A DNA stretch of 64,000 nt, taken from Citrifermentans bremense. Its GTDB lineage: Bacteria > Desulfobacterota > Desulfuromonadia > Geobacterales > Geobacteraceae. Both the position numbers and the translations under genes were made by a program. Positions 1 through 64,000 of this stretch are shown piece after piece (position 1 is the first letter of the stretch; the number at the start of each line of letters is the position of its first letter). Location: positions 3,512,001 to 3,576,000 of the forward strand of contig NZ_AP023213.1 of NCBI RefSeq assembly GCF_014218275.1. The letters are read 5' to 3'. The notes beneath the pieces were generated by a model that saw nothing but the letters and a program-made list of their open reading frames with translations, did no database searches and was not told the DNA's origin.

Positions 1-94
1 AAGTCACTAGGCATTACAACAAATCGCAGCGCGGGATGCGAAATGCTGCATTCCCAGTACGAGCAGATTCCAATGCTATGAAAGGGTCGCAATA

Positions 95-1342
95 ATGAAC
101 GCTATAACGCGCGTGCTCACTCCACCGGTACTGATTGCTTTACTGCTGATTCTACACACGCAATGCCTAGCAGCAGACAAATACGACAGTTTCACCACAA
201 CCCCTGTAGTGGGTATCTTCATGCCAGGCAGTTTCAATTCACTGAAGCCGGGTTTAATGACAGGGGTCAAGATTGACAAACAGCTGACAGACGCTTTTGG
301 GATTGAGGGAGATTTCAGCATGGTAGGTGCCGACGCAAAATCGTCCGGCAGCACTACCCTCTACCTGGCCACCTTTCAGACTATTTATCCTTTTCTCGAA
401 CGCCCCAATCTCACTCCATTCTTGACGTTCGGTGCTGGCGGAGTCATAGCTGACAAAGGGTCATCGAGCCCTTTAGTAAATTTCGGTCTAGGAGCCAAGT
501 ACTTCATAAAAAAGGATGTCGCCGTCAGGTTTGATTTCCGAGATGTCGCCGCAAGCAGCCTGGGAAACAGTTTCGAACTGACTGCGGGGGTAAGTTTTGT
601 CTTCGGCGGAGAAAAGAAGCAGCCCCGCCGCAGGCCGCGCCCACAGATTGCCGCAGCGACACCTATGACGAATCCGGCGTCCACCGCAGCCTCGACTAAC
701 CTGTCGACACCAACGGCTAAAGACCAGCCTGTTGTAACGCAAAGGAAAACCCCTAAACCAGTTCCCGCATCCCCCGCATCTACAACTGTTGCAACGACGC
801 CGCAGAGTGTTGCCGTTTCAACGATCGCCACGCCCGGCATTGCCTCCTCTGCATCAAGCGTGCAGCCTTCCCCTGTGGCTGCAGAGAAGACGGCACAAGC
901 GCCGCGAGAGAACGACAGCACCGAAACAACAGATCAGGCAAAACAAATAGTACCTGGCGCCGAAAAAAAACAAGCGTCAACACCTTCCGTGCCAGTTGCC
1001 GCCCCATTACTCCAAGCCACCTTCGAGTTCGACCTCAACAGCTACAAAATCAAGCCGAGCTTCACCGATGTGGGTAGAAAGATCGGCCTGTTCATGAAGC
1101 GCAACCCACAGATCATTGCACAGATCCATGGACACGCCGATATTACCGGCAGCGATGACCACAACCTCGCGCTTTCAGAGAAACGCGCAGTGCGAACAAA
1201 GCAGTACCTGATGAAGATGTACAACCTCTCTGCCGAGCGGTTCGAAATTCGCACCATGGGCAGTTCCGAACCGATCGCCGATAACACGACAGAGGTCGGC
1301 CGCAAAAAAAACCGCCGGGCCCTCGTCATCATTTTAAAGTAA
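95..1342 (+). CDS. OmpA-family outer-membrane protein
   Basis: A 415-residue precursor with a signal peptide (about residues 1-26). Residues about 30-173 form a small beta-barrel of alternating aromatic/hydrophobic strands. A long Pro/Thr/Ala/Ser-rich linker (about 175-305) follows. The C-terminal OmpA peptidoglycan-binding domain (about 308-415) carries GHADITGSDDHNLALSEKRA and, near the end, GRKKNRR, which correspond to the diaminopimelate-contacting signature of the family. The barrel should sit in the outer membrane while the C-terminal domain holds the peptidoglycan. The linker is unusually long and low in complexity. It is followed on the same strand by an OmcS-like cytochrome, but 367 bases and a hairpin separate them, so it is probably a separate unit. 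Domain calls are confident; any electron-transfer role is only suggested by position. Confidence 0.85.
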   Translation: MNAITRVLTPPVLIALLLILHTQCLAADKYDSFTTTPVVGIFMPGSFNSLKPGLMTGVKIDKQLTDAFGIEGDFSMVGADAKSSGSTTLYLATFQTIYPFLERPNLTPFLTFGAGGVIADKGSSSPLVNFGLGAKYFIKKDVAVRFDFRDVAASSLGNSFELTAGVSFVFGGEKKQPRRRPRPQIAAATPMTNPASTAASTNLSTPTAKDQPVVTQRKTPKPVPASPASTTVATTPQSVAVSTIATPGIASSASSVQPSPVAAEKTAQAPRENDSTETTDQAKQIVPGAEKKQASTPSVPVAAPLLQATFEFDLNSYKIKPSFTDVGRKIGLFMKRNPQIIAQIHGHADITGSDDHNLALSEKRAVRTKQYLMKMYNLSAERFEIRTMGSSEPIADNTTEVGRKKNRRALVIILK

Positions 1343-1409
1343 CCCTTCCCCCCACAATGCCTTTTCAGAGACAACCGTCCCCCTGTCTTCTCTGAAAATG
1401 CACCTCTTC

Positions 1410-1442
1410 CGCCGGGGCAGTAAACGACCTGCTGCCCCGGCG
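1410..1442. terminator. GC-rich hairpin downstream of the OmpA-type gene
   Basis: CGCCGGGGCAG (1410-1420) pairs perfectly with CTGCCCCGGCG (1432-1442) across an 11-nt loop, 68 bases after the stop codon. There is no T-tract, so it may be a weak terminator or an mRNA 3' stabilising hairpin. Confidence 0.4.
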
Positions 1443-1603
1443 CCTATGCACTGTTCAAAACCTGCACCGCGCCAACACCTCGTAAACCATTAATAACATC
1501 GGCAACTTAGCTTCAAGAGAGCCAAGATCTGATCAGAGCTTTGTCTGCTTGAAGAACACCCGCAAAAGATAACCGTTTTCATAGTTCTCATGACCAGAGC
1601 ATA

Positions 1604-1632
1604 TTTTCATTTTAAATTCAATACGATACAAT
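1604..1632 (+). promoter_or_regulatory. Possible sigma-70 promoter for the 1710 cytochrome
   Basis: TTTTCA, a 17-base spacer, then TACAAT, in an AT-rich stretch about 80 bases before the start codon. The -35 box is a poor match, so this is tentative. Confidence 0.3.
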
Positions 1633-1709
1633 CTTGCCCCCCATTTTTAACGGTATGGCGTACAATTTGTAACAGGTGGTGAAAGCAAAAATGAGGGAGG
1701 AAAACCATC

Positions 1710-3023
1710 ATGCTCACGACCTGCCTTAAGCGCACACCAGCCAGAATGTTTGCAATCCGTCTCGTGGTGATCGCAAGCATCTTACTCTGGGTCAACAATT
1801 CCCATGCAGCATACTTGGCCGGCAACGCCAAGCCCTTTCACAACGGCGGAACCGGAGAGTGCAATGGGTGCCATTCAACCGGCGCCGTCGAGAGTGGAGT
1901 ACCCAGACGCGGAAACCTGTTAGGTAGCGATGCAAGTTCCACGTGCCTCCGGTGCCACCAGTCCACCGAAGGGTTCCAACACGATGAACCCTATCAAGTC
2001 GCTACCAGCGGTATCACGCTAGTCGAAGGGATCGCTCCAAGAAACCTCACTCCCGGCGGGGACTTCGGCTGGTTGAAAAAAAATTACCGATGGTCCGGTG
2101 AAGGCCGGGACAAAGAAGCCAGCCAGGGAGAGCGCCACGGTCACAACATCGTAGCCGCAGATTACGGCTATTCAGCGGACACCAGACTTTCGATAGCGCC
2201 GGGAGGCAACTTCCCTTCCAACTCGTTATCCTGCATCAGCTGCCACGACCCGCACGGCAACTACCGCAGGTCCGTCGACGGAACGATCAGCAATGCCGGC
2301 AAGCCCATCATCGCTTCAGGCTCCTACAACGACAGCCCTGATCCAGACGGACTCAGCACCGTCAGCGTCTACAGGATGCTGGCAGGCAAGGGGTATCAAG
2401 GCGCGCCCGGTGTCGAGTTCACAGCCGACCCGCCGGCTGCGGTGGCGCCATCGGCCTATAACAGGGAGGAATCCTCAACTGACACCCGGGTCGCCTATGG
2501 AAGCGGGGTGTCCGAATGGTGCAGCAACTGCCACGGCTCGATTCACGATGCCGGCACCGGCAGAGCCACCCAGCATCCTTCCGGGAAACAGGGCAAACTG
2601 AGCGCAGAGGTCACTTACAACTACAATGCCTACATTTCCTCAGGAAACCTGAACGGGTCCTCTGCGACCGCATACAACTCTTTAGCGCCTTTTGAAATGG
2701 GAACAGACGAGTACTCTGTGCTCAAGGCGACGGCCAACAGCAACGGTTCCAACAAAAGCGGTGCTACGATGGACTCCAACGTCATGTGCCTGTCCTGCCA
2801 CCGTGCCCATGCCTCGGGTTGGGACAGCAGCATGAGGTGGAATGTCAATACGACCTTTATCGTGTACGACGGAAGGTATCCAGGCACAGATAACGGGGCA
2901 CCTGCAGCCATAGCGCAGGGACGTACCTCTGCCGAAGTGAAGATGGCGATGTATGGCAAAAAAGCATCTGATTTCGCCGTTTATCAGAGAAGCCTTTGCA
3001 ATAAGTGTCACGCCAAAGACTGA
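1710..3023 (+). CDS. OmcS-like hexaheme c-type cytochrome (orphan paralogue)
   Basis: 437 residues with an N-terminal signal peptide ending near NNSHA-AY. There are six CXXCH haem sites: CNGCH, CLRCH, CISCH, CSNCH, CLSCH and CNKCH. The blocks LTPGGDFGWLKK, ERHGHNIV, SCHDPHGNYRR, CLSCHRAHASGWD and the final LCNKCHAKD match the OmcS layout as I recall it, as do the two paralogues at 17.1-20.2 kb. OmcS polymerises outside the cell into haem-chain nanowires that carry respiratory electrons to metal oxides. This copy sits apart from the main cluster on the other strand and is more diverged at the N-terminus, with FHNGGTGECNGC where the others have FHSGGV.ECEGC. GGAGG lies upstream of the ATG. Whether it forms filaments cannot be told from sequence. 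Confidence 0.85.
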   Translation: MLTTCLKRTPARMFAIRLVVIASILLWVNNSHAAYLAGNAKPFHNGGTGECNGCHSTGAVESGVPRRGNLLGSDASSTCLRCHQSTEGFQHDEPYQVATSGITLVEGIAPRNLTPGGDFGWLKKNYRWSGEGRDKEASQGERHGHNIVAADYGYSADTRLSIAPGGNFPSNSLSCISCHDPHGNYRRSVDGTISNAGKPIIASGSYNDSPDPDGLSTVSVYRMLAGKGYQGAPGVEFTADPPAAVAPSAYNREESSTDTRVAYGSGVSEWCSNCHGSIHDAGTGRATQHPSGKQGKLSAEVTYNYNAYISSGNLNGSSATAYNSLAPFEMGTDEYSVLKATANSNGSNKSGATMDSNVMCLSCHRAHASGWDSSMRWNVNTTFIVYDGRYPGTDNGAPAAIAQGRTSAEVKMAMYGKKASDFAVYQRSLCNKCHAKD

Positions 3024-3149
3024 TTCGCTGCGGGCGCCAAGGCTATTTTCTGAACACATCGATGGTAGTAAAAGCTGTTAAAATCCGATCTAGAGTGTTA
3101 TAAATAGCGGCGGTTATACCAATTCCAATCAATCAAGGAACCAATTGCA

Positions 3150-3605
3150 ATGACTAGATCAACCACAGCTTTACTGGCCTTCGCACTGCTTTTACTGTCC
3201 ATCAACTGCCATGCCGCTACCATTCCCAACGGGTATGAGGACATCAGATGGGGCACCATGTTTCACAAAATCGTGGAAGCCTACCCCAAGGGTAAAATGG
3301 CCGAGTACAACAAGCAGATGGTGTACACCCAGGAGAAACCGGATGAAACCATAGCTTCTCGCATGTTTGTCTTCAAAGATGGTTTAATGGTGAGCGTCGC
3401 TGTCACATTTGAAGGTAAATATGTATCCAAAACGGGCGTGGAGAAACTAAAGCAAATGTTCATCCAGCAGTACGGCAAAGGGAAGGCCGGCAAGCAGGGT
3501 ACGCATATGTCGACCTACGTTTGGAAAGGAAAGCAGTCAAAGGTGTCGTTCCTTTATGTCCCCAATCATCCTGAGATGACCGTGCTCCAGTTTGAAAAGA
3601 TGTAG
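3150..3605 (+). CDS. Small exported protein of unknown function
   Basis: 151 residues with a clear signal peptide (cleavage near NCHA-AT). The mature part is about 128 residues, contains no cysteine, and begins with a YEDIRWGTMFHKIVEAYP segment. I recognise no family with confidence. It is preceded by AAGGA and followed at 3640-3677 by a strong bidirectional terminator. The 126-base gap after the hexaheme gene could allow co-transcription with it. Confidence 0.6.
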   Translation: MTRSTTALLAFALLLLSINCHAATIPNGYEDIRWGTMFHKIVEAYPKGKMAEYNKQMVYTQEKPDETIASRMFVFKDGLMVSVAVTFEGKYVSKTGVEKLKQMFIQQYGKGKAGKQGTHMSTYVWKGKQSKVSFLYVPNHPEMTVLQFEKM

Positions 3606-3639
3606 TTGCGGCAGGTTATGCGGCAGGTTTTAGTGGCAA

Positions 3640-3677
3640 AAAAGCCTCCTCAAAGGCGTTATCTTTGGGAGGCTTTT
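3640..3677. terminator. Bidirectional rho-independent terminator
   Basis: AAAAGCCTCC (3640-3649) pairs with GGAGGCTTTT (3668-3677), and the stem continues inward as CAAAG/CTTTG after a single bulged T. A-rich and T-rich flanks make it work in both directions. It ends the + gene at 3605 and the long minus-strand cluster arriving from 20 kb. Confidence 0.85.
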
Positions 3678-3712
3678 CTTATGTCGTCGATATTCACCGC
3701 TGCTTAATTGCT

Positions 3713-4138
3713 CTAGTCAGTTCCCTTTGTGAGCCTTTTCAAGGCGTCTTTGGCAGGGGCGAAGCCCTTGAAAGAAGCTTTTTTAAACCACTTTATCGCC
3801 TCGCTCTCGTCCTTGTCGACCCCGTAACCATTGGCATACATCACACCAAGCCGGTACATGGCCTTGGCAGAACCCTTCTCGGCCGCTTTCATATACCATT
3901 CACTAGCTTTCACACCATCTTCAGGGACGCCTTCGCCGTGCTCATACATATAGGCGACCATGTAAAGCGAGCCCTGGTCATCGTCGAACATGAACTCTTT
4001 CATGGCGTTCTGATAGTCCTTCATCAGATACAATTCACGCCCTTTGCTGTAGTCGGCTCTCAGCGGCGACGTCAAAAAGCAAACACCGGCAATAACGGCA
4101 GTAGAGAGGATGTACCTTTTAAAGATTCTTCTTTTCAT
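3713..4138 (-). CDS. Exported Sel1-repeat protein, short
   Basis: About 141 residues: signal peptide, then at least two Sel1-type alpha/alpha repeats (GSLYMVAYMYEHGEGV; KAMYRLGVMYANGYGV followed by EAIKWFKKA). ATG at 4138 is chosen over the upstream TTG because AAGGAG lies six bases before it. Sel1 repeats form solenoids for protein-protein contact, usually periplasmic when exported. It is the last gene before the terminator at 3640-3677 and the third of a Sel1/lipoprotein/Sel1 trio at the tail of the cytochrome cluster. Confidence 0.75.
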   Translation of the reverse strand: MKRRIFKRYILSTAVIAGVCFLTSPLRADYSKGRELYLMKDYQNAMKEFMFDDDQGSLYMVAYMYEHGEGVPEDGVKASEWYMKAAEKGSAKAMYRLGVMYANGYGVDKDESEAIKWFKKASFKGFAPAKDALKRLTKGTD

Positions 4139-4191
4139 CAAGTTCTCCTTGGTGCCTTGGTGATACCTTTACTTCGTCCATAAAGTAGTCG

Positions 4192-4506
4192 TTACTCCTT
4201 CACGAACTTGTCGTCCTCGATGACGAGTACTTTCTTGCCTTCGAATCTGGCGAGCACCTCTTTTCCTATAGGGGGCTGAATGCTCAACTGGACGGAATCA
4301 TCATCGCGTACCGCCCAGATAAACTGGATGTTGTGCGGAAGATTCACACCAGCGGGAGGGTTCATGACCCCGGTCTTGTTTTCATTGAACTGAAAGCTGC
4401 CGCTTTTGCCAACCCATTTGCCAAGAAGCCTGCTTTCGGGTTTGCTGCACGATATGATGGCGGCCAGGGAAACAAACACCAGAATTCCCACAACAAATCT
4501 TTTCAC
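4192..4506 (-). CDS. Small lipoprotein of unknown function
   Basis: 104 residues starting at GTG, preceded by AGGAGG at a 7-base spacing. The signal peptide ends in a lipobox (AAIISC-S), so it should be lipid-anchored. The mature part (about 84 residues) begins RLLGKWVGKSGSFQFNENKTG, a pattern seen in small lipocalin-like or META-like exported proteins, but I cannot assign a family. It lies between two Sel1 genes on the same strand. Confidence 0.6.
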   Translation of the reverse strand: MKRFVVGILVFVSLAAIISCSKPESRLLGKWVGKSGSFQFNENKTGVMNPPAGVNLPHNIQFIWAVRDDDSVQLSIQPPIGKEVLARFEGKKVLVIEDDKFVKE

Positions 4507-4577
4507 ACCCTACCTCCTGACCTACTGAATTCCCTGAATTTTACACATGTTTTTTCAGCTTTTGAGGGTACCTTCTC

Positions 4578-5396
4578 CTACTTCCCGAGCAACTGAAGTT
4601 CAGATGCGGCATTATGGTTCCCTTGCGCCGCTGCCTTGCGAAGCCATGCCACAGCCTCGTCAGCGTTGCGTGCGACACCTTTACCATGCAGGTAGCACTT
4701 TGAAATCTGATACTGCGCATCGGCGTGCCCAGCCTTGGCCGCCAGCAGCAAAAACCTGGCGCCCTCTACCACGTCCGGATCGATGCCGTCACCTTCAGAA
4801 AGCATCAGGCCGTAGTAGTACTGCGCCTGAGCATCGCCCTGCCGGGCAGCCTTGCTAAACCAGAGGGCTGCTTCGCGCTTGTCCACCCCAAGATCCTGAC
4901 CAAAGTAGTAGACCAGACCCAGATTCACCTGGGCTCGCACTATGCCGCGCTCGGCGTCACGTCGATACCATTTGGTCTCCATGTCTTCTTTGAGGGCGTA
5001 CAAGCGCTCAAGTTCGTCCAGCGCCTCCTGATTGCCCTGCGCACCCGCTTTGCGGTACCACTTAACGGCCTCGGCGGGATTCTCCTCCACGCCGTCGCCG
5101 GTTCTATACATCTGCCCGAGGTTCACTTGAGCATCCTCATTGCCGAGAACGGCCGCCTTCAAGAGCCAGTGCACCGCTTCGGCTTTGTCCTGCCGGACAC
5201 CATCTCCTCTGTAATACATCAACCCTATGTTATTGAGGGCCTGCGCCCCGCCATCCGCCCTGTAGAGTTGCAAGGCCGTTTCATAGTCTCCGTCGTTCAG
5301 GGCTTTTTCGGCCAGTTCCAGATTGCCGGCCGCAATTGCAAGGGAACAGATTAGAGAAGATGCCAACAGAACAAAACCGGGCAGAGATTTCTTCAT
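4578..5396 (-). CDS. Exported Sel1-repeat protein
   Basis: 272 residues: signal peptide (to about residue 22), a short helical N-terminal part (ELAEKALNDGDYETALQLY), then about six Sel1 repeats recognisable by LG.MY..GDGV and A..W..KAA. GAGG lies upstream of the ATG. It follows the NHL gene by 76 bases on the same strand. Its first repeats closely resemble the product of 32051-32863, so the two are paralogues. The likely role is a scaffold for exported proteins; no enzymatic motif is visible. Confidence 0.8.
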   Translation of the reverse strand: MKKSLPGFVLLASSLICSLAIAAGNLELAEKALNDGDYETALQLYRADGGAQALNNIGLMYYRGDGVRQDKAEAVHWLLKAAVLGNEDAQVNLGQMYRTGDGVEENPAEAVKWYRKAGAQGNQEALDELERLYALKEDMETKWYRRDAERGIVRAQVNLGLVYYFGQDLGVDKREAALWFSKAARQGDAQAQYYYGLMLSEGDGIDPDVVEGARFLLLAAKAGHADAQYQISKCYLHGKGVARNADEAVAWLRKAAAQGNHNAASELQLLGK

Positions 5397-5472
5397 CGTC
5401 GCTTTCCTCAGCCATGCAATAGTCCGGGTGGCAGGTCACCCGGTGGTATGGAGGTGACGCTCTCCCAAGGCG

Positions 5473-6381
5473 CTACTTGGCGCTCTCGAAAACCTGAACC
5501 CGGGAGTTCCCACGGTCGGCTATGAAGACATTCCCGTTTTTGTCGAAGCAAATCTGGGTGGGGTAATACAGTTGGCCGGCTTTCCAGCCCAAACCCAACT
5601 GGCGCCCCTGAAAGCTGCCATCCGGGCCTATGGTCACGACTGCACCTCCATCCTGATCCAGCAGGTACAGTTCCCCACCCCGGCTCGCGGTGGTCACGAA
5701 ACCAGCGAAATTCAGGTACTCATGCAGGTCCTTAGTGAGCGGCGTGAACTGCGTCGCGTCTTTTTTCGCCACGTACAGCCTGGAGCCAACCGAATCGAGC
5801 AAAATCACATCAGCGCCAGGGGTCACGGCAAGATCCGTTATAAAACCAAATCCGGCAGGGAAAGGTATCTGGCCAAGAAGTTTACCGTCCATGGCCACAT
5901 GCAAAACGCGCTCGCCGCCTATGTCAAGAAGGTAGACACTGTTAGCGCCGTCCACCTTGAAGCTCTTGATGACGTACTTATCCGGGTTAGTCACGCCATA
6001 GGGGGTTACGAAACCGGCGAAACTGCCATCAGGGTTGAGGTGTGCAAGCTTCTGCTGCTTGCCGTCAAGGACAAAGATGTCGTTCTTTGCACCGAACTGC
6101 ACTTTAACGGGAACCTGCACCTGGGGGAGTTTAATCTCCTGCCCCCCCTTGAGGGTCCTGTCCTGAAAGGTGTAACGCAGAAGGCGTCCGTTGCCGGTGT
6201 CGGCGACCACTACTTCCGACTGGTCGTTGCAGGCGATACCCTCGGGGCTCTTGATGAGCCCCTCCTTGTCATCGGCGCTGATGGTGGTAAGGAACCGGAG
6301 CTTAAGTGACCCAGCGGCAAAAGACTGGACCGGCACCAGCAGGACCAGAAGCAGAAGGTTGGCGTATATCAAGGCTCGCAT
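5473..6381 (-). CDS. Exported NHL-repeat beta-propeller protein
   Basis: 302 residues from ATG 6381, chosen because GGAGG lies just upstream and the signal peptide then starts at MRALIYANLLLL. The rest is an NHL-type propeller with repeats such as KSPEGIACNDQSEVVVADTGNGRLLRY and YPTQICFDKNGNVFIADRGNSRVQVF (opening and closing blades). NHL propellers bind proteins or ligands and are common partners of exported cytochromes in Geobacter. The start lies only a few bases from the stop of the 16-heme gene, so translation is probably coupled. No haem motif is present. Confidence 0.8.
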   Translation of the reverse strand: MRALIYANLLLLVLLVPVQSFAAGSLKLRFLTTISADDKEGLIKSPEGIACNDQSEVVVADTGNGRLLRYTFQDRTLKGGQEIKLPQVQVPVKVQFGAKNDIFVLDGKQQKLAHLNPDGSFAGFVTPYGVTNPDKYVIKSFKVDGANSVYLLDIGGERVLHVAMDGKLLGQIPFPAGFGFITDLAVTPGADVILLDSVGSRLYVAKKDATQFTPLTKDLHEYLNFAGFVTTASRGGELYLLDQDGGAVVTIGPDGSFQGRQLGLGWKAGQLYYPTQICFDKNGNVFIADRGNSRVQVFESAK

Positions 6382-6386
6382 GTCAA

Positions 6387-7667
6387 TTACCTCCGGAATT
6401 TTTCGTGGCACTGGACGCACAGTTCACTTACCGTATTGAACGGCATCAGGCCTTTGTACTCGGTTCCATGAGAACGGTGGCAACTCAAACAGTTAAGCGT
6501 TGCATTCTTGTTTCTGGGATCCTTGTACTTATCGCCGATGGGGTGCGTAGAGTGCTTCATCCAGTCGTGGCAGGTGGCGCACACGTCTATGACTGAGCCC
6601 TGCTTTACGAGCAACTGGTAGTTCGAGGAATGCGGATCGTGGCAGGCAGTACAGTTTCCAGAAGCCACCGGCTCATGCTTGGTCACTGACTTGTTCTGTC
6701 GCTGAATAGTGTCAGCATGGCACTTGCCGCAAACAATCAACATCGGCTCCTTCAGTAACCCCTTTTCCTTACCCGCATGCGGGTTATGACAGGTCAGGCA
6801 TCCTTTCTTGCTGAACAGCGGTGAGTGGACCTTGTTCTTGCCGAAGGCCGAGTTGTACATGTCATTGTGACAACCCTTGCAGAGTTCGCCGCCCTGACGT
6901 TTGGTCTTCAGGGCGTTGGGCGATGCGGCGTCTTCATGGCACTGGTTGCACATCTTGCTTGCCACCGGCTTGTGCACGTTGTTGTACAGGATCCCCTGCA
7001 CGCTAGAGCCGTGAGGATCGTGACAGGAGGTGCAATGTGTGTTCGCCATGGGGTAGTTCATGTGACGCTTGATGAACATAGGCTTGTCTGTTTTGTGGCA
7101 ACCGCTGCACAGCGCACTTACTTTGTCCTTCAGGAGAAAATCCTCCTTGACCGACATGTGCGGGTCATGGCAGATGGTGCAGTCCTTCGTCACAGGCGCG
7201 TGTTGGAACTTCGCCTTCGCGATGGCGTTTTTCAATGCCTTGTGGCACTCAAGGCACAACTCGTTCCCCCCCTTGAGCAGGTTGTTCTTGATGGCGGAAG
7301 AATGCGGGTCGTGACACTTCATGCAGTTGCCTTCAACGACGACCTTATGGTTGCTTATCGCGTTCGCAGACAACAGGTCTTTATGGCAGGACGAGCATAT
7401 CTTGGAACTGTCGGCAGACAATAGCTTCTTGAAATTCGAGCTGTGCGGGTTGTGGCACCCGGTGCAGTCCCCTTTCTTCACCGGGGTGTGCACATAGGTC
7501 TTCTTCAGCTTCTCCTCGAAGGTCGTATGGCAATCCTGGCAGAGTTTACCGAAGGCCCCCGGTTTAAGCCGGAATTTCGCGGTGTTATCTTGAGCGTTGG
7601 CTATGAGGCCGACCATGAGAGAGCCGATAACACCAAACAGGATCAATACCTTGTGTCTATTTATCAT
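6387..7667 (-). CDS. 16-heme c-type cytochrome, doubled CXXCH family
   Basis: 426 residues from ATG 7667, preceded by GAGGAG. Signal peptide about 1-25. I count 16 CXXCH sites: CQDCH, CTGCH, CSSCH, CMKCH, CLECH, CTICH, CSGCH, CTSCH, CNQCH, CKGCH, CLTCH, CGKCH, CTACH, CATCH, CLSCH and CVQCH. They alternate between sites followed by .PH.S and sites within a helix, the doubled-CXXCH pattern. It is immediately downstream of a 26-heme gene of the same build (20-base gap) and upstream of an NHL gene, matching the gene order I remember downstream of omcS/omcT in G. sulfurreducens. The likely role is a periplasmic or outer-membrane electron conduit feeding the filament cytochromes. Confidence 0.88.
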   Translation of the reverse strand: MINRHKVLILFGVIGSLMVGLIANAQDNTAKFRLKPGAFGKLCQDCHTTFEEKLKKTYVHTPVKKGDCTGCHNPHSSNFKKLLSADSSKICSSCHKDLLSANAISNHKVVVEGNCMKCHDPHSSAIKNNLLKGGNELCLECHKALKNAIAKAKFQHAPVTKDCTICHDPHMSVKEDFLLKDKVSALCSGCHKTDKPMFIKRHMNYPMANTHCTSCHDPHGSSVQGILYNNVHKPVASKMCNQCHEDAASPNALKTKRQGGELCKGCHNDMYNSAFGKNKVHSPLFSKKGCLTCHNPHAGKEKGLLKEPMLIVCGKCHADTIQRQNKSVTKHEPVASGNCTACHDPHSSNYQLLVKQGSVIDVCATCHDWMKHSTHPIGDKYKDPRNKNATLNCLSCHRSHGTEYKGLMPFNTVSELCVQCHEKFRR

Positions 7668-7686
7668 TGTAAAGCTCCTCAAATGA

Positions 7687-9663
7687 CTATTGTTTTAGGT
7701 GGCAGTCATCGCACGTTCTGCCGGCAAACGGAGGATGCACGACATCTTTGAAAAACTTGGGATCGTTCGAAGCGTGCGGGCTATGGCAGCTGATGCAATC
7801 CATGTCGGCTGCCTTGATGCCTATATGAGCTTTGACGAAAGAAGGTTTTTCGACTTCATGGCATTCTGCGCACATCGTCTGCAACGGCTCGACCAGAAGA
7901 GACTTCTGCTTGGAGAGATGCGGCAGGTGGCAGGTCGAGCAATCTTTCTGCGCGGGGGGGTGGGGCCTTTGCCGGGCGATCTTCTCCTTGATGTCCTTGT
8001 GGCAGTTGACGCAGAGGTCGGGGCTCTGCGCAAGAAGGAGCTTGTTGAGTTTCGCCTTGTGCGGGCTGTGGCACTTGGTGCAGTCCCCCTTGGTGAAGGG
8101 AGCATGGCTGCTCTTGGCGTCCTTGGCGTTCTTGTTCAGGTCGCTGTGGCAGGTGACGCACAGTTCGCTTTGGTTGCTGGTGATCATCCCCTGGATGTTG
8201 CTGGCATGGGGATCATGGCAGCCAAGGCAGTCCCCGTCGGTGAAGGGCTGGTGATTAACCCCTTGGCTTACAGGCTTCATGAACTCCGCGTGGCACGACG
8301 TGCACAACTGCGCCCCGTCAGCCTTTAGGAGCTTCTTCAGGTCCGACGAGTGCGGCTTATGACAGGCAGCACAGTTGGAATCCTGGACCGGCTTGTGAGT
8401 GTAGTTCTTCTTGAACCTTGTCTCCGCGTCGCTGTGGCAATTGAAGCAGACAGTATCCATGCGGTCTTTCATCATGCCGGGGAAGTTGGAGCCATGCGCA
8501 TCGTGGCAACTGCTGCACTCCCCGCCTGAGAACGGCTCGTGCAGGCCCTTACCTTTCAGCGCCTCTTTGGTCTTCGCATGGCAGGAGTAGCACAGGTCGG
8601 CGCCCTCGGCGACGAGAAGCTTCTTCTTGGCCGCAGCGTGCGGTTTGTGGCAGGACAGGCACCCCTTGCCATCGATCACAGCCTTGTGCTTGAAAAGGTG
8701 CGATGCCGTTTCCGACGCATGACAGACCTTGCAGAGATCGTTGCCCTCCTGCACCAACAGCTTTGTCTGTTCGGAAGCATGCGGATTGTGGCACAACAGA
8801 CAGTCACCTTCCTTGAACGGCATATGCTCGACGGTGCCGCCCCCTTTGAGGGTGGCGCTTTCATGGCACTGGGCGCACAGTTCTCCCTTCTTCAGAGAAA
8901 CAGCAAAGGGATTGGCCGAATTGGGCGGGTTGTGACAACCGTCGCAACCGGCGGAGGCAACAGGGTTGTGCACGCTGCCTTTGAGCAGCTTTGGTTGATC
9001 GGAGGAGTGAGGGTTGTGGCATACAGTGCAGTTTTTCTGGTCGACCGGGTAGCCGCCGTGCGACTTCTTGAAGGAGGCGCTCCCCTTGTCGTGGCAGTTC
9101 AGGCAAAGTTTCGGCACCTCGGACGAGAGCAGGTTGTTGTAATCCGAGCTGTGAGCCAGATGACAGGCACTGCAGCCTTTGTCGGTGAGCACTTTGTGCA
9201 CGACCTTCTTTTCGAACGCTGATTTCTTATGGCACTGGAAGCAGGCTTCCTTCCCGGCAGACTTCATGAAATAACGGGAATCAGAGCCATGGGGGTTGTG
9301 ACAGGTCGTACATTTACCCTTAACAATGGGGGTATGCACCTTGGGCTTGGTCAAACCTATCTTGTTGGCGGGATGGCAGTTCAAGCAGAGTTGGTTGCCA
9401 TCGTGCTTGAGAAGCAGTTTCGGGATAATGCCGTGACGCAGGTGGCAGTCCTCGCACTTCTTGTCGTGCACCATCGGGTGCACATACTTGACGGAGGAAA
9501 ATTTGTCGTCGAATTTTTTGTGACAGTCCGAACAATCCTTACGGACAAATGCCTTTGCGGCGAGGGCGGTCCTGCTACCGGTGAGCGAAACCATCACCGC
9601 CAGCAGCACCGTCAGCATAAAAACCAAAAATCTCCTGCCGTTACGCATATCGTGCATTTTCAT
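7687..9663 (-). CDS. 26-heme c-type cytochrome, doubled CXXCH family
   Basis: About 658 residues from ATG 9663, where AAGGGG is well placed; a longer frame reaches 9720 but lacks a good site. The signal peptide ends near TALA-AK. I count 26 CXXCH motifs spread evenly from CSDCH near the N-terminus to CDDCH five residues before the end, mostly in pairs spaced about 25 residues, with PH[AGS]S after alternate sites. Exported multihaem proteins of this size can span tens of nanometres. The gene starts 43 bases after the SurA-like PPIase gene. Together with the 16-heme neighbour it offers 42 haems from two adjacent genes. The heme count is read directly; the position in the electron path is inferred. 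Confidence 0.9.
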   Translation of the reverse strand: MKMHDMRNGRRFLVFMLTVLLAVMVSLTGSRTALAAKAFVRKDCSDCHKKFDDKFSSVKYVHPMVHDKKCEDCHLRHGIIPKLLLKHDGNQLCLNCHPANKIGLTKPKVHTPIVKGKCTTCHNPHGSDSRYFMKSAGKEACFQCHKKSAFEKKVVHKVLTDKGCSACHLAHSSDYNNLLSSEVPKLCLNCHDKGSASFKKSHGGYPVDQKNCTVCHNPHSSDQPKLLKGSVHNPVASAGCDGCHNPPNSANPFAVSLKKGELCAQCHESATLKGGGTVEHMPFKEGDCLLCHNPHASEQTKLLVQEGNDLCKVCHASETASHLFKHKAVIDGKGCLSCHKPHAAAKKKLLVAEGADLCYSCHAKTKEALKGKGLHEPFSGGECSSCHDAHGSNFPGMMKDRMDTVCFNCHSDAETRFKKNYTHKPVQDSNCAACHKPHSSDLKKLLKADGAQLCTSCHAEFMKPVSQGVNHQPFTDGDCLGCHDPHASNIQGMITSNQSELCVTCHSDLNKNAKDAKSSHAPFTKGDCTKCHSPHKAKLNKLLLAQSPDLCVNCHKDIKEKIARQRPHPPAQKDCSTCHLPHLSKQKSLLVEPLQTMCAECHEVEKPSFVKAHIGIKAADMDCISCHSPHASNDPKFFKDVVHPPFAGRTCDDCHLKQ

Positions 9664-9706
9664 ACCGTCCCCTTGGGCTAATTTTGGCATTTTAACCAAT
9701 CCGGCA

Positions 9707-11545
9707 TTACCGCGATTCAAGGTAAATCTTCACGGGATAGGCTTCCCTCAGCTTCTTGAACCATTTCTCTATATCCTGCGTCATGTTCAGCCAGGCAACT
9801 TTCTGGCCGACCTCATCTTTCACCTCTTCCAAAGGACGCGGTTTCGCCTCTTCTTTCTCCTTGATGAACAGGGCATAGGCATACCCTTCCGGGCTTTCAT
9901 ACAACCTGTAGTCTCCTTTGCGGGCGCCTTTCACCACCTTCTGCATCTGCTCCGGCATGTTCTGCAGCGTAAGTGCCTCATCGTTGAACTGGAGCAGGCC
10001 ACGCGCGTTCTTAGCCACCTGGCCGTCCGCGTTGTTTTTTAGCCAGGCGAAATCCACTCCCTCCCTCAACTTGTCGATCGCTTTCTGTGCATCCCCCTCC
10101 TTGGTGAAGGCGATGCCGGCTATCTGAAAGGTTTCCGGCCCTGCGTAATCCGAAAGATGCTTCTCGTAATAGTCCTTGACCTGGGTCACCGTGAAGGTGA
10201 CGTCGGGTTTGACAACCTTTTCTATAAAGGCCCCGAACAGCACCGAAGTCTTGTGGTCCTCGATCCTCTTCAGATACTCTTCAGACTTGTCCAGCCTCTT
10301 CTCCAGGGCTTCCTTTTTGAAGACCCGCACCGACTCGAGTTCGTCGAGCGCCAGCAGTTTTTCCCTATTGAGCTTCTTCTCCTTGATCGCATTCTCGATG
10401 CCGTGGAAAAACTTGGAGTTCAGAGCATCGGCCAGGTCTCTGACGCGAATCGGTTCCTCCCCCTTGATGGACATAACCACCCGCTTGTCCGTGAGAAATT
10501 TCTCGAACCCCGGCTTCTTGGCCTCGAAATCAAGGGAGTTAACCAGTTTGGTGTTTTCCTTCGCGTACTTCTTGACGAGTTCGGCCTTGTACCCCTTCAG
10601 GCTGTCGAGCTTCATCTGGCTGAGCACCTTGCTGCGTGCCTGCTCCAGGGCCTCTGGATTATCGATATAGCGGATTTCCTCGACCTTGGCGATGATGAAG
10701 CCGTTCGTGATCTCGATGATGGGGCTGACGGCCCCGGCTTTGACGTCGGCGAGCTCCGCGCTGACGATGGGCCCCAGGGCTGCATTGGTGGCGAACTGCC
10801 GTTCGTCCTGCCCTACCGCTTCAGCCCTTCCTTCCTTCAGGACCTTGTCGCGCAGCTCCTCAAATTTCTTGCCGTGCTTAATTTCCTCGAGGAAGGCCTT
10901 GGCGTCCTTCTCCTTCAGGAACATCACGCTTTTAAGCTTCATTTCCTTGATCGCGTCGCGGTATTCCTTTTGGACCTTCTTCTCGTCCGGCTTGATGTCC
11001 TTCACCCTTTCAAGGAAAAGAACCTGCCTCAGTTGCTGATCCGCGAACTTTTCGAGGTTGCTCTTTATTTCAGCCTGCTGGTCGAGCTCCATGTTTTTCG
11101 CTTCTTGCACCACGAGCTTGACGTTGATCAGGCGCTCCAGCGGCTCCATGAAATTTTTCTTCGCCGAGACTTCCTTCTCCTCGGTCATCTTTTCATGCAA
11201 GGACATCAGGGCTTTTTGCAGGTCCCCCAAGGTGATTTTCTCGTCGTTCACTGAGGCTAGAGGCACATCGAAGAAAAGTGGGGAGTAAAACGGTGCCTTC
11301 AGGTGGATGTAGACCCCGTCGGCCCTGGCCTCGTCGCTAACCGGCTTTGTGACTGCAACCGATTCCGTTTTAGCCGTACCAGCTGTGCCGGCTTCCGGGG
11401 TTGCGCCTTTCGGCTCGGGGGTCTGAACCGGTTGCGCGACTGCCTGAGGTGCGGGCTGCTCAGATGCGAAGCCCGGGACTTCCATGCACAATACCATGCC
11501 GGCCATAACTGCAACGGTTCCAGTAGTAAGTAACTTAGCTTTCAT
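9707..11545 (-). CDS. SurA/PpiD-like exported peptidyl-prolyl isomerase
   Basis: 612 residues. Signal peptide to about residue 28, then a Pro/Ala-rich stretch. A SurA-N-type helical region follows (ASVNDEKITLGDLQKAL, LERLINVKLVVQEAKNM), then two rotamase-like segments: about 190-300 (KSVMFLKEKDAKAFLEEIKHGKKFEEL ... ITNGFIIAKVEEI) and about 445-580 (FQIAGIAFTKEGDAQKAIDKL ... SPEGYAYALFIKEK). This is the layout of periplasmic chaperones that guide beta-barrels or extracytoplasmic cytochromes. It lies between the lipoprotein pair and the giant cytochromes, so it probably serves folding of this cluster's own products. The parvulin active-site histidines are not obvious, so chaperoning may outweigh catalysis. 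Confidence 0.8.
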   Translation of the reverse strand: MKAKLLTTGTVAVMAGMVLCMEVPGFASEQPAPQAVAQPVQTPEPKGATPEAGTAGTAKTESVAVTKPVSDEARADGVYIHLKAPFYSPLFFDVPLASVNDEKITLGDLQKALMSLHEKMTEEKEVSAKKNFMEPLERLINVKLVVQEAKNMELDQQAEIKSNLEKFADQQLRQVLFLERVKDIKPDEKKVQKEYRDAIKEMKLKSVMFLKEKDAKAFLEEIKHGKKFEELRDKVLKEGRAEAVGQDERQFATNAALGPIVSAELADVKAGAVSPIIEITNGFIIAKVEEIRYIDNPEALEQARSKVLSQMKLDSLKGYKAELVKKYAKENTKLVNSLDFEAKKPGFEKFLTDKRVVMSIKGEEPIRVRDLADALNSKFFHGIENAIKEKKLNREKLLALDELESVRVFKKEALEKRLDKSEEYLKRIEDHKTSVLFGAFIEKVVKPDVTFTVTQVKDYYEKHLSDYAGPETFQIAGIAFTKEGDAQKAIDKLREGVDFAWLKNNADGQVAKNARGLLQFNDEALTLQNMPEQMQKVVKGARKGDYRLYESPEGYAYALFIKEKEEAKPRPLEEVKDEVGQKVAWLNMTQDIEKWFKKLREAYPVKIYLESR

Positions 11546-11666
11546 TGCTCCTCACTTTCCTTTGGTTGAGTAACGTATGACTCCAAACGACGATCAATCT
11601 AGATAAATTCGGAACGAATAGCAACCTCAAAAACGCCCCTGTCCTCCCGGCGGAAAGCTGTTTGAC

Positions 11667-12794
11667 CTATCTCGCCCGCACCATGTTCAGTACCACGCTG
11701 CGCGCCATCTCCTCAGCCATGACAGCGGCATTGTTCTGTTTGCCCCGGTCGAAAAAGTAAACGCCGTCTGTCCCCATATTCGAACTCTTGGATTTGAACA
11801 CGACCTTGCGGTCGGACTTCCGCATCAGCAAGGTGGTGAAGTCGACCACAGGGGTTCCGTTGCCGCCTTGCGGATCGTAATAGTCGAACACCGTCCCCGA
11901 AAGGACATAGTCAGCCCCAAGGATATAGGTGAGGATGTCAACATCCCTCGCCGAGATGCCTTCGCGCATGATCATGCGGGAACTGAGCATCTTCTCCCGG
12001 ACAACGCCGGGCTCGATGGGTTCGACGCTCCCGGTCGCGAGCAACTGGCGGATGAAATGGAGCTGCATTATCTCGCCTGAGCGTTTTCTTTGGCTTGCGT
12101 TGTACAGGGGCACGACGGCTACCGTCGCTTTTTCCGCCTCCCGCATGGGTGATTGGTTGTACATCAGTTTGGGACTAAAGCGCCGCTCAACAGCGCCGTC
12201 AGAGACGTAACGCCGCTGCTCGTCAAGCCAGTTGCCGAAGGAATCGGCCAAATGCCGCAAAGCCAGTTCCTGTAGCGTCTCGTAATCCTTGATGAGGCCC
12301 AGGTCGAGCAAGCCAGGGGCATCGTCCCCTGCCATGCCGACGCTGTCCATCCAGAGGATCCTCGGCGTCTCCTCGGTCGAGACAACTCTCACGGTCACGG
12401 CAAGCTTGGGCGGATACATCTCGCGATAATATTCCAGGGAGGTGATGAATATGGCGCCAGCGCCGGCCTCCTCCCGGAAGGCTTTCGCAGAGACGGAATC
12501 GACCCCCGAGACAGACCGTATCCGGTGCTCAGTCAGGATCTTTTCCCGCGTCGCATCGGTGATCAAGGGAATCTCGAACTCCTGAAGCTTACTAAGCCAC
12601 GCCTTGCCGAATTCCCTGGTAGGGGCATAGGCTCCGGTCAGGTTGTCGACAGGGAAAACGACAAACGTGAACCCGGGAGGGGTCGCGGAACCTGCCGGTT
12701 GTGCGACTTGGTGGGCAGCACACCCTGGCAGGCAGATCAGGGCGGCCGACGCCAGGATGGCGACCTTTCTAAAAAAGTTTGCCCAGGAGATCAT
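11667..12794 (-). CDS. Lipoprotein with two CsgG/TolB-N-like domains
   Basis: 375 residues from ATG 12794. The signal peptide ends in lipobox LPGC. Two successive alpha/beta units each start with a beta strand of the form FVVFPVDNLTG (about residue 45) and ATVAVVPLYNAS (about 225) and contain a helix plus a GADYVLSGTVFDYY-like strand, the core fold of CsgG, LpoB and similar lipoproteins. CsgG itself is the curli secretion pore. The start overlaps the end of the upstream CsgG/LpoB-like gene by 26 bases, implying coupled expression. I infer a role in outer-membrane export or anchoring of the filament cytochromes. Identity to true CsgG is not shown. Confidence 0.6.
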   Translation of the reverse strand: MISWANFFRKVAILASAALICLPGCAAHQVAQPAGSATPPGFTFVVFPVDNLTGAYAPTREFGKAWLSKLQEFEIPLITDATREKILTEHRIRSVSGVDSVSAKAFREEAGAGAIFITSLEYYREMYPPKLAVTVRVVSTEETPRILWMDSVGMAGDDAPGLLDLGLIKDYETLQELALRHLADSFGNWLDEQRRYVSDGAVERRFSPKLMYNQSPMREAEKATVAVVPLYNASQRKRSGEIMQLHFIRQLLATGSVEPIEPGVVREKMLSSRMIMREGISARDVDILTYILGADYVLSGTVFDYYDPQGGNGTPVVDFTTLLMRKSDRKVVFKSKSSNMGTDGVYFFDRGKQNNAAVMAEEMARSVVLNMVRAR

Positions 12795-13356
12795 AAACCG
12801 CCTTTTCCGTGATGACGTTGAGCGGCTGGCCGCCGCCTCCCAACAGGCGGTCACTAATGCTGATCCCCCCCTGGGTTGAGTCCCCCGACCAGATGACCTT
12901 ACCTGTCTGCCCTTCGATCATCTGCATGCTCATCGAAAGAACGTTGGCTGTGGCGGTCCCAGACCGCAGGTCACCATATTCACGGATCACCCCGGTAAAA
13001 ACGGCGTCTGTCTTGGTCGCCTTGCAGAACTTGACCACCTCGTCAGCTGTGGGGCTACTGGGGTTGGCGATGCCGGAATTGACGATGCCGCGCATGACTT
13101 CACCGGGGGGGGTCACGTAGATGCCGCTGCTGGCCATGAGCGCCGTGCTGAAGACGTCACGGACCCTGTCCGCTGCCTGTTGCTCCCTGGTAAGGTTGGC
13201 AAGCGGCATGACGGCCACGGAGCGCACCGCACCGAAGTCCATGGTGGAGTCCAGGTAAACACCGGTTTTGCCGCCGCAGCCGGGGAGCAGCAGCGCCACT
13301 GCCAGCAGCATGCAGAGTACGAGGTTCCATGCTCTCATCTTTCTAGGGTTTGTCAT
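12769..13356 (-). CDS. CsgG/LpoB-like lipoprotein
   Basis: 195 residues, AGGAG upstream, lipobox LLPGC-G. The mature protein has the strand-helix pattern VRSVAVMPLANLTREQQAA, then VFTGVIREYGDL and SMQMIEGQTGKVIWSG, as in the GNA1162/LpoB/CsgG-like outer-membrane lipoproteins. The next gene's start lies inside its last codons and its own start is 21 bases after the barrel gene's stop. The likely place is the inner face of the outer membrane, working with the adjacent two-domain relative. Confidence 0.65.
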   Translation of the reverse strand: MTNPRKMRAWNLVLCMLLAVALLLPGCGGKTGVYLDSTMDFGAVRSVAVMPLANLTREQQAADRVRDVFSTALMASSGIYVTPPGEVMRGIVNSGIANPSSPTADEVVKFCKATKTDAVFTGVIREYGDLRSGTATANVLSMSMQMIEGQTGKVIWSGDSTQGGISISDRLLGGGGQPLNVITEKAVYDLLGKLF

Positions 13357-13376
13357 ATTGTGGAGCTCCTATAAGG

Positions 13377-15644
13377 CTAGAGTGTTATCCGCAATTGGGC
13401 GCTGAAGGCTCTAGTATCGGTTGAGCCGGACAAATCGCTTGTCGTCTGCTGGACGCTGTAGGATGTATCCAGGCTGGCGCCCGGGCGGATATTCCACCTG
13501 AGGCTGGGCGCCACGCTTTTCGTCTTCTGGTTGCCTGTGGAGTCGAGAACTTCGCTATACCCGAATGCGAACTGCAAATCGCCGTCTCGGAACGGGGCCC
13601 AGCCGATGCTGTAATTTTGGAGCGTGACGTTAGCCCTGTCGTTTTGCATCGTCAGGCCGTATCCGCCGGTAAGATAGAGAGCATCGAAGGGTCGATAGGT
13701 CGCATTCGCCGTTGCGGTTCGCGTATACGTTTTGCTGTCGGGCTTCCCGCCACCGCTTTGCAGCCCGGTCTGGTCCTGGTAGCTGAGGCTCACAGTCACG
13801 TACCTGTTCGGCACGATATCTGCGCCGAAGGTGAAGGTGACCGCGTCCGACACCTCGCCGGTGGACCGGCTGGTGGTGCTGTACCCTGCGGCGAGGACGG
13901 ATGAGAGCCCCTGGTAGAGCTGGGCCGAGTTGTTCAGGAATATCGAGTTGTTGATCACCGTCCCCCCCTCGGCGAACTCGGTCCTGCCGCCATAGACCAG
14001 CGAGTGCGTCAGGGTCGGCAGCGACATCAGCGAAAAGGCCGCGTTGTAGGTCAGCGTGTTCCTGATTTTGCCTTCAGGGTCGAGGCTGAACTCTTCGGTC
14101 AGACGGCTGTTCAGGGAGGCGGCGTCGCTGACGCGGTAGACCAGGGAAAGCCCGTTATTGACCAGCGTGGTCGTGCTGAGCGACGCCTGGTCCGTCTTGC
14201 TGTGGGCAAAGACCAGCCCGAGGTCATAGGAGACGTTGGGCGAAAGCAGCGCCCTGGCGTTGAAGTTGAAAATACCGCCGGAACTGCTGGAAGAAGCGGA
14301 TTTACCTGGGGCCGCCTGCAGGACAGTGAAAGCCTGCAGGCTCTTGGCCATGATACTGTCCTGGTTGATGTCCACGGGAAACGGCGCCGTCAACTTGACC
14401 GGCGTTTCGACAATCTTGATGTACCTGGTTCGCACCACAGGGAAGGTGAAAACGAAACCGGTCTGGTCGGAGCCCGGAGCGGCCGGGTTGCTGCCGGCGC
14501 GAACCTCCAGCGTGACCCCGGACGGGATGGACCAGTTGATCCCGTCCTTGCTGGTGTAAAGCTGCCAGGTGAAGAGCCTCCGGTAGCCTTCGAGGCTGCC
14601 GACGCTTGGGTTCGTCCCGCTTAACGTCGTCGAGCTCACTGCCAGGAAGAGGGTGCTCACGTCGGTATCCGAGGCGAAGGACATCCCGATGTTGTTCTGG
14701 GTGGCAACCTGGTCCCCCCCCACCTGGGGGAGGACCAGGTTGAGAGACTGGAAGCCCTGCAACTGCCCCTCGGTAACCGTCGGACTCACGTTGCCGGTGA
14801 TTAGAGACAACAGCTGTCCAACCTGGGGAAGGTAGCCGGTCGCACCGCTGTCGCCCTTAGAGGAGATTTGCGAATTCTGTATATTGAAGTTGTAGCTGGT
14901 CTGGTAGGTTACCTGCTTCCACGGCAGCTTACCCGCATAGGCGGCGCGTACGGCGTTATTGAGCAAGGTGTTCTCCGACTGGAGCAGATGGTCTTGCATC
15001 AAGCTGTAGCCGCCGCTGTAGTTAAGTTCGAGTCCCTGCGACGATCTGTAGTTGCTGGACCAAGTGAAGTCGTCGAGCGAGATATTCTGCATGACGCGGT
15101 TTTCGTCGTACAGATCCCTGTGCCCGTAATTGAAGGACAGCGTGGGCAGGTCCGACGGGTTGAGCCCGAAATCGAAGGTGTAGATATCTTGAATTTCCTT
15201 GGGAGCGGAGACGCCGTTGGCGCTGGACATGTCCTCCCTGCGCCTGTAGCCGATGCCTGAACCGACAAAAGGGTTTCTAAGGCTCAGTTCCAGATATGGG
15301 CTGAGGCGCTCCGCGGTCGACCTGCTGTCCCGCCCTTCGAAACTGCCATGTTGGGTGGTTTGTTCAAAAAGTCCCCCCCCCTTGAGCTGCAAAGACGGGT
15401 ACAGTGACCTGTCGAAAACGAGGTTGTAGCGTTGCAGGAAGTTGCTGCTACTGCTGTTGGAGGTTGCCCCCGATATGTCTCGGGCCTTGTTGTTGGCGCT
15501 GCCGAAGCCATACTCCAGGAAGCCGCTAATGCCATCGGCAAGGGCAGCACCGGGCGCTGCCAACAGCGTCAAGACCAGCGCCAAGGGCACTCCGTTCTTC
15601 ACCACCGGGGACACCGTCGTCACTTTCTGACTACGAATCAGCAC
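13377..15644 (-). CDS. Large outer-membrane beta-barrel with inserted discoidin-like domain
   Basis: 755 residues from GTG 15644, nine bases after GAGG and only 6 bases after the upstream stop codon. The signal peptide ends ALA-DG. Long stretches of alternating residues with aromatic girdles and a C-terminus ending in a beta strand with a terminal hydrophobic residue (FSAQLRITL) indicate an outer-membrane barrel of perhaps 20 or more strands. Residues about 295-435 break the pattern and resemble an F5/8 type C (discoidin) module, with WQLYTSKDGINWS and TRYIKIVETP. No haem motif. Position in the cytochrome cluster suggests a porin sheath or export channel for multihaem proteins. Strand count was not computed. 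Confidence 0.75.
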   Translation of the reverse strand: MLIRSQKVTTVSPVVKNGVPLALVLTLLAAPGAALADGISGFLEYGFGSANNKARDISGATSNSSSSNFLQRYNLVFDRSLYPSLQLKGGGLFEQTTQHGSFEGRDSRSTAERLSPYLELSLRNPFVGSGIGYRRREDMSSANGVSAPKEIQDIYTFDFGLNPSDLPTLSFNYGHRDLYDENRVMQNISLDDFTWSSNYRSSQGLELNYSGGYSLMQDHLLQSENTLLNNAVRAAYAGKLPWKQVTYQTSYNFNIQNSQISSKGDSGATGYLPQVGQLLSLITGNVSPTVTEGQLQGFQSLNLVLPQVGGDQVATQNNIGMSFASDTDVSTLFLAVSSTTLSGTNPSVGSLEGYRRLFTWQLYTSKDGINWSIPSGVTLEVRAGSNPAAPGSDQTGFVFTFPVVRTRYIKIVETPVKLTAPFPVDINQDSIMAKSLQAFTVLQAAPGKSASSSSSGGIFNFNARALLSPNVSYDLGLVFAHSKTDQASLSTTTLVNNGLSLVYRVSDAASLNSRLTEEFSLDPEGKIRNTLTYNAAFSLMSLPTLTHSLVYGGRTEFAEGGTVINNSIFLNNSAQLYQGLSSVLAAGYSTTSRSTGEVSDAVTFTFGADIVPNRYVTVSLSYQDQTGLQSGGGKPDSKTYTRTATANATYRPFDALYLTGGYGLTMQNDRANVTLQNYSIGWAPFRDGDLQFAFGYSEVLDSTGNQKTKSVAPSLRWNIRPGASLDTSYSVQQTTSDLSGSTDTRAFSAQLRITL

Positions 15645-15650
15645 TCCCGG

Positions 15651-17054
15651 TTACCTCGCGCCCATTATGGCAGACCAGTTGGGTGCGCTGCCGGTGTCCA
15701 TAAGAAAACGGTTTTTCTTGCTAATCAGGTTGATGCTCTGAAGGGCGTTCTTCTCCGGCAGCACCAACAAAAGGTTGTTTTCATCCGCGTCTATGAGCAT
15801 GTAAGACGCCCAACCTCCCGCTTCAAGGAAATCGATCGGTATCAGGGAAAAAGGATCATAGATCTCGATAATGGCGCTGTCTTTTTTGGCCACGTACAGG
15901 CGATCGGTGGCGCGGTCTACCTTGATGGCGCTCACCCCGAGCCCAGTGTAAATCCTCTTCAGCACAGTCAGGGACGCGGTATCGTAAACCAGCAAGGTGG
16001 GAGACCACTGGTGAAAGACATAGAGTTTGTCCCCCTGCCTGTTGAAATCGCCCCGGACCGGCACAGACTCGGTCGACACGGTGGCAAGGACCACCCGCGC
16101 ATTTACATCCAGCACGGAAAAATTGCTGGATAGGGTGTTGAAGACGTACGCCCTTTTGCCTTGGGGGTCGAGGATTATACTAGCCGGGCTGTTGCCCACC
16201 TTGACCCGGGTCGACTCGAAATTGGAGTTGGGGTCGATGAAGCTCACCGAGTTGGTGCCCTGGTTGACCACCATCAGCGTCGCCCGGTCGGGGGTGAGGA
16301 GCGCGTCGCTGGGCTGGTCGCCGTTGTTGAGGCGTATGGTGTTGACAGGCTGGCCGGACCGGATGTCAATGACTTCGATGGCATCGTCCGCCGAGGCTAC
16401 CACGTAGGCCCGCAACTGCTCCTTATCGAATACGACGGTCTTAGGCGCGCGCCCCGTCGCTATGACATCTAGAGCTTCGCCCGATCTTTTGTCGAAAACG
16501 GTGATATCGCCGGCGGCATAATTGGTGACATAGCCGGTCAGGTTCGTCAATGGTTTAGGCAAAGTGCCGAGGACGAAGATAGGCATGAACCCTTGAACTC
16601 TCCGCAGTGACTCCCCCACCTTGAAGGACAGGGAAAAAAGATCCGCCTGTCTACGCTTCACTGTGAAAGGGAATACCTGCAGCTCCCGCTTCTCGTCGAT
16701 GGCCAACTCGTTCTCGCCCTTTTCCCCAGCCAAAAACGCCTGTTCCGCCTGGAAGTAAAAACCCTGATACTGGCCGGGAGGCAGAAAGCCGTGCGCCAGC
16801 AGCCGCTGCCGGTCAGAAGTTCCGGGCCTCAAGTCCGGGAGCATCACGGTGAGCGGCACCTCGGCGCCGTCTCCTTTTACCGCGATCACTTGTTTGAGGC
16901 GGAAACGCAGGCCTGTCGCCTCTTGCGGCAGCGGCTGCGCGTACAGGTAGACTTCACCGTCTTCGGTCGGCACCGGCTTAAGCCTGGTCACCTGCGATGT
17001 GCAGGCGCCACAGAGCAGAAGAATCAGAAGTATCGCAAACGTCTTGATAGGCAT
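15651..17054 (-). CDS. YVTN-type beta-propeller lipoprotein
   Basis: 467 residues from ATG 17054, eight bases after GGAG; ATG 17060 is a less likely alternative. Lipobox LCGAC. Residues about 25-170 are a beta-rich domain. From about 175 on, YncE/YVTN-like blades repeat (GDITVFDKRSGEALDVIATG, AIEVIDIRSGQPVNTIRL, FSVLDVNARVVLATVS, LLVYDTASLTVLKRIYTG). It starts in the gap after the second OmcS-like gene and ends 6 bases before the barrel gene. Outer-membrane lipoprotein propellers of this type are plausible docking platforms for the filament or barrel. No catalytic residues are recognisable. Confidence 0.75.
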   Translation of the reverse strand: MPIKTFAILLILLLCGACTSQVTRLKPVPTEDGEVYLYAQPLPQEATGLRFRLKQVIAVKGDGAEVPLTVMLPDLRPGTSDRQRLLAHGFLPPGQYQGFYFQAEQAFLAGEKGENELAIDEKRELQVFPFTVKRRQADLFSLSFKVGESLRRVQGFMPIFVLGTLPKPLTNLTGYVTNYAAGDITVFDKRSGEALDVIATGRAPKTVVFDKEQLRAYVVASADDAIEVIDIRSGQPVNTIRLNNGDQPSDALLTPDRATLMVVNQGTNSVSFIDPNSNFESTRVKVGNSPASIILDPQGKRAYVFNTLSSNFSVLDVNARVVLATVSTESVPVRGDFNRQGDKLYVFHQWSPTLLVYDTASLTVLKRIYTGLGVSAIKVDRATDRLYVAKKDSAIIEIYDPFSLIPIDFLEAGGWASYMLIDADENNLLLVLPEKNALQSINLISKKNRFLMDTGSAPNWSAIMGAR

Positions 17055-17115
17055 TCTCATCTCTCCAGGCGAAAGGCTTTCCGGATGTGGGCAGAGCCGC
17101 CGCTGCATGCACGGA

Positions 17116-18450
17116 TCATTGCGGCAGCGTCGAGTGACACTTGTAGCAAAGCTTCTGCTGGTTGGGGTCGAACCTCGTTTCGGGTATCTGGTAGTATCCC
17201 TGCAGCGCCTCGGCCTCGGTGCGCCCCTGTCCGTAGGGCTGGTAGAGCGCCCCCTCTTCGGAATACTTGCCGTTACGTTCGATTTGCGCCGTGTTCGTAT
17301 TCCACCTGGCGCCCCTGTCCCAGGCGCTCGCGTGAGCACGGTGGCAGGAAAGACACATGACCGAAGGTGTGCCGTCCGCGCTGTCCGGCCCCTTGGTCGG
17401 GGTATTCCCCAGGATGCTCTGCATCACGTAATAGCTGCTGGTGCCGATTTCAAATGGAACCAGGGAGATGTACGCTGTGGCTTGTGTTCCCGTCAGGTCG
17501 CCGGTCTTGACGTAACTGTCGTAGTAGGCGGTCATCACGGCATCGAGCGTACCAGTGGAACTTCCGGAGGCGGATCCCGAGGTGGGATGCTGAAAGCCGA
17601 AGCTGCCGTTGTGGATGTTACCGGTATGGCAGTTCCGGCACCAGTCCGACATCCCGGAGCCGTAGGCCACGCGGGTTTGGGAAGTCGCTTCGGAACGGTT
17701 GGCGGTCAACGGCGCCAACGCGACCGGCGGGGGGTACACAAATGCCAGGGAGCCGCCAACCCCCTTGGGGGCGTAGCCTGAGCCGGCCAGCATCCGATAG
17801 GAACCGACCGAAGTCTGACCGTCCGGTGCGGGACTGACATCGAACGAGCCCGAGGACTTAATGGGGCGTCCTTCCGTGGTGACGGTGCCATCCAGGTTAC
17901 GGCGGTACTTGCCATGCGGATCATGGCAACTGATGCATGAAAGCGACTGGGAAGGATAAACCCCTCCGGGCGCGGTAAGGTTGGTACCGTCCGGTTGGTA
18001 TCCGAAATCCAGCGAGACCACGTTGTGGCCATGGCGTTCGCCAGGGCTGGTGTTGAGCGGTGACACCATATCCGGATACCAGGTGAAGGTCTTCTTGAGC
18101 CAGGCGAAGTCACCTCCGGGGCTCAGCTGTTTGGGCGGGGCGCCCGCCAGGATCTCGCCGTCGGGGGTGCTGACGTGGAAGGTAGTCGGGCCGGTGAGGT
18201 TGCTCGCCTGGTGGCATAGAAGACATGTGGAGGTCGCATCGCTTCCCTTGAGCAGTGCCGCACCGCCGGCGCCCACGTTGGTCCCTTCCTTGGAGTTGTG
18301 CATGGTATGGCACCCTTCGCACTCACCTACCCCGCCGGAATGAAACCCTAGAGCCGGGTGGGAAGATATAAGAGCGCCGCAGACCGCACCGAAGAGAAGC
18401 AAGGCGAAAAGTTTGGATATCCTCAAGAGTGACCTCAGGTTGAAAAGCAT
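17116..18450 (-). CDS. OmcS/OmcT-type hexaheme c-type cytochrome
   Basis: 444 residues. Signal peptide ends near PALG-FH, so the mature protein starts FHSGGVGECEGCHTMHNS, almost the OmcS N-terminus. Six haem sites: CEGCH, CLLCH, CISCH, CRNCH, CLSCH, CYKCH. Shared blocks with the upstream omcS homologue include LSPGGDFAWLKKTF, ERHGHNVVSLDFGY, SCHDPHGKYRR, RVAYGSGMSDWC and CLSCHRAHAS. Its place directly downstream of the omcS homologue parallels omcT. I see no convincing ribosome-binding site before the ATG, which would fit low expression relative to omcS, and a terminator lies between the two. The C-terminus (CYKCHSTLPQ) differs from the CNKCHAKD of the others. Confidence 0.85.
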   Translation of the reverse strand: MLFNLRSLLRISKLFALLLFGAVCGALISSHPALGFHSGGVGECEGCHTMHNSKEGTNVGAGGAALLKGSDATSTCLLCHQASNLTGPTTFHVSTPDGEILAGAPPKQLSPGGDFAWLKKTFTWYPDMVSPLNTSPGERHGHNVVSLDFGYQPDGTNLTAPGGVYPSQSLSCISCHDPHGKYRRNLDGTVTTEGRPIKSSGSFDVSPAPDGQTSVGSYRMLAGSGYAPKGVGGSLAFVYPPPVALAPLTANRSEATSQTRVAYGSGMSDWCRNCHTGNIHNGSFGFQHPTSGSASGSSTGTLDAVMTAYYDSYVKTGDLTGTQATAYISLVPFEIGTSSYYVMQSILGNTPTKGPDSADGTPSVMCLSCHRAHASAWDRGARWNTNTAQIERNGKYSEEGALYQPYGQGRTEAEALQGYYQIPETRFDPNQQKLCYKCHSTLPQ

Positions 18451-18888
18451 GGATCAAGCCCCCCACGCAACAGCCTTACGTCTTTTGACGGCATGTCGCC
18501 CCACTGCCTCCGCCATAAGACCAAGGTCACATGAGGGAATGGCGAGATCCCGATCCACGGTGCTACCCCAGCCTCCCCTGCCGTAACCCGGGGAAGTAGC
18601 GATTTTGCTGTTTTTTGCAAGGCAGCGAGGACTGAAAAGAAGGACAAGCTGACCCGGCCGGTCGGCAAAGGTTCAGCACGGCGACCTAGGGGAGCGCTTA
18701 CTTTTTGCAATTAACATTCCATCTGCACAAACAGCCCCCGGTCACCGACGGCCGGACCGGAACCGAGACGCGACGCTATGCTAGCTGCAACGCGCCCCAA
18801 AGTCAAAGGATTATGGTAAAGAAAAGGCAAAAAAAGGGCCGGCATTGAGCCGGCCCTTCATGGCATGACAGAGTGTCAGACTGAAGTA
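18451..18888. other. Long intergenic region between the two tandem OmcS paralogues
   Basis: 438 bases. It holds the omcS terminator at 18834-18858. The remainder, which is the leader of the second gene, is GC-rich with several short inverted repeats; on the minus strand one runs GCCGTC-AAAA-GACG about 60 bases before the start codon. I compared it by eye with c-di-GMP/cGAMP (GEMM), cobalamin and glycine riboswitch signatures and found no match. No credible gene. Confidence 0.5.
18834..18858 (-). terminator. Rho-independent terminator after omcS homologue
   Basis: AAGGGCCGGC (18834-18843) and GCCGGCCCTT (18849-18858) form a perfect 10-bp stem with a 5-nt loop. Read on the minus strand it is followed by a T-rich tail. 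It lies 30 bases after the omcS stop codon, so most transcripts should end here and only read-through reaches the downstream genes. Confidence 0.85.
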
Positions 18889-20208
18889 CTAGTCTTTAGC
18901 GTGGCACTTGTTGCAGTAGTCACGAGCATACGGTCCGAAGAGGGTAGCCGGACGGCCGTTGTAAGCGTTGGTCTGCTGGGTGACGTCGTAGCCGGTGTTG
19001 ATTTTGGCCTCGGTGGTGCTGCTGTCGTATACTGCGGCGTTGGTTGCGTCAGCGACGGTCATGAACTCGTTGCCCAGGTAGTAGCGGGCCATGCTCTCGA
19101 AGCCGGAAGCGTGAGCGCGGTGGCAGGAGAGGCAGAGCACGTTGTTGCTGGTGCTGGCGGCAGCGGGAGCGGCCTGGAACGCCTTCAGTGCGGTGTAGGA
19201 AGCCGGGGTGCGATCGGTCATGCCTACTTCGAACGGTGCCAGGGCGCTGTAGCCATTGGCAGCCGGGGTGCCGGCGATGCCGGAAGAAACGTAGGCATTG
19301 TAGTTACCAGCGATAGCGGCGGTCAGCTTGGCGCCGTTGCCAGCCGGGTGAACCGTGCCGCTCGCACCGGAGGTAAAGGTGCTGTTGTGCATAGCGGTGT
19401 GGCAGTTAGCACACCACTCGGACATGCCCTGACCGTAAGCGACCTTGTCAAACGTACCAGCGATGGTGGTGTTGACGCCGTTGTAGCTGCTCGGAGCGAC
19501 TGCGTCCGGGGACGGGTTGGTGAAGGCGAAGGAGCCAGCGAGGGACTTCGGCTGGTAGCCTGCGCCGGCAAGGAGACGGTACACGCCGACTGCGGAGACG
19601 CCGGTGATCGGGTCTTTGCTGTTGGTGTAGGAACCGGAGTTGAAGATCGGCGCGCCGGTCGTGGCCTGGGAGCCGTCAGCAAGACGACGGTACTTGCCGT
19701 GGGGATCATGGCAGGAGGAGCAGGCCAGATTGCCTGCCGGGTAGGTGCCGCCAGGAGCCGCGGTCAGGACTTTGTCAGCGGTGTAGCCGAAGTCGGTAGC
19801 GATGACGTTGTGGCCGTGGCGATCGCCTTCCCAGGTAGTTGCCTTGCCGCGGATGGAGCCCGTCATGGATTTCTTCAGCCAGGCGAAGTCGCCGCCGGGG
19901 GTCATTTCGACCGGAGCGGAGCTGTTGTTCGGGGTTACACCTGCGGTGGAGATGTGGTAGCCGGTCGGTGCGGTGTCTGCAGACTCATGGCAGTTAAGGC
20001 AGGCGCCGGACTGATCCTGAGCTTTCAGGAGGTACGGGCCGGACTGGTACTGAGTCATACCGGTCACGTTCGCTGCACCTTCGAACGAGTTGTGCATGGA
20101 GTGGCAACCTTCGCACTCGGCGACGCCGCCGGAGTGGAAAGCAAGGGCGCTACCAGCGGTAGCAAGACTGAGGACTGCTGTTGTTGCGAGAATCTTGGTC
20201 AGTTTCAT
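18889..20208 (-). CDS. omcS: OmcS-type hexaheme nanowire cytochrome
   Basis: 439-residue precursor from ATG 20208 with AAGGAG seven bases upstream. Signal peptide ends SALA, so the mature protein starts FHSGGVAECEGCH, the same opening I remember for G. sulfurreducens OmcS, and finishes CNKCHAKD as OmcS does. Six haem sites: CEGCH, CLNCH, CSSCH, CANCH, CLSCH, CNKCH. Long blocks (MTPGGDFAWLKKS, GHNVIATDFGYTADK, AAPGGTYPAG, CHDPHGKYRR, VAYGQGMSEWCANCHT, HPAGNGAKL, CLSCHRAHASGF) follow OmcS closely. Mature length, about 415, is near the OmcS value. OmcS subunits polymerise into extracellular filaments with continuous haem stacking. A sigma-54-type promoter candidate precedes it and its own terminator follows, fitting a highly expressed first gene of a long unit. 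Confidence 0.88.
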   Translation of the reverse strand: MKLTKILATTAVLSLATAGSALAFHSGGVAECEGCHSMHNSFEGAANVTGMTQYQSGPYLLKAQDQSGACLNCHESADTAPTGYHISTAGVTPNNSSAPVEMTPGGDFAWLKKSMTGSIRGKATTWEGDRHGHNVIATDFGYTADKVLTAAPGGTYPAGNLACSSCHDPHGKYRRLADGSQATTGAPIFNSGSYTNSKDPITGVSAVGVYRLLAGAGYQPKSLAGSFAFTNPSPDAVAPSSYNGVNTTIAGTFDKVAYGQGMSEWCANCHTAMHNSTFTSGASGTVHPAGNGAKLTAAIAGNYNAYVSSGIAGTPAANGYSALAPFEVGMTDRTPASYTALKAFQAAPAAASTSNNVLCLSCHRAHASGFESMARYYLGNEFMTVADATNAAVYDSSTTEAKINTGYDVTQQTNAYNGRPATLFGPYARDYCNKCHAKD

Positions 20209-20306
20209 TTTTCTCTCCTTTTTAGTTTGTACTGCCAGTGAGATTTCAACTGCATTACATGGTGCTACTCGAAACTTTGCTGCTTGACCGACTTTGTCAT
20301 CCATAT

Positions 20307-20322
20307 AGCACGTCACATGCCA
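20307..20322 (-). promoter_or_regulatory. Sigma-54 (RpoN) promoter candidate for omcS
   Basis: On the minus strand TGGCATGTGACGTGCT gives GG and GC separated by exactly 10 bases, as in the -24/-12 RpoN consensus TGGCAC-N5-TTGC. It lies about 100 bases before the omcS start codon. The -12 half is imperfect (GTGCT). Confidence 0.5.
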
Positions 20323-20525
20323 AGCGTAAAAAAAAAATGTCTTCCGTTTACTTTCAACTATTTAGCGCAAGGGGGCATTTCATCCTCACGGCCGACCCCG
20401 CGTTTTACCCGTGCTTTGGCCGGAAGCCACCGGCTATTTCGCCGCCCCCCAGCCATACCACCGTCCCGGGCAGCGCCCCATCTGCTGGGACCGCGCCTAC
20501 CGACAACCGCTGCATCCCAAAACAG

Positions 20526-20559
20526 AACAAGCCCCGCCTTTTGCAAGGCGGGGCTTGTT
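20526..20559 (-). terminator. Rho-independent terminator after NHL gene
   Basis: A perfect 15-bp stem, AACAAGCCCCGCCTT (20526-20540) with AAGGCGGGGCTTGTT (20545-20559), and a 4-nt loop. On the minus strand a T-rich tail (TTCTGTTTT) follows. It isolates omcS from the upstream NHL gene. Confidence 0.85.
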
Positions 20560-20588
20560 CGTGTTGAAACGGCTAAAAGTCGGGGATA

Positions 20589-21542
20589 TCAGTCGCCGTA
20601 GCTCAACTGATAGATATTCACGCCCCGACGCCTCATCTGGCTGACATAGACACGGTTGCGCACGGGGTCCACAGTGATCTCGCTGGGTACGATAACATTA
20701 CCGGGCTGGGTGCCGCGGTAACCGAACTCTTTAACGAATTGGAACTCCTTGTTGTAGATCATGATCACAGCGCGCAGTTTGTCGGTAATGAGCAGATTGC
20801 CGTTGCGGTCCGAGGCGATTCCCCCGGGGACGCCGAACTTGCCCGCGGAACTCCCCCTTTTGCCAAAAACAGCCAATTCGCCATCGAGAGTACCGCGGCA
20901 TGCTTTGCCGTACGAGGACGCGACGAAGAGCATGTGTCCGTCGCGGTCGACGGTGAAGCCCCCCAACCCTGCGTCGGGACGGTGATCGTCGGACACACGC
21001 ATCATTGCCCCGAGATCGTAGCCCCTGATGAATTCACCGTCCGCATCCACGACGACGACAAACATACCGCCCTGGTCCACAAGGTAGATCTCACCGTGGC
21101 GCACGATCATGCGGCCGGGGCGAGCTTCGGCGAAATCGGGGGGGACATGCCGCAACGGTACCGAAGAAAGCGGCTCGCCGCGATAATTGCAGGTGACGAT
21201 GCCATAGTCCCCTTTCTTGTTGGTCAGCAGCAGGATGTTCCCACTGTCGTCGAGTGCAGCGTCATACACTCCGCCCAGTTCGCGGTCGTAGTCGACGTGG
21301 AAGGTCAGCATGCCGCTGGGGTTGTAGATATCCAGCCCGCCACTGGTGGAGACGTAGACCTCGCCGCGCGCCTCATCCACGAAAGTCCTGGCGGCGTTGT
21401 ATGGGATGATCCCGTCGAAGTCCGACAGGTTGAAGAGATAGGCGGCGTTGACGTCCGCAGCCAGCGAAGGTGCCGCGCCAAGTAACAGCAGCGACACCGC
21501 CGTCCTTAAGGACCGTGCTAAGCGAGATAGTGTGTAATCCAT
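20589..21542 (-). CDS. Exported NHL/6-bladed beta-propeller protein
   Basis: 317 residues. Signal peptide ends SLAA-D, with MDYTLSRLARSLRTA as the basic n-region. Repeats such as FTVDRDGHMLFVASS, GGIASDRNGNLLITDKLRAVIMIYN and EITVDPVRNRVYVSQ mark a 6-bladed NHL propeller. The opening NAAYLFNLSDFDGIIPYNAARTF is typical of NHL proteins found near Geobacter cytochrome clusters. It has its own promoter (21588-21616) and terminator, so it is a single-gene unit directly upstream of omcS. Function is unknown; partner binding is the likely role. Confidence 0.75.
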   Translation of the reverse strand: MDYTLSRLARSLRTAVSLLLLGAAPSLAADVNAAYLFNLSDFDGIIPYNAARTFVDEARGEVYVSTSGGLDIYNPSGMLTFHVDYDRELGGVYDAALDDSGNILLLTNKKGDYGIVTCNYRGEPLSSVPLRHVPPDFAEARPGRMIVRHGEIYLVDQGGMFVVVVDADGEFIRGYDLGAMMRVSDDHRPDAGLGGFTVDRDGHMLFVASSYGKACRGTLDGELAVFGKRGSSAGKFGVPGGIASDRNGNLLITDKLRAVIMIYNKEFQFVKEFGYRGTQPGNVIVPSEITVDPVRNRVYVSQMRRRGVNIYQLSYGD

Positions 21543-21587
21543 AACCGTTCCCTTCTCAGGTGTAATCTCCGCGCGAACCAGCTGCGG

Positions 21588-21616
21588 AGTCTAAGCCGAC
21601 ATCCTCCCGGTGTCAA
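21588..21616 (-). promoter_or_regulatory. Sigma-70 promoter for NHL gene
   Basis: On the minus strand TTGACA, 17 bases, TAGACT. The -35 is perfect and the -10 matches 4 of 6. It lies about 45 bases before the start codon. Confidence 0.55.
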
Positions 21617-21640
21617 CCACAGAGCTGTCTTAGCCAGCCG

Positions 21641-23566
21641 TTACTTCCTGCCGATCCTCTCCAGCCAATTGCGGGCCGCTACTGTGTCGGGACGGATGGC
21701 GAGAACCCGGTTGAATTCCAGGGCAGCCTCGTCAGGACGCCCCAACCCCGCCAGGGCGACCCCCCTGTTGAAATGGGCCTCCACCGAGGCCGGATCGATG
21801 GCGACGGCACGGTTGAACGAATCGAGCGCCTCCGCCAGGCGTCCCTGTTTCGCGAGCGTCACTCCCAGGTTGATCGCCGTCTGCGAAGAAAGCGGCGCCA
21901 ACTGCCGGGCCGCCTCCTCGTGCTCGAGCGCCTCCTCCGGGCGGCCAGCCTTGGTAAGCTCGGCGGCGAGCGCCAGGTGGACCTCTGGAAGCCTGGGGTC
22001 AATGGCAAGGGCCTGCCTTAACTTGGCAATGGCCTCTTCGCCGCGGCCAAGCCCCGCCAAGGCCTTCCCCATCCCTTCCATAGCGATGGCGCTGTTGGGC
22101 GTAATCTCCAGGGCTTTGTCATAATACATCAGTCCGTCCTGGTACTTCCCCCAGCGGACGCTGAGCGCACCCAGGTTGCTGTAAGCAATGGAGGAGCGAG
22201 GATTGATGCGCAGGGTTTCCTGGAACTGCCGGTAGGCCCCGGCGAGATCCCCCCTCGCATCCAGGGCAATGCCGTAGTTGTTGGTGATGAGGTAGTTGTC
22301 ATGGGTGACCGCGAGGGCACGGCGGCAGATGGCGATGCTGTCCTTCCAGTAGTCCAGTTGCCGGATGCTCACCGTGGTCAGCGCGGTGAGTGACACGGCT
22401 CCGGCTGCGAAAAGAAACGCTCGCTGCACGTGCCACCCTTTAGTCAGGTCGGCGACGAGACAGCAGATGGCGAGGAAAATCCCAATCAATGGGATGTAGG
22501 TGTAGCGGTCCGCCATGGACTGTCCACCAACCTGGATCAAGCCGATCACGGGGAGCAGCGTCACCAGGTACCACAACCAGCCGGTGGCCAGGTACGGGTA
22601 GCGGCGGCGCAGGATAAAAACAACCGCGGTGAGCATCGCAAGCATGAGCGCAGCTGCGACCGGCTGCCACAATGGTACCGACTGCGGGAAGGGGTACAGG
22701 ATTGCGAGCCCCCGGGGCCAGAACATGAGCCCGAGGTACTTCGCGCAGGCGACCAGAGAATTCTCCACGCGCAGATAGACGGGGGCTTTGGCCAGGGTCG
22801 CCATCGCCCCGCCATGTTGCTGTCCGTAGATGGTGATGATGGAGGAGAGCGCGGAGAAAAGGAAAAAGGGGATCTTCTCCTTCACCAGCACGACAAGCGT
22901 TGTAACCCTCGCGGTGCCGACACCTGCCCCGCCCGTTTCCACCTCGGAGAACAGACGGCGAAAGGGCCAGTAATCTAGCAAAAGAAGTACCACGGGAAGG
23001 GTCACCAGCATCGGCTTCGCCATCAGCCCCGCCACGAAGGTGAGCAGGGCGCCTAGGTACGGACGCGGACCCGGTCTTTTCACATAGCTAACCCAAAAAT
23101 GAAGCGACACCAGCATGAGTAGGCAGCTCAGCACGTCCTTGCGCTCGGCAACCCAGGCAACCGACTCCACGTGAAGCGGATGGAGGGCGAAGAGCGCGGC
23201 AACGGAGAAGCCGAGCCAGACACCTCCGACGGCCCGGACCAGGAACAGGAACAAAAGGAGCGCCGCCGCGGCATGGATCGCGACGTTCATCAGATGATGC
23301 CCGGCAGGGTGCAAGCCGAAAAGTTGTACGTCGAGCATGTGGGACAGCCAGGTGAGAGGGTGCCAGTTCGACATGGCGGTAGCGGTGAACGCCCAGGAGA
23401 AGCCGGCGGCGCTGAGTCCTTGCTGGACCACAGGATTCTTCGTGACGTAACCGGGGTCGTCGAAGTTTATGAAATCGTTGCCGGCGGTCTTGGCAAAGAC
23501 CGCGAGGGTGGCGACGACGAGGATAACTGCAAGAAGGATCGTTTTCTTCGCATCGTTTTTCAGCAT
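21641..23566 (-). CDS. TMTC-like multi-spanning membrane protein with TPR tail
   Basis: 641 residues from ATG 23566 (GGAG upstream). The first 430 or so residues hold many membrane helices with the GT-C-type acidic loop FINFDDPGYVTKNP near residue 30 and NWHPLTWLSHML plus HHLMNVAIHAAAALLLF soon after. The C-terminal 200 residues are about six TPR units (GSSLAYSNLGAL-like, AIAMEGMGKALAGLGR, VEAHFNRGVALAGLGRPDEAALEF). This is the architecture of TMTC O-mannosyltransferases and their bacterial homologues, which use polyprenyl-phosphate sugar donors on the periplasmic side. It is the last gene of a four-gene minus-strand unit and has two paralogues in the window (24395, 33041). Glycosyltransferase activity is inferred, not shown. 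Confidence 0.75.
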   Translation of the reverse strand: MLKNDAKKTILLAVILVVATLAVFAKTAGNDFINFDDPGYVTKNPVVQQGLSAAGFSWAFTATAMSNWHPLTWLSHMLDVQLFGLHPAGHHLMNVAIHAAAALLLFLFLVRAVGGVWLGFSVAALFALHPLHVESVAWVAERKDVLSCLLMLVSLHFWVSYVKRPGPRPYLGALLTFVAGLMAKPMLVTLPVVLLLLDYWPFRRLFSEVETGGAGVGTARVTTLVVLVKEKIPFFLFSALSSIITIYGQQHGGAMATLAKAPVYLRVENSLVACAKYLGLMFWPRGLAILYPFPQSVPLWQPVAAALMLAMLTAVVFILRRRYPYLATGWLWYLVTLLPVIGLIQVGGQSMADRYTYIPLIGIFLAICCLVADLTKGWHVQRAFLFAAGAVSLTALTTVSIRQLDYWKDSIAICRRALAVTHDNYLITNNYGIALDARGDLAGAYRQFQETLRINPRSSIAYSNLGALSVRWGKYQDGLMYYDKALEITPNSAIAMEGMGKALAGLGRGEEAIAKLRQALAIDPRLPEVHLALAAELTKAGRPEEALEHEEAARQLAPLSSQTAINLGVTLAKQGRLAEALDSFNRAVAIDPASVEAHFNRGVALAGLGRPDEAALEFNRVLAIRPDTVAARNWLERIGRK

Positions 23567-23579
23567 AGGCGCGTCTCCA

Positions 23580-24377
23580 TCAGGGAGCGAGAGTCCGCTC
23601 GATCCATGGGCGGTAGGGTTTAAGATTCGTGTAAAGGCCGATATCCTCGCAGATGCCGTATTCGAATCGACCGTCGGCTGCACGCTGGACCGCCTGGGAC
23701 TGAACTCCCATGACAAGGTAGCGCTCTTTGCCGGAAGCGTCCGGCGTGGTCTTGAAGAGAGGGCTCCCCGAGTCGCCGCTGCAGGGGCCTGCTCCCACAT
23801 GCTGCAGCTCTATCAAGCGCCCCTCTTTCTTGACGGCGAGTTTCGCCCCGGGCAGCACCAGTTTGCGCAGCACCCCCGGGTCGTTGCGAAGAAACTTCGA
23901 GACCCCGTAGCCGGCGGCTAGGAAGCTGTCTCCTTCGGAAATGCCATAGTCGCTTTCTTCTGCGAACTCCGCCGGGAGGTAACCCGGAGGGGCGGGTTCC
24001 GCGAGTCGCACGATGGCGATGTCGAAGTTACTCTGCTCCCGGTTCAGTTCGGGGACGTACTGCTCAGGCACCTTGATTGAGGAAACGTGCAGGACGCGGC
24101 CGCCGTGTCCGGGCAACAGGTTTGTGCCGAAAACAGCAAGGTACTTCTCGGGGTCACGGGAACCGTCGAAGCAGTGGGCGGCGGTGAGGACCGCATCCTT
24201 GCGCACGAGGATACCGGTACAGACCGCATCGGCGGCAGGGTTGACTATGCCGACCAGGCTTTTCCGGAAGGGCTCGTCGCTGCCGACGAGAGTCCCCCCT
24301 ACTATGGCGTGGCAGGCACCCGGCCGGATGACGGCCAGTGTCGCCAGTGATGCTATGAGGATCGCCGCACGCTTCAT
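23580..24377 (-). CDS. Exported chymotrypsin-fold (S1A) serine protease
   Basis: 265 residues from ATG 24377; a GTG nine bases upstream is an alternative. Signal peptide to about residue 24, immediately followed by IVGGT, the classical S1A mature N-terminus, so the signal cut may itself activate the enzyme. Catalytic triad visible: TAAHC (H68), DIAIVRL (D119), GDSGSP (S203). The position equivalent to trypsin Asp189 is glycine (VGAGPCSGDSG), so trypsin-like Arg/Lys preference is unlikely. It sits between two TMTC-like genes with gaps of 13 and 17 bases, suggesting one operon. Chymotrypsin-fold secreted proteases are not routine in this group of bacteria. The substrate is unknown; an exported protein of the neighbourhood is plausible. 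Confidence 0.88.
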   Translation of the reverse strand: MKRAAILIASLATLAVIRPGACHAIVGGTLVGSDEPFRKSLVGIVNPAADAVCTGILVRKDAVLTAAHCFDGSRDPEKYLAVFGTNLLPGHGGRVLHVSSIKVPEQYVPELNREQSNFDIAIVRLAEPAPPGYLPAEFAEESDYGISEGDSFLAAGYGVSKFLRNDPGVLRKLVLPGAKLAVKKEGRLIELQHVGAGPCSGDSGSPLFKTTPDASGKERYLVMGVQSQAVQRAADGRFEYGICEDIGLYTNLKPYRPWIERTLAP

Positions 24378-24394
24378 GTGCTCCACTTTGCTGC

Positions 24395-26077
24395 TTATAG
24401 AGATTCGATGTCGGTAAGGCCGACCGCCGGCCCCGGCGGTCTATGGCTGGTGGCGCCCTCGGCGATTAGCTTTTGCTCCAGAAGCTTGATCCTGCGTAGG
24501 GTATCCCCCTTGTACTCGATGTAGGTAACGGGAGCCGCCTTCATGAACAGTCGGTAGTGCTGCAGCGCCTGCTTCAGGTCCCCCCTTTTCTCGCAGATCT
24601 TGCCTAGGTTCAGGTGGGCCATGGACTTATTCGGGTCCGTCTCGCCGGAAGGGGCCTGCAGGGCAGCAAGGTAGTAGGTCTCGGCGGTGCGAAGATCCCC
24701 GCCGATGGCCGCCAACGTCCCCATCTGCATCATGGCCTCGGCATGCTTTGGGTTGAGCGCGAGGGTCCGCTCCCATTCGCGCCGGGCCGAGGCCAAGTCG
24801 CCGTTTTCCATGTAGGCGGTCCCAAGGTTGTAGTGGGCGCCCGGAGACTCGGGATCGTTGCGCACGCCGCTGGAGAAAAGCGACAGACCGCTGCGCCAGT
24901 CGAGATTGCGGTGCACGGTGACCGCCGAGGCGGCGACGAGGATAACCACGACCGCCGCCTTGGCAAAGCGCGGGGTTGCCAGCGCCAAGATCCAGGAGAG
25001 CACGGCGCCGAGACCGAAGAAAAACCCGACGGCGGGCATGTAGAGATACCGCTCGGTGATCTGCTCGCTCGGGATGGGTACGATATTGGAGATGGGAGCG
25101 TAGTTGATCGCGAACCAGACAAGACCGAAAAGCGCGACGCGGTTGCGGCTGCGCAACGCGAGCCAGACCATCCAGGTCAGGAAAAGCATGGCAGCGAGGT
25201 GCCAGAAAGGGGAGAAAAGCCCGCCATTTGGCACCTTGTGGAACAGGGTGAGGTCCGCCGGGTAGAGAAGCAGGGCCAGGTACTGCGGGATGATGTGGTA
25301 GTTCTGGGCCAATCGCTCCAGCACCCCCGAAGCTGGGACCGGGGTGCCTACGACCCCCTGCAGCGAATAAAAGCGCATCCCGAAGTACACCAGGGTGAGG
25401 ATGAAGTACGGGGAAAGCAGGATAATGCGGTCCTTCCAAGAAAGCCGCGGCTCCCCCTCCTGCAAGGGGAAAAAGGTGAGCACGAAGAAAACGGCGGACA
25501 TCATGAGCCCCGTCTCCTTGCTGAGCAGGCCGCAGAAGTAAAGTAAAGGGGAGGCGACCAGCAGCGTCTTTCCTTTCAGCCTCCCCTCCAGATAAGCCAG
25601 AAGAGAAGCGAGGCTGAAGAAGAGCGCCATTAGGGTGTTGCGTGCGGAGACCCAGTTCACCGCCTCGCTGTTCGCCGGGTGCACAGCGAAGAGCAGTCCT
25701 ACGGCAAGCGCGGCCCATCGGTCCGACAAGAGGCGCCGGCAGATCAGATAAAGAAGCAGCGCGTTTCCAAGGTGTATGACGATGTTCACGCCGTGATACC
25801 AGACCGGGTTCATCCCGGCGACCTGGTAGTCGAACAGGTAGGTGGCTCGGTTCAGCGGACGGTAGTAAGGCTTGACCAGGTCGGGCGCGAACAGCACGTC
25901 GGGCACGTTACGCAGGCTGAGCGTTTGCGGGTTGTTCACGATGATCATCTCGTCGTCGAGAACGAAACCGTTGAAGAAGCTGACTGAGTAGACCAGCAGC
26001 GTCGCCGCAGTCAGAACCAGGAGAGGGAGCCAAAGCCGCCTGCTTGGGCGGCGGGTGCCGATAGTTGCCTCGGTCAT
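24395..26077 (-). CDS. TMTC-like multi-spanning membrane protein with TPR tail
   Basis: 560 residues from ATG 26077, whose ATGA overlaps the methyltransferase stop. Many membrane helices; acidic loop FVLDDEMIIVNNPQT near residue 38; YYRPLNRATYLFDYQ and YHGVNIVIHLGNALLLY follow, a pattern shared with its paralogues at 21641 and 33041. About residues 390-520 are TPRs (GAHYNLGTAYMENGDLASA, KSMAHLNLGKICEKRGDL). The inferred activity is a periplasm-facing glycosyltransferase using a lipid-phosphate sugar. The adjacent GT2 at 27240 could supply that donor. Confidence 0.75.
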   Translation of the reverse strand: MTEATIGTRRPSRRLWLPLLVLTAATLLVYSVSFFNGFVLDDEMIIVNNPQTLSLRNVPDVLFAPDLVKPYYRPLNRATYLFDYQVAGMNPVWYHGVNIVIHLGNALLLYLICRRLLSDRWAALAVGLLFAVHPANSEAVNWVSARNTLMALFFSLASLLAYLEGRLKGKTLLVASPLLYFCGLLSKETGLMMSAVFFVLTFFPLQEGEPRLSWKDRIILLSPYFILTLVYFGMRFYSLQGVVGTPVPASGVLERLAQNYHIIPQYLALLLYPADLTLFHKVPNGGLFSPFWHLAAMLFLTWMVWLALRSRNRVALFGLVWFAINYAPISNIVPIPSEQITERYLYMPAVGFFFGLGAVLSWILALATPRFAKAAVVVILVAASAVTVHRNLDWRSGLSLFSSGVRNDPESPGAHYNLGTAYMENGDLASARREWERTLALNPKHAEAMMQMGTLAAIGGDLRTAETYYLAALQAPSGETDPNKSMAHLNLGKICEKRGDLKQALQHYRLFMKAAPVTYIEYKGDTLRRIKLLEQKLIAEGATSHRPPGPAVGLTDIESL

Positions 26078-27000
26078 TTTGTTTGTTCCTGTGGCGATTG
26101 GGCCCGGCCGGCGACTACGATCAAGGTGCCGCCGCGCCCGAGCATTGTGCTCACGGCAAGAGCCGGGAGAGACAAGAAGGTAAGGAAGGTGCCAGCGACC
26201 ATGGCGAAGAAACGGCTCGCCAGTCCCGCGTCGCACCGCTTACCGGTGAGCAGGTAAAAGAAGAGGTTTGGCTTTTTCTGAAGCCGATTCAGCGCGCTCT
26301 GCGACCATCCGAGCAGGTCGTACTCGAATTCCTGGTGACGCCAGGTGTAAGGAGTCAGGCCTGCAACGGCAAGGCTGCATTCCAGCGCCTTTCGGTTGAA
26401 ATGATAAAGGTGCCTCGGCACGTCGGCATGGAGCCAGGCAGGACCGAAGAGCCGGGCCTGCAGCCCCCCGAAATCAGGAACCGCGACGATCAGTCGTCCC
26501 TTTGGTTTGAGGAGTCTCGCCACCTGCGACAGCATGGACGGAATGTCGCGCATGTGCTCCAGCGTGTGCCACATGGTGATGCAGTCAAACTGCGAGGCCC
26601 CTCCGTACTCCTCAACGGCTTCGCGGACGTCGAACCCCGCCGCGCGGGCGGGAACGGGGTTCAGCTCGGTGCCGGCCACCTGCCAGCCTGCGGCACGGGC
26701 CGCCACCAAAAAAGAGCCGTCGCCGCAGCCGATATCCAGCAGTCTGCCAGGGTTGCCTAGATGGGCCCGCCGTACGAGCCTCAGGCGACGCGCCGTGCAA
26801 TAGCCGCCGGTAGCCCCGTGCCGTTTGCCGTAATACTGCGCCGTGTAATAGTGAGTCAAGTCATGAGGTTGCGGCAGGGTATGCCCCAGTTCGCAGCGGG
26901 AACAGGTCGCGATGGCAAACCGTTCACCGGTCATAGGATCCGGCACTTGGGGCATCAGGGGATGCAGAGACCCGCCGCAGACATTGCATGTGTCCGGCAT
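26074..27000 (-). CDS. Class I SAM-dependent methyltransferase with N-terminal zinc-finger motif
   Basis: 308 residues from ATG 27000; GGGAG six bases upstream favours it over ATG 27006. CNVCGG and CSRCELG near the N-terminus form a four-cysteine zinc knuckle as in sugar-pathway methyltransferases. The SAM motif is [12 protein letters not shown] (about residue 80), with [11 protein letters not shown] and [13 protein letters not shown] as motifs II/III. The C-terminus has hydrophobic segments ([19 protein letters not shown]) that could anchor it to the membrane. First gene of the MT/TMTC/protease/TMTC unit and divergent from the GT2 at 27240. It probably methylates a glycan or polyprenyl-linked substrate. 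Confidence 0.75.
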
Positions 27001-27239
27001 GTTCATCTCCCTTTCATAAGAAATCCATCTCATCCACGGCAGCGCTCAATGTACCTCAAGGCGTCAGCAACAGGCAAGTGTTTACCGCCCCGGCAACCAA
27101 CCGGGGCTCCAATGAAAAGTGCTTCCCTTGCCGAGCTCTTATGCAGTATGATGCTTCCCGCGCCTGCCGTGCCACCTTTAGACGCTTCAGCAACGGGCAT
27201 CCGCTAGGCGCGACATCAAATTGCAAGGAGCCCGTTCCC

Positions 27240-27923
27240 ATGAAACTGTCGGTCGTCATTCCGATTTACAACGAAAAGGAAACCATCAGAGCCATTCATG
27301 CCGCCGTGCAGGCTGTGCCTATGGACAAGGAGATCATCCTTGTGGACGACTATTCAACCGACGGCACCCGCGACATCCTGAACGAACTTGCCGGCCCCTC
27401 CACCCGGGTGCTGCTGCACGAGCGGAATATGGGGAAGGGAGCCGCGCTCAGGACCGGATTCCGGAATGTGCTCGGAGACATCGTGATCATCCAGGACGCC
27501 GACCTTGAATACGACCCCCAGGAGTACGTCAAGCTGACCCAGCCAATACGGGAGGGTAAGGCCGATGTCGTGTACGGTTCCAGGTTCGTCACCGGTGAGT
27601 ATCGCAGAGTCCTGTTCTTCTGGCACATGCTGGGCAACAAGTTCCTCACCCTTCTCTCCAACATGATGACTAATATGAACCTCACCGACATGGAAACCTG
27701 CTATAAGGTGTTCCGGCGAGAGGTCTTGGAAAACATCACCATCGAGGAAAACCGTTTCGGCTTTGAGCCCGAAATCACCGCGAAGATCGCCAAGATGAAT
27801 GTGCGCATCTACGAAGTCGGCATCTCCTACTCCGGCAGGACCTACAAGGAAGGGAAGAAAATCGGTTGGAAGGACGGGGTTGCCGCGCTCAAGTGCATCC
27901 TGAAGTACAACCTGCTACGCTGA
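27240..27923 (+). CDS. GT2 glycosyltransferase, dolichyl/polyprenyl-phosphate mannose synthase-like
   Basis: 227 residues from ATG 27240 with AAGGAG nine bases upstream. GT-A fold: [13 protein letters not shown], then DDYSTDGT and [11 protein letters not shown] (nucleotide/metal-binding D.D). The pattern [11 protein letters not shown] and [11 protein letters not shown] is typical of DPM1-like synthases, which make polyprenyl-phosphate mannose or glucose at the cytoplasmic face. It lacks the C-terminal membrane helices of DPM1 fusions. It runs convergent with, and overlaps by 9 bases, the YfhO-like gene, and is divergent from the methyltransferase. A donor role for the TMTC-like proteins is a reasonable inference. 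Confidence 0.8.
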
Positions 27924-30275
27924 CCCCGTTTTTTCGCTCCGGCCGTAGCGCCACTCCCAAAACAGCAGCGCAAGCAGAGCCCCCGCTCCGCAAAGGGTAA
28001 GCGCCCACCCGACCCTCACCTCCCCCGGCGCGTAGCGCATTTCGAGCACATGCCTTCCCGCGGGCCAGGGCACGGCCCGCACCAGGTAGTCCGCACGCCA
28101 AAGCGGCACCTCGCGCCCGTCGAGTGTTGCCTGCCAACCGTCCCAGAAGGTGTCGTTGACGACGAGCACGCCGCTACCTTCGCAGGTTGCCTCTATCCTC
28201 AGATAATCACCGCCCCGCTCACTGGCGAGCACCCTGCCTGGAGCGGTCTCTCCCACTCCCGGCGCCCCTTCCAGCACCACTGTGGCGTCGTTTCGACCCG
28301 CGCTCTCGATCACCCGGTTCAGCGCCTGGCCGGCGTCTGGCGCCGTCTGCACGCGTGTCGCGAAGAAAGCCCAGGGACGATGCGGCACCTGCCAGGCGCT
28401 GAACCCCCAGCGTGCATCTTCCAGTACTTTTACGCCTCCGGCGCTCGATAGCTGTGCGACCTGAAGCTCCCGCGGGGTATACGGATCTTTTATGACGGCA
28501 TGGGTGATGCCGTAGCGCCGCAGGGCGAGCACCGCCTGTTCCCCCAACTGCTGTGACATGCCGAGGGTGAGCAGATGAAAACGCTCAGGCACCAGCCCCG
28601 TGTACGTGTTGAACTGGTCGATGCGGGACGAGACGTTGAAAGCCGGCTCCCCCATGTGTGACTGCACGGCCACCTGGGCGTCATTGTCATCCAGGTCGTG
28701 AGGATAGAGAAAGTTCTCCTCGATCGGAGTGAGGATGCGAACCTGCTCTCCCCCCTTTTTAAGCTGAGCCAAAGGCGCCTCGTCGCGCGCATCGGGTCGC
28801 CCAGGGTGCAACGCGAATCCGGAAGCAAGGGCGAGTTGCAGCAGAACCACGAAGGCGCACGCAGCTGGAAACCAGCCGCGTTCACCTCCCCGGCGCCGGC
28901 AGATTTCGATGATTCCCGCCAAAACGGCAAGCCCCGCCCCGGAATGCAAGAGCCCGACGGCAAGGTTTTGACGTGCCTTGATTGCGGCGATGCGGACGGA
29001 GGGGTCGGAAAAACCTGCCTCGAACCCGGTCCAGTTCGATAAGGCGAGTGCCGCCACAAGGGATAGCGACGCCGCTGCCGCCACGGCCAGACTCCATTTC
29101 ACGCCGGGGCGCCGCGACAAACGGTCCACCCCGAAGGCGGCGAGAAGCGCGAGGCAGAGCGTGAAGGGGCCAATCATCTTTTCGGCGTAGCGGAACTTGT
29201 TCCAGACCGGCAGGAAGGCGCCGACCGAGTCCGCACCGGCGTTGCACCCAAGGGCCAGCCAGAACAGCAGCAAGGCGGCGACGCAAAGGATCCGGCTGAG
29301 ACGCTGCCGCGAGATCCCAGCAGCAGCAAGAGCCAGGACCGTGCTTCCTACGTAGACACTGGGGACGAAGGGAATCTCGAAACCGCTGCGCGTCAGTCCC
29401 CCAAGCCACATGAAGACCGGCCATTTCTCCGCGCCGGAACTTACACTGCCGAAGAACCCCGGTGCGAACAACTCGAGAGTGCGCCACGGGGCGAAAGCCC
29501 ACTGCACCTTGTCCAAAGCATCTACCCCAGCCCCACGGGAGGCTTCCTTCAAAAAGGAGAGCGTAGGAAGAAGCTGAACGGCAGCGACAACGGTACCGAG
29601 AAGAGCGGCGGCTGCGGCGCGCTTCAGTCCGGCCCATGCAGCCGCGTCCGCCGCGAGAGCCAGGGCGAGGGCAACGGCAATACCCGCCCACTGCGGGTCG
29701 CCGGCAAACCACTGCACGGCCAGGGCGAGCGCTGCAGCCGGCACCCCGAAGCGGCGCCCCTCACCCGCCAGTCGGAAGGCCGCCAGCATCCAGGGGACCA
29801 CCGCGGCGGCGCTAAGGTACTGCACGATCGAACTCATCCCGAGGGTATAGCCGGACAGCCCGTAGGCGAAACCGGCTACGCCGGAGGCGCCGAACGAGCC
29901 CCCGAGGGTTCGTGCCAGCACGGCGGCGCCCAGGGTGGCCAACCAGAAATGGCCGACTATGAAGAAGTCCATCCCGGCATCAGGGAACAAGAAGGCGCCC
30001 AGTAGGGAGAACGGGTGTAAAACACCGTGCATCATCTGGGCGAAGAGCGGTATCCCCAGGGCTTCGTGTGGATTCCACAGGGGGAGTTGGCAGTTGCGCA
30101 GCGCCTGGACAACAAGGGAGCGTACCGGCAGGAACAACTTGGCCGTGTCGCGCCAGACCAGCGTTCGGCCGGCGGCCAGGTAGCAGCCTGCAGGGATCAG
30201 GGAACCGAGGGAAACCAGCAAAAACCAGATCAGGTTCTTGCGGTAGTTTTTCGGCGAGCAGGATGATGCTTTCAT
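27915..30275 (-). CDS. YfhO-like multi-spanning membrane protein (GT-C type)
   Basis: 786 residues. N-terminal third shows [15 protein letters not shown] and [15 protein letters not shown], a signature of YfhO-like membrane proteins, with about 12 predicted hydrophobic segments. A soluble region from about 530-740 ([46 protein letters not shown]) and a last membrane helix follow. The phrase [11 protein letters not shown] with [11 protein letters not shown] is typical of YfhO C-terminal domains, which help glycosylate wall polymers in Firmicutes. Last gene of the Sel1/Sel1/HHH-FKBP unit (26-base gap). Sugar transfer is inferred from the family. Confidence 0.7.
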
Positions 30276-30301
30276 GGGGAACCTGTTGCAGATCTCTTAG
30301 T

Positions 30302-31009
30302 TTAGGGTTCGACGTCCAGGACTTCGACGTCAAAGACCAAAGTGGCTTTTGGCGGGATCTTGCCGCCGCTCCCCTTGTCTCCGTAGGCGAGCACCGGAGG
30401 GATGATGAGCCTGCGCTTGCCGCCCGCCCTCATCGTCTGGATACCCTCATCCCAGCCGCGGATCACCTCTCCCTTGCCGAGCGTGAAGGTGATGGGTTTG
30501 TTGCGGTCCAGGGAGCTGTCGAACTTGGTGCCGTCCTGAAGCCACCCGGTATACTGCACCCGGACCTTTTTGCCGTTTACGACCTTCGCCCCGTGCCCCG
30601 CCTTCAGATCCTGGTAAGAAAGACCCGAGGCGGTCTTAACCGTCCTGATCGTCTTGCTGCTGCGCATCTCCGCGAGGAAGGTCTCTTTTTCCTTTGCCTT
30701 GCCGACCTCGTTGAAGGCCTTGAAGTTGATGGTGAGCTTGTCGATGATGCGATACAGCAACGAGGACGGGAGGATTTTTTTCCGCAAGAGCTCCGTCTTC
30801 TCGCTGTAAGGCCGCCCGTCGATGATCTTGCCGGCCTCCTCCTCGCCGATCCCAGGCAGGGTCATCAACTGCTCCTTGCTCGCCAGGTTGAGATCAACCA
30901 GCCCGGATGCGGCAGCAGCAGCCGCCGGCGCAGGGTCGGACGCCGACGCCCAAACGGCTTCGCAAGAAAAACAAACAGCTATAATCGCAACGATCCAAAC
31001 TCTCGTCAT
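30302..31009 (-). CDS. Exported HHH (ComEA-like) + FKBP-type PPIase fusion
   Basis: 235 residues from ATG 31009; an upstream TTG is possible. Signal peptide ends VWASA. Residues about 35-90 are a helix-hairpin-helix unit (LVDLNLASKEQLMTLPGIGEEEAGKII), like ComEA or Pol-beta HhH motifs. From about 130 to the end it is a complete FKBP domain (VRVQYTGWLQDGTKFDSSLD, GEVIRGWDEGIQTM, RRLIIPPVLAYGDKGSGG, PPKATLVFDVEVLDV), with the aromatic pocket residues largely kept. Putting an HhH on a periplasmic proline isomerase is odd. It lies 16 bases after a Sel1 gene and 26 before the YfhO-like gene. Confidence 0.85.
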   Translation of the reverse strand: MTRVWIVAIIAVCFSCEAVWASASDPAPAAAAAASGLVDLNLASKEQLMTLPGIGEEEAGKIIDGRPYSEKTELLRKKILPSSLLYRIIDKLTINFKAFNEVGKAKEKETFLAEMRSSKTIRTVKTASGLSYQDLKAGHGAKVVNGKKVRVQYTGWLQDGTKFDSSLDRNKPITFTLGKGEVIRGWDEGIQTMRAGGKRRLIIPPVLAYGDKGSGGKIPPKATLVFDVEVLDVEP

Positions 31010-31025
31010 CAGCTCCCCCGTCAAA

Positions 31026-32054
31026 TCACCTCAGTTTTCCCAAAGCATCGCGGGCCTCGGCAATTCCGTTGGCCGCGGCTTTTTCCATGAACTCCAACCC
31101 CATGTTCCGATCGGTGCGGCCTAACTCCCCATTGAGGCACATGACCGCGAAGTTGTACTGTGCCTGACCGTTTCCGCCACGAGCCGCGGCAAGATACCAC
31201 ATGGCGGCAGTGAACTTGTCACGCGGAACGCACCAGCCGTTGTCGTAGAGAAAGCCCAGCAAGCCTTGAGCGGCCGCATCTCCGCGCCGCGCCGTGAAGT
31301 CGAACAAGCGCGCGGCTTTGCAGTAATCCTGGCAGACCCCGTCGCCTTGGTAGTACATGACCCCTAGACTGTAGGCGGCATTGACGTCTCCCTGCGCCGC
31401 AGCCCTTGTATAGAGTCTTGCCGCCTCGGCCTTGTCCTGAGTGACTCCTTCACCCCTGTAGTTCAGGACGGCCAGGGTGGTCAAGGCCTTCACATAGTCG
31501 CCGTCGGCAGCCCGGTGCAGCCAGGACAGCGCCAGGACGGGGTCCTTCTTCCCCCCGCTCCCGTTGGAGTAAAACTCGTACAGACTGCACTGGGCTGGGG
31601 CATAATCGTTCTTTGCAGCCTTTAGCAGCCACTGTTCCGCCTGTTGCGCGTCCTTTTTGACTCCATCTCCCTCAAGGTACATTTCGCCAACCCGGGCTTG
31701 GCTCGAGGCGTCACCCCGCTCGGCGGCGGAGAGGTACCACCTGAACCTCACCCCTTGGCTCCCGGAACCGGTAAAGCCACCGCCCCTGGCGATGCCGTAA
31801 TAGCGAGCCGCCAGGTCCGGGTCCCGTGGTGCCCCCTGCCCCAGATCGAAGATACGGCCGAGGTAGAAGGAAGCCTCGGGGCTGTCGTCCGCGGCGAACT
31901 CACGCCGCGCAGCTTCGAAGTCCCCACTGTCGTACGCCGCCACGCCGGCTCCAAAGTCGGCCGCCGCCGGCGACACCCCGTAAAGCGGGGACGTGAATAA
32001 AAAGAGGAACCACAAAGGCAGAACATGGCTCCACCCGGCTCCTCCACTTCTCAT
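31026..32054 (-). CDS. Exported Sel1-repeat protein
   Basis: 342 residues. Signal peptide ends AAA-DF. N-terminal helical motif AYDSGDFEAARREFA then about seven Sel1 repeats (ASFYLGRIFDLGQGA, SQARVGEMYLEGDGV, ALTTLAVLNYRGEGV, AAYSLGVMYYQGDGV, AQGLLGFLYDNGWCV). ATGA overlap (32051-32054) with the upstream Sel1 gene shows coupled translation; next downstream is the HHH-FKBP gene. Two extra cysteine pairs (VCQDYC, NGWCV) are unusual for Sel1 and might be disulphides. Confidence 0.8.
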   Translation of the reverse strand: MRSGGAGWSHVLPLWFLFLFTSPLYGVSPAAADFGAGVAAYDSGDFEAARREFAADDSPEASFYLGRIFDLGQGAPRDPDLAARYYGIARGGGFTGSGSQGVRFRWYLSAAERGDASSQARVGEMYLEGDGVKKDAQQAEQWLLKAAKNDYAPAQCSLYEFYSNGSGGKKDPVLALSWLHRAADGDYVKALTTLAVLNYRGEGVTQDKAEAARLYTRAAAQGDVNAAYSLGVMYYQGDGVCQDYCKAARLFDFTARRGDAAAQGLLGFLYDNGWCVPRDKFTAAMWYLAAARGGNGQAQYNFAVMCLNGELGRTDRNMGLEFMEKAAANGIAEARDALGKLR

Positions 32055-32863
32055 TTTCCCACCTCTTTCAATTCAGCCGCCGCTGTCGGCTCTCCCTGTG
32101 CCGCGGCTTTCCGCAGCCACAGGATGGCCTCCTCCCTGTCGCGTCGCCCTCCAATACCCTGCAGCAAGCATCGGCCCATCTGGTACTGGGCTTCCCGATG
32201 ACCGGAGGAAGCGGCCTTTCGCAGCCATGCGACTCCTTCAGCCGGAGCGTTTTGCACGCCGTCTCGTTGCAGCAGCATGAGCCCCATCATATACTGCGCC
32301 GGAGCGTTCCCCTGTTCCGCAGCCTTCAGGTACCACTTCGCCGCCTCGCGCCTGTCCCGAGGCACTTCTTCACCATAATAGTAGGCGTCGGCAAGGTTAT
32401 ACTGGGCCATGACATGACCGAGTTGGGCGTCCTTGCGGTACCAGCGGATCCTTCTCGGCTCACTCTCCGCGCGCAGGCGGTCAAAATCGTGCTGGGCGCC
32501 GGGATCCCCGCCAGCGGCAGCTTTGCCGTACCACTTCATAGCCTCCGCAACGTCCCTGGTGACGCCATCGCCGGTTTCGTACAGTTGGCCGAGGTTGACC
32601 TGCGCTTCCGCACTCCCCATATCCGCCGCCCGGCGAAACCAATGCAGCGCCTCACTCACGTTCCTTCCGACGCCTAGGCCATTGTAGTAAAGCACGCCGA
32701 GTTGGTTAAATGATTCTGGTGTCTCATCAGCCCGGTATAAGGCTAAAGCGGAAGAATAATCACCCTTGTCGAATGCCCTCTCGGCCTCCTTAAAATCCGC
32801 GTAGCACGAGCCGCTCCAGCAAACCAAGAATGCGATGAGGATTGCGGGTAATCGTCTTTTCAT
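32051..32863 (-). CDS. Exported Sel1-repeat protein
   Basis: 270 residues with a signal peptide ending near SCYA-DF and six Sel1 repeats (LGVLYYNGLGV, NLGQLYETGDGV, NLADAYYYGEEV, MMGLMLLQRDGV, QMGRCLLQGIGG). Same length and architecture as the product of 4578-5396, including AERAFDKGDYSSALALYRADETPESFNQLG, so a duplicated pair flanking the OmcS locus. GGGAG lies upstream. First gene of the Sel1/Sel1/FKBP/YfhO unit. Confidence 0.82.
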   Translation of the reverse strand: MKRRLPAILIAFLVCWSGSCYADFKEAERAFDKGDYSSALALYRADETPESFNQLGVLYYNGLGVGRNVSEALHWFRRAADMGSAEAQVNLGQLYETGDGVTRDVAEAMKWYGKAAAGGDPGAQHDFDRLRAESEPRRIRWYRKDAQLGHVMAQYNLADAYYYGEEVPRDRREAAKWYLKAAEQGNAPAQYMMGLMLLQRDGVQNAPAEGVAWLRKAASSGHREAQYQMGRCLLQGIGGRRDREEAILWLRKAAAQGEPTAAAELKEVGK

Positions 32864-33040
32864 AGCCAGCTCCCGTTTTATTTACCGACGCTTCCCCGCA
32901 GGGTTCAGGCGCCAAAGCTTACGCCATAAGCGGAACTTTTACAATTCAAACTTTATATGATACATTGGGCGCCCTGTCCGCCCTTGACTGATTTCGCCTC
33001 AGCTAACAACCACTTCCTAACGACAAAGGTACCTATCAGC

Positions 33041-34855
33041 ATGACGTACACACGCCCTACCCAAAAGCACCTCCTGGTGTTTCTGATTTTGGCCCTCGCG
33101 GGCCTCGCGGCCTACGGCAACACCTTCTCCGTTCCGTTCCAGTTCGACGATGACGCCTACATCGTTAACAACCCCGCCATCAGGGATTTCAACGCCTTCA
33201 TTTCACCGGGCGCCGTCACCGGAGGAGCAGAGCTCTCACCGACGGCCATCCCGCCTGCCCTGCGGGTCGCATTCATGACCCGCATCTTGGGTTACCTTTC
33301 GCTGGCAGTCAACTATCATATGCACGGACTGCAGGTCGCCGGCTACCATATCGTCAACCTTGCGCTGCATATCGTGAACGCATGGCTCGTTTACCTGGTG
33401 CTGGGGCACCTGTTCGGGATCAGGGGCAAGGACGAGCACGAAGAAAAGTCCGAGGGGATAAGCCCCCTGCCGCTGATCGGAGCACTGCTGTTTCTCTGCC
33501 ATCCGATCCAGACCCACGCAGTCACCTACGTCACCTCGCGCTTCGTCCTCCTGGCCTCATTCTTCTCACTGCTCGCCCTGACCTCCTACCTCGGCTTTCG
33601 CAAGGCCCACGGGCGCTCCGGACTGTTTTATCTCGCCCTTTCCGTCGTCTCCGCCTCGCTGGGGATGCTGACCAAAGAATTCACCTTCACCCTCCCCTTC
33701 GTAATCGCGCTTTACGAGTTCTCCTTCTTCCCCGGCACCTGTCGCGATCACCTGCGCAAGGTTTGGCCGCTTGCGCTTGCCGTTCCGATCATCCCCGGTC
33801 TTATCTTCCTCCAGAAGGGGCAACTCACCGCCCTCGGCGGCACCATGCGCACCCTAACCGCCGCGGACTCGTCCGGCATCGGAAGGCTCGACTACCTGCT
33901 GACCCAGTTCAACGTGGTGGCAGGCTACCTGCGCTTGCTGCTCTTCCCTGTGGGGCAGAACGTCGACCACGATTTCGCGGTTCAGCACAACCCTTTCGCT
34001 CCAGCCGTCCTCCTACCGCTTCTGCTGCTGCTATGCCTGTTCGGCTGGGCTGCCGTCGGGTACATCCGTTCCCTGCGAGCCGGGGACGCCGCAGCGAGGG
34101 TGGTTCCGTTCGGCATCCTCTGGTTTTTCATCACCTTATCGGTCGAGTCAAGCATCATCCCGCTCGGAGAGTTGTCCGCGGAGTACCGGCTTTACCTCCC
34201 CTCCCTTGGGGTCATCATCGTGCTGTGTTGGCTCGCCGATCGGATATGCCTGCGCCTGTCGGTGGGAAGAAGGGCCCGGTTCGCGGCTGCACTTGTCGTC
34301 ATCGCGATGCTCGGTACGCTGACCATCCTGCGCAACAGCGTGTGGCAAACAGAAATTTCATTGTGGCTGGACGCGGTGAAAAAGAGCCCGGCGAAGCTCA
34401 GGCCCCATCAAAACCTGGCGCTCTATTACGGAAATGCTGGACGGCTGGAGGAAGCAAGACAGGAACTGCAGAAGGCGATCGCCATCAAACCCGATGACTT
34501 CGAACTGCACAATAACCTGGGCATCGTCTACCGGCAACAGGGGAATCTCGATGCCGCCATCCTGGAGTACGAGCGCACCCTGCAGCTAGAACCCAACGAT
34601 GCGATGGCGCGCTACAACCTTGGCAACGCCTACCTTGGGCGGGGAAGGTACCGGGAGGCGCTTGAGCAGTACCAGTCATGCCTCAAACTGATCCCGGATT
34701 ACGACGAGCTCCACAACAACCTGGGCATCGTCTACAACAAAGCCGGACAAAGCGACGCCGCAATCAAGGAGTTCCAGGAGGCCCTGCGCCTCAATCCGGC
34801 AAACGTCCATGCCAGGAGGAACCTGGAGAGCAGCATGAACCGGGCGACGAGGTGA
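33041..34855 (+). CDS. TMTC-like multi-spanning membrane protein with TPR tail
   Basis: 604 residues from ATG 33041 (AAAGG upstream); a longer frame from 32957 is less likely. Acidic loop FQFDDDAYIVNNPAI, then LAVNYHMHGLQVAGYHIVNLALHIVNAWLVY as in the paralogues. About 10-12 membrane helices to residue 440, then four or five TPRs (LRPHQNLALYYGNAGRLEEA, LHNNLGIVYRQQGNLDAA, MARYNLGNAYLGRGRYREA, LHNNLGIVYNKAGQSDAA). Third TMTC homologue in 13 kb, on the opposite strand from the others, adjacent to another GT2. Probably a sugar transferase with the TPR on one side of the membrane. Confidence 0.75.
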   Translation: MTYTRPTQKHLLVFLILALAGLAAYGNTFSVPFQFDDDAYIVNNPAIRDFNAFISPGAVTGGAELSPTAIPPALRVAFMTRILGYLSLAVNYHMHGLQVAGYHIVNLALHIVNAWLVYLVLGHLFGIRGKDEHEEKSEGISPLPLIGALLFLCHPIQTHAVTYVTSRFVLLASFFSLLALTSYLGFRKAHGRSGLFYLALSVVSASLGMLTKEFTFTLPFVIALYEFSFFPGTCRDHLRKVWPLALAVPIIPGLIFLQKGQLTALGGTMRTLTAADSSGIGRLDYLLTQFNVVAGYLRLLLFPVGQNVDHDFAVQHNPFAPAVLLPLLLLLCLFGWAAVGYIRSLRAGDAAARVVPFGILWFFITLSVESSIIPLGELSAEYRLYLPSLGVIIVLCWLADRICLRLSVGRRARFAAALVVIAMLGTLTILRNSVWQTEISLWLDAVKKSPAKLRPHQNLALYYGNAGRLEEARQELQKAIAIKPDDFELHNNLGIVYRQQGNLDAAILEYERTLQLEPNDAMARYNLGNAYLGRGRYREALEQYQSCLKLIPDYDELHNNLGIVYNKAGQSDAAIKEFQEALRLNPANVHARRNLESSMNRATR

Positions 34856-34925
34856 AGCGGGCACGGCCGCCTGGGAGATACCCCATTCAGCGGCCGGCTG
34901 CGCATCGTTCTCCTTTCAGTCCGCG

Positions 34926-35663
34926 TTACGGAAAAATCCCGCTCTTCACGAGCCCAAGTTTCTGCAGCCTAAATTGGAGCGACGTCTTCAGGACCCCGAA
35001 GCCGTAAGTCACGCTGCGTCGGAAATTGATTGACGATGCATCCTCGAAATACTTGGTGGGACAGGTCAGTTCACCGATACGGTAGCCGTACCAGATGATC
35101 TGTGCCAGCATCTGGTTGTCGAAAACGAAGTCGTCGGAGTTTTCATCAAGCGGCAATTGCTCGAGGATGTCTTTTGAGAAGGCACGATAGCCGGTGTGGT
35201 ACTCGGAGAGCTTGTGCCCCAGCATCAGGTTTTCAAAGAGGGTGAGAAAACGGTTGGCGACGTACTTGTACAGCGGCATGCCCCCCTTCAGCGCTCCGAT
35301 CCCCAGGATGCGGGAAGCAAGAACCGCGTCGAACTCGTCATAGGCTATGAGTGAGGCCATGGCGGGAATGAGTTTTGGGGTGTACTGGTAATCGGGATGG
35401 ACCATTATGACGATGTCGGCACCGAGTCCGAGGGCCGCCTGGTAACAGCTCTTCTGGTTTCCCCCGTACCCCTTGTTGTCGGCATGAACGATAGTGTGGA
35501 TACCAAGCCGTCTCGCTATGTCCGAGGTCCGGTCGCGGCTTGCATCATCTACGAGCACCACTTCGTCCACGATCTCGAAGGGGATCTCGTTGTAGGTCAT
35601 CTCGAGGGTTTTTTCGGCGTTGTACGCCGGCATCACAACGACAATTTTTTTTCCATTTAACAT
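34926..35663 (-). CDS. GT2 glycosyltransferase, polyprenyl-phosphate-sugar type
   Basis: 245 residues, GAGGA upstream. GT-A motifs [35 protein letters not shown] and [10 protein letters not shown], then [25 protein letters not shown], a pattern seen in DPM1/DPG-like GT2 enzymes without C-terminal helices. It is convergent with the TMTC-like gene at 33041-34855 (70-base gap). The probable product is a lipid-phosphate sugar donor or a surface glycan linkage. Confidence 0.8.
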
Positions 35664-35803
35664 ATCAAGTCCTCGTCAACATTGGTATACCAGCCATAAG
35701 CAAACTGCGACCGATGATAGCAAGAACAGTCGTTGAATGCATAGCAAAAACATCAACATGCCCCCTTCCCCGCTCCGGGTTGCGCCGGGGCTCCACAATA
35801 TCG

Positions 35804-35832
35804 TTGAAATAGCAGCGCGCCAAGGCTATAGT
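35804..35832 (+). promoter_or_regulatory. Sigma-70 promoter
   Basis: TTGAAA, 17 bases, TATAGT, about 40 bases before the start codon at 35872. Five of six matches in each box make this a strong candidate. Confidence 0.6.
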
Positions 35833-35871
35833 ACCTCCACACTTTATCCTTATGCCACCGAGGGGTTTGCG

Positions 35872-36270
35872 ATGACCACTTTGACGCAAAACGTGATCTT
35901 CTTTCTCATCACCTGCTTCCTGCTGGGCCCGGTGACCGCCTTGGCGGCGGAGCCCCACAAAGAGATTCCGCCCATCGTAGACATGCTTCAGGGGGGAGGC
36001 GCCAAACTCAGCTCCGACAAGAAATACATCGTCAACGACAAAGGGGAGATCATCGCGAAGGAAACTGTGAACAGTTACAAGAAGAAGAGTGCCTCCGAGG
36101 CGGCGATGACGCTCGCTGCCGAGCCGGGAAAGGAAGGCGCACCGGCCGCCCCCACGGTGGTTTTCTGTAACAAGAAATGCGGCCTGATCCAAAAGCACTG
36201 CTACACGGACAACGACGGCAACATCGTCTGCATCAACAACTGCGAGAAAGAGCTGATGATCTGCGACTAA
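35872..36270 (+). CDS. Small exported cysteine-rich protein
   Basis: 132 residues from ATG 35872, with GAGGGG upstream and a promoter before it. Signal peptide ends ALAA-EP. The middle is charged and helical; the last 35 residues contain six cysteines (CNKKCGLIQKHC, CINNC, C near the end), probably three disulphides. No CXXCH. I know no family. It is followed 62 bases later by the OB-fold gene and probably shares its transcript up to the terminator at 36755. Confidence 0.65.
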   Translation: MTTLTQNVIFFLITCFLLGPVTALAAEPHKEIPPIVDMLQGGGAKLSSDKKYIVNDKGEIIAKETVNSYKKKSASEAAMTLAAEPGKEGAPAAPTVVFCNKKCGLIQKHCYTDNDGNIVCINNCEKELMICD

Positions 36271-36332
36271 CCTATACCCCCCTAGAACCCGACCGGTTTT
36301 TGGGCAATCAAACATAGCAGAAGGAGATATGC

Positions 36333-36734
36333 ATGAATGCTTACGTGAAAATTTTTGTTGTGGTACTTGCCATTTCACTCCCAGCCGTCGGCTTATGCGC
36401 CGACAAAGGCGCAGCAAACGAGAAAGCGGCCGCAGGCAAGGTATATCGCGTCAGTGATGTATTCAAGAACAAGGCGCAGTTGAACAAGCAGTCCGTCACC
36501 GTTAAAGGGAAGATCGTCAAGATCTCCGCCGGCATCATGGGCAAAACCTGGATTCACCTGCAAGACGGCAGCGGCAGCGCAGCCGCCAAGGACAACGATC
36601 TGACCGTGACCACGACGCAGGACGCGCCGTCGACGGGTAAGACCGTCACCGTCACCGGTACCGTGGCGAAGGACAAGGACTTCGGCAGCGGGTACTTCTA
36701 TCCCGTCATCATCGAAAACGCCACCATCAAGTAA
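36333..36734 (+). CDS. Exported OB-fold protein
   Basis: 133 residues with AAGGAG upstream. Signal peptide ends GLCA-DK. The mature domain (about 36-133) reads VYRVSDVFKNKAQLNKQSVTVKGKIVKIS, GKTWIHLQDGSG and TVTVTGTVAKDK, a small five-strand OB-fold like the periplasmic tRNA_anti/BOF family. Such exported OB domains often sit near cytochromes. Followed by a strong terminator. Ligand unknown. Confidence 0.7.
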   Translation: MNAYVKIFVVVLAISLPAVGLCADKGAANEKAAAGKVYRVSDVFKNKAQLNKQSVTVKGKIVKISAGIMGKTWIHLQDGSGSAAAKDNDLTVTTTQDAPSTGKTVTVTGTVAKDKDFGSGYFYPVIIENATIK

Positions 36735-36754
36735 CACCCCTCACCGCTACCCCG

Positions 36755-36777
36755 AGCCCCCTGCCCTGCAGGGGGCT
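36755..36777 (+). terminator. Rho-independent terminator
   Basis: AGCCCCCTG and CAGGGGGCT form a 9-bp stem with loop CCCTG, followed by TTTTC, 20 bases after the OB-fold gene. Confidence 0.85.
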
Positions 36778-37036
36778 TTTTCATGTCGCAAGAGCGATTA
36801 GCAAAAGTAAACTTCGTATCAACTCCACGCTCGATTTCGGATGGCTTTCCGTCAAGTAATGTATGGTCAGGACGCAAAACGATAGGCTTCCCTGGTTTTT
36901 CTACCCAGTGCGATCTCAAGCGGCCCGGATAGGCCGTGCCGGATATCAAGGATAGGCGGCTGCGAGTTTGCACGCGAAGACGGCAGGCCCGGGGGGTTGG
37001 GGATGGGCTAACCATAGGACAAAGCTAACGATGTTC

Positions 37037-37065
37037 TTGACAAAGAAAGTTTCGTTGGTTATAGA
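37037..37065 (+). promoter_or_regulatory. Sigma-70 promoter for nonaheme cytochrome
   Basis: TTGACA, 17 bases, TATAGA: a perfect -35 and 5 of 6 in the -10, about 47 bases before the start codon at 37113. Confidence 0.65.
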
Positions 37066-37112
37066 TTGAACCCATTCTTTTCGCCGTGCGGCATGCTATC
37101 AGGAACCCTGTT

Positions 37113-37874
37113 ATGTCTTTTATGCGGATCTCAATGCTGGTTATTGCTGCGGCGGTAATGCTCTGGACTGCGGTGCAAGCCTCCGATGTGTTCGATATCG
37201 TGTTCAAGCCGCGCTACGGCGGCGAAGTCGTCTTCAGCCACGGCATTCACACCAGCAGCCCCAAGATCGCGGATAACTGTCCGACCTGCCACGAGAAGAT
37301 CTACAAGACCAAGAGCAAGAAACCAGTCACCATGGCGCAGATGGAGAAGGGAAAATCCTGTGGCGCCTGCCATGGCCGGATCGCCTTTCCTCTCTCAGCC
37401 TGCGGGCGGTGTCACGCTATCAGGACCATAACCTTCGCCGTGCCCTACGTAGGTAACGTCAACTTCCTCCATAAGCCGCACACCGACAAGTTCCCGTGCG
37501 ACGCATGCCACAACAAACTCTTTTTCCCGGGGAGAAATCCCCATGCCACAATGGCCGAGATGGAAAAGGGAAAGTCATGCGGTGCGTGCCACCGCGGCCA
37601 AAAGGCCTTCGCCCTCAGGGATTGCTCCCGGTGTCACTTGGCGGGAAACCTGCTTATGAAGGTTGTAAACGCAGGCCCCGTGACCTTCAGCCATGGCTTT
37701 CACACCGCGCTCTACCGCTGTACCGATTGCCATCCAAAGATTTTCCCTCTCGATTACACCACTCCGAGGGTGAGCATGAATGAGATGGAAAGCGGGAAGT
37801 CATGCGGCGCATGTCACGACGACTACACGGCATTCACCATCAGGGAAAACTGCGTCAGATGTCATGACATGTAA
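37113..37874 (+). CDS. Exported nonaheme cytochrome of three triheme (c7-type) modules
   Basis: 253 residues from ATG 37113, eight bases after AGGA. Signal peptide ends about VQAS-D. Nine CXXCH sites: CPTCH, CGACH, CGRCH; CDACH, CGACH, CSRCH; CTDCH, CGACH, CVRCH. They fall in three repeats that each contain a strand with F.H..HT, a K[ST]CGACH in the middle and a C.RCH at the end, matching the triheme cytochrome c7 family. Each module should bind three bis-His haems, giving a rod of nine. Promoter is clear. Followed 45 bases later by a Sel1 gene. Periplasmic electron shuttle or wire is the likely role. Confidence 0.88.
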   Translation: MSFMRISMLVIAAAVMLWTAVQASDVFDIVFKPRYGGEVVFSHGIHTSSPKIADNCPTCHEKIYKTKSKKPVTMAQMEKGKSCGACHGRIAFPLSACGRCHAIRTITFAVPYVGNVNFLHKPHTDKFPCDACHNKLFFPGRNPHATMAEMEKGKSCGACHRGQKAFALRDCSRCHLAGNLLMKVVNAGPVTFSHGFHTALYRCTDCHPKIFPLDYTTPRVSMNEMESGKSCGACHDDYTAFTIRENCVRCHDM

Positions 37875-37919
37875 GCTGTCGGCGTGACTCGACCGACGGC
37901 CTTGTAATTGGAGATAGCC

Positions 37920-38996
37920 TTGAAATACCGCAACGCAGCTCCAGCCCTTATCATCCTGACGACCCTGTCGGCAGTAGGCGCCGCCGCACAGGACAAGGCC
38001 TGTTTATCCCTGCAGGGGATGGGGGCGGCAGATCTGCGCAAATCAAAAATAGTCGACGCAGCCCATCCGGCCGGCGCCCCCCAGAACGACCGTTTCTTTT
38101 CAGAACTGGCAGGGGACGGAAACGCCGCCGTCACCAACAACACCGGTGTCGACTACGCCACTGGCCACAACATAGAGCGTAACGTTGCCGAAGCGTTCAA
38201 CTGCTTCTCCATTTCGGCACGGCAATCGCAGCTTGAGGCTGCATACAACCTGGGGGTCATGTACGCATCCGGTCTGGGCGGCAAAAGCGATTACGCACAG
38301 GCGGCGGCTTGGTTCAAGGAGGCGGCCGATCGAGGCGATCCCCAATCACAGTACTTCCTGGGAAACATGTATCGTGAAGGATGCGGCGCACCACGCAACA
38401 TCGCCGAGGCACTGAAATGGTACCGGCTCGCGGCAGAGAAATGGCACATTGGTGCGCAAGAAGGAATTGCCCAGATCTACCTCGCCGGAAATGGCCCTCC
38501 GGACTCCGGACAAGCAACGAAGTGGCACGCTCTTGCCGCCTTGCCCCCTGCCGAGGCGGCCTACCAGGTGGCGCTGCACTGCGACAAAGGCCCCGGGAAC
38601 GCTTGCCACCCGTCAGATACCGCCGTATGGCTGCGCATCGCGGCGGCCTGCGGTAACATTGCAGCGGCTTACGATCTCGCCCAACTATATGAGCGACATG
38701 CCGCGAAGTTCAACACCGGAGCCGAAGCGACGAAATGGTACCTCGTCGCTGCCATGCACGGCCATGCGGAGTCCCAGTTCCGTATAGGCCTTTGGTACAA
38801 CACTCAGGGGCACTCCCGCGACATGGTGCAGGCCTGGGTGTGGCTGGATTTCGCGGCCCGACAAGGCGTGGAAAAGGCTGCCGAAGTGAGGGAAGCTGTG
38901 GTAAGGGAAATGACGCGTAGGGAGTTTTACGCCGCACAAAGACTTAGAAGGGACATGGAGCAGGTTGCGGGGATCCTTCCCCGCGAGTCGCGCTAG
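37920..38996 (+). CDS. Exported Sel1-repeat protein
   Basis: 358 residues from TTG 37920, chosen because GGAG lies six bases upstream; a TTG at 37908 is in frame but too close to that site. Signal peptide ends VGAAA-QD. Sel1 repeats include LEAAYNLGVMYASGLGG, SQYFLGNMYREGCGA and SQFRIGLWYNTQGHS. Two cysteines near residue 26 and several near the middle are unusual. It lies 45 bases after the nonaheme cytochrome and ends just before the bidirectional hairpin at 39031-39065, so the two + strand genes form a unit. Confidence 0.75.
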   Translation: MKYRNAAPALIILTTLSAVGAAAQDKACLSLQGMGAADLRKSKIVDAAHPAGAPQNDRFFSELAGDGNAAVTNNTGVDYATGHNIERNVAEAFNCFSISARQSQLEAAYNLGVMYASGLGGKSDYAQAAAWFKEAADRGDPQSQYFLGNMYREGCGAPRNIAEALKWYRLAAEKWHIGAQEGIAQIYLAGNGPPDSGQATKWHALAALPPAEAAYQVALHCDKGPGNACHPSDTAVWLRIAAACGNIAAAYDLAQLYERHAAKFNTGAEATKWYLVAAMHGHAESQFRIGLWYNTQGHSRDMVQAWVWLDFAARQGVEKAAEVREAVVREMTRREFYAAQRLRRDMEQVAGILPRESR

Positions 38997-39030
38997 TCCC
39001 CCCAGCGGTTTAAAAAACGAGTGAGAAGTA

Positions 39031-39065
39031 AACAAGGGGCAGCCGGGAAAAGGCTGCCCCTTGTT
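39031..39065. terminator. Bidirectional rho-independent terminator
   Basis: AACAAGGGGCAGCC (39031-39044) pairs with GGCTGCCCCTTGTT (39052-39065), 14 bp with a 7-nt loop. It lies between the convergent Sel1 gene and the CX4CH cytochrome pair, so it serves both. Confidence 0.85.
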
Positions 39066-39092
39066 GTTCAGCTAAGGATTTGGCTAGGCACC

Positions 39093-40055
39093 CTAATGGC
39101 AGCCGAAGCACCACGATTTGAAGGTTGCCTGCACCTGGACCGAGCCGTTCGCATGGAGGCTGGGGTCGGTGATGGTGTCGCCGATACCGTTGCCCGGACT
39201 GGACGCGTCAGGATGGCAGAACTGGCACTGGTTAGCCTCTCCTGTTGGCCCTTGGTTGGCATGCTTGCCGCTGTGCCAGACGTTGCTCCCATTGGAGCCA
39301 TTACGAGGAGGGTCGTCGTGGCAGGCGGCGCAACCGGCGGGACCGGTCGAGTACCATGAGGGCGTGGCTCGTGGCACCCCGCCGCCGTAAGTCAAGGTGC
39401 AGAGGACCACAGCATCCATACCCCAGTCATAGGTGTAGTAGCTGAAGGTACCCGATATGTTGTGGCACGCCACGTTGAGGCAGGTCTTGGCGCTGGCGTC
39501 AAAAGTTGGAGCAGGCTTGCCCGCCGCATAGGCAGGCCCATTTTTATCGAAGACAAGTCGGCCGCCGACCTTGTGGCACACAGAGCAGTCAAATGTGTAA
39601 TGACCAGCGACCGCCATGCCTGGCGCGCCGTGGGCGCCGGTCGGGGTACATGAAGGATCCCCGTCCACGCAGACTTCATCCTGCGTCATCAGGGCAGCAG
39701 TCTTAGAAAGGGTAGTGCCTTTCTTCACGTAATAGCTTTCGACGGTGCTGTCATGCGGCACCCACATCTTGCCGTCGTAGATGAACTCCTTTCCGATCGT
39801 GGTATCGAAATAGGTCATGCCGAACACAGCAACCGGGGGGGGGGCAGAAAGCCTCTGCCGCGCTTGTACCGGAAGTTTGCTGACATCCGCGGCGGAGGCA
39901 GCAGATATCGTCTGTTTACTTTCGGATGCGCCGGTTTCTGACGCGCCTTGGGTGACAGTGGAGACGTCGCCGCAGCCGGACACCAGTAACAGCACCAAAG
40001 CAAAAAAATACCGGGTGAAATCGAGGCTCTTTAGGTTTACATATCTCCCAGACAT
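39093..40055 (-). CDS. CX4CH/CX2CH pentaheme cytochrome lipoprotein
   Basis: 320 residues from ATG 40055, with AGGAGG upstream. Lipobox VSGC-G. Residues about 50-110 form a small conserved domain (SAPPPVAVFGMTYFDTTIG, EFIYDGKMWVPHD) shared with its neighbour. Haem sites: CSVCH, CLNVACH (a CX4CH form), CAACH, CQFCH and the terminal CFGCH, where H is the last residue. This mixed CX4CH/CX2CH pattern is the Geobacter-type family (TIGR01904 as I recall). It should be an outer-membrane or periplasmic lipoprotein electron carrier. The paralogue at 40206 lies 150 bases upstream on the same strand. Confidence 0.85.
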   Translation of the reverse strand: MSGRYVNLKSLDFTRYFFALVLLLVSGCGDVSTVTQGASETGASESKQTISAASAADVSKLPVQARQRLSAPPPVAVFGMTYFDTTIGKEFIYDGKMWVPHDSTVESYYVKKGTTLSKTAALMTQDEVCVDGDPSCTPTGAHGAPGMAVAGHYTFDCSVCHKVGGRLVFDKNGPAYAAGKPAPTFDASAKTCLNVACHNISGTFSYYTYDWGMDAVVLCTLTYGGGVPRATPSWYSTGPAGCAACHDDPPRNGSNGSNVWHSGKHANQGPTGEANQCQFCHPDASSPGNGIGDTITDPSLHANGSVQVQATFKSWCFGCH

Positions 40056-40205
40056 GAGTCCTCCTTTTGCAGAGAGTTCCGCAGGATACGGCTGCCACGT
40101 CGAGGGATCGACCCTCATTGCACTCCAAGCAGGTCCTACTACAGATCCACGGCAGATGTCCGCGATGAATTCCAAGCTCACCTGTCGTTGGGATTCAAAG
40201 TAATC

Positions 40206-41180
40206 TCAATGGCAGCCGTAGCAGGCAGAGGTGAATACTGCTGACACATTCGCCGTCCCGTTTGCATGCAAAGTCTTATTGGTGATGGTATCACCGATGC
40301 CGTTCCCGGGGCTGGAAGCATCTGGGTGGCAGAACTGGCATTGGTTGCGCTCACCGGTTGGCCCCTGGCCGCCATGGTTACCGCTATGCCAGACGTTGCT
40401 TCCGGTGGAACCGTTGCGGGGCGGATCGTCGTGGCAGGCGGTGCATCCGGCAGCCCCGGTGGAGAACCACGACGCCGTCGGGCGGGGGGTCGAGCTGCCA
40501 TAGGTAAGCGTTGTCAGGACCGTGGTGTCGAGGCCCCAATCGTAGACGTAGTAACTGTACGAGCCGCTCACGACGTGACACGCCACATTGGAGCAGGTCT
40601 GAGTGGTAGTGTTGTAGGTTGGAGCCGCGAGCCCAGACGCATATGCCGGACCGCTTTTTAAAAAGGAAACACGACCGCCAACCTTGTGGCATACGGCGCA
40701 CTGATAGGCGTAATGTCCGGCAGGAGTTGAGCCGGGACCTCCGTGGGCGCCGGAAGGGGTGCAGGCGGGGTCTCCATCGAGGTAAACGTCCGACTGGACC
40801 ATGGATGCCGCCGTTTTCGTACCAGTCTTTGCAGCGCTTTCCGCCTTACGCGCTGCATAAAAACTATCCACGGTATTGTCGTGTGGAACCCAGGAATTGC
40901 CATCAAAGATGTATTCCTTGCCTGTGTTGGCATCGATGTAGATCATCCCGAAAACAGCTACGGCGGGAGGAGCGGAAAGCTTCTGTTTCCCGCGGGCGGG
41001 AAGGGTGCTTACTTCGGCGCTTGTGGCCACCCTGGTGGTCACTTTGCCCAATGTGGTTGCAGATTGACCGTCAGCCGGTCCGGCAGACGATGAAGTATCC
41101 TGGTTGCATCCGGCGACCAGTAGCACAGGCAAAGCAAAATTAGCAAAAACAAGCCCCAAGTGAAAATGCCTGACGGACAT
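40206..41180 (-). CDS. CX4CH/CX2CH pentaheme cytochrome lipoprotein, paralogue
   Basis: 324 residues from ATG 41180 (GGGAGGGG upstream). Lipobox LVAGC-N. Shares with its neighbour the N-terminal block (SAPPAVAVFGMIYIDANTG, EYIFDGNSWVPHDNT) and the haem series CAVCH, CSNVACH, CTACH, CQFCH, CYGCH, again ending on the haem histidine. The two arose by tandem duplication; the haem half is more conserved than the linker. Promoter at 41333-41361 probably drives both. Whether the CX4CH site binds haem cannot be told from sequence. Confidence 0.85.
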   Translation of the reverse strand: MSVRHFHLGLVFANFALPVLLVAGCNQDTSSSAGPADGQSATTLGKVTTRVATSAEVSTLPARGKQKLSAPPAVAVFGMIYIDANTGKEYIFDGNSWVPHDNTVDSFYAARKAESAAKTGTKTAASMVQSDVYLDGDPACTPSGAHGGPGSTPAGHYAYQCAVCHKVGGRVSFLKSGPAYASGLAAPTYNTTTQTCSNVACHVVSGSYSYYVYDWGLDTTVLTTLTYGSSTPRPTASWFSTGAAGCTACHDDPPRNGSTGSNVWHSGNHGGQGPTGERNQCQFCHPDASSPGNGIGDTITNKTLHANGTANVSAVFTSACYGCH

Positions 41181-41332
41181 GATGCCCCTCCCTTGCATAT
41201 CAACGACAATTGTTCATTTATGAGCCAACAGTTTCACGCTGTCACGCCGTTCAAACAGGAGTTCCACTAATAAAGCTACGACATCAACTGATGAAACGTT
41301 GATGCATGCAGCCTAAGTGAAACTAATCACAG

Positions 41333-41361
41333 GCTATACCATAGCCACGCTAACGTGTCAA
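41333..41361 (-). promoter_or_regulatory. Sigma-70 promoter for pentaheme lipoprotein pair
   Basis: On the minus strand TTGACA, 17 bases, TATAGC. The leader before the start codon would be about 145 bases. Confidence 0.6.
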
Positions 41362-41542
41362 AAAACATTTGGAATTTTATAAATTAAATTTGAGACATTA
41401 ACAGGAAGATCAGTGCCGACGAACTAACGGCAGAGTCTTAAAACCGTCCTGTTAACTGAGATGTGTTAAAAGGAAGGTCGCTTAGAGAGGACGTTGAAGT
41501 CCAGATGCGGGCGGGGGCACAAGTTGAGTTGGGATAAATGAA

Positions 41543-41570
41543 AGGGGCGTCAGGTGCTCTGACCGCCCCT
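41543..41570 (-). terminator. Terminator after small Sel1-like gene
   Basis: AGGGGCGTCAG (41543-41553) pairs with CTGACCGCCCCT (41559-41570) with one bulged C. On the minus strand a modest T-rich tail follows (TTTCATTTA). Confidence 0.6.
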
Positions 41571-41620
41571 CGGCCGGTGAGCCGCATATAGAGACCTATA
41601 AACTTAGAACGCTCTTCCTT

Positions 41621-41917
41621 TCACTTCTCGCTCGCAACTAATGCAAACTGTTGCGTCTCCAACAGTTCCAATTTTTTAGCCCGGCGTAAAAAGCCCACAG
41701 ACTCTTTTTTATTTCGCACTACCCCCCACCCCATTCCGTACATAAGACTGAGGTAAAAGTTGGCTTTCGCGCTATCGCACTTTTTGAATTCTGTGGCCGC
41801 CTCGACATAGCGCTGCTGACGAAAGGCGTTCAAGGCAGAATCGAAATCAGCCAGAACCGGTTGACCAGAAATTGATAAAAGAAACATCGCCAGGAAGAGC
41901 CTGCACAGTCCTTTCAT
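41621..41917 (-). CDS. Short exported TPR/Sel1-like protein
   Basis: 98 residues, GGGGG upstream, signal peptide ends VLA-DF. It then has DSALNAFRQQRYVEAATEFKKC and FYLSLMYGMGWGVVRNKKES, a single helical pair plus one Sel1-like repeat. The same opening is seen in the larger Sel1 proteins of this window (DF..A...F....Y..A...F), so it could be a shortened relative rather than an independent family. Lies alone with a terminator. Confidence 0.6.
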   Translation of the reverse strand: MKGLCRLFLAMFLLSISGQPVLADFDSALNAFRQQRYVEAATEFKKCDSAKANFYLSLMYGMGWGVVRNKKESVGFLRRAKKLELLETQQFALVASEK

Positions 41918-42500
41918 TGTTATCCCCCAACTCGAATTTCACTTCGCTGTTGCATGCTCTGGAGTTCAGCAACGGGCATGCCAACACGGGCCTCAACATA
42001 ACCGGTTGATTTACCGCCATTGACGTGCGAAGCCGCGGGAGCGGCAGTACATCAACGATTGAACACTTGGACGAACAAACAACGGAATGCACCGGTTTAA
42101 CTGAAAAAAAATTCGAACAGGAGTGTTGCGCAGAACTAGAACAGCAGAAGAGAAATCACCGGCGGAAAGGGCGAGGAAGGTGTACTTAGGTTAGAGGTGA
42201 GAAGATGGAGAACATCCATGCAAGGTAAAGGTACTCCAAGTCCCGGAGTCCCGGAGTCCCAGCGTCCCAGAATGCCGGCTAAAGGTGGATTTTGTGACAT
42301 TGGTTGATTCTGCCGCTGGAGGAGAAGCGGGTCAGCGCGTTGCTAATCTTGTTGCTACCTTTGAAACGAAAATGGGATGAGAGGTAAATAGCACCATCCA
42401 GAGAACATTTCAATATTAGAATATTACATATCCCCTCACCCCTCTGGCGGAAACATGGCGGGGGGGGTGAATGAACGGGCGAGGGAAGGAGCGCTGTGCC
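41918..42500. other. Long intergenic stretch between two genomic blocks
   Basis: 583 bases without a credible gene. It contains the four-copy octamer repeat at 42240-42271 and an AT-rich tract around 42360-42435. To the left lie cytochrome and Sel1 genes of moderate GC; to the right GC is clearly higher with many homopolymeric G runs. Confidence 0.5.
42240..42271. repeat. Degenerate 8-bp tandem repeat, four copies
   Basis: GTCCCGGA, GTCCCGGA, GTCCCAGC, GTCCCAGA in direct succession. No flanking gene uses it; probably a local slippage product. Confidence 0.7.
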
Positions 42501-43130
42501 CTACCCCTCGGGGTAGTCGGAGAGCGCCAGGAACGTTTCCTTGAGTTCGAACGAGAAGATGGAGAACATCCTCTCGGCCAGGCGCGTGGTAAGAAGGGGG
42601 GGGAACAGCGGGACGGCCAGCCGGTAGATCAGGTCGAGCATGCCGTCGTGCGGGTTTTCCTCGAGGAAGAGCGCGCCGTACTGCAGGACCGGCGCGAACA
42701 AAAGCGCCTCCTCCATGACCGCGTCGTCCTCGCTGAAATAGGGGAGGATCATCTCGAGCGAGAAGCAAAGACCGGTGCCGCCGGCATCCTCGGAGATGCT
42801 GAGCAGCACCTCGTCCTGCGGCGAACCGAACTCAAGAGATTCGGGGGAAACGCTGCCGGCGGGAAGCACCAGCACCTTGCCGTGAATGGGATCGATCCCA
42901 TAAGGCGCACCCCTGCCGGCCAGGAAGCGCTCCAGGGTCTGGTAGCCCTTGGTCTGCAGCCTTCCCATGCCGCGGTAGAATGCCGGCCGGAACAGGTCGC
43001 GGTTGGCGATCAGCTCCTCCAGCGGCACGAACTCCTGCTCGGCTGCCGCGGGCCGGGCGCTCCGGATCTCCGGGTTATTTACCACGAGCTTGAGGTGACT
43101 CCTCTTGCGCTCGTCTTTGTCCTTGGTCAT
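42501..43130 (-). CDS. Conserved cytoplasmic protein of unknown function
   Basis: 209 residues, GGGGAG upstream, no signal peptide or membrane helix. Basic N-terminus (MTKDKDERKRSHLKLVV) then a mostly hydrophobic alpha/beta body (DEVLLSISEDAGGTGLCFSLEMI, HDGMLDLIYRLAVPLFPPLL). I do not recognise the family. Codon use is like its high-GC neighbours, so it looks native. Single-gene unit. Confidence 0.6.
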   Translation of the reverse strand: MTKDKDERKRSHLKLVVNNPEIRSARPAAAEQEFVPLEELIANRDLFRPAFYRGMGRLQTKGYQTLERFLAGRGAPYGIDPIHGKVLVLPAGSVSPESLEFGSPQDEVLLSISEDAGGTGLCFSLEMILPYFSEDDAVMEEALLFAPVLQYGALFLEENPHDGMLDLIYRLAVPLFPPLLTTRLAERMFSIFSFELKETFLALSDYPEG

Positions 43131-43306
43131 CTATTCTCCCCTGGTGCTGTCTCGACTATGTTTAATACACCGGGGGGCGGACGGGTGTCAAGAAATGCCT
43201 CGAAGCGGGGGAAAGCGGCATCAGGGGTGGGGAACCGGCAGGGGCTGGGGGAGGGTTCCCCCCCCCCGCGGACCGTGGTGCGGCGGAGGGAGGGGACACC
43301 CAAAGT

Positions 43307-43780
43307 TTAGAAGAAGCGGGCGCCGGCCTTAAGGTCGGTAACGGTGATGCTGACGTTCGCCGCGTCGATTTTCGCCGGGAGATGCGAGGGGTTGCAGCCG
43401 CCGCTGCTGGCAGCTCCGATGCGGGCCGTAGCGAACTTCATGCCGCAGTTCTTGCAGACCATCTTGTCTCCCTGCTGCTCGTACCCTTTCTTTTCCCGGA
43501 AGCAGACGTCGCAGGCGTCGAAGGCTGTGTGCAGCACCCCGTCGCTGCCCTTGACCAAGAAGAAGTTGATCTCCTTCCCGCCGTCTGTGAATTTGTAGTA
43601 GTGGGCCTTGCCGTCGCTTACCTTGGAGACGGGGATGACGACGCTGCCGTTTACCGGCTTCACCTTGTCGTACTTCCCCATCCCGGGGATGGTGAAGGCG
43701 AAGGCGACGGTCGCCGCGACGACGAGCGACAGGGACACCAGCAAGAGGTACTTCAGGCCTTTTCTGCAGTGACAAACCAT
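43307..43780 (-). CDS. Exported DUF2318-type protein
   Basis: 157 residues from ATG 43780, AAGGAG upstream. Starts with a signal anchor (YLLLVSLSLVVAATVAFAF) then the DUF2318 core: VSDGKAHYYKFTDGGKEINFFLVKGSDG, DACDVCFREKKGY, MVCKNCGMKFA and GCNPSHLP. DUF2318 occurs as the C-terminal part of membrane proteins linked to iron transport and has paired CXXC motifs. Here it is stand-alone, close behind an HMA-domain protein on the same strand. Metal or Fe-S handling outside the membrane is likely. Confidence 0.75.
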   Translation of the reverse strand: MVCHCRKGLKYLLLVSLSLVVAATVAFAFTIPGMGKYDKVKPVNGSVVIPVSKVSDGKAHYYKFTDGGKEINFFLVKGSDGVLHTAFDACDVCFREKKGYEQQGDKMVCKNCGMKFATARIGAASSGGCNPSHLPAKIDAANVSITVTDLKAGARFF

Positions 43781-43863
43781 TAGTTGCTCCTTTTCACCCG
43801 GGTCTGCCGGGGCATTCGTGCTGAAACTTGCAGCAGAGGTTGATCTAGACTTCATTCCGGCTC

Positions 43864-44283
43864 TTATTGGCGGCTGTTGCAACCGCGCGGGCCGCAGCAC
43901 CCCCCAGGGGCGGACTGGGCGCCGAGCTCCCGTCCAGCAAGTGACTTGAACTGTTGGGGCGTAAGCACCTGTGCCACCTCGGAGTTGAACCCGGTGGCGG
44001 CAACGGTTTTTGCCAGCCGCTCAGGCGCCACCTGCTTGGAATCGTACCCGGCAATGACCACCCCCCCCGCCAGATCGACCTCGGTGGCGGCCACTCCGCG
44101 CTCGGATTGCAACGCCTTGGTTATCTTGCCGACACAACTGCTGCAGGTCATCCCGGAGGTGCGCAGTACCACCACCTGGTCGGCCGTCGCTCCGACCCGC
44201 ACGTGGAAGGCCGCGACGACGAGGATGACCACCACGGCGACAACCAGGCAAGAGTTGACGATTTTGAACCTTATGTTTTTCAT
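43864..44283 (-). CDS. Exported heavy-metal-associated (HMA) domain protein
   Basis: 139 residues from ATG 44283, GGAG upstream. One N-terminal membrane/signal segment, then an HMA domain with GMTCSSCVGKI (CXXC metal site) and the VTE..AGGVVIAGYD..QV strand pattern. The C-terminus adds GGCCGPRGC, a second cysteine cluster. MerP-like periplasmic metal-binding protein; specific metal unknown. 83 bases upstream of the DUF2318 gene, same strand; probable unit. Confidence 0.75.
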   Translation of the reverse strand: MKNIRFKIVNSCLVVAVVVILVVAAFHVRVGATADQVVVLRTSGMTCSSCVGKITKALQSERGVAATEVDLAGGVVIAGYDSKQVAPERLAKTVAATGFNSEVAQVLTPQQFKSLAGRELGAQSAPGGCCGPRGCNSRQ

Positions 44284-44487
44284 GCGCTTGCTCCATTCGC
44301 CAAGGCGCCGGAAAAGGCGCCTGCCACAGTGAACGGGCAATGCAGGTACAAGTAGCGTGCCACCGTTGATGCCGGCTGCAACTACTGGAGATCATTGGCG
44401 GCGCCGTCCCGAGCGCCGACAGCGGCCGGTGGGACCCTGTAGAATATCCCGCAAGCGTCGTAGGATTTTCCACAATACCCACTACCC

Positions 44488-45591
44488 CTAAGCCGGTAGC
44501 CGGACCCTGAAGCAGGCCCCCTCCCCCGGCGCGCTCTCCACCTCCAGCGTCCCGCCGTGCCCCTCAAGGATCTTCCTGGTGATGGAGAGACCGAGACCGG
44601 TGCCGCTCCCCTTGGTGGTGAAGAAGGGCTCGAAGATCTTTCCGATCGCCTCGGCAGCGATCCCGGGACCGTTGTCGCAGAAGCGGATCTCGATGCTGCG
44701 GCTTTGGCTGTCGAAGCTGGTCGTCACCTGGACCCTCCCCCCCGGCGCCGAGGCCTGGATGCCGTTAAGGATGATGTTCATGAAGGCCTGGCGCAGTTTT
44801 TCGGGGTCGGCCGTGACCGCCGGGATCTCCCCGGGGGCGAAGTCGAGCTCCACCTCCTCGCCTTGAGCCTGGGCGGAGAGGAGCATCACGATGTTGGCAA
44901 GCTCGTAGTTTATGTCGCACTCTTTCTTCACCGCCGGCTCGGGGCGCGCCATGCGCAGGAAATCCTCCACCACGCGGTTCAGGCGGTCGGATTCCTTCAC
45001 CAGTATTTCCAGGAACTCGTCGCGGTTGGCGGCCGCCCCGTCCCCCATCAGGATCTCGGCGGTGCCGCGGATCGAGGCGAGAGGGTTCCGTATCTCGTGG
45101 GCAAGGATGGCGGAAAGCTCGCCCAGAGCGGAGAGGCGCTCCGCCCGGCGCAACTGCTCCTCGATCCTGATGATGAGCTCGGACTGGCTCCTCAGCTGCC
45201 GGTAGGAATCCTCCAGCCCCTTGGCCGTCTCCTCCAGCTGTTCCCTGCGGGTCCGCTCCTGCTGCGACAGCATCCCGGTGATCCCCCCGACCACGTTGTA
45301 GAGGATCACCTCGAGATACTTCTCCATCTCCATGGCGATATGCCCCCCCCACTGGAAGAGGATATGGGGGGCGTAACAGAAGGTGACCAGGAGGGCGCAG
45401 CCGATGCCGCCGCGAAAGCCGAACCAGTAGGCGGCGAGGATGATGGGTATGTAGTAGAGGCGCTGGAAGATGTCGTGCAGCATGGCAAGCCGCAGCGGCG
45501 TGAGGTAATGCAGGAGGCTGATGCCTATGACGCAGGCCAAAAGCGCCATCCCCTTGGCGAGGCCGGTCTTCTTCACGGCGCTCCCGGTCAT
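44488..45591 (-). CDS. Membrane sensor histidine kinase
   Basis: 367 residues from ATG 45591; the TGA of the ferredoxin gene overlaps it (ATGA). Three or four membrane helices in the first 110 residues, a short linker helix, then HisKA (AHEIRNPLASIRG, H165) and HATPase_c (NIILNGIQAS N box, DNGPGI G1, GTGLGLSITRKI G2). No periplasmic sensor domain and no PAS. No response regulator adjacent, so its partner is elsewhere. The coupling with a ferredoxin is unusual and hints at sensing of redox state. Confidence 0.85.
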   Translation of the reverse strand: MTGSAVKKTGLAKGMALLACVIGISLLHYLTPLRLAMLHDIFQRLYYIPIILAAYWFGFRGGIGCALLVTFCYAPHILFQWGGHIAMEMEKYLEVILYNVVGGITGMLSQQERTRREQLEETAKGLEDSYRQLRSQSELIIRIEEQLRRAERLSALGELSAILAHEIRNPLASIRGTAEILMGDGAAANRDEFLEILVKESDRLNRVVEDFLRMARPEPAVKKECDINYELANIVMLLSAQAQGEEVELDFAPGEIPAVTADPEKLRQAFMNIILNGIQASAPGGRVQVTTSFDSQSRSIEIRFCDNGPGIAAEAIGKIFEPFFTTKGSGTGLGLSITRKILEGHGGTLEVESAPGEGACFRVRLPA

Positions 45592-45782
45592 TCCACCCAC
45601 ACGATGCAGGAGACCGGGCAAAGGTCCACCGCCTGCGCCTGGATGGTCTCCGGGTCCGCCCCTTCAGGGTCGTAGCACTCCGACTTGCCGTGCGAGTCGA
45701 AGCGGAATACCTGCGGCAGGTTGCCGATGCAGATACCGCAGCTTATGCACTGATCCTTGTCCACCCATGGTTTACCGGCCAC
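45588..45782 (-). CDS. Single-cluster [4Fe-4S] ferredoxin
   Basis: 64 residues from GTG 45782, preceded by AAGGAGG; an upstream TTG (45797) is in frame but lies before that site. The cluster motif CISCGICIGNLPQVF gives three cysteines and the terminal CPVSC the fourth, as in monocluster ferredoxins. Soluble, cytoplasmic. The stop overlaps the start of the sensor kinase by 4 bases, so they are made together. Confidence 0.85.
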   Translation of the reverse strand: MAGKPWVDKDQCISCGICIGNLPQVFRFDSHGKSECYDPEGADPETIQAQAVDLCPVSCIVWVE

Positions 45783-46005
45783 CTTGTCCTCCTTCAACTC
45801 CCCGTTACTGCTGGATCTTCCGCCTGAACGCCGGCGGAAGACACTATACCTCAGAAGCCGGCGATCTTCCCAATGAAAAATCGGCTTGACTTTTCCCCCC
45901 GCCCCAAGAGAATCAATTAGTATTTTCCAATCAAACCCAAAAGGGCCGCGGATGCAGCAAAAGCCTGAGACTGCAAGCTGCAGGGCTCATTTTCGGGGAG
46001 GCTTC

Positions 46006-46578
46006 ATGCCAGCGGGGGTGCCTATGAACAGACACGGATGCACGACGGCGATCCTTTGCGCCTTGCTGTTTCTCTCCAGCAGCGGCCCGGCGCGGGGGTC
46101 CTTCTACACCTATTACCCCTACCAGATGTACGAGGAGTACCACCGGCGCTACACCGAGCCGCGCCAGCCGCAGCCGCAGCAAAACGGCCGCAGTCAGCCA
46201 CAGGGGGTAAAACCTGCACAGCCGGTGAAGCCCGCGGTGAAGCCTCCCCCGGAATTCCTGTTTCCGGCGCGGCTCGGGGTCGGGGTCGCGGTGGGGGTGC
46301 CGGAGGACCTTTTCTACCTCCCCCAGGGGTACTACCTCTGGCGTGAGGGGAGCTGGTACCGCTCCAGCTCCTACGACGGCCCCTGGGGCGCGGTGCGCAA
46401 GGGGAAGGTTCCCCCGCAGCTGCTGAAATACGACCTGGCGACGATGAGGGAGCTCAGGAACCAGGAGTACCGGCGCTACTGGGAAGAGCGGGAGAAGTAC
46501 CGGGGTCAGCGGTTCCGGCCGGCCAGAAAGCCGACGCGACTCCCCAAGGAGCCCCCGCAGGATAAGCGGCCTAACTAG
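46006..46578 (+). CDS. Exported proline-rich protein with YXXWREGSWY motif
   Basis: 190 residues from ATG 46006, where GGGAGG is five bases upstream. Signal peptide ends ARG-SF. Tyr/Gln/Pro-rich segment (YHRRYTEPRQPQPQQNGRSQ) then a short globular part: LGVGVAVGVPEDLFYLPQGYYLWREGSWYRSSSYDGPWGAV, known from secreted DUF6515-like/PXPV proteins. The basic tail ends KPTRLPKEPPQDKRPN. Its stop codon overlaps the proposed SECIS hairpin of the convergent arsS gene. Function unknown. Confidence 0.65.
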   Translation: MPAGVPMNRHGCTTAILCALLFLSSSGPARGSFYTYYPYQMYEEYHRRYTEPRQPQPQQNGRSQPQGVKPAQPVKPAVKPPPEFLFPARLGVGVAVGVPEDLFYLPQGYYLWREGSWYRSSSYDGPWGAVRKGKVPPQLLKYDLATMRELRNQEYRRYWEEREKYRGQRFRPARKPTRLPKEPPQDKRPN

Positions 46579-46598
46579 GCCACGATGCTCCCGCCTCA
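46566..46598 (-). promoter_or_regulatory. Candidate bacterial SECIS element for ArsS selenocysteine
   Basis: On the minus strand the UGA at 46598-46596 is followed 15 bases later by GTGGCC-TAGTTA-GGCCGC, a 6-bp stem (one G-U pair) with a 6-nt loop. The distance from UGA to loop (about 20 nt) fits bacterial SECIS geometry. The stem lies partly in the convergent gene's 3' end. SelB binding is untested. Confidence 0.5.
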
Positions 46599-47558
46599 GG
46601 TGAAGCCGGCGCCTACCGTGCAGGCGAAACAATGGTCTGCGGTGGGGATCGCTGTCCCGGGCGGGGGGAGCTCGGCAAGCGCCGAGATGTGGGTCTCCCC
46701 CCCACCGTGCCAGACCCCCTGCGCCAGGTGGAAGTCGCAGTCGTAGAGCCTGCCGCGCCAGTCGACGGAGAGCTGGTAGCGGCACATGAGCCCGGGGACG
46801 CTGCAGGGGTTGAAGCCGTCGGAGAGCTTGGCGAGGTACGCATCGAGGTTGCCGGAGCGCTCCAGGAAACTCCGGAAACGCCCCAGCGGCACGTTGGCGA
46901 AGGTGTAAAGGGAGTGGAAGCTGATGCCGTGCCTGCGGAAGAGATCGCTTCTGAACTTCTGCTCGGCCTGCTGCTGCGGTGGGGGGAGAAAGGCCCCTGA
47001 CGGGTTGGAGACCAGGTCGAGCCTGAGCGGGCTCTCCGGCATCCCGTACCCCAGCGCGTTCAGCTTCTTCAGTACCTCGATGCTCCGCCCCCAGACCCCC
47101 TCCCCGCGCTGGGCCTCGGTCTGGGAGGCGTTGGTTGCCGGCAGGGAAGCCACCAGGGCCACCCCCAGCTCCCGGTAGAGCTCGCAAAGAGCCGCGCCCC
47201 TTGCGCCATCGAGCGCCACGAGGTTGGTGCGCACCATGAGCCTGCCGGTGAGAGGGGCGAGCGCGCGCACCAACCGCTCCAGGTCCGGGACCAGCTCGGG
47301 GGCGCCCCCGGTAAGATCGATGCTCTCGAACCTAAAGCGGCGGGCGCAGTCGATCACCGCCTCCATGGTCTCAAGGTCCATCACCTCGTCCCGCTGCGGC
47401 CCCGCCTCCAGGTGGCAGTGGCGGCAGCTAAGCCCGCAGGCAAGCCCGACGTTCACCTGAAGCACCCGGGTCTCCTCCCGGGTCAGTTGCAGGCCGTGCC
47501 TTTCCAGCGCCTCGTGAAACGCTCTTCCTCCCATTTGTCCGTTTGCAGCCATCGGCAT
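46575..47558 (-). CDS. arsS: ArsS-type radical SAM protein, probable selenoprotein
   Basis: About 327 residues from ATG 47558 (AAGGGG six bases upstream) to TAG 46575, reading TGA at 46596-46598 as selenocysteine. Radical SAM motif CGLSCRHC binds the 4Fe-4S cluster. LTGGAPEL follows. The C-terminal cysteine-rich part has NPCSVPGLMC, YDCDFHLAQG and CFACTVGAGFT, after which the frame continues U-GGSIVA and then stops. In this family (TIGR04167, arsenosugar biosynthesis rSAM (seleno)protein) the end GAG..[CU]GG has Cys or Sec, as I recall. If TGA were a true stop the protein would lack that last residue. Upstream, 10 bases away, is the AhpD-like partner of the same pathway. Role: radical step in arsenosugar-type arsenic metabolism. 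Confidence 0.8.
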
Positions 47559-47568
47559 CCCCATCCCC

Positions 47569-47901
47569 TTACAGCGAGAGCTTCTCGGCGATCTTGCGCA
47601 TCTGCACCGCATGCACCAGGGAGGCTCCACCGCGGATGGCGGTCGCCACGTGGACTGCCTCGGTCATCTCGCCCAGGTGTGATCCCTTCTCCAGGCAGGC
47701 CCGGGTGTAGGCGTCTATGCAGTAGGGACACTGGACGGTGTGGGCTACGGCAAGGGCGATGAGCGCCTTCTCCCGCTCGGTCAGCTCCCCTTCGGCGAAG
47801 ACCTCGTTGTAGTAGGCAAAGAACTTCCCGGCAAGCTCAGGCGCGTCCTTTGCCACCTCGGCGAAGCTCCCGAGGTCCTTGGGGTCGTAGTAGGTTTCCA
47901 T
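47569..47901 (-). CDS. AhpD/CMD-like arsenosugar-associated peroxidase-like protein
   Basis: 110 residues from ATG 47901, with AAGGAG upstream. Carboxymuconolactone-decarboxylase fold with redox motif VQCPYCIDAYTRACLEKG (CXXC plus distal His-like context) and EMTEAVHVATAIRGGASLVHAVQM. Small CMD proteins next to ArsS form a known pair (TIGR04169, from memory). The cysteines are probably used for peroxide or disulphide chemistry. No CX2U is visible here. It is 10 bases before arsS, so co-translated. Confidence 0.8.
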   Translation of the reverse strand: METYYDPKDLGSFAEVAKDAPELAGKFFAYYNEVFAEGELTEREKALIALAVAHTVQCPYCIDAYTRACLEKGSHLGEMTEAVHVATAIRGGASLVHAVQMRKIAEKLSL

Positions 47902-48202
47902 GCTCTCTCCTTTTATTTCGCGTCGCTTGCGCCGGCTCCGGAAACTCCCGGGGGCAGGCCGCGAAATGATACCCAAGTTCCGGCTACCGGTAAAGCACAA
48001 TCCCTCGGGTGAGCGCCGCGTCTGTTCATTAGATTGTGAGCTCTTCAGCGAGCCCCTTCCCTGCGCCTGGGGCGAATTCAAGGATCCGGTGCGAAGGTGA
48101 GGCGGCGACAAAGGCCATTTTCATGAGCCTGTGGCACTTGAAATGGCAGGGGCAGTCATTATACTTGAGCCGAACCAGAAAAGGGCAACCGCGGGAGGGT
48201 GC
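47902..48202. other. Divergent intergenic region with promoter
   Basis: 301 bases between the AhpD-like gene and the Rieske gene. It contains the promoter at 48138-48165. No gene is supported; an in-frame extension of the Rieske ORF from 48131 lacks a ribosome-binding site. Confidence 0.5.
48138..48165 (+). promoter_or_regulatory. Sigma-70 promoter for Rieske/cytochrome b operon
   Basis: TTGAAA, 16 bases, TATACT, 38 bases before the Rieske start codon. Confidence 0.55.
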
Positions 48203-48622
48203 ATGGATAGTGAGGGCAGGAGGAAGTTTTTAGGGGTGTGTCTGGCCGGGACAGCGGCCGCTGCAGCAGTTGCCGCGGGCTACCCGGTCTTTCGTTATCT
48301 GGCTCCCAGGTCCGGGGCGACGGGGCTGCAGAAGCTGGTGATCTCGGCCGCCGACCTCCATGAAGGGGAGGCGAAGTTCTTCGAGTACGGCGGCTCTTCC
48401 GCGGTCCTGATCAAGACCAAGGGTGGGGAGATGGTCGCCCTTTCCGCGGTCTGCACCCACCTCGGCTGCATCGTGCAGTGGGTGAAGGAGCAGCAGCATT
48501 TTCTCTGTCCCTGCCACGGCGGCCAGTTCGCCATAGACGGCACCGTGCTGGCCGGCCCCCCTCCCAAGCCGCTGGCGAGGATCCCGGTGACGGTCACCGG
48601 CGGGAACATCACCATAGGTTAG
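48203..48622 (+). CDS. Rieske iron-sulfur protein
   Basis: 139 residues from ATG 48203 (GGGAGGG upstream). Twin-arginine-type signal anchor GRRKFLGVCLAG, then a Rieske domain with C84-T-H86-LGC89 and C102-P-C104-H105-GGQF, giving the 2Fe-2S ligands C84, H86, C102, H105 and the C89-C104 disulphide. Shorter than mitochondrial ISPs. First gene of the Rieske/cytochrome b/pentaheme unit; oxidises quinol with cytochrome b and passes electrons to the c-type subunit. Confidence 0.92.
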   Translation: MDSEGRRKFLGVCLAGTAAAAAVAAGYPVFRYLAPRSGATGLQKLVISAADLHEGEAKFFEYGGSSAVLIKTKGGEMVALSAVCTHLGCIVQWVKEQQHFLCPCHGGQFAIDGTVLAGPPPKPLARIPVTVTGGNITIG

Positions 48623-48646
48623 TCCTTTGCCGTACATGGAGGCGCA

Positions 48647-49750
48647 ATGTCCTTGCTAAAACGTCTGTACCGTTGGGTCGACCTGCGGGTCGGCATCGGC
48701 GAAATCGCGGATAAGGAGCTCACCGGCTACCTGCTCCCCCGCAACATAAACGCCTGGTATTCCCTGGGCAGCGTCCTCTTGGTCGCCTTCGCCATCCAGG
48801 TGGTTACCGGAATGCTGCTTCTGGTCTACTACGTCCCGGACGCGGAGAAGGCCTTCAAGAGCGTCAACTTCATCATGAACGAGGTCCCCTTCGGCTGGCT
48901 GATCCGGCTCTGCCACGCGGTGGGGTCGAACACCATGATCGCCGCGCTGATCCTGCACATGCTCTCCACCCTGGTGATGGGAAGCTACAAAAGCCCGCGA
49001 GAGATGAACTGGCTCAGCGGCTTCCTGCTCTTCTCTTTAGTGCAGGGGATCTCGCTGACCGGCTACCTCGCCCCCTGGAGCCAGCTCTCCTTCTGGGCCA
49101 CCACCGTCGCCACCAACTCGGTGAGCGCGCTCCCTGTGGCGGGCCCGTGGATGGTGGAATTCCTGCGCGGCGGCAAGCTAGTCGGCCCGGCGACGCTCGG
49201 GCGCTTCTTCGCGCTGCACGTGGCCTTCCTGCCGCTGGTGATCGCGATGGTTATCGTGGTGCACATCTTCCTCTTGAAGCGGACCGGCGTCTCGCCCCCC
49301 CCCTTTGGCAGAAGCGACACCGCGACGCCGTTCCAGCCCGAGCGCTACCGCTACCAGAGCCACCCGGGTGGCATCCCCTTCTTCCCGAACTACATGCTGG
49401 AGGACACCACCTCGATCTGCATCTACCTCGCCATCTTCCTCGGGGTGGTCTTCTTCTGGCCCTCGATGCCGTTCACGCCTGACGCCTTCGTCCCGGCGGA
49501 CCCGTTCAAGACGCCTGCGCACATAAAGCCCGAATGGTACTTCCTGGCCAACTACCAGACCCTGAAGATATTCCCGAACGAGCTTCTGGGGCTCACCGTG
49601 CAGGGGGCGGCCATGACCTTCCTGGCCCTACTCCCCTTCGCCGACCGCTCGCCGGAGCGGCACCCGCTGAAGCGCCCGCTTTTCCTGACGCTAGTAGTAG
49701 GCGGGATCCTGCTCTGGATCGCTCTTACCGTATGGGGGCACTTCTCATGA
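48647..49750 (+). CDS. Cytochrome b of bc-type quinol-oxidising complex
   Basis: 367 residues, GGAGG upstream. N-terminal cytochrome b6-like helices with histidines in LIRLCHAVGSN and LHMLSTLVMGS, and FALHVAFLPLVIAMVIVVHIF, which should bind two b haems. After about residue 215 comes the subunit-IV-like part with the Qo-site motif KPEWYFLANYQ. So it is a full-length fused cytochrome b, short at the C-terminus. ATGA overlap with the pentaheme gene shows coupled translation. Inner membrane. Confidence 0.9.
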   Translation: MSLLKRLYRWVDLRVGIGEIADKELTGYLLPRNINAWYSLGSVLLVAFAIQVVTGMLLLVYYVPDAEKAFKSVNFIMNEVPFGWLIRLCHAVGSNTMIAALILHMLSTLVMGSYKSPREMNWLSGFLLFSLVQGISLTGYLAPWSQLSFWATTVATNSVSALPVAGPWMVEFLRGGKLVGPATLGRFFALHVAFLPLVIAMVIVVHIFLLKRTGVSPPPFGRSDTATPFQPERYRYQSHPGGIPFFPNYMLEDTTSICIYLAIFLGVVFFWPSMPFTPDAFVPADPFKTPAHIKPEWYFLANYQTLKIFPNELLGLTVQGAAMTFLALLPFADRSPERHPLKRPLFLTLVVGGILLWIALTVWGHFS

Positions 49751-50547
49751 CCCGGACCCGAAAAACCCTGTTCATCCTGATCCCCCTGCTCCTTCTCGCC
49801 TTTTCCGCCTGGAGCGCTGAGGCGCCGCCTGAGAGCGTCTGCCTGCAGTGCCACGGCTCCCTACCGGACCGGCTGGGCGCGCCGGTGAACCTCTGGAAAA
49901 AGAGCGTGCATGCCCAAAACGGCATTTCCTGCAACAGCTGCCACGGCGGCGACCCAACCGACGCCCCCACGGCAATGACCCCCGCCAAGGGGTTCCTCGG
50001 GGCGCCAAAGGAGACCGCCATCCCCGCCTTTTGCGGCCGCTGCCATCCCGGGGTGCTTAAGGACTACCTCTCCAGCGCGCATGGCAGGGCTCTGGGCAAT
50101 GGTGGCCCTACCTGCGTCACCTGCCATGGAAACCACGAGGTGCTAAAGGCTTCGCTTGCCCTGATCAACGAAAAGAGCTGCAGCCGCTGCCACAGCTTCG
50201 AGAGGGCAAGGATCATCAGGGACGCCATGCAGCAGACCGAGGCGCACATCCAGGGGATCGAGGGGAGGCTTAGCCGGTACCAGTCCATCGGGGTGGACAC
50301 CGAGAGGCTCGGCAAGGAACTCTTCTCGGTCCGCAACAGCTTCCACTCGCTCTTCCACGAGGTGAACACGGCGCTGGTCAAGTCGGAATCGGGGAGGATC
50401 AACGCGGAGCTGTCCAAGCTGGACGGGGAACTGCAGCTCATTGACGACGAACAGGGTAGAAGGAGGGTTGTGGGGGGGATCGCGGTGGCGCTCCTGCTGG
50501 CACTGGCGCTTTTCGCCTACCTTTTAAGAAAAACCTTCCGGGACTAG
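49747..50547 (+). CDS. Pentaheme c-type cytochrome subunit of bc-type complex
   Basis: 266 residues. Signal peptide ends AWSA-EA. Five haem sites: CLQCH, CNSCH, CGRCH, CVTCH, CSRCH in the first 150 residues, then a long helical region (RDAMQQTEAHIQGIEGRLSRYQ) and a single C-terminal membrane helix (GGIAVALLLALALFAYLL) with a basic end. It takes the place of cytochrome c1 as the periplasmic acceptor, held by the tail helix. Its start overlaps the cytochrome b stop. Convergent overlap of 4 bases with the acyltransferase gene. Confidence 0.9.
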   Translation: MTRTRKTLFILIPLLLLAFSAWSAEAPPESVCLQCHGSLPDRLGAPVNLWKKSVHAQNGISCNSCHGGDPTDAPTAMTPAKGFLGAPKETAIPAFCGRCHPGVLKDYLSSAHGRALGNGGPTCVTCHGNHEVLKASLALINEKSCSRCHSFERARIIRDAMQQTEAHIQGIEGRLSRYQSIGVDTERLGKELFSVRNSFHSLFHEVNTALVKSESGRINAELSKLDGELQLIDDEQGRRRVVGGIAVALLLALALFAYLLRKTFRD

Positions 50548-51032
50548 AGCTTTTTCAGGCCGAAGACGAAGCGGTCGTAGTCGACTTGGCCGTCGCTGGT
50601 CAGGGGGTGCGTGATGCGCGCCAGCGGGGAAGCGGGGGTGTGGCCGAAGAGGACCCCCGGAGGGACCGACTTCGTCACCACGCTCCCCGCCACGACAACC
50701 GATCCCGCTCCTATGGTGACGCCGTTGAGGATGGTGCAGTTGGGGCCGATGAAGGCGTCCTTTTCGATCACCACCCTCCCCTTCCCGGTGTCCAGCGGCC
50801 GGTCCCCCAGGTAGAAATGGGCGAAGATGGTGCACCTGAGGCCGATGGTTACGTTGTCCCCGATGCTGATCTGCTCGGGGTGTATCTCGTCGATGTAGAC
50901 CAGCTGGCTGATCCAGACGTTCTTCCCGATCCGGACGCCGCGCATCCTGTGCAGCCAGGGCCTCAGTGAGAACCCTCCGGGGACCACCATGGCGAGCTTG
51001 CCCAGCATCCTTTGCAGCACTTTCCCTAACAT
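50544..51032 (-). CDS. Left-handed beta-helix acyltransferase
   Basis: 162 residues, GGGAG upstream. Hexapeptide repeats (IGKNVWISQLVYI, ISIGDNVTIGLRCTIFAHF, IGPNCTILNGVTIGAGSVVVAGSVV) form the left-handed helix of the LbH/WcaF type. The loop H (IFAHFYLGDRPLDTG) may hold the catalytic residue. Substrate likely a sugar or lipid-linked glycan. It starts 14 bases after the ACP stop. Confidence 0.8.
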   Translation of the reverse strand: MLGKVLQRMLGKLAMVVPGGFSLRPWLHRMRGVRIGKNVWISQLVYIDEIHPEQISIGDNVTIGLRCTIFAHFYLGDRPLDTGKGRVVIEKDAFIGPNCTILNGVTIGAGSVVVAGSVVTKSVPPGVLFGHTPASPLARITHPLTSDGQVDYDRFVFGLKKL

Positions 51033-51045
51033 GATCCGCTCCCGC

Positions 51046-51348
51046 TCAAGCCGCGCCGTCGGCGCCGCCTACCGCCACCTCGATCTCGTCTTCCACCAAA
51101 GCCGCCATCTTCATCTTGCTTTCCACGAAGACCGCAACCTTGTTGACCGAATCAAGGTTCTCCGGGATAAGATCCTCGTCCTCCACAACCACCCGGTACT
51201 GTTCCTGGATGAACTCGACCAGTTGCAGTATCCCGGTGGAGTCCACAATCCCTTCCTTGATGAAGGAGCTGTCGTTGTTAAGGTTTCCGGCGTCCCCGAA
51301 GAGGAAATTGTCCACGATGAAGCTTCTGATCTCTTCTAGCAGGCTCAT
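51046..51348 (-). CDS. Acyl carrier protein
   Basis: 100 residues, AAAGGAG upstream. Four-helix ACP with phosphopantetheine site GIVDSTGIL (S37) and acidic helices (FIQEQYRVVVEDEDL). Longer acidic tail than FASII ACP. Lies between the acyltransferase and the NadE-like gene, so it probably carries an acyl or aminoacyl group made by the AMP ligase at 52408. Confidence 0.88.
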   Translation of the reverse strand: MSLLEEIRSFIVDNFLFGDAGNLNNDSSFIKEGIVDSTGILQLVEFIQEQYRVVVEDEDLIPENLDSVNKVAVFVESKMKMAALVEDEIEVAVGGADGAA

Positions 51349-51378
51349 ATGCGTCTCCTTTGGTTGCGATCTGCTGCT

Positions 51379-52365
51379 TCACTGCCAGTTGACCGCCTCC
51401 ACCAGCAGGGGAGGCAGGTGCAGGTATCGGGTGCTGCTTCTTTTCACCTCGATGTCCTGGAATACCAGCCGGATCTGGTCCGGAGAAAGCCCCAGGACTT
51501 CCGCCACGCTTTCTGGCGCCACCCCGTGGTTCTTGGCGAAAAGGCAGAGATCCATCTCCTGGTAGGGAAGCGAGAAGTAGAACTCGTCCTGCCCCTGCGC
51601 CAGCGAGTAGGTGTCCGTGGTCGGCTCTCTGCGCCGGATCTCCTCGGGCACCCCTAGGTACTCGGCCAACTGGTACACCTGCGACTTGTACAGGTGCGCG
51701 ATCGGCTTGATGTCGGCGGCGCCGTCCCCAAGCTTCACGAAAAAGCCCTGGTCGTACTCCAGGCGGTTCGGGGTGCCGGCCACGGCGAAGTTGAGCCGGT
51801 CCGCGTGGTAGTACTCCAGCATCTTGCGGATGCGCTGCTTGAAGTTGGTGGCGGCGACGATCTGCAGGTACGGCTTGAAGGGGAGGCGGACGCGGGTCAC
51901 CGCCTCGCCCCGGTCCTGGGCCACGAGATAAAAGGAGGTGAAGCCGGGATGCTCCATGTTGTTGGTGATCACGATCTTCGACTTCCACCCCTCCCCGTAG
52001 TCCGGGAGCACCATCCGGACCGCCTCGTCGTACTTGCGGTAGCACCCCACCGCTTCCAGGGCTGCCGAGATCTCCTCGAGCACCGTCTCGATCCCGAGAG
52101 AGGAGGCGAGCTTGCCGCTTAGCCTCTGGCTCTCTTCGGACGAGAACCGTTCGGGCATCTCCAGGCCCACCACCCGCTCCTTGCCGATGGCCCTCACCGC
52201 GAGGGCCGCGGTGACGCTGCTGTCGATCCCCCCGGATAGCGCCACCACCAAGCCGCGCCGTTTCACCTGGGTCAGCATCAGCTCTCTCACCCTGGCGCAG
52301 ATCCGCTCCACTTCCCGTTCCGGGTCCAAGAGGAGCACTTCTTTGGAAAATTTGCCACGGTTCAT
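51379..52365 (-). CDS. NadE-like ATP-pyrophosphatase (NAD synthase family)
   Basis: 328 residues with P-loop LSGGIDSSVTAAL (about residue 45) and the NAD synthase block AGTPNRLEYDQGFFVKLGDGAADIKPIAHLYKSQVY. No glutaminase domain. The C-terminus has a long extension (FSLPYQEMDLCLFAKNHGVAPESVAEVL). The setting between an ACP and an acyl-AMP ligase is not that of NAD biosynthesis, and it may amidate a different substrate. True NadE cannot be excluded. Confidence 0.75.
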   Translation of the reverse strand: MNRGKFSKEVLLLDPEREVERICARVRELMLTQVKRRGLVVALSGGIDSSVTAALAVRAIGKERVVGLEMPERFSSEESQRLSGKLASSLGIETVLEEISAALEAVGCYRKYDEAVRMVLPDYGEGWKSKIVITNNMEHPGFTSFYLVAQDRGEAVTRVRLPFKPYLQIVAATNFKQRIRKMLEYYHADRLNFAVAGTPNRLEYDQGFFVKLGDGAADIKPIAHLYKSQVYQLAEYLGVPEEIRRREPTTDTYSLAQGQDEFYFSLPYQEMDLCLFAKNHGVAPESVAEVLGLSPDQIRLVFQDIEVKRSSTRYLHLPPLLVEAVNWQ

Positions 52366-52407
52366 ATGGTCACCCTTTTCACCTTTTTCTCAGTCTCCCC
52401 AGCATCC

Positions 52408-53970
52408 CTAAAGCTTCGGGACGTCCAGGGGTGGAGCCTCCAGGCAGGCTGTGCGGTCTATCTTGCCGCTGGGGTATTTGGGCAAAGCGGCGACGAACCT
52501 GACCTCGGAGGGGATCTTGTGCCTGGGGAGCCTCGCCAGACAGCGGGAGAGGAGCAGTTTGTCGCTTGGGTTCTCCTGGAGCGGCACCGCGACCGCCACC
52601 AGCCTTTTCCCCAAAAGGTGATCATCCACGCCCAGCACCGCCACCTCCAGGAGTTCGCCGGTCGCCATCAGCGCGTCCTCGATCTCCTGGGGGTCCAGGC
52701 GGTGCCCTCCCACCTTGAGCAGATGGTCCTTCCTGCCGGTGACGTAGAGGTAGCCGTCCGCGTCGCGGTACCCCATGTCGCCGGTGTGGTAGCCGTTGCC
52801 GTCGAGGACCTTCTCGGTGGCCGTGGGGTCGTTCCAGTACCCCAGCATGATGTTAGGTCCCGAGGCCACCAGTTCGCCGACCTCACCCTCGGCTACGTCC
52901 TCCCCTCTTTCGTCAAGAACCCGGACGGTCACTCCCGGTATGGCCCTGCCGATGGAATCGATCTTCTCCACCAGCAGTTCCGGCTCCACATAAGTGAGCC
53001 GGGCCGCGGCCTCGGTGGCTCCGTACATGATGTAGAGCCTTGTGTGCGGCGGGAGGGTCTCCAGGAGCCTCTGCTTGATCTCACGCGCCATGTGCCCTCC
53101 GGCCTGGGTGCAGTAGCGCAGTGCAGGGAGCTTGTCCCGGAAAGCCGCCAGCGGCGACCGATGCAGCAGATAGGCGTAGGTCGAGGGGACCCCTGAAAAC
53201 CCGGTCACCCCCTCCCGCGCCATCTGCCGTATCACCGGCGCACTGTAGGCAAATTCGTTGTTGACGACCACGGTCCCCCCTACCGCCACGTGCGTGTTCA
53301 GAAGGGATTTACCCATCACGTAGAAAAAGGGGAGCACCACCATCTGGACGTCGTTCTCGTTCAAGCCGAGGTACTGGATGATGGAGCAGGTGTTGCTGAC
53401 GATATTGCGGTGGGAGAGCATCACCCCCTTTGGGGTGCCGGTAGACCCGGAGGTGTAGACGATGCTGGCGAGGGTGGGGGCGTTGGTGGCCAGGCCGTGG
53501 TCGGCAAGCTCGGCGTCGTGCACGACCTCGTCCCAGGCAAAGACCCTGGCGCTCCGGTGTGAAAAGGAGCGGCTCGGGTCCTTGATCAGCAGGAGCCGGG
53601 CCCCGAAGGTGTCGCTGTCGATGCTATGCAGAAGCTGCTCCCCTTCGCTGCCGCAGATCACGGCTGCGGGGTGCAGTTCAGCCAGGAGTTCGCCGAGCCC
53701 CTCCGGGCGCAGCTCGCAGTTCAAAGGGACCGCGACCGCCCCCGCCTTGAGGATGCCGTAGTAGCTCGCCAGGTACTCGATGCCGTTTCTAAGCAGCATG
53801 ACTACCCGCTCGCCGGCAAGGACACCCTCGTCGATGAGCCAACCGGCAACCCGGTTGGCGCGGCTGTTTACCTGGCGGTAGGTGACGCGCAGATCGCCCT
53901 GCACCAGGGCCACCTTGTCCGGACGGATCCTCGCGCTGTTTTCCAATAGGTTGTGTACCGCAGGCTCCAT
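52408..53970 (-). CDS. AMP-forming acyl/aminoacyl ligase
   Basis: 520 residues, AAGGAG upstream. ANL superfamily: P-loop YTSGSTGTPKGVMLSHRN (A3), MYGATEAAARLTYVEPE (A5), YHTGDMGYRDADGYLYVTGRKDHLLKVGG (A7-A8), KYPSGKIDRTACL (A10 lysine). Like DltA or exosortase-associated ligases. It should load the ACP at 51046. Followed 14 bases upstream by the AsnB-like remnant. Confidence 0.88.
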   Translation of the reverse strand: MEPAVHNLLENSARIRPDKVALVQGDLRVTYRQVNSRANRVAGWLIDEGVLAGERVVMLLRNGIEYLASYYGILKAGAVAVPLNCELRPEGLGELLAELHPAAVICGSEGEQLLHSIDSDTFGARLLLIKDPSRSFSHRSARVFAWDEVVHDAELADHGLATNAPTLASIVYTSGSTGTPKGVMLSHRNIVSNTCSIIQYLGLNENDVQMVVLPFFYVMGKSLLNTHVAVGGTVVVNNEFAYSAPVIRQMAREGVTGFSGVPSTYAYLLHRSPLAAFRDKLPALRYCTQAGGHMAREIKQRLLETLPPHTRLYIMYGATEAAARLTYVEPELLVEKIDSIGRAIPGVTVRVLDERGEDVAEGEVGELVASGPNIMLGYWNDPTATEKVLDGNGYHTGDMGYRDADGYLYVTGRKDHLLKVGGHRLDPQEIEDALMATGELLEVAVLGVDDHLLGKRLVAVAVPLQENPSDKLLLSRCLARLPRHKIPSEVRFVAALPKYPSGKIDRTACLEAPPLDVPKL

Positions 53971-53984
53971 ACCTGACTCCTTTT

Positions 53985-54869
53985 TCAGATGCGTCCGTAC
54001 CGCACCAGGTCCGGCTCCACAACCGGACTGCGCCGCAACGATGCACCGGCGATGAACTGCCGGTGCAGTATCTGCGTTGAGAGTGCGCCGATGAGCGCCA
54101 TGTTCTCGAACTCGCCGACGGTACCGGGGGGAGCCCCCTTGACCTTGGCATAGAGGCGGCGGATCTTGTCGACGTTGAAATAACCGTTTTCCTTGAGGCT
54201 TCGCTCCGAAAGCGACTCGTCCACGTAATCGGGGGGCGCGCCCCCCCGGAACAGTTCGCTGATCGGAGCCCGGTAGGGGTGCTTCCCCCTTCTGGCGATC
54301 GCCTCCGGCAGCATCCCCCGGAAGGCGTGCCTCAAAAGGAACTTCTCATTGAGCCCCCGCACCTTCCATTTGGCCGGAAGGCGGAAGGCGAAATCGACCA
54401 CCCGGTAATCCAGAAATGGGTGACGCATCTCGACGGAGTGGGCCATGGCTACCCGGTCCCCCTGCGAGGAGAGCAGGAAATTGGAGAGGAAGATCTCCAT
54501 CTCCAGCACCTGGGCCCGGGACAAGAGGTCCCGGCGCAGGAAACTCTCCGGGAGCCACCGGGCGAGTTCCTCCAGCGGCCGGTATTGCGACAGGAGGGCC
54601 AGGCACTCCGGCGCCAGGAAACCGAGGTTGCGCTCTCCGGCGTGCCAGCGGACCGCATGGGAGAAAAAGGGCTCCTGCATCTGCTCCCGGGATACAGCGA
54701 AGAAGCCCTGCAGGAAGCTGCGGCCGCGGCCCGGGTTTTTGAAGATGTAGGGATAAAGCCGCTCCAGAAGCAGCGGACGCCGCGCGGAGTCCGGACATCT
54801 CCCCCAGTAGTCGCGGATCTTCGCCTCCTTGAAGGAGGTTGCCATGCTTCCGGAAACGAGCATTGTCAT
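53985..54869 (-). pseudogene. Truncated asparagine synthetase B (C-terminal part only)
   Basis: An open frame of up to 294 codons. From about FKEAKIRDYWGRCPDSARRP on it aligns with the C-terminal half of glutamine-hydrolysing AsnB (FLSNFLLSSQGDRVAMAHSVEMRHPFLDYRVVDFAF, KFLLRHAFRGMLPEAIARR). The N-terminal glutaminase (Cys2 Ntn) and the synthetase P-loop SGGxDS are both missing. The homology begins exactly at an imperfect palindrome (54824-54838), where the divergent GT2 begins. No good ribosome-binding site precedes any start. I read it as a remnant of a broken gene of the ACP/AMP-ligase cluster. A short functional protein is less likely. Confidence 0.7.
54824..54838. other. 15-bp imperfect palindrome at AsnB break
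   Basis: CCTCCTT-G-AAGGAGG, arms perfectly complementary. It lies exactly where AsnB homology ends and supplies the AAGGAGG ribosome-binding site of the divergent GT2. A possible deletion or rearrangement junction. Confidence 0.6.
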
Positions 54870-55614
54870 CGCCGCCTACAACGAAGAACAGAGACTGCCG
54901 GCATCGCTTGGAAAGATCCAGGCCTACCTCGCCGAGAAGCAACATGAGGCGGAGGTGGTGGTGGTCGACGACGGCAGCACCGACGCCACCGCTTCGCTGG
55001 TGCGGGAGATGGCCCAGCGGATGCCGGGGCTCAGACTGATCAGTTACCCCAAAAACCGCGGCAAGGGATACGCCCTCAGGCAGGGGGTGCAGGCGTCCCG
55101 GGGGAAGCTGGTGCTGGTGAGCGACGCAGACCTTTCCACCCCGATCGAGGAACTGGAGACCCTGAAAAAGCTCCTCGCCGCGCGCAGCCACCAGATCGCC
55201 ATCGGCTCCCGCGCCCTGCCGCAAAGCGAGGTGGTGCAGGCCCAGCCCCCCTGGCGCCGCGGCATGGGACGGCTTTTCAACAAGGCGGTCCGACTCCTCG
55301 TCACTGACGAATTCAGCGACACCCAGTGCGGTTTCAAGCTCTTCCATGGGGAGGTCGCACGCAAGCTCTTCGGACAGGCGCGCATCGACCGCTTCGCCTA
55401 CGACGTGGAGATCCTGGCCCTGGCCAGGCGCCACGGCTACAGCGTCGCCGAGGTCCCGATCCAGTGGAAAAACTGCGCCGCCTCGAAAGTGAACCCCGCG
55501 CTGGACTCGCTGCAGATGCTGGGCGACCTGGTCAAGATCCGGCTCAGCGTCGGCCGGCAACAGGACGGATTGATTCCGCTGGAAAAGCTTCGTTCCGGTT
55601 CGCTCACCCCCTGA
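54844..55614 (+). CDS. GT2 glycosyltransferase, DPG-synthase/ALG5-like
   Basis: 256 residues from ATG 54844, AAGGAGG five bases upstream. GT-A motifs TSIVIAAYNEEQRL, VVVVDDGSTDATA, LVSDADLSTPIEEL and GSRALPQSE, with QCGFKLFHGEVAR and AYDVEILALARRHGYSV, typical of dolichyl-phosphate glucosyltransferase-like enzymes. Divergent from the AsnB remnant, to which its start is joined. Makes a lipid-phosphate sugar, probably for surface glycan. A GC-rich hairpin follows. Confidence 0.82.
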   Translation: MLPETSIVIAAYNEEQRLPASLGKIQAYLAEKQHEAEVVVVDDGSTDATASLVREMAQRMPGLRLISYPKNRGKGYALRQGVQASRGKLVLVSDADLSTPIEELETLKKLLAARSHQIAIGSRALPQSEVVQAQPPWRRGMGRLFNKAVRLLVTDEFSDTQCGFKLFHGEVARKLFGQARIDRFAYDVEILALARRHGYSVAEVPIQWKNCAASKVNPALDSLQMLGDLVKIRLSVGRQQDGLIPLEKLRSGSLTP

Positions 55615-55634
55615 CCGGCCGCCACGCAGGTAAC

Positions 55635-55660
55635 CGGCGCCGGGGTTTTGCCCGGCGCCG
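55635..55660 (+). terminator. GC-rich hairpin after GT2
   Basis: CGGCGCCGGG (55635-55644) pairs with CCCGGCGCCG (55651-55660) with loop GTTTTG, 20 bases after the stop. No T-run, so perhaps a weak terminator. Confidence 0.5.
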
Positions 55661-55912
55661 CCCCTCCTTCCCCCAGGCAGTCCCACCGCCTTCTCCTGCG
55701 CATCCCCACCTCCCGTGTCCTTCGTGTTTCGTCCCAGCGGTCCCCCAGGCACCCCCACTGTCTTCTCCCGTTCGCGCGCGGGTTGAGCGCGCTTCGCCCC
55801 CCTTCAGCCCCCCCATTCCCATATGTTTTCCACGGATTTATCGACCCTGAGACTGCTGTCCAGGGCGCCCCGTCGACCGTTGCACAACGGATAGGAGAAA
55901 ACGAAAACCCAT

Positions 55913-55939
55913 TAAAGTTCTCGCCTCGCTTGCCGAAGA
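55913..55939 (+). promoter_or_regulatory. Sigma-28 (FliA) promoter candidate for che operon
   Basis: TAAAGTTC, 11 bases, GCCGAAGA against the consensus TAAAGTTT-N11-GCCGATAA: only two mismatches. It lies about 80 bases before the first gene. Supports co-regulation with flagellar late genes. Confidence 0.65.
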
Positions 55940-56020
55940 AGAAAATATAAAACAACGGTTGTATATATGGAATACAAAACGGCAACAATAATCATGTGTT
56001 CGTAAGTCCAGTGGAGATCA

Positions 56021-56341
56021 ATGGAATCGAGCGAAATAGTATTTGTTAATGACAGTCATGTCACGTTCAAGGGGGCCTGTTCCCGGGAGGAGGCCTTGGC
56101 GCTCCACCAGGCGCTCGTTTGCCGGCTGAACGAGCTTGTCGAGCAGAAATTTGAAACCGTCGAACTGGACCTCCGCCAGGTGGACCACATCGACGCCTGC
56201 GGCTGCCAGCTGCTGGCCCTGTTCCTGGAGCATCTCAGGCGGCACGGCATCATGCCCGCCGTCTGTCTGGGACCGGAAGTCGCAGCCGAAATATCCCTTC
56301 TTGGCTTTTCAGAAACGTTCTCTGTTTTGCCCTCCCTTTAA
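56021..56341 (+). CDS. STAS-domain protein with altered phosphosite
   Basis: 106 residues, GGAG upstream. STAS fold: FVNDSHVTFKGAC, ELDLRQVDHIDACGCQLLALFLEHLR, VCLGPEVAAEISLLGFSETF. The usual phospho-serine of anti-sigma-factor antagonists (DSSG) is Ala (D58-A59-C60-G61), so classical regulation by serine phosphorylation is unlikely. First gene of the che operon, 55 bases before cheA. STAS proteins at this place are known in deltaproteobacterial che clusters; role unclear. Confidence 0.8.
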   Translation: MESSEIVFVNDSHVTFKGACSREEALALHQALVCRLNELVEQKFETVELDLRQVDHIDACGCQLLALFLEHLRRHGIMPAVCLGPEVAAEISLLGFSETFSVLPSL

Positions 56342-56396
56342 CCAACGAACCTCGGGGACTCCCGGTTTAGACGACGAAGCAGGCAAGGAATCCAGC

Positions 56397-58448
56397 ATGA
56401 CCACTCCAACAGGTGGAAACGACAGTATCGATCTCAAACGCTTCAACCAGGTCTTCTTCGAGGAATGCGCCGAGAACCTGGCCGAGATGGAGCAGATCCT
56501 CATCGCTTTGGGGGACCGCGAGCCCGACCACGAGCAGTTGAACGCCATCTTCCGCGCCGCCCACTCCATCAAGGGGGGGGCCGGGATCTTCGGCTTCGAG
56601 GACATGACCGTGGTGACCCACGTCATGGAGTCGCTGCTCGACCTCTTGAGAAACCACGAGATCCCCTTCCGGCCGGAGATGATCGACCTGTTCCTGGAAG
56701 CCGGCGACGTCATATCGATGCAGCTTGCCGGGCACCGGGAAGGAAAGCCGGTATCCCAGGAGGCGATCGACCAGGTGCGGGCCAAGCTGCAGCAACTGGC
56801 GGCGCCGGCATCGAAAGGCGGCGACGTCCGCCAAGCCCCGACGGAAACGGCGCGGGCGCAGGATGCTTCCCCCCTCCCCGTCCGCTACCGGCTCACCTTT
56901 TCCCCGGACCCGGAGATCTTCCACCGCGGCATCCGCATGGAGAGCATCGTCTCCGAGCTCTCTGAACTCGCCCTGGCTGGCGAATTCCACTGCCGCGCCT
57001 TCTTGGCCGAGACACCGGAGCTGGAAGATCTCGACCCGATGCGCTGCGTCACGCACTGGGAGTTCACCCTCGTTTCGCAGGCGGGGAGAGAGAAGCTCGT
57101 CGAGGCCTTCATGTTCGTCGCCGAGGAGGAGCAACTGCAGATCGAGGAGCTCCCCTGGCAGGAGCGGCGCGGGGAGGACGCAAAGGAGGACGCTCCCGGG
57201 ACCGTCGCCCCCGCCCCCCCGGGCAGGCGAGCCTACGACAGCAACGAGATGGCCCCCGGCGCCTTCGGACGGCGCGGAACCGAAACCGAGTCCTCGATCC
57301 GGGTGAACGTGGGGAAGGTTGACCAGCTGATCAACCAGGTGGGGGAGCTCCTGATCACGCAGGCCATGCTGGCGCAGATAGCGGTCGGGCTCGACCCGAT
57401 GCTGCACCAGGCGCTGCAGAGGGGGCTGGCGCAACTGGAGCGGAACACCCGCGACCTGCAGGGGAGCGTGATGTCGATACGGCTCGTCCCCATCAGCGTG
57501 GTCTTCAGCCGCTTCCCCCGGCTGGTGCGCGAACTGGCCGCGAAACTCGGCAAGCAGGTCGAGTTCAAGACCACCGGCGAGGGGACCGAGCTGGACCGGG
57601 GGCTGATCGAGAAGATCGCCGACCCGCTCACCCACCTGGTGAGAAACGCGCTGGACCACGGCCTGGAGACGCCGCAAGCGCGCCTTGCCGCCGGAAAGGA
57701 GCCGACCGGGACCCTGCAGCTTAGAGCCTCTCAGGTGGGTGGAAGGATCGTCGTCGACGTGATCGACGACGGCGCGGGGCTGAACCGCGGCCGCATCCTC
57801 GCCAAGGCGCAGGAACGGGGGATCCCCTGCTCCGACTCCATGCACGACGACGAGGTGTGGCAGCTCATCTTCGCCCCGGGCTTCTCCACCGCCGAGGAAG
57901 TGACCGACCTTTCCGGGCGCGGCGTCGGGATGGACGTGGTGCTGAAGAACGTGCAGTCGATCGGGGGGCGGGTCCAGATCGCCTCCGAGGCCGGGGCGGG
58001 GGCGCGCTTCACCATAAGCCTCCCGCTCACCCTCGCCATACTGGAAGGGCTCACCGTCGCGGTGGGGGGGGAGAAATTCATCATCCCCATCAACGTGGTG
58101 ATTGAATCGCTGCAGCCAAAGCCCGACCAGTTAAAAACGGTGAACGGCAGGCAGGTGGTCCAGGTGCGGGGCGAATACCTCCCCATCATCAGGCTGCACC
58201 GGCTGTTCAACCTGGAACCGGAGGTGCAGGAGCCCGAGCGCGGAATACTGGTGCTGGTCGAAGGGGACGGAGAGCGGGGAGCAATCCTCGTGGACCGGCT
58301 TCTGGACGAGCAGCAGGTGGTGGTGAAGAGCATAGAAACCAATTTCAGGCGGGTCGAGGGGAGCGCGGGGGCGACCATCTTAGGGGACGGGCGCGTGGCG
58401 CTGATCCTGGACCTGACCGAATTGTTCCAGATGCACAAGAAGTCCTAG
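56397..58448 (+). CDS. cheA: Chemotaxis histidine kinase CheA
   Basis: 683 residues from ATG 56397, AAGGA upstream. HPt domain with H56 ([16 protein letters not shown]), a second small domain about 160-275 ([17 protein letters not shown] ... LQIEELPW), dimerisation domain ([20 protein letters not shown]), HATPase ([13 protein letters not shown] box, DDGAGLN G1, [10 protein letters not shown]2) and C-terminal CheW-like P5 ([21 protein letters not shown]). Complete. No CheY in the operon, so its target is encoded elsewhere. Confidence 0.95.
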
Positions 58449-58469
58449 GAGAAAGGAGGCAGGAAAAAC

Positions 58470-58994
58470 ATGCAGACAGCTCACGGCAGCGTCGAGCAGG
58501 AGACACGGTTGGAGGGGTCGTCGGAGTACCTCACCTTCACCCTGGGAAGCGAGAGCTACGGGATCGACATCCTGAAGGTCCAGGAGATCAGGGGGTACGA
58601 CTGCGTCACCCGGATCGCCAACACCCCTTCCTTCATCAAGGGGGTGATCAACCTGCGCGGGGTGATCGTGCCGATCGTGGACCTGCGCATCAAGTTCAAC
58701 GTGGGAGAGGCCACCTACCACGAGTTCACCGTGGTGATCATCATCAACGTGCTGGGCAAGGTGGTGGGGATCGTGGTGGACGGCGTCTCCGACGTGGTGG
58801 CGCTCCCGGCGCAAAGCATCAAGCCGCCGCCGGAACTCGGCGCCGCCCTCGACACCCGCTACATCACGGGGCTTGGGACATTGAACGACGAGATGCTGAT
58901 CCTGGTGGACATCGAGAAGCTGATCGGCAGCGAGGAGCTGCAGATCGTGGAACAAAGCGCGGAAAACACTCAAAAAGAGGTGGTGAACATATGA
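58470..58994 (+). CDS. cheW: Chemotaxis coupling protein CheW
   Basis: 174 residues, AGGAGG-like site upstream. SH3-like CheW fold with [33 protein letters not shown]-like and [19 protein letters not shown] core motifs. Links CheA with the MCP whose start overlaps its stop (ATGA, 58991-58994). Confidence 0.95.
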
Positions 58995-60736
58995 AGACAA
59001 CGGCATTCAAAGACTGGAAAATATTGACCAAGATCCTCAGCATCTCCGTGGCGACCATCGTGATGATGGTGCTGGGGGTGATGTTCTACGTGCTCCCCTT
59101 CGTGCAGAACAAGCTGATGGCGGAGAAAATCGACGCAACCAAGGCAGTAGTGGACGTGGCCTACGACGTCCTGACCAACAACTACAACGCCTACAAGGCG
59201 GGGGCGAAGACCCTGGAGCAGGCCCAGGCCGACGCTCTGAAGCAGATCGGCGAGATGCGCTACCAGGGGAACGAGTACTTCTGGGTCAACGACCTCGACA
59301 CCAAGGTGCTGATGCACCCCATCAGGCCGGAGATGATCGGCAAGACCCAGTACGACAACAAGGACCCCAACGGCAAGAAGCTCTACGTCGAGTTCGTCAA
59401 CGTCTGCAAGGAGAAGGGCGAAGGGGTGGTGGACTACATGTGGGCCAAGCCGGGCTCCACGGTCCCGGTCCCGAAGATCTCCTACGTGATGCTGATGAAG
59501 GAGTGGGGCTGGATCGTGGGAAGCGGCATCTACGTCGACAACGTCACCGCCGAGATGAACAAGATGAAGTGGCAGATCATCGGCGCGACCTTCGGGCTCT
59601 CCGTTTTGATCTTCGCCTTCGCCTGGTTCGTGGCGAGGAAGATCAAGGAGGCGCTGGACCTGGCCATCGCCGCTTCCAAGCGGATCGCCTCGGGGGATCT
59701 CACCGCCCACATCGAGGTCAAGAGCAAGGATGAGACCGGGGAGCTTTTGACCTCGCTCTCAGAGATGAACGAGGGGCTCGCCCGGATCGTCGGGGAGGTG
59801 AGAAACGGCGCCGAATCGATCGCCACGGCGACCGAGGAGATAGCGGCAGGAAACGCCGACCTCTCGCAGCGGACCGAGGAGCAGGCAAGCGCCCTGGAGG
59901 AGACCGCCTCCAGCATGGAGGAGCTCACCTCCACGGTGAAGCAGAACGCCGACAACGCCCAGGCCGCGAACCAACTCGCCATCAACGCCAGCGGCGTGGC
60001 GGTCAAGGGGGGCGAGGTGATCAACCGCGTGGTGACCACCATGGAGTCGATCACCGACAGCTCCAAGAAGATCTCCGACATCATCGGGGTCATCGATGGC
60101 ATCGCCTTCCAGACCAACATCCTCGCTTTGAACGCCGCGGTCGAGGCGGCGCGCGCAGGCGAACAGGGGAGAGGCTTCGCCGTGGTCGCGGCAGAGGTGA
60201 GGAGTCTCGCGCAGAGAAGCGCCGCGGCGGCCAAGGAGATCAAGGCCCTGATCGAGGACTCGGTCGGCAAGGTTGAGGACGGCAGCCGCCTGGTCGAGGA
60301 AGCCGGGCGCACCACCCAGGACATCGTCACCAGCATCAAGAGGGTGACCGACATCATGGCGGAGATCTCGGCGGCGTCACTGGAGCAGTCAAGCGGCATC
60401 GAGCAGGTGAACACGGCGATCACCCAGATGGACGACGTGACCCAGCAGAACGCGGCCCTGGTGGAGGAGGCCGCGGCCGCGGCGGAATCGCTTGAAGAGC
60501 AGGCCCAGCAGCTGGTGCAGGTGGTGGCCCGCTTCACCCTGGAAAGCTCGCCTAAAGCACAGGCTCCCGCGGAGCGAAAGTCCGCTCAGGGCTCCGCGCA
60601 AAGGCAGAAGGCCCCCGAGAAAAAAGGAAGGGCGCTCACCGCGGCGGGGGTGAAGCCGAGGGAACAGCGTCCGGTCAAGGCGGCTGCGGCAGCGGCAGAA
60701 GCGGCCGAGCTCGACGATGACTGGAAGGAATTCTGA
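58991..60736 (+). CDS. Methyl-accepting chemotaxis protein with single Cache domain
   Basis: 581 residues. Membrane helix about 12-34, periplasmic sCache_2-type sensor ([29 protein letters not shown]), second helix about 195-215, HAMP, then the methyl-accepting and signalling hairpin ([35 protein letters not shown]). The C-terminus has an Ala/Pro-rich flexible linker ending DDWKEF, a WXXF-type docking site for CheR/CheB. Translation coupled with cheW. Ligand is likely a small organic acid, inferred from the Cache type. Confidence 0.93.
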
Positions 60737-60756
60737 GACCGCAGCGTGAACATAGC

Positions 60757-61608
60757 GTGGAGCGGCGCTTGTCGGGAGGGGGGTTCGCCTCCCTCCCGGA
60801 CGCGTTCCACTACGAGCTTACCGGCGACGACTTCGCCCGCGTGCGCGGGCTCATCTACCGCATGGCCGGGATCTCGCTGGCGCCGGGGAAGTTCGACATG
60901 GTCTACAGCCGCCTGGCGCGCAGGCTGCGCGTGCGCGGGCTCGATTCCTTCGCGCAGTACCTGAGGTTGGTGGAGATGGGGGACGAGGAGGAGTCGGAGG
61001 CGTTCATCAACGCCCTCACCACCAACATGACCTCGTTCTTCCGGGAGCCGCACCACTTCCGGATGCTGGCGGAGCGCCTGCAAAAGCGCCGCGGCCGCCC
61101 AGTCTCCATCTGGAGCTGCGCCTCCTCCAGCGGCGAGGAACCGTACTCTATCGCCATGACGGCGCTGGAAACGCTCGACGACCCGTCGGGGCTCGAGATC
61201 CTCGCGACCGACATCGACACCGCGGTTCTTTCCAAGGCGAGGCAGGGGGTCTACCCCATGGACCAGCTTGCCAAGGTGCCGCTGCACCTGCGCAAGCGCT
61301 TCTTCCTCAGGGGGGAGGGAAAAAACGACGGGTTCGCCCGCGTGAAGGACGAGCTGCGGCAGGCGGTTTTCTTTAAGCGATTGAACCTTCTGGACGATAA
61401 GTGGCCAGTGTACGGAAAGTTCGACTTCGTCTTCTGCCGCAACGTCATGATCTACTTCGACAGGGAGACCCAGCACGCGATCCTCAACAAGATCGCGCGG
61501 GTGCTGAACCCCGACGGGCTGCTCTTCGTCGGGCACTCGGAAAGTTTCCATCACACCCAGGAGCTGTTCAGGCTCTGCGGCACCACGGCTTACGCGCTTA
61601 GGGGATGA
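60757..61608 (+). CDS. cheR: Chemotaxis methyltransferase CheR
   Basis: 283 residues from GTG 60757; the start is uncertain because no good ribosome-binding site is visible. CheR N-terminal helical domain (FARVRGLIYRMAGISL) and SAM domain (IWSCASSSGEEPYSIAM, LATDIDTAVLSKARQGVYP, FCRNVMIYFD). Methylates the MCP's glutamates. TGA overlaps the first possible ATG of cheD. Confidence 0.92.
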   Translation: MERRLSGGGFASLPDAFHYELTGDDFARVRGLIYRMAGISLAPGKFDMVYSRLARRLRVRGLDSFAQYLRLVEMGDEEESEAFINALTTNMTSFFREPHHFRMLAERLQKRRGRPVSIWSCASSSGEEPYSIAMTALETLDDPSGLEILATDIDTAVLSKARQGVYPMDQLAKVPLHLRKRFFLRGEGKNDGFARVKDELRQAVFFKRLNLLDDKWPVYGKFDFVFCRNVMIYFDRETQHAILNKIARVLNPDGLLFVGHSESFHHTQELFRLCGTTAYALRG

Positions 61609-61619
61609 AGGGAGAAGCG

Positions 61620-62171
61620 ATGCTGGCAGCTGAGCGGCACACCGGCAGGAGCAGTTATTTCGAACCGGAATTCGGCACGGTCGCCGTAAAGATCGTCGCC
61701 GGCGAGTGCTTCGCCACGGCCGACTCCGTCGCCATAACCACCGTGCTCGGCTCCTGCGTCTCGGTCTGCCTCTACGACGTCGAGCGCGGGGTGGGAGGGA
61801 TGAACCACTTCATGCTCCCGGAGCTTTTGCAGGGAAGAAGCGCCGCCCCCTGCTCCCGCGCATGCAGCAGCAACTGCTGCGCCCGCTACGGAAGCTGCGC
61901 CATGAGGCTCCTCTTGCAGCAGCTGGAGCAGCTGGGGACGCACCGGTCGCGCCTCGCGGCGAAGGTGTTCGGGGCCGGGCGGGTGATGGCGATGGCGACC
62001 GACATCGGCGCGAGCAACGCCTCCTTCGCGCTGGAGTACCTGAGGCAGGAGGGTATCCCGGTGGTCGCGTCTGACCTGGGGGAGTGCTGCCCGCGCAAGC
62101 TGGTCTTCTTCCCCCGGACCGGGAAGGCGTGGGTGAAAAGGATGCGGGACCTTCCCGCCGCAAGAGGATAG
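61620..62171 (+). CDS. cheD: Chemoreceptor glutamine deamidase CheD
   Basis: 183 residues from ATG 61620, six bases after GGGAG, preferred over ATG 61605. Catalytic Cys in TTVLGSCVSVCLYD and His in GGMNHFMLP. Between about residues 70 and 100 it has an unusual cysteine-rich insert (PCSRACSSNCCARYGSC) not usual in CheD; possibly metal or redox sensing. TAG of cheD directly precedes cheB. Confidence 0.9.
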   Translation: MLAAERHTGRSSYFEPEFGTVAVKIVAGECFATADSVAITTVLGSCVSVCLYDVERGVGGMNHFMLPELLQGRSAAPCSRACSSNCCARYGSCAMRLLLQQLEQLGTHRSRLAAKVFGAGRVMAMATDIGASNASFALEYLRQEGIPVVASDLGECCPRKLVFFPRTGKAWVKRMRDLPAARG

Positions 62172-63263
62172 ATGGCAATAAAGGTTCTCATAGTAGACGA
62201 TTCCGCCCTGATACGCTCGCTGCTCACCGAGATCATCGACGCCCAGCCCGACCTGCAGGTGGTGGGCACGGCGCCCGACCCGCTGGCGGCCAGGCAGCGG
62301 ATCAAGGAGCTGAACCCTGACGTGCTCACCCTGGACGTGGAGATGCCCAAGATGGACGGGCTCGCCTTCCTGGAGAAGCTGATGCGTCTGCGCCCCATGC
62401 CGGTGGTGATGGTCTCCTCTCTCACCGAGAAGAGCTCGGCTGTGACGCTGAAGGCGCTGGAGATGGGAGCTTTCGATTTCGTGACCAAGCCGAAGATCGA
62501 CATCCGCAGCGGCATCATGGAGTACGCGGGGGATCTCACCGAAAAGATCCGCTGCGCCTACCTCTCCGGGCGCAGGAACAAGGTGGCCAGGCAAGCGCAG
62601 CTCTCCCCGGTACAGGAGAAGCTCTCGGCTGATGCGGTCCTCCCCAGCCGCCGGGACCACTTCTCCTCCACGGAGAAGGTGATCGCGGTCGGGGCCTCCA
62701 CCGGCGGGACCGAGGCGCTGAAAACCTTCCTCGCGGCGCTCCCCCCCGACTGCCCGGGGATACTGGTCACCCAGCACATGCCGGAGACCTTCACCAGGAC
62801 CTTCGCAGCGCGCCTGAACGGCCTCTGCCAGCTGGCGGTCAAGGAGGCGGAGCACGGGGAGCGGGTGCTGCCGGGCCACGCCTACATAGCGCCCGGCAAC
62901 CGTCACCTGATGCTGGCCAGAAGTGGCGCGAACTACACCGTGGCGCTCGGGGACGGCCCCCCGGTATCCCGGCACCGCCCCTCGGTGGACGTCTTATTCC
63001 GCTCCGCGGCCAACTGCGCCGCCGCCAACAGCCTCGGCATCATCATGACCGGCATGGGAGACGACGGCGCCGCCGGTATGCTGGAGATGCACGCGGCGGG
63101 GGCGAGGACCATCGCCCAGGACGAGGAGAGCTGCGTCGTGTTCGGCATGCCCAGGGAGGCGATAGCCCGCGGCGGCGTCGACGAGGTGGTGCCGCTTGGC
63201 GACATCGCGGGGCGCCTGCTCGGCTGGCTCGCCTCGCACGGCAGGAGAAGTTTCAGGGTGTAG
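62172..63263 (+). CDS. cheB: Chemotaxis methylesterase CheB
   Basis: 363 residues. Receiver domain with phosphoacceptor D55 ([13 protein letters not shown]) and methylesterase domain with Ser in [11 protein letters not shown], His in TQHMPETFT and Asp in [12 protein letters not shown]. Complete. Removes methyl groups from the MCP. Next gene on + is a Cache-domain sensor 63 bases on. Confidence 0.95.
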
Positions 63264-63326
63264 CAGCAAATGACCCGCAGCATGAGGCGGCATCGGAAGT
63301 GAAGCCCGGTTGGGCAGAGGGAACAT

Positions 63327-64000
63327 GTGAGATTACCGGCAAGCAAAATTTCCGTTGTCGTCCTTTTCAGTGCGGTGAGCATCGCGCTGGTGATGATGGC
63401 GGCAAGCCACCTCATGCTCGGGCAGATCAGGGAAGAGGCCGTGCGCCAGGCCACCCGGCAGCAGGAGAGCAGCATGTCCGCCATGTGGGAGCAGATGGCG
63501 CGCCGCGGCAGGAACTTCCGCATCGAAGACGGCAAGCTCTACGTGGGGGACTATTACGTCCTGAACGGCGACAACGAGATCCCGGACCGCATCTTCGCTA
63601 TAACCGGGAGCAGGGCCACCATTTTCATGGGGAACGTCCGGGTCGCCACAAACATCATGCGATCCGACGGCACGCGCGCCATAGGGACCCGTATGATCGG
63701 CCCCGCCTACCAGGCCATCTTCCGTGAGGGGACCCGCTACCGCGGCGAGGCCGACATCCTCGGCACCCCCTATTTCACTGCGTACGACCCGATAAGGGAC
63801 ATGCACGGCAAGATCATCGGCGCCCTTTTCGTCGGGGTGAAGCAGAGCGAGTACCTGGCGAGCTACGACCGGATCAACCTGAAGATCCGGGCCATCAGCG
63901 TCATGCTGGGCATGTTCTTCGTCCTTCTGGCCGTGCTTTTGGTCCAGGTCCGCAAGCGGAGCGAGAATGCGTTGCAGCAGCAGTTGGCCTTCCAGCAGCT
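63327..64000 (+). CDS. Cache-domain membrane sensor, partial at window end
   Basis: Open from GTG 63327 (AGAGGGAA upstream) to the window edge, 224 codons without a stop. Membrane helix about 8-28, periplasmic sCache_3-like domain (TIFMGNVRVATNIM, GTRYRGEADILGTPYFTAYDPI, GKIIGALFVGVK), second membrane helix about 190-210, then the start of a cytoplasmic coil (RKRSENALQQQLAFQQL). That linker usually precedes PAS/GGDEF or histidine-kinase output; the output lies beyond the window. Confidence 0.8.
   Translation, partial: MRLPASKISVVVLFSAVSIALVMMAASHLMLGQIREEAVRQATRQQESSMSAMWEQMARRGRNFRIEDGKLYVGDYYVLNGDNEIPDRIFAITGSRATIFMGNVRVATNIMRSDGTRAIGTRMIGPAYQAIFREGTRYRGEADILGTPYFTAYDPIRDMHGKIIGALFVGVKQSEYLASYDRINLKIRAISVMLGMFFVLLAVLLVQVRKRSENALQQQLAFQQ

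Follow-up and report, generated by a model that had tools for sequence, protein, structure and literature searches.

ArsS adenosylates arsenic, and the characterized ArsS/DDMAA synthases are reportedly built, by family, from a radical SAM core and a C-terminal Cys-rich domain. UXX-star proteins carry selenocysteine (Sec) near the C-terminus, with a SECIS element that runs past the stop codon. In the catalogue rows of PMC9312934 and PMC13188914, the TIGR04167 radical SAM domain protein (example AAR34688.1) is listed as a predicted selenoprotein, and the row in PMC13188914 gives its motif as GxxU with a reference to Zhang and Gladyshev 2005. NCBIfam names this family arsenosugar biosynthesis radical SAM (seleno)protein ArsS. 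The characterized ArsS/DDMAA synthases are those of Cheng et al. 2021, as cited in an excerpt of PMC12159101. Beyond the catalogue rows, a search of the open-licence PMC literature found no paper on the Sec form of ArsS. The gene described here is of an already known selenoprotein kind; the present analysis adds a contrast in hairpins between Sec and Cys loci, a stop codon located in the hairpin, a CTAG shared with a convergent gene and a separation from ArsM within the genus.

The window, by which we mean the whole 64,000-nt stretch of DNA that was analysed, encodes this gene on its minus strand (Table 1). The frame runs through CFACTVGAGFT to a TGA, continues as GGSIVA and ends at a TAG; the initial annotation had read this end from GAGFT onwards. 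With the TGA read as U, the product matches TIGR04167 at 367.9 bits (cut-off 300) over profile positions 2–303 of 303, and the alignment therefore reaches the last position of the profile. Pfam matches to DUF3641 (PF12345, 156.7 bits) and Radical_SAM (PF04055, 41.4 bits) accompany it, and the product has the feature set of TIGR04167 ArsS, namely a CxxxCxxC motif, a C-terminal DUF3641 and, after them, a terminal Cys/Sec. The locus thus belongs to the catalogued family by score, and its G-F-T-U fits the GxxU given in the PMC13188914 row. Nothing categorical separates it from that family; the differences are that no ArsM was found in its genome and that its tail ends seven codons after the Sec codon, inside the SECIS. 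The hairpin lies partly in the 3′ untranslated region, as in UXX-star, but the protein family is different.

Table 1. Positions of the predicted features at the ArsS locus, in window coordinates
Feature	Position	Strand	Basis or detail
Predicted ArsS-type radical SAM selenoprotein gene	46575..47558, including stop codon	-	327 aa through TGA; TIGR04167, PF12345 and PF04055 matches
TGA codon, predicted to be read as selenocysteine, residue 321	46596..46598	-	Cys/TGA column in relatives; hairpin and machinery present
Predicted true stop TAG	46575..46577	-	Top of stem and loop of hairpin
SECIS-type hairpin	46566..46583	-	5′ arm 46577-46583, loop AGUU 46573-46576, 3′ arm 46566-46572
Palindromic CTAG, overlapping stop codons of two convergent genes	46575..46578	.	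Sequence
Convergent gene	45886..46578	+	Weak WXXGXW match, 22.3 bits against 18; TTG start as predicted by ORF tool
CxxxCxxC (C41, C45, C48), probable radical SAM [4Fe-4S] cluster site	47415..47438	-	Conserved columns; ligand role from family
C259, C274, C310, C313, probable auxiliary [4Fe-4S] ligands, twitch-like domain	46620..46784	-	Invariant Cys; putative ligand role
AhpD-like partner (TIGR04169), CPYC motif, no in-frame TGA	47569..47901	-	188 bits, cut-off 120

The TGA had been taken for a probable Sec codon, placed on the C-terminal Cys/Sec position of the family. This reading is supported by the alignment column, the hairpin contrast across relatives, the decoding machinery and the conserved tail. 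The TIGR04167 match continues through the TGA, and column 321 holds Cys or TGA in all 67 relatives that were placed by alignment alone. The family is present in 50 of 58 relatives, the window's own genome included, and among the named neighbours identity is 87% for Citrifermentans bremense and 73–74% for Geomonas species. All 19 sampled genomes of the genus carry the TGA, 18 of them within the match and one (G007) in a frame-shifted copy. In that copy the TGA, tail and hairpin are kept and the ArsS frame is shifted upstream, which is either real or an assembly error. A wider sample of the phylum gave 125 matches in 121 of 395 genomes, and column 321 was Cys or TGA in 116 of 118 loci, a count of less weight than the 67 because these 116 were placed by a motif that itself requires Cys or TGA; the other two matches (L218, L221) end before the motif. 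In this sample, C-termini of the GF type (GxGF[TS][U/C]) comprise 38 Sec and 5 Cys loci and those of the GS type or other types 78 Cys and 2 Sec. In the joint alignment described below, GS-type members were almost all Cys (105/107). Downstream of the codon, G323 is invariant (83/83). The close relatives examined have either Cys or a TGA followed by the same tail, in most cases with the hairpin, and none showed a true stop followed by unconserved sequence.

The initial annotation had also noted a stem-loop 15 bases after the TGA, which corresponds to a hairpin with a 7-bp stem that starts 12 nt after the codon, or 15 if counted from its T. Its loop lies 19 nt downstream of the UGA, and the fold of 45 nt has an energy of −21.7 kcal/mol. 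The part of PMC13188914 that sets out constraints on the bacterial SECIS specifies a loop of 3–9 nt with a G in its first two bases, a stem of 4–16 bp, 16–37 nt and an MFE of −7.5 or lower, and the window hairpin satisfies all four. Its folding energy alone is unremarkable (z of −0.9 to −1.7 in three windows), and hairpins of this sort do arise elsewhere: 152 TGA codons in the window end frames of at least 80 codons, and a comparable hairpin follows six of them, the ArsS TGA included and the other five counted without a family-library search. Because the folding energy of a single sequence is too weak to decide, we took the weight given to the hairpin from comparison across relatives. An Rfam search of the whole 64-kb window returned no match at gathering scores, which we do not take as evidence on the SECIS.

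For this comparison, eight loci identical in the hairpin stretch were removed ahead of the counts. Counting pairs on a plain MAFFT alignment (A1) gave a weak result, 50 of 500 shuffles scoring at least as high in covariation, because differing loop lengths shift the arms out of register; we therefore replaced the count with a fixed-position test, applied also to Cys loci and shuffles. The test asks for a loop of 3–6 nt that starts 17–22 nt after the codon and has a G in its first two bases, closed by at least 5 bp including 3 GC, limits that were set after the first folds were seen. Such a hairpin follows 56 of 62 TGA loci (all but L092, L144, L176, L183, L186 and L187), none of the 12 Cys loci that fall inside the Sec clade, and a single one (L116) of the 103 remaining Cys loci. 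Dinucleotide shuffles passed in 5–7% of cases (212/3,100 for TGA, 32/600 for nested Cys and 279/5,150 for other Cys loci). The published constraints give a contrast in the same direction: 55 of 62 distinct TGA loci conform to them, versus 25 of 115 Cys loci, although shuffles also conform in 423 of 1,240 cases for TGA loci and 558 of 2,300 for Cys loci, which makes that test loose when used alone. The 56 hairpins contain 27 distinct 5-bp stems, with several Watson–Crick types at every pair position, a count made on related loci and on hairpins pre-selected for pairing.

These data bear on whether the TGA is simply an ordinary stop, with the protein ending at Thr320 and the downstream similarity left over from a Cys ancestor. 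A standard gene finder would make that call, and hairpins follow six of the 152 frame-ending TGA codons of the window, ArsS included. Against it, the TGA, the tail with its invariant G323 and the hairpin are kept across a clade of 74 alignment rows, the hairpin is absent from all 12 Cys members of that clade and truncation would remove a residue present in every alignment-placed relative. We regard an ordinary stop as scarcely credible, and comparison of the sequences makes Sec at codon 321 almost certain. Annotations that take the TGA as a stop lose the reactive C-terminal residue.

The position of the hairpin between two convergent genes suggests another role for it, as a transcription terminator or as an element that serves the convergent gene rather than Sec insertion. 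The last codons of that gene, KRPN-TAG, are antisense to the hairpin; as the two genes share the CTAG at their ends, the last codons of the convergent frame are the antisense of the 3′ arm. In 12 of 19 genomes of the genus, that of the window among them, a plus-strand frame with KRPN or KRPD ends at the same CTAG and hence inside the hairpin. We judge the convergent frames of the genus to be probable homologs on the basis of their C-termini and a WXXGXW match for G006. However, a terminator scan of 46400–46700 found none, and loci that lack this convergent gene still have the hairpin at an unchanged distance from the TGA, whereas loci with a Cys codon have lost it. The loop starts 18–21 nt after the codon and reads exactly AGUU or AGGU in 28 of the 56 hairpins, with most others near these, a G in the first two loop bases being part of the test. 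A terminator or convergent-gene role is accordingly very unlikely, and the sequence comparisons strongly favor the selenoprotein reading together with its hairpin.

Placement of the stop within the hairpin is reflected in stop-codon usage. Counting from Sec, 48 of 62 TGA loci have their next stop at the seventh codon (28 TAG, 20 TGA and no TAA). Seventh-codon stops at Cys loci comprise 10 TAG, 14 TGA and 7 TAA, and there a stop at the sixth codon is commoner (50 of the 111 loci in which a stop was found). A G of the SECIS loop that overlaps the stop would exclude TAA, a suggestion to be read with the loci not being independent. At 20 of 62 Sec loci (such as L188, L193 and L195), the presumed stop is also a UGA, 21 nt past the Sec UGA and within the hairpin region.

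The machinery for decoding is encoded in the window's own genome, a single contig of 4,458,493 bases, in keeping with the presence of selenocysteine genes that the Sec reading presupposes. Matches over cut-off were found for selB (395.1 bits), selA (600.6), selD (362.1) and tRNA-Sec (74.9), and ARAGORN called the tRNA as tRNA-SeC with anticodon tca. The selD gene of this genome itself contains an in-frame TGA (AAGUAAK), leaving little doubt that the organism decodes UGA. Because selA is widespread in the phylum (present in 71 of 80 genomes tested), the machinery is necessary but not discriminating. Of the 43 tested genomes that carry a GF-type Sec copy, 40 have selA and the other three are assemblies 62–82% complete; of the 25 tested whose copies are all GS-type Cys, 21 have it.

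We placed the window's copy in a quick, midpoint-rooted tree with SH-aLRT support and no bootstrap. The joint alignment has 178 rows, the window included (64 TGA and 114 Cys); it omits L223, which has an internal stop, as well as L080 and five duplicate loci. The window falls inside the 74-row set (support 100), which comprises 62 Sec and 12 Cys rows from many families, the Cys rows lying in about five separate places. The Sec/Cys label changes at least seven times on the tree, six of these changes being forced by well-supported branches, counts that include the doubtful L144 and L147. Our reading is that Sec was probably gained once and then repeatedly changed to Cys, a direction that depends on the midpoint root. 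In the ten genomes tested that have a Cys copy inside the Sec clade (those of L090 and L091 aside), selA was present throughout, so for these ten we reject the idea that losing the Sec machinery forced the change to Cys. A large Sec clade with several Cys replacements in selA-keeping genomes offers a natural test of why Sec is kept. The window's copy shares its family name with the characterized ArsS/DDMAA synthases; it lies in a mostly Sec clade separate from the GS-type members, which are almost all Cys.

Separately, L144 and L147, both GS-type ArsS genes with GST-U, form a small clade among the Cys rows. We do not claim a second independent Sec gain for them. selA was found in neither of their genomes (G217 and G350, 73% and 90% complete), and L144 is one of the loci without the fixed-position hairpin. 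Missing data, a different genetic code or a genuine stop could each account for the TGA at the Cys column of these two loci.

Four cysteines in the C-terminal part of the product, C259, C274, C310 and C313, are Cys in 83/83 and in 178/178 rows of the joint alignment. A sequence search turned up no solved ArsS structure; the top PDB hit, 8wm2 (E 2.7e-06), covers the radical SAM core only. A structure model has a mean pLDDT of 92.4, falling below 50 for residues 321–327, and its fold resembles that of twitch/SPASM enzymes (SkfB 6efn, SuiB, EpeE, anSME and BtrN). Identity to these is 14–16%, and the four best matches end at residues 306–311, before Sec321. We propose that SelB and tRNA-Sec, directed by the hairpin that contains the UAG stop, would decode UGA 321 as Sec in an enzyme with two clusters, a radical SAM cluster at C41/C45/C48 and an auxiliary cluster held by C259/C274/C310/C313. 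Sec321 itself might instead be a ligand of the auxiliary cluster, lying eight residues past C313 of the CxxC pair and being about as conserved as the other Cys. The other four invariant cysteines are enough for one [4Fe-4S] cluster, however, such that Sec321 is not needed as a ligand, and the model has no confidence at 321–327; we consider a ligand role unlikely. On the preferred reading, Sec321 sits on a tail that is disordered in the model and could serve the active site as a mobile selenolate. Its most likely task would be to hold or release a soft trivalent substrate, which analogy with ArsS suggests is an arsenical, or to recycle via C252 and the neighboring CPYC protein. That the substrate is a trivalent arsenical is, by this analogy, an even call, and the mobile-selenolate mechanism of the tail falls somewhat short of that.

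Directly upstream of ArsS lies an AhpD-like gene, and CPYC is also found upstream of the genus Sec loci examined. Among GF-type loci, 34 of 38 with Sec and 4 of 5 with Cys have a TIGR04169 match over cut-off within 1.5 kb; among GS-Cys loci, 28 of 78 do. The initial annotation had called this gene a partner in the same pathway. The neighbor is genuine and its presence conserved, but support for assigning the Sec-type clade to the arsenosugar pathway is only partial, no ArsM having been found in the genome. The best match there to ArsM (NF008823) reached 72 bits against a cut-off of 263; it is a fusion of an ArsR-type HTH with a methyltransferase domain (L128:1324-2394). By family, the arsenosugar name is no more than plausible for the window's copy.

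An alternative is that Sec-type ArsS of the genus is not an arsenic enzyme and modifies another substrate together with the AhpD-like protein. This would fit the absence of ArsM matches over cut-off from all 58 relatives. At E ≤ 1e-30, ArsM matches appear in 11 of the 58, and among the 23 with a TGA copy only in G012, where the ArsM-like gene lies 3 kb from a second, Cys-type ArsS. In the phylum sample, where only six candidates per genome were scored, ArsM over cut-off accompanied 14 of the 38 GF-Sec loci, or 12 of the 36 genomes that carry such a copy, close to the background of 109 of 395 genomes. Yet it was no commoner with GS-type Cys (23 of 76 genomes), so its absence may say little; with similar rates across types, ArsM is linked to neither in this sample. 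The Cys set is moreover common to the family, and in G055 a Cys member of the window's own clade has a MIP channel, ArsM-like genes and an AhpD-like gene as its neighbors. We hold the non-arsenic alternative to be possible but the less probable reading.

Paralogues in G012, a Sec copy beside an AhpD-like gene and a Cys copy beside an ArsM-like gene, make a functional difference directly testable. The cluster around the latter contains a lipoamide dehydrogenase, the ArsM-like gene, a MIP channel, a B12-type radical SAM gene and the Cys-type ArsS. The arsenic-looking clusters of G012 (L224) and G055 (L226) share this make-up, their ArsM-like genes scoring below cut-off, and also have an aldehyde ferredoxin oxidoreductase-like gene. 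Absence of the AhpD partner from arsenic clusters is not claimed, as it is true for G012 (best score 56) and false for G055 (468). We tentatively suggest that the Sec-type branch is functionally distinct. It would stem from one ancient Sec acquisition, normally pair with a CPYC AhpD-like protein, lack endogenous arsenic methylation and carry Sec on a mobile tail, with C252 as resting partner, in order to hold or recycle a soft substrate of the 5′-deoxyadenosyl radical; in arsenic clusters, Cys would take its place and the SECIS would be gone. This broader picture is doubtful on present evidence.

Rieske, cytochrome b and multihaem cytochrome c genes at 48131–50547 of the window diverge from the AhpD–ArsS pair. 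Rieske genes also stand beside the Sec copies of two genus members (L227 and L228), with cytochrome b and a multihaem cytochrome at L227. At 43307–44340, a gene for an FtrD-like Fe–S membrane protein lies beside an HMA (heavy-metal) domain gene with CSSC; the FtrD-like protein itself has Cys, though some of the families that it weakly matches are named as selenoproteins.
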